Origin: Chloroflexota bacterium
GTDB lineage: Bacteria > Chloroflexota > Anaerolineae > VGOG01
Length of the DNA stretch: 11,539 nt
Assembly (NCBI GenBank): GCA_030615705.1
Contig: JAUWYT010000019.1
Coordinates: 1 to 11,539 of the forward strand
Direction: 5' to 3'
The position numbers were made by a program, and so were the translations under genes. Below, one piece after another: positions 1 to 11,539 of this stretch. The notes under the pieces are model-generated. The model made no database searches, was not told the origin of the DNA, and saw only the letters and a list, made by a program, of their open reading frames with translations. Every line of letters begins with the position of its first letter. Within the stretch, counting starts at the first letter, position 1.

Positions 1-212
1 GGCCGGTAGAGTTGCAAGAGGGTGCGGCCTGTGGTTGTTTTGCCGCAGCCGCTTTCCCCGACCAGGCCCAGGGTCTCGCTCCGTCGGACGAAGAAGCTGA
101 TGCCGTCCACGGCTTTGATGTCACCTACATGCCTTTGAAACACGCCCCGTGTGATAGGGAAATACTTCTTTAGATTCTCCACTCTGACCAAGATCTCGTT
201 TTCAGTTGTCAT
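1..212 (-). CDS. dppF: Peptide ABC transporter ATP-binding protein, DppF/OppF type (partial, C-terminal part outside window)
   Basis: Only the first 70 residues are visible; the gene continues past position 1. It would be the second ATPase that powers uptake of peptides or similar solutes through the DppB-DppC channel at the cytoplasmic membrane. The N-terminus reads as a typical OppF/DppF start: a strand rich in charged residues, then KAVDGISF, then the Walker A loop GESGCGKTT at about residues 52-60. The ATG at 212-210 is preceded by a strong AGGAGG ribosome-binding site. It begins 9 bp after the stop of the upstream ATPase gene, so it is the last visible member of the transporter operon. 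Signature, Walker B and specificity regions are outside the window, so DppF versus OppF cannot be decided. Confidence 0.93.
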
Positions 213-221
213 TTGTGCCTC

Positions 222-1217
222 CTAATTTGCGGGCTTGCTAGGCTGCGAACTTTTCACGTCTACCCAACAGGCTATTTCGTGGCCCAGGGTGACAGGCTCC
301 AAGGGCGGCGTCTCCTCCCAGCAGCGGTCAATGACATAGTCGCACCGGGGCGCGAAGGGACAACCGGGCTTCAAATCAATCAGATCAGGTGGCAGCCCCC
401 TCATGGAGAACAGCCTCCGTTTGCGAGTCTCGTCCAGGCGCGGCAGCGACCCTAACAGGCCGATGGTGTAGGGATGCCGTGGGTCTCCGTAGAGGTCCTT
501 GACGCTGGCTCGCTCCACGATGTAGCCGGCATACATGACAATAACCCTTTCGGCCAGTCCAGCGATAATCCCCAGGTCGTGGGTGATCCAAACGATGGCC
601 ATGCCGATGTCCTCCCTGAGCCTCTTCACGAGCTCAATGATCTGAGCCTGGATAGTGACGTCTAAGGCGGTGGTGGGCTCGTCGGCGATGAGGACCCGCG
701 GGTTGCAGGAGAGGGCCATGGCGATCATCACCCTCTGACGCATTCCACCCGAGAACTGGTGGGGATAATCATCGGCGCGGTCTGCTGCCTCGGCGATGCC
801 CACCGTCTCTAGAAGCTCGATGGTGCGCTGGCGGGCTTGATGTTTGTCCATGCCCATGTGTAGCTCCAGGGCCTCATCAATCTGCCGCCCAATGGTCAAA
901 ACGGGGTTGAGTGAAGTCATGGGGTCCTGGAACACCATGGCGATCCTGTTCCCTCTCACCTTACGCACATCGTCCGGGTCCATCTTCAGTATGTCCCGTC
1001 CTTCGAACAGCACCTCACCTCCAACGATCTTGCCCGGGGGCTCAGGGATGAGGCGCATGACAGAAAGGACGCTCACGGTTTTGCCGCACCCCGATTCGCC
1101 CACGATCCCCAGCGTCCCCCCCTCCTCAAGATCATAGGAGATACCGTTGACAGCGTGAACCACCCCGTCTTCGGTGAAGAAGCGGGTCTTTAGGCCCTTT
1201 ATTTCCAATAACGCCAT
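222..1217 (-). CDS. dppD: Peptide ABC transporter ATP-binding protein, DppD/OppD type
   Basis: A complete 331-residue ATPase subunit of a peptide/nickel-type importer, which hydrolyses ATP on the cytoplasmic face of the permease pair. Visible motifs are Walker A GESGCGKT (residues 40-47), the Q-loop in VFQDP (Q97), the ABC signature FSGGMRQ (155-161), Walker B VLIADE (175-180) and the switch histidine in WITHD (H213). The C-terminal oligopeptide-transporter extension follows, with CPFAPRC and two further cysteines (C286, C292, C299, C317). Length is normal for the family. The start ATG at 1217 has AGGAGG at 1226-1231, 8 nt away. It lies 88 bp after the dppC stop, a gap filled by a 7-bp repeat, and 9 bp before dppF. 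Substrate could be dipeptides, oligopeptides or another small molecule carried by this family. Confidence 0.96.
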
Positions 1218-1236
1218 TTTCTATTCCTCCTCTTCT

Positions 1237-1299
1237 TAGCTTATAGCTTATCGCATATCGCCTATAGCTATATGCATCTCGCGATAAGCGATATACGAC
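1237..1299. repeat. Degenerate 7-bp tandem repeat with internal inverted repeat between dppC and dppD
   Basis: Nine consecutive heptamers can be set out from 1237. The first two are identical (TAGCTTA) and the first eight all carry GC at their third and fourth bases; seen on the minus strand the pattern is roughly ATNGCNN. Within the array GCTTATCGC (1246-1254) and GCGATAAGC (1281-1289) are perfect reverse complements around a 26-nt loop that contains the palindrome TATAGCTATA. A similar heptamer array occupies the SBP-dppB gap. It is non-coding and lies just upstream of the dppD ribosome-binding site. It could affect mRNA processing or differential expression of permease and ATPase genes, or be neutral repeat DNA. 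Confidence 0.7.
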
Positions 1300-1305
1300 A
1301 GGCCA

Positions 1306-2250
1306 TCAGCCAGGGCTGAGAGCCTCGTTGAGCCCGTCGCCGACGAAGTTAAAGGCGGCTACCATCGCTCCGACGATCAGCGCGGGCAGCCACAGCAGCA
1401 CCGGTGCCGCTGGGCTGCGCCAGAAGCTGTAGTTATCAATGATCAGCGCGCCCCAGCTCGGCGTGGGAGGGCGGATGCCGATGCCCATGAAGCTGAGTCC
1501 TGCCTCGGCCACAATGGCGCCCCCCATGCTCATGGAGATGGAAACGACGATGGGCGCCATGGCATTGGGCAAGATGTGGTGTCTGATCACCCGCCACGGT
1601 CTGGCACCGATGGCCCAGGCCGCCTCGACGAACTGCTCCTCGCGCAGGGAAAGCACCTGCCCGCGTACCAGGCGGGCCATACCCGGCCACCCGACGGCGC
1701 TGAGAGCAACGATGACCACCAGAACCTGGGCGAAGCCAGCCTTGACAAACCCCTCCAGTGCTTCGAACCCCTTTAGCCAGGCCTCGATACGGCCCTGGAC
1801 GGTGGCCGCAATGAGGATGGCCAGCAGAATGCCGGGGAAGGCGAACAGAATGTCGGCGAGGCGCATGATCACCGTCTCCACCCAACCCCGGTAATAGCCG
1901 GCCAGCAACCCGAACAGAAGACCCAGAGACACGCCGAAAAAGGTCGCTGTTGGCGCGATGATCACCGCCGTACGCGCGCCCCAGATGACCCGGCTGAGCT
2001 GGTCACGGCCCAACTCATCGGTCCCCAGAGGGTGAGCCAGGCTGGGCATCTGCTCCACGGCATCGAGATTCTGATCGGTGTAGGAGTACGGCGCCAGCCA
2101 GGGCGCGAAGATGCCGGTGAAGAACATCGTGAAGACCACCACCAGCCCCACTACCGCCAGCTTGTTACGGCTGAAGCGTCGCCAGAACTCCCACCATCGC
2201 CGGCGCTGCTCGACCTTCTCCACTTCTACCACACTCTGGGCTCTAGCCAT
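1306..2250 (-). CDS. dppC: Peptide ABC transporter permease, DppC/OppC type
   Basis: Inner-membrane permease of about 314 residues that pairs with DppB. The N-terminus has a basic cytoplasmic segment (RRRWWEFWRRFSRNK), a first membrane segment (LAVVGLVVVFTMFF) and the family hallmark HPLGTDELGRDQLSRVIWGAR. Several further hydrophobic segments follow. The ATPase-contacting EAA loop is visible as EAAWAIGARPWRVIRHHILPN. I place the start at the ATG at 2250 (MARAQ). The reading frame extends to a TTG at 2268, but the ATG gives the usual N-terminal length and an 8-bp overlap with the end of dppB, suggesting translational coupling. No strong ribosome-binding site is seen, which fits coupling. Length and motifs are normal for the family. 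Confidence 0.95.
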   Translation of the reverse strand: MARAQSVVEVEKVEQRRRWWEFWRRFSRNKLAVVGLVVVFTMFFTGIFAPWLAPYSYTDQNLDAVEQMPSLAHPLGTDELGRDQLSRVIWGARTAVIIAPTATFFGVSLGLLFGLLAGYYRGWVETVIMRLADILFAFPGILLAILIAATVQGRIEAWLKGFEALEGFVKAGFAQVLVVIVALSAVGWPGMARLVRGQVLSLREEQFVEAAWAIGARPWRVIRHHILPNAMAPIVVSISMSMGGAIVAEAGLSFMGIGIRPPTPSWGALIIDNYSFWRSPAAPVLLWLPALIVGAMVAAFNFVGDGLNEALSPG

Positions 2251-3172
2251 AGCGAATACGGGGATCAACGAAGCGGTAGCAGACGTCCACGAAAAGATTA
2301 GCCAGGGTGTAGGCCATCGCCACGAGCAGCGTATAGGCCATGATCACCGGGTAGTCCCGTGCGCCGAAAGCGTCCCAGACCAGTCTGCCGATGCCAGGGA
2401 TGCCAAAGATGCTCTCGGTGATGATGCCACCTCCCACCAGGCCGCCCAACATCAGCCCAAAGATGGTGAACAGGGGAATCAGGGCGTTGCGCAGGGCGTG
2501 CGCGACGATCACGGTGTACTCTCGCAGGCCCTTGGCCCGCGCTGTGCGCACGTAGTCCTGGTCCAGCACCTCCAGCATGTTGGCTCGCGTCTGGCGTACA
2601 AAGACGGCGGCCGGGCCGATGGCCAGCACCAGGGTGGGCATGATGATACGTCGACTAAAGATCCCGTCCCATCCGCCAGAGGGCAGGAGATGAAACCGGG
2701 CTGCCAGGAACCACATCGCTATGGGGGCGATGGCCAACACCGGTAGAGAGATACCAGCTACCGTGAGCAGCACGATGAAGTAATCTATTAAGTTGTTTCG
2801 GTTCAGAGCGGCCAGGATTCCCAAGGGGATACCCACAGCCACGCCCACCGCCATGACGACCACGTTGAACTGAACGGTCACGGTCAGGCGTTTGGCCATC
2901 AACCGGCCCACTGGCTGGCCGCGATACTTTAGAGATTCGCCAAAGTCGCCATGGAGGGCTTTCCAGACGTAGTCGGCATATTGGACCAGGAAGGGCCTAT
3001 CCAGCCCCAGCTCGTGCCGGACCCGGGCTGCGGCCTCCGGGTTGGCGTGTTGGCCCATCATCACCAGCACCGGGTCGCCTGGCCCGTACAAACCCAGGGC
3101 GAAGGTGATAAGACCAATGATCAACAGCAAAAAGGGCAGCCATAACAGACGACGCACCACGTAAGTAACCAT
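2243..3172 (-). CDS. dppB: Peptide ABC transporter permease, DppB/OppB type
   Basis: A 309-residue inner-membrane permease forming the translocation channel with DppC. It shows the typical N-terminus (MVTYVVRRLLWLPFLLLIIG), a periplasmic stretch with GPGDPV and ELGLDRPFLVQYADYV, the segment GDFGESLKYRGQPV, and later an EAA-type loop (DYVRTARAKGLREYTVIVAHALRN). About six membrane segments are apparent. The end IDPRIRYG-like (here VDPRIRYG) is typical. The ATG at 3172 has no clear ribosome-binding site, because the upstream gap is filled by a heptamer repeat; its stop overlaps the start of dppC by 8 bp. It is a normal-length member with no sign of damage. Confidence 0.96.
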   Translation of the reverse strand: MVTYVVRRLLWLPFLLLIIGLITFALGLYGPGDPVLVMMGQHANPEAAARVRHELGLDRPFLVQYADYVWKALHGDFGESLKYRGQPVGRLMAKRLTVTVQFNVVVMAVGVAVGIPLGILAALNRNNLIDYFIVLLTVAGISLPVLAIAPIAMWFLAARFHLLPSGGWDGIFSRRIIMPTLVLAIGPAAVFVRQTRANMLEVLDQDYVRTARAKGLREYTVIVAHALRNALIPLFTIFGLMLGGLVGGGIITESIFGIPGIGRLVWDAFGARDYPVIMAYTLLVAMAYTLANLFVDVCYRFVDPRIRYG

Positions 3173-3175
3173 TGT

Positions 3176-3210
3176 TTGCTATATGCCATCGGCTATCTGC
3201 TATTTGCTGA
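3176..3210. repeat. Degenerate 7-bp tandem repeat across the SBP-dppB junction
   Basis: Five heptamers are readable on the plus strand: TTGCTAT, ATGCCAT, CGGCTAT, CTGCTAT and TTGCTGA, each with GC at bases 3-4. On the minus strand this is an ATAGCNN-like array. It fills almost all of the 27-bp gap between the solute-binding protein gene and dppB and runs into the last codons and stop of the former. It takes the place where a dppB ribosome-binding site would be expected. It resembles the longer array at 1237-1299. Confidence 0.6.
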
Positions 3211-4897
3211 TCGAGACGTACTTCAGCTTGGGGATAATGGCCGGCGGGTAGATCATCCCCTCTACGTAAGGCTTAGTCAGCCAGTGATCCGCATCGTGGG
3301 TCAGGGGCACAATCGGGGCGTCCTCCAGGATCATCTCTTCGATCTGCTGGTAAAGTTCCATGCGCTTCTCAGAATCTTGCTCTCCCCGAGCCTCCTCCAG
3401 AAGCCTGTCAACTGCGGGGTTGGAGTACTCCATATCGTTGTTGCGGCTTTCGCTGTGAAACAGAATGTCCAGAAAATCCTGAGGGTCAGGGTAGTCGGCT
3501 ATCCAGCCTGCCGTCAGGCCGAACATCTGGTAGCGGTGAGCTCTAAGATCCCAGAGGTAGGTTGCCCACTCGGTCTGCTGGATGGCGATATCCACACCCA
3601 GGTTCTGCTTGTACATCTCCACGATAGCTGCTACCTGTCTGGCTGCCGCCCCACCTCCACCAGAGACGTTGAGTGTTATCTCCGGCAGATTGCTGACATC
3701 TCCGTATCGGGATTCAGCGATGAGCTGGCGGGCTTTCTCCGGATCGTAGGGGTAGCCTTGTAGATTCTCGTTGTATCCCGGCATGCCAGGAGGAAGGATG
3801 CCCTCCGCTTTGAGCTGCATCTTCTTCCACACCACTTCCACGTATTTGTCTTTGTCAATCGCATAGTTGAAGGCCTGCCGCACTTTCTGGTCATCGAAAG
3901 GGGGCTTTTGGACATTGAATCCAATGTAGAAGATACTCAGGGTGGGGAGGGTGATCGAGAGCTCCTTGTTCAGCAGATTGGAGGGGTCTAAAACTCGCTC
4001 AATGTCGGCCAGGCCCACAGGCACAGCGTCCAATTCGCCGGTCTCGTACATGGTCATCGGCGAGCCCCCGGCCAGCATGAAGTTCACCCGCTCCAAGGCG
4101 GGCTTAGGGGTGCCATAGTAGGTCTCGTTACGCTCCAGCACGATCCTGAGACCCAACTGGTACTCGGCCAGGCGGAAGGGGCCGGTACCGTTGGGCTTGT
4201 CTGTCCAGGGCTGAACTGGGCCTTCCACATTCTCCTGATCTACGACAAAGGCGGTAGGGTAAGTCAATTTGGAGAGGAAGTAGGCCTTCGGGGAATCAAT
4301 GGCGATCTCCAAAGTGTAATCGTCAACAACCAGCACACCCGAGACCTCGTCGGCCTCGCCGCGCAGCTTGGCCTGGGCTCCCACGATATCGCCTAAGTAG
4401 GTATCGGCCACCACCGACCCGGTGGACGGATCACAGGCCCGCTCGATGGCGTACTTCAAGTCCGGGGCTGTGACCGGCTTGCCATCGTGGAACTTGACGT
4501 CATCGCGAAGGTGGAAGGTATAAGTCGTACCGTCATCGCTCAAATCCCAGCTTTCAGCGATGTCGGGCACTACTTCCAGATCCCGGTTCAGGGTTACCAG
4601 GCCGCTGAAGATCTCTACGATGTAACTGGCTGAGGTAGCATCCTGGGTGAGTGCGGGGTCCAGTGTGGGGGGTTCGCCTCCTGGCAAGTTAAGCGTGGCG
4701 CCGAGTCGAGCCGGTGGCTCTTCCTCAGGTGTTGGCCTAATGCTTGGCAGGAGCTCGCTGGGCGGAGTAGCCCCCTCCAGGAACTTGAGTCCTTCACCCT
4801 GATACCATAGAAAGAGGGAGCCGCCGCCGCAGGTCACCAGCAAGCAGGCCACAACTACTATGGTTATAGGTATCCAAAGCCATCTGTTTCTAGACAC
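3200..4897 (-). CDS. Family 5 extracellular solute-binding protein of peptide ABC transporter
   Basis: A 565-residue binding protein (SBP_bac_5 family) that captures peptides or related solutes outside the membrane and delivers them to DppBC. The N-terminus is a hydrophobic segment (about residues 7-30) followed by a Pro/Glu-rich linker. The fold then begins with LNLPGGEPPTLDPALTQD, followed by the conserved AESWDLSDDGTTYTFHLRDDV and KFHDGKPVTAPDLKYAIE. It continues through QKPPFDDQKVRQAFNYAIDK and a C-terminal DAPIVPLTH. Candidate lipid-attachment cysteines are C18 (after VVVA) and C23 (after LLVT); a plain membrane anchor is also possible. The start is a GTG at 4897 with AGGAGG at 4902-4907. 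It is 27 bp downstream of the small 117-residue gene and 27 bp upstream of dppB. The ligand cannot be read from sequence. Confidence 0.94.
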   Translation of the reverse strand: MSRNRWLWIPITIVVVACLLVTCGGGSLFLWYQGEGLKFLEGATPPSELLPSIRPTPEEEPPARLGATLNLPGGEPPTLDPALTQDATSASYIVEIFSGLVTLNRDLEVVPDIAESWDLSDDGTTYTFHLRDDVKFHDGKPVTAPDLKYAIERACDPSTGSVVADTYLGDIVGAQAKLRGEADEVSGVLVVDDYTLEIAIDSPKAYFLSKLTYPTAFVVDQENVEGPVQPWTDKPNGTGPFRLAEYQLGLRIVLERNETYYGTPKPALERVNFMLAGGSPMTMYETGELDAVPVGLADIERVLDPSNLLNKELSITLPTLSIFYIGFNVQKPPFDDQKVRQAFNYAIDKDKYVEVVWKKMQLKAEGILPPGMPGYNENLQGYPYDPEKARQLIAESRYGDVSNLPEITLNVSGGGGAAARQVAAIVEMYKQNLGVDIAIQQTEWATYLWDLRAHRYQMFGLTAGWIADYPDPQDFLDILFHSESRNNDMEYSNPAVDRLLEEARGEQDSEKRMELYQQIEEMILEDAPIVPLTHDADHWLTKPYVEGMIYPPAIIPKLKYVSISK

Positions 4898-4924
4898 TTA
4901 TCCTCCTGCAGACACCCCGTTGCC

Positions 4925-5278
4925 TCAGTAGATTATCAGCGCTGCCGCAGGCATCATTGATAGCAAGAGATTCTCCCTCCAGACGAGATAAGAGCGTTCC
5001 CGTGGGGCGAGCCTGCAGTGCCAATTCGCATCCAAGGGGGCGAGAGTGCCCAATGCGCAAGCTTGTATAGTCGAAGCGAAGTGTCGCCAACGGTGCTCCA
5101 CTCCCGATTGGCTGGGCATGGCCCGGGAGCGGGTCATTAGCCTGGCCTTGATATCCTGCCAGACTTGGGGCGAGGGCTCCTCGCCAGCTACCGAGTCCAG
5201 AAGGGCCCAGCGGATCAACTCATCAATTTCATCTAGAGGTTGCCTCTCCATCTTTGGCTGGATTCTACGAAAACTCAT
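4925..5278 (-). CDS. Small protein coupled to ECF sigma factor, possible anti-sigma-like partner
   Basis: A 117-residue protein that I do not firmly recognise. The N-terminal half is helical and acidic/basic (DEIDELIRWALLDSVAGEEPSPQVWQDIKARL), similar in style to short proteins encoded next to ECF sigma genes in Chloroflexota. The central part has two cysteines but no HxxxCxxC zinc anti-sigma motif. The C-terminus ends with a short hydrophobic stretch (NLLLSMMPAAALIIY), barely long enough for a membrane segment, and stops there. Its ATG at 5278 overlaps the sigma gene end by 14 bp, so translation is probably coupled. Position makes a sigma-regulating role likely, but that is inference. It could also be a shortened anti-sigma factor. 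Confidence 0.75.
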   Translation of the reverse strand: MSFRRIQPKMERQPLDEIDELIRWALLDSVAGEEPSPQVWQDIKARLMTRSRAMPSQSGVEHRWRHFASTIQACALGTLAPLDANWHCRLAPRERSYLVWRENLLLSMMPAAALIIY

Positions 5279-5846
5279 AGACTACCTCCGGCGACAAACG
5301 CCTATCCCTTTCCAGCTTGCGACGCAGATTTCGGCGAGCGTAATGCAGACGAGACTTTACCGTACCCACCGGGCAATCCGAGATATAGGCGATCTCGTTC
5401 AAGCTAAAGCCATCCAGGTAGAACAGAACAATTACCACTCTGTGCTCGAAGCTTAAGGAAGCGATGGCTTTCTGAATAACGCGTTGCAGCTCCCCCCTCT
5501 CCAAGACAGACTCAGGCAAGGTATGTGGGCCTGCTACCAAGCAGTCAATTACCTCTTCCAAAGGCCTCAGCCAACGGCTCCTTTTGGCGGCCCAGTTGTA
5601 GCTCAGGTTCACGGCCACCCGATGCAGCCAAGGGGACAAGGGGAGAGAGCCATCTAGTTTGTCAACATGGGTGTAGACTTTCAAAAAGCAATCTTGGAGG
5701 ACGTCTTCCGCAGCCTCCCGATCGCGAGTGATGGCTAAGGCAGTTCGATATACTTGGCCCTTGTATTTCTTGTACAGGGCTTCCAGGGCCAGGATGTTCC
5801 CCTGGCGAATTTGAGAGATCAATCGGCCGTCTTCACTGAGCGACAT
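5265..5846 (-). CDS. RNA polymerase sigma factor, ECF (sigma-70 family)
   Basis: A 193-residue ECF sigma factor that would direct RNA polymerase to a specific promoter set. Region 2 spans about residues 15-90, with RDREAAEDVLQDCFLKVYTHVD and the WLHRVAVNLSYNWAAKRSR segment that melts and reads the -10. Region 4 spans about 120-178 and has a helix-turn-helix with FSLNEIAYISDCPVGTVKSRLHYARRNLRRKL. Length is normal. The ATG at 5846 is preceded by GGGGAGA. It is the first gene of the transporter operon, with a promoter and a CRP/FNR-like palindrome upstream. Whether it recognises its own promoter is unknown: the visible promoter looks like a housekeeping sigma-70 promoter. Confidence 0.95.
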   Translation of the reverse strand: MSLSEDGRLISQIRQGNILALEALYKKYKGQVYRTALAITRDREAAEDVLQDCFLKVYTHVDKLDGSLPLSPWLHRVAVNLSYNWAAKRSRWLRPLEEVIDCLVAGPHTLPESVLERGELQRVIQKAIASLSFEHRVVIVLFYLDGFSLNEIAYISDCPVGTVKSRLHYARRNLRRKLERDRRLSPEVVYEFS

Positions 5847-5941
5847 AATGTCTCCCCAATTAGTGCGGTGGCAGGTGATGATCTCTCCTGCTTATACACA
5901 AGCAAGAGAGGTAAAAGGTTCAGTTCCGTCCTCTCGCCTTT

Positions 5942-5970
5942 ATTTTAAACTCAACAGGCTGAAAAGTCAA
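5942..5970 (-). promoter_or_regulatory. Sigma-70-type promoter of the sigma factor-transporter operon
   Basis: On the minus strand a -35 box TTGACT (5965-5970) is separated by exactly 17 bp from a -10 box TAAAAT (5942-5947). Each box is one base from consensus. The expected start of transcription is near 5935, leaving an untranslated leader of about 90 nt before the sigma gene ATG at 5846. Confidence 0.75.
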
Positions 5971-5985
5971 GTGACCGCCGTCACA
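5970..5985 (-). promoter_or_regulatory. CRP/FNR-family-like operator abutting the -35 box
   Basis: The minus strand reads TGTGACGGCGGTCACT, which matches the CRP half-sites TGTGA-N6-TCACA except for the last base. It contains the perfect inverted repeat GTGAC-N4-GTCAC. The centre lies at about -42 relative to the predicted start, the position used by class II CRP-family activators, and the site touches the -35 box. The regulator is unknown, and a repressor reading the same palindrome is also possible. It lies just downstream of the Nudix gene stop but has no T-tract, so it is not a terminator. Confidence 0.55.
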
Positions 5986-5993
5986 AATGTTCT

Positions 5994-6545
5994 CTAGCCC
6001 CCAGTTGTGCTCAGGTCCAGGCGAAGAAGCAAAACGCTGAGCAAGCCAGCGATGGTCTTACCATCGCATATCTCGCCCTGGCTAACTATTGCCGGTATGT
6101 CAGATAACGGGACCTTAATGATCTCGATGGCCTCATCGCCCTCGGGAGCTGGGCGGCCACTTTGCAAGCCAGTTGCTAGGAAAAGACGAATGTACTCAGT
6201 GCAAAAGCCAGGGCTTGAATAAAAGCTGCCTACTTGCACCAGGCACTCGGCCCGATACCCAGTTTCCTCTCTTAACTCGCGTCGGGCGCAAGCGATTGGC
6301 TCCTCGCCAGCTTCCAGCGTGCCAGCGGGGATCTCCAGCAGTTCCCTTTCCGCTGGCTTGCGGAACTGGCGCACCAAAAGGACGTTATCGTCCTCGTCCA
6401 AAGCAACCACAGCCACCGCTCCCGGGTGCTCGACAATCTCCCGCTTGGTTAACCTGCCATTCTCCAGGCGGACGGTGTCCACGCGCAGGTTGACAAGCCG
6501 TCCTTCGTATACTCGCTGGCTAGCCACAGTCGCTTCCGCGCCCAA
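5994..6545 (-). CDS. Nudix hydrolase, ADP-ribose pyrophosphatase type
   Basis: A 183-residue cytosolic Nudix enzyme that probably cleaves ADP-ribose or a related nucleoside diphosphate derivative to AMP and a sugar phosphate. The full Nudix box G-x5-E-x7-REUxEExGU is present at residues 75-97 (GTLEAGEE ... RELREETGY), supplying the metal-binding glutamates. Upstream is the usual VRQFRKPAERELLEIPAGT. Downstream at 110-117 is SSPGFCTE, typical of the ADP-ribose pyrophosphatase branch. The start is a TTG at 6545 with AAGGAGG at 6551-6557, 5 nt away, and no better ATG. It follows the LysM gene by 103 bp and may share its transcript, as no terminator is visible between them. Confidence 0.93.
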   Translation of the reverse strand: MGAEATVASQRVYEGRLVNLRVDTVRLENGRLTKREIVEHPGAVAVVALDEDDNVLLVRQFRKPAERELLEIPAGTLEAGEEPIACARRELREETGYRAECLVQVGSFYSSPGFCTEYIRLFLATGLQSGRPAPEGDEAIEIIKVPLSDIPAIVSQGEICDGKTIAGLLSVLLLRLDLSTTGG

Positions 6546-6575
6546 ATCTGCCTCCTTATAGAAGGCATGATATAC

Positions 6576-6641
6576 GACAGTGTCCCGAAGTGGTCAGTCT
6601 TCGCTCGGATGCAACATCCCACCGCCCAACTTGACATTGTC
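6576..6641. promoter_or_regulatory. Pair of GACANTGTC palindromes between LysM and Nudix genes
   Basis: The 103-bp gap holds two 9-bp palindromes of the same pattern, at 6576-6584 and at 6633-6641 (minus strand GACACTGTC and GACAATGTC). They are spaced 57 bp apart. They could be a paired operator for the Nudix gene, but 9-bp palindromes also arise by chance. I see no convincing promoter or terminator in this gap. Confidence 0.25.
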
Positions 6642-6648
6642 GAACTAC

Positions 6649-7305
6649 TCAGGGGATGAGCAACTCCTGCCCCGGGTATACAAGGTTGACATTAAGGATG
6701 CCGTTGGCTGCCGCCATGGCCTCCACCGTGATGCCGTAGCTGAGGGCGATGCGGAACAGGTTCTCCCCCGGCTGCACCACGTGAATTCTCCCCTTCGTTG
6801 GCACGGCTGGTGCCGTTCCTTCCGTAGAGATGGTCAACCTCTGGCCGACGTAGATGAGGTCGGGGTTGATGATTCCGTTGGCGGCAGCAACGGCCCGATG
6901 AGTCATTCCATAATGCAGGGCAATGCGGAACAGGTTCTCCCCCGGCTGCACGGTGTGGGTTTGCTCCCCTGAAACCGCCGTGGGGGCGGGCGTTGGGGCG
7001 GGCGTTGCGACAAGCGTTGAGATAGGCGTTGGGGTAAGGGCGACGGTAGGGGTAGTTTCCGCTGCGGTGGAGGGTGTTGGGGTAGCGGCTTCAAGACTGG
7101 GTGTACGTGTGATCGTTGGAATGCCCTCAGAGGTTGGGCTGGGCGAAGCAGCAGCGATAAGTGTGCCCCCCGCTGGAGTAGTGGCTGTTACTGTTGCGGT
7201 TACCTGTACCTCGGAGACGACAGCGGGTTTGGCTCGCTTGCAACTGGCTGTCAGAGCGACGAGAAGCAAGGCCAAAGCGACCACGGCAAGTGTATTCTTT
7301 TTCAT
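6649..7305 (-). CDS. LysM-domain lipoprotein with Thr/Pro-rich linker
   Basis: A 218-residue exported protein. The signal peptide MKKNTLAVVALALLLVALTASC ends in a lipobox-like TASC (C22), so it is probably anchored to the membrane as a lipoprotein. Residues 23-115 are a low-complexity Thr/Pro/Ala linker with TPTP and APTPAPT runs. Two LysM peptidoglycan-binding domains follow, at about 117-160 and 175-217, each with VQPGENLFRIAL and a closing GQxLxI segment. No catalytic domain is present, so it may tether the cell wall or act as an accessory. I use the ATG at 7305, which has AGGAGG at 7311-7316, rather than the longer frame from 7329. It has its own promoter upstream. Confidence 0.93.
   Translation of the reverse strand: MKKNTLAVVALALLLVALTASCKRAKPAVVSEVQVTATVTATTPAGGTLIAAASPSPTSEGIPTITRTPSLEAATPTPSTAAETTPTVALTPTPISTLVATPAPTPAPTAVSGEQTHTVQPGENLFRIALHYGMTHRAVAAANGIINPDLIYVGQRLTISTEGTAPAVPTKGRIHVVQPGENLFRIALSYGITVEAMAAANGILNVNLVYPGQELLIP
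6749..6951. repeat. Exact 29-bp direct repeat within the two LysM domains
   Basis: Positions 6749-6777 and 6923-6951 are identical over 29 bp, 174 bp (58 codons) apart. They encode the same part of each LysM domain (VQPGENLFRI). Identity at the codon level points to a recent internal duplication or gene conversion. Confidence 0.85.
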
Positions 7306-7348
7306 GGTAGCCTCCTTTGGGAAGAGCAATGGTGATTAAACTCTGTAA

Positions 7349-7377
7349 ATCATACCACAACTAGCCCATTCAGTCAA
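7349..7377 (-). promoter_or_regulatory. Sigma-70-type promoter of the LysM lipoprotein gene
   Basis: On the minus strand TTGACT (7372-7377) and TATGAT (7349-7354) are separated by exactly 17 bp. The predicted start is near 7342, giving a leader of about 37 nt that includes the AGGAGG ribosome-binding site of the gene. Confidence 0.8.
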
Positions 7378-7442
7378 GAACGACTTATGCGGTCTCCTGG
7401 GCTAAGAAATCGTCGAGGCAAACTGGCTGTTGGCAGGGAATG

Positions 7443-7486
7443 AAAAAGAGGTTTGAGGGTGCCATCAAAAGCCACCTTCAAACCTC
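7443..7486 (-). terminator. Intrinsic terminator of the fdrA-type operon
   Basis: A 14-bp stem is formed by 7448-7461 and 7473-7486, with a single imperfect pair and an 11-nt loop. Read on the minus strand the stem is followed directly by TTTTT (7443-7447), the layout of a rho-independent terminator. It lies about 260 bp after the stop of the last fdrA-operon gene and about 65 bp upstream of the LysM promoter, separating the two transcription units. Confidence 0.85.
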
Positions 7487-7745
7487 TCACTTTATCTGAA
7501 TGTAACCAGAATCCATTGTGCCTAGCCGCTGATGCGGGCTTCTCTATTCACCAGCCTGCATAACTGGCCTGAACTTGTAGCCATAAAAGTTTACTCAAAA
7601 TGTCGAGTATACCCTTTGCTACCCGGTTCTGCTACACGGAAGACAAGAGGGTGTCGCCCATCGTAGCAATTGGATAGACAACTGGGTGAACACTTACTAG
7701 CCCGAAGTCGTGTAAGACCTGTAGATCTGGCAAAGTCATCCCCGA
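7487..7745. other. 259-bp stretch without a recognised gene, probable 3' untranslated region
   Basis: This lies between the 57-residue protein gene and the terminator, so on the minus strand it would be a long 3' untranslated region. I find no tRNA, convincing ribosome-binding site plus frame, or promoter. A small hairpin with loop TGAT is present near 7523-7540 but has no T-tract. A small RNA or lost gene remnant cannot be excluded. Confidence 0.5.
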
Positions 7746-7919
7746 TCACAACAGTTTATCTAGCAATTCCGCCATCTCTGCGTCACCACCGGCAGGCGGG
7801 GACCAGTCCACGTGAACGACCTCCACTCCCTGATCTTGCAGGCTCTCGGCAAACTCACGCACTCCGAGGCTAATGACCACAGGCCCATTCTGGAGCAATT
7901 CTTCGAGTTTAGTCTTCAT
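7746..7919 (-). CDS. 57-residue FdrA-operon small protein (stand-alone domain)
   Basis: A short cytosolic protein directly after the FdrA-like gene. It has an amphipathic start (KTKLEELLQ), a central VVISLGVREFAESLQDQGVE and the marked motif VEVVHVDWSPPAGGD, then a short helix (AEMAELLDKLL). From memory of the family, this motif resembles small 'fdrA domain' proteins and the N-terminal segment of longer DUF1116 proteins, a segment missing from the DUF1116 protein here. I choose the ATG at 7919 (GAGGA 5 nt upstream) over a GTG at 7931. The gap to the FdrA stop is 14 bp. It is probably a subunit or structural piece of the complex, not a false frame. Confidence 0.82.
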   Translation of the reverse strand: MKTKLEELLQNGPVVISLGVREFAESLQDQGVEVVHVDWSPPAGGDAEMAELLDKLL

Positions 7920-7933
7920 GGGTTTCCTCACGC

Positions 7934-9481
7934 TTATAAGCTCAGCGCCAGCGTCCTGCTGAAGAGGGCAGTCTGGGCGCTGCTCGGCAGAACCACGACC
8001 CCACCCTCTTCCAGGGCCCTGGTTTGCTCCCGGAGGTTCTGTGGATCAGCCTCTGTGCCGCACATGGAGGCAACCACACTGAGGTAGCCACCGCGCTGGC
8101 TGGCAGTGGATTTGGCCTCTGCGATAGTCTCCAGCAGGTCGCCAACGGGATCAGGGGAAGCGTTGTAGCCCAGGATGAAATCCAGCAGGAGAACTGCCAC
8201 CTGCGGGTGCTGGGCTTCCGCCAGAATCCGTTCACGGCGGAGCGTCGCATCAATCATCGGGTGGGGACGGCCTTCCGTGAACATCTCCGCGCCCATGTCC
8301 ACCAGCGTGTGGGCCTCGCTGCGCAGAGGATCCGCCAGACTGAGCATCCCATCCAACGGTGCATTGGAATAGACCACCAGGCCCGCTTCCCGCATCACCT
8401 GCTGAGCCTGGTAGCAGAATGTCCCGCCAGCGAATATGCCCCGGATGTATTTCTGCTCCGGCGCCATGCCGGCTCGTTCTTTGGCAACAAGTGCCTGAAC
8501 TTCTTGAGAACCTACGCCCGTGCGCACAACTGGCTTGCCAGGCGCCAATTGAGTAGCCAGTGCGGCAGCCTCATCGAGGGTGCGTGCCGTCTCAAAGCCG
8601 ATATCGTTCTCGGAAGGGTATTTGCCAATACCAAGGAAACAGGCTACAACCGGCTTGCGGCATCGGTTAAGCCGCTCCACGAGAAGGGGAAGGGTCTTCG
8701 CGCCAGGTGGCTTGGACAGCACTGCGACAACATTGGTCTGGGGGTCAGCCTCAAGCGCCTCCAGGGCACTGAGGGTTGAGATACCACCGATTGTTGCGTC
8801 CGAAAGGTCCCCGCTGCCTGTGCCGATGGCGTGGGAGATGCCTGAGCCGCCCTGGTGAACGAGGCTGGTGAACTCCTGGAGCCCCGTGCCCGTCGAGCCA
8901 ATCACGCCGATTGGGCCTGGCCGAACGACATTGGCAAAGCCAATACCCACGCCGGCGATGATGGCCGTCCCGCAGTCAGGCCCCATGACGATCAGTCCCC
9001 GCTCTCGGGCGTACTGCTTGAGGGAGAGTTCATCCTCCACCGGCACGTTGCTGCTGAACAGGAACACGTTCAACCCGCGCTCAAGGGCCCTCCGGGCCTC
9101 GCGAGCGGCATATTCGCCAGGAAGGGACACGACAGCCAGGTTGGCATGGGGCTGGCGCGCCAGGGCCTCATCCAGCGTGCGCGAAACTGCCTTGCTGACA
9201 CCGACTGGCTTACGGAAGAGCCAGGCGTCCAGGTTCTCCAGGATCACCTCGATCGTGGATGGACTCTTCCCCTTGAGCGCAATGATCAGGTCGTTGGCGG
9301 CCGCCGACGAGATCTCCGCGTTTTCAAATCCGATCTCGGCCAGCAAGCCTTTGTTCTTCTCCGTCCCCATAAGCGCGGCGACCTGCTCGATCCCCGGCTC
9401 TTCTGACAGGCGCTTGGCGACTTGCATGAGGAAGACCGAATCAAAGTATTGGTTCCGCTTGATGGTATATCCCGTTGCCAT
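7934..9481 (-). CDS. fdrA: FdrA/AllF-like protein, succinyl-CoA synthetase alpha-like fold
   Basis: A 515-residue cytosolic protein of the FdrA family, built like an acyl-CoA synthetase of the SucCD type. The start MATGYTIKRNQYFDSVFLM and EQVAALMGT are typical. A nucleotide/CoA-binding-like part follows with VMGPDCGTAIIAGVGIGF (about residues 165-182), GPIGVIGSTGTGLQEF and GTGSGDLSDATIGG. The C-terminal half carries FAGGTFCYQAQ (350-360) and MGAEMFTEGRPHPMID. The SucD active-site GHAGA histidine motif is not seen. In E. coli, fdrA with ylbE and ylbF has been reported to encode oxamate carbamoyltransferase; here the substrate is unknown. ATG at 9481 has GGGAAGGG just upstream; a GTG at 9508 would overlap the previous gene by 4 bp. 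Confidence 0.93.
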   Translation of the reverse strand: MATGYTIKRNQYFDSVFLMQVAKRLSEEPGIEQVAALMGTEKNKGLLAEIGFENAEISSAAANDLIIALKGKSPSTIEVILENLDAWLFRKPVGVSKAVSRTLDEALARQPHANLAVVSLPGEYAAREARRALERGLNVFLFSSNVPVEDELSLKQYARERGLIVMGPDCGTAIIAGVGIGFANVVRPGPIGVIGSTGTGLQEFTSLVHQGGSGISHAIGTGSGDLSDATIGGISTLSALEALEADPQTNVVAVLSKPPGAKTLPLLVERLNRCRKPVVACFLGIGKYPSENDIGFETARTLDEAAALATQLAPGKPVVRTGVGSQEVQALVAKERAGMAPEQKYIRGIFAGGTFCYQAQQVMREAGLVVYSNAPLDGMLSLADPLRSEAHTLVDMGAEMFTEGRPHPMIDATLRRERILAEAQHPQVAVLLLDFILGYNASPDPVGDLLETIAEAKSTASQRGGYLSVVASMCGTEADPQNLREQTRALEEGGVVVLPSSAQTALFSRTLALSL

Positions 9482-9504
9482 AAACCCTTCCCAACGGCCC
9501 AGAA

Positions 9505-10758
9505 TCACTTCAGGCCATACTTTTCGGCAAATCTGATCAGAGCCCTCTTGAAGCAGTCCAATGGGGGGCGAACGAGGCCGGCGCCGATGATCGGATGGCC
9601 AGGGTTCTTGTGAGCCATGGCAGTATCAATTATCGGCGGGATGTTGGTCTGGACAACTTTTCGCACGTCAATCCCGACGGCGGTGCCTTCGAAGCCCAGC
9701 GCCGGGATGAGGAACTCCGGGCTGGTCGAGACGGTGATTTGCCGCATGTCTCGGCTGTAAGACAACGCCTCTTCCGGCGTGCCACCGACGAAGCTCAGGA
9801 TGCCGGGAGCCCCGCCGAGGACAAAGCCACCCCAGCCCACGGTTTCGGTGATCGCCGAGTCCCCTATGTCCAGCCCGGCGTCCTGCTCGCCATAGCCGGG
9901 CAGGAAGAGTCCTTTGACGGGCGGGGCCAGGGCGGTAAACCACTCACCTTCCAGGCCGCTTACCTGGATGCCGAACTCCGTCCCGTTGCGGGCCATGGCG
10001 GTGACGACGGTGCTGTATTCAATTCCCCGCGCCGGATCGGCGGTCGCTTTGGCTGCCGCCATTGATAGTCCCAGGAAGAACAACTGGTGACCAGCCAGGT
10101 AACGCAGGGTGCTGATGAGGGCCTCTTTCGGGATGCCAGCCTCGATCATGGGAACAGCCATGGCGTTGGCAAACAGACTGGACGCGGCGTGGGGCCGGTT
10201 GTGAAGCTCGTCGCCCATCTGCAGGGCGCGGGCGATGATCGGTTTGAGGCTAAGGCCACCCATCTGGCGCAAGCCGGCGCGTAGTGCTGGGGCCCAGGTA
10301 TCATGCCAACGAATCAAGTCCTGCAAGGCTTCTTGACTGGAATCGCCGAACTGCTGACGACCCTCGACCTGTCGGCAGTAGGCACGATTGCCGAAGGCTT
10401 TGTTCTCCACGACGAAGACCCACATCGAACGGGTGATCGTGCCCGCCATAGGGCCAACGGTCTGGTGGTGATGATTGGGCTCGAGGGTGATGGCCCCGTC
10501 TTCCAGGAGCTTGATCGCTTCTTCTTTGCTCCTGGCCCAACCCTCGAAGAGCAGCATCCCGATAACGGCACCCTTCTGTGCTCCGCTCATGCGTTGCCAG
10601 TCAACCGGAGGGCCGGAATGTAGCACCATCTTGTCTGTCAGGCCTGGGATCACGTCGCCTGCTGGTGCAACGTCTACTAACACGGGGTCGGCTGCCACCA
10701 TGCGACGAAAGGCCTCGGCATTGGCCGTCTCAATCCTGGTCTTGATATCCTTTGCCAT
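9505..10758 (-). CDS. DUF1116 protein, YlbE/AllG-like
   Basis: A 417-residue protein of the DUF1116 family, a partner of FdrA. Conserved-looking blocks are VLVDVAPAGDVIPGL (26-40), HSGPPVDWQRMSGAQKGA (47-64), the histidine-rich NHHHQTVGPMAGTI (95-108), MGDELHNR (181-188), NGTEFGIQVSG (258-268) and the end IDTAMAHKNPGHPIIGAGLVRPP (377-399). The histidines and acidic residues suggest a catalytic or ligand-binding role, but the mechanism is not evident from sequence. In E. coli the homologue YlbE/AllG acts with FdrA and YlbF in oxamate carbamoyltransferase. Start chosen at ATG 10758 (MAKDIKTR), with AGGGAG at 10766-10771; an ATG at 10764 is too close to it. It lies 81 bp after DUF2877, across a hairpin. 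Confidence 0.93.
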   Translation of the reverse strand: MAKDIKTRIETANAEAFRRMVAADPVLVDVAPAGDVIPGLTDKMVLHSGPPVDWQRMSGAQKGAVIGMLLFEGWARSKEEAIKLLEDGAITLEPNHHHQTVGPMAGTITRSMWVFVVENKAFGNRAYCRQVEGRQQFGDSSQEALQDLIRWHDTWAPALRAGLRQMGGLSLKPIIARALQMGDELHNRPHAASSLFANAMAVPMIEAGIPKEALISTLRYLAGHQLFFLGLSMAAAKATADPARGIEYSTVVTAMARNGTEFGIQVSGLEGEWFTALAPPVKGLFLPGYGEQDAGLDIGDSAITETVGWGGFVLGGAPGILSFVGGTPEEALSYSRDMRQITVSTSPEFLIPALGFEGTAVGIDVRKVVQTNIPPIIDTAMAHKNPGHPIIGAGLVRPPLDCFKRALIRFAEKYGLK

Positions 10759-10791
10759 AATCATTCTCCCTGATGAAAGATACAAAGCAAA

Positions 10792-10831
10792 GCGAGAGAA
10801 ATCCGCGTGTGATAATGTGGTTTCCTCTCGC
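10792..10831. other. Hairpin between the DUF2877 and DUF1116 genes
   Basis: Arms 10792-10804 and 10819-10831 form a 13-position stem (GCGAGAG paired with CTCTCGC at the base, two imperfect pairs) around a 14-nt loop. On the minus strand it is followed by TTTGCTTTG, only a weak T-rich tail. It may be a partial terminator, a processing site or an RNA stabiliser that sets the ratio of the flanking proteins. Confidence 0.55.
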
Positions 10832-10839
10832 CGAAGTGT

Positions 10840-11539
10840 CTACACATTTGCCTCCGTCAGCAACATTGCGGTCAGCACCCCGGCCAGCATATCCCAGCCG
10901 GAGGTGTGACCGATCCTTGTGAGCCGATCCACACTGCGCAGGAGACACCCCGCTGGTTCCGCTTGCAGGAGCGAGTTGACCAAATCGTGAAGCGGTTCCG
11001 GCCCATGACCCTGGGCGCAATCGGAAAGGATGGTATGGCTGATGCGATTGGTCAGGGGGCGCGCCCGGAGCAGGAAATCCAGAACAGGGCCTGCGCCCCA
11101 ACTGAATTCAGTCGGGTAGGCAGCCTTCAGGTGGTGAGCGGCAAAGAGCAGGCCCCCCAGATGATCATCCCCGGACGGCGTGAGCCCCGGGCCTAATCCA
11201 ACCAATTGCTCACTTTCCTCTGCTATGCGCCGCATGTCCCGGCCGAGACACGCTCTTGCAACCCTGGTGATCGGTCCCAGTGCTCGAGCCACAAAACGGT
11301 CCTGGGTGAAGGTCGGGGGGTGATCACCACCGCTGGCGAGCGCCGCGATCAAGGGGATGGTTTGACCCAGGCCCTTTGCAGTCTCAGGGGGTTCGAGTGC
11401 GGCAAGAAGACGCCGGAAGCCAGTGTTTACCACAGGCAATGGCGGCGCTTGTCCTGAGCCCCGCCGAAGGGCCTGTCCTGAGCCCGGCCGAAGGGCCTGT
11501 CCTGAGCCCGGCCGAAGGGCCTGTCCTGAGCCCGGCCGA
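10840..11539 (-). CDS. DUF2877 protein, YlbF/AllH-like (partial, N-terminus outside window)
   Basis: The third protein of the FdrA set. The family hallmark GLGPGLTPSGDDHLGGLL lies near 11146-11205, and the C-terminus has IGHTSGWDMLAGVLTAMLL, another conserved block. The frame is open to the window edge, giving 232 visible residues; family members are commonly longer, so the true start is probably outside. The first visible 30 or so residues come from a 24-bp tandem repeat read in frame (repeated RPGSGQAL). A TTG at 11439 could start a shortened protein, but it lacks a good ribosome-binding site. It would be the first visible gene of the operon. Whether the repeat is tolerated within the protein or marks a disrupted gene cannot be decided here. 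Confidence 0.85.
   Translation of the reverse strand, partial: RPGSGQALRPGSGQALRPGSGQALRRGSGQAPPLPVVNTGFRRLLAALEPPETAKGLGQTIPLIAALASGGDHPPTFTQDRFVARALGPITRVARACLGRDMRRIAEESEQLVGLGPGLTPSGDDHLGGLLFAAHHLKAAYPTEFSWGAGPVLDFLLRARPLTNRISHTILSDCAQGHGPEPLHDLVNSLLQAEPAGCLLRSVDRLTRIGHTSGWDMLAGVLTAMLLTEANV
11451..11539. repeat. 24-bp tandem repeat, 3.7 copies to the window edge
   Basis: Units begin at 11451, 11475, 11499 and 11523 (the last cut after 17 bp). The second to fourth are identical over what is visible; the first differs at a single base. Each unit carries the core GTCCTGAGCCCGGCCGAAGG, similar to the TCCTGAGCCTGTCGAAGG-type dispersed repeats seen in many bacteria. The unit length is a multiple of three, so it keeps the DUF2877 frame open. 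The array continues outside the window. Confidence 0.9.

Follow-up and report, generated by a model that had tools for sequence, protein, structure and literature searches.

A putative four-module AllFGH-type carbamoyltransferase operon in a Chloroflexota genome, with the AllF tail domain as a separate gene

The operon and its contig end

The window, by which we mean the whole 11,539-nucleotide stretch analysed here, is an entire contig (C121) of a Chloroflexota draft genome of 1.90 Mb that is 79.6% complete. AllH, AllG, AllF and a small ORF lie close together on its minus strand (Table 1). The AllF/FdrA frame spans 7934-9508 with a likely ATG start at 9481, and it scores 471 bits against NCBIfam NF004760, which has a cut-off of 433. 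The AllG frame spans 9505-10785 with a likely start at 10758 and matches Pfam PF06545 at E 5e-74. The AllH frame runs from 10840 to the end of the contig. The small ORF has AGGA before its ATG. All three AllFGH families are therefore present together, AllH only in part. Past the small ORF is a hairpin that is well below its shuffled versions in folding energy (z -4.4, 200 shuffles), and a consensus scan for terminators did not detect it. The sequence-only reading described FdrA-, DUF1116- and DUF2877-like genes in one tight minus-strand operon ending in a terminator. The family matches and the hairpin bear this out.

Table 1. Features of the operon, in window coordinates.
Feature	Position	Strand	Evidence
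AllH (DUF2877), 3' part of ~200 residues	10840..11440	-	PF11392 E 8e-21; 58% identity to the AllH frame of relative G138
AllG (DUF1116), importer-linked clade	9505..10758	-	PF06545; tree; 340 bits to PDB 3clq
AllF/FdrA body without C-terminal tail	7934..9481	-	NF004760; PDB 3dmy E 5e-82
Stand-alone AllF tail domain, 57 aa	7746..7919	-	Frame differs from AllF; tail alignments, tail HMM, weak Foldseek
Intrinsic-terminator-like hairpin, then U-run	7446..7488 (about)	-	-24.8 kcal/mol, 0/200 shuffles as stable
24-bp tandem repeat, 3.8 copies	11450..11539	.	TRF; contig end, within AllH frame

The same reading noted that no allantoin, oxalurate or carbamate kinase gene was visible. None is found in the window, which covers one side of the operon as the contig ends upstream. 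In this the window differs from the E. coli system. An Opp transporter lies downstream, and we rejected it as the importer of this operon because the terminator and other genes stand in between. Positions 4925-5846, beside an oligopeptide-type ABC transporter, hold an ECF sigma factor and a downstream ORF of 117 aa. This ORF has no Pfam family at E 0.001 and could be an anti-sigma factor.

The N-terminal ~130 residues of AllH are absent from the contig. Relative G138 has an open AllH frame of 336 residues, and the window matches residues 135-335 of it, with homology beginning at about 11440. Beyond the homology, up to the contig end, the frame is mostly the 24-bp repeat array. This repeat belongs to a dispersed family; allowing two mismatches or fewer, the genome has 12 copies of it, against 0 for the reversed control. 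One can imagine that the window's copy is decaying or misassembled, with the array in place of the front half of AllH, since homology stops at the repeat and no further AllH piece was found elsewhere in the window's genome. We consider this rather unlikely. The array sits at a contig end, it keeps the frame open (24 bp is 8 codons), and the end of contig C226 carries a copy of the same family. That makes an assembly break or an in-frame insertion as likely as decay, and all three are possible. The AllG, AllF and tail frames are all open, which also speaks against decay, as does a comparison of the window and G138 tails, with 12 synonymous and 5 nonsynonymous codon differences (13 at third, 3 at first and 2 at second codon positions).

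The AllF tail domain as a separate gene

The small ORF had been taken for a distinct fourth gene product. This has to be revised. We considered a new partner protein and rejected it, since the 57-aa product matches the C-terminal tail domain of AllF. Judged by its sequence, it is that domain as a separate gene, in a different frame from AllF, whereas in E. coli the tail is built into AllF and is contained in the chain sequence of the FdrA structure 3dmy. The ORF aligns with fused tails, including that of E. coli, and separate tails were aligned in 45 rows. The E. coli AllF tail and a fused copy on contig C86 of the window's own genome showed the relation before any profile was made. The tail HMM was built from 14 seed tails and run as a six-frame search over the collected loci; the window's tail is one of the seeds, so its own match is by construction. 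Pfam gives the window's tail a sole match at E 0.1 or better, far below that family's cut-off, and the Pfam matches on E. coli AllF end before the tail. For the predicted fold (pLDDT 79, pTM 0.44) no Foldseek match reaches E 0.001; the top two are both E. coli FdrA 3dmy and are weak (E 0.03 and 0.1).

The tail occurs in three places. In E. coli and one canonical group, including loci of the window's own class, it forms the C-terminal end of AllF; in another canonical group it stands at the N-terminal end of the AllG frame; elsewhere it is an ORF of its own following AllF. We counted these in an AllG set of 117 rows including the window, from which 28 overlapping loci and short AllG pieces had been dropped. 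A complete AllF is present in the same locus in 80 of the 117, and the 37 without one were set aside. Exactly one tail location is seen in 78 of the 80 systems, and two are never seen. The 78 divide into 19 fused to AllF, 9 fused to AllG and 50 separate. The two remaining systems are interrupted, L156 by masked bases and L183 by a contig end. The window has the tail once, as a separate gene, in keeping with a one-tail rule that is an observation of this survey and not a published criterion. It must be noted that fusion was called from the open frame, with start codons not used, which leaves L181 ambiguous. Canonical loci L036 and L068 were counted as AllF-fused because their separate appearance is an artefact of cut loci. 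Separate tails are not confined to the clade described below, since two canonical clostridial loci (L178 and L179) have them too.

Could the split be produced by read-through or a simple frameshift artefact? We reject this because 48 clade rows with a complete AllF have a separate tail, and about 250 bases lie between the AllF and tail genes in L038. That spacer includes a stretch resembling a dispersed repeat. With one tail location per system, in one of three arrangements, the tail would seem to be a module that the complex needs and that a three-gene description has masked. The function of E. coli AllFGH was itself assigned as late as 2024 (PMC11326118). Among the literature matches listed, titles and abstract openings contain neither a separate AllF tail nor a Chloroflexota AllG clade, so both the tail module in its three settings and the AllG clade are apparently new.

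The AllG clade and its neighbourhoods

A search with the window's AllG found matches in 156 of 396 genomes of the class. Six AllG loci are 66-100% identical to the window; the other rows are at 52% or less, among the matches listed. A peptide-pattern scan of genome contigs then gave 61 loci, of which 57 are treated as the clade. The scan favours near relatives because its patterns were derived from the clade itself. The context counts exclude loci L175, L178, L179 and L181, which are at 45-55% identity, and two of the 57 (L182 and L185) hold a partial AllG only. The record titles name Chloroflexota, Acidobacteria, delta-proteobacterial groups, Bipolaricaulota, Atribacteria, Actinobacteria and others, though most of these are labels given to MAGs and could be mistaken. 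The 117-row AllG tree, a quick tree with long branches, L175 among them, flagged, gives the clade an SH-aLRT of 100 with the window inside it and L175, which was included, at the base.

The clade (56 rows, L175 excluded) and 59 canonical rows part at 14 AllG alignment columns, 3 of which are gaps, with 92% or more agreement required on either side. E. coli AllG has the canonical letter at 10 of these columns, the clade letter at 2 and another letter at 2. A 3-residue gap removes Arg136 (E. coli numbering) in 56/56 clade rows, L175 left out, while this Arg is kept in all 59 canonical rows and in E. coli. The window's AllG lacks the canonical Arg-bearing segment of E. coli AllG; the importance of this segment is judged from conservation and not from a published criterion. 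Further clade-fixed changes are Asn128->Val, Gly132->Gln and Asn380->Asp, at positions where the canonical rows are nearly uniform. PDB 3clq, which we take to come from Enterococcus faecalis, is of the canonical type and retains the Arg. These clade-wide changes suggest an altered substrate specificity, and for this reason a substrate other than oxalurate is plausible.

The usual clade cassette is a Bmp/PnrA-type ABC importer followed by AllHGF and the tail, sometimes with a carbamate kinase or an aspartate carbamoyltransferase. Among loci with enough flank, a Bmp-type binding protein is upstream in 48/51, the importer ATPase upstream in 40/42, AllF downstream of AllG in 50/53 and the tail behind AllF in 46/47. 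Carbamate kinase is present in 9/57 loci and is downstream of AllG-AllF in 7 of the 46 with enough flank. Aspartate carbamoyltransferase-like genes are present in 6/57, and both of those tested pass TIGR00670. Biuret-hydrolase-type genes are present in 7/57, six with an amidase between the importer and AllH; of three that were tested, two score above the BiuH cut-off. Reference proteins of the ureide pathway were matched in only 2/57 loci (flanks up to 10 kb, biuret hydrolase outside the reference set), which agrees with what the window shows. Neighbour clusters include a LuxR-type response regulator (15 loci), a MASE1 histidine kinase (14), a PucR-type regulator (6) and an amidase (6). A few members of these clusters lie outside the cassette, and the family-model checks covered representatives only.

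Having the importer is not peculiar to the clade, since Bmp-type importers adjoin several canonical AllFGH loci as well. The clade is not uniform either. AllH was not found in 15/57 loci, some of them short, so a requirement for three subunits may not hold across the clade. In L127, L131, L147, L157, L159 and L169 the AllH profile has no match despite AllG, AllF and the tail being present. Three loci (L143, L168 and L177) have a clade AllG without AllF behind it. The loci without AllH and those without AllF speak against a uniform function across the clade. L143 has an Opp-type transporter directly upstream of AllG.

Reaction and substrate

We argue, with a probability of roughly 70%, that the operon encodes a four-module AllFGH-type carbamoyltransferase that phosphorolyses an imported ureido compound. 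In the complex, the AllF tail would be a subunit of its own next to AllH, AllG and the AllF body. The enzyme would phosphorolyse an N-carbamoyl compound as R-NH-CO-NH2 + Pi -> R-NH2 + carbamoyl phosphate. Uptake of the substrate in the clade is probably through the linked Bmp/PnrA-type ABC transporter, and the carbamoyl phosphate would go on to carbamate kinase, yielding ATP and ammonia, or to aspartate carbamoyltransferase. Purified E. coli AllFGH (FdrA-YlbE-YlbF), the oxamic transcarbamylase, catalyses oxalurate + Pi <-> oxamate + carbamoyl phosphate (PMC11326118). All three families are common to both systems, and because of this homology ureido phosphorolysis is the best reading. Carbamoyl phosphate as a product also fits the carbamate kinase and aspartate carbamoyltransferase-like neighbours. 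The sequences show what the genes and the tail are, the clade, and the linkage to the importer in relatives; the reaction (by analogy with E. coli AllFGH), its direction and the cargo of the importer are inferred. For the window the importer itself is predicted from the relatives, because the contig ends before the place where they have it.

FdrA carries an NCBIfam name (NF004760) that points to another activity, and its succinyl-CoA ligase folds would go with it: an acyl-CoA synthetase or acyltransferase. The phosphohistidine motif of the succinyl-CoA-synthetase alpha subunit is of the GHAG type. This motif is absent from 79 of 80 AllF rows and from the window's AllF, which favours phosphorolysis over ATP-driven CoA ligation. 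Carbamate kinase and aspartate carbamoyltransferase-like genes at some loci do not fit the name either, and E. coli AllFGH is a transcarbamylase (PMC11326118). We regard an acyl-CoA activity as very improbable.

A more serious alternative is that this is an ordinary oxamic transcarbamylase, with the importer bringing in oxalurate made by other microbes, so that only the genomic setting differs from E. coli. Imported oxalurate is a possible substrate. The three families are the same as in the characterised enzyme, and carbamate kinase shares some of the clade loci. Loci of the form biuH-allFGHK-bmpA-nupABC are reported from ammonia-oxidising archaea and comammox bacteria, and the nitrifier allFGHK and bmpA-nupABC loci are read there as oxalurate degradation (PMC12625717). 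The co-location of allFGHK, bmpA-nupABC and biuH is thus already published. Those loci share with the clade the Bmp-type importer, AllFGH, carbamate kinase and sometimes biuret hydrolase and amidase; they differ in belonging to other lineages, and the part of that report cited here mentions no tail module. Against an ordinary enzyme are the clade-fixed changes in AllG, including the loss of an Arg that by sequence comparison 3clq keeps. We think it unlikely on balance that these changes leave the substrate as oxalurate. The sequence-only reading went further and proposed a transferase of another pathway. A non-oxalurate substrate is made plausible by the AllG changes. That the pathway itself differs is no more than a possibility, and carbamate kinase does occur at clade loci.

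If not oxalurate, then what? The clade might act on biuret-, triuret- or allophanate-type acyl-ureas. Allophanate differs from oxalurate in having one carbonyl fewer. The biuret-hydrolase-type genes at clade loci, mostly with an amidase, favour this, and the window's own genome has a hydrolase nearest to structures 6XIX, 6XJ4 and 6XJE, which are of the triuret hydrolase TrtA (PMC7948467). However, this hydrolase is on another contig and scores 278 bits against BiuH where the cut-off is 370, and among the other five clade genomes searched the BiuH family scores no higher than 53 bits. That search weakens a universal allophanate role across the clade, and we hold an acyl-urea substrate to be unlikely on balance.

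One can combine these points into a broader proposal. The multi-phylum clade could be a dedicated uptake-and-phosphorolysis system for such non-oxalurate acyl-ureas, taking carbamoyl phosphate straight from environmental nitrogen compounds with a four-part complex whose small tail is swapped among AllF, AllG and a free-standing gene. We offer this tentatively and consider it less likely than not. The clade does suggest that many uncultured bacteria import ureides and recover carbamoyl phosphate. If true, this would matter for nitrogen cycling in groundwater, sediment and the ocean.

Carbamate kinase was found in 6 of the 8 genomes searched and is linked to the AllFGH system only in G288. It was not found in the window's genome or in G138, and these two have the lowest completeness among the six clade genomes. 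G300, G032 and G020 carry it next to YgeW-type genes on a separate contig, so in these genomes it may act in a different pathway. A search of the window's genome for the Bmp binding protein of the nearest relative gave no match, a weak null at 79.6% completeness.

The rest of the window's genome holds one hydantoinase-like gene and one molybdopterin hydroxylase on other contigs. N-terminal (C96) and C-terminal (C86) parts of a second, canonical AllF lie at contig ends and are possibly one gene split between contigs. Beside these parts (L007 on C96, L006 on C86) are a nitrilase-like gene and a CoA-transferase III gene. Because all of these genes and the TrtA/BiuH-like hydrolase are on other contigs, they are not attributable to the operon. 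The hydrolase locus (L194, 2446-3886 of contig C174) has a GntR-type regulator followed by the cysteine hydrolase, whose best PDB match is TrtA. Canonical AllFGH loci of the same class (L043, L083 and L084, and similarly L046) resemble the clade in their AllF and AllG families and in having a Bmp importer, and they are linked to a molybdopterin hydroxylase and PF04199 cyclase-family genes, some also to a hydantoinase or nitrilase. This looks like an uncharacterised heterocycle-degradation pathway.
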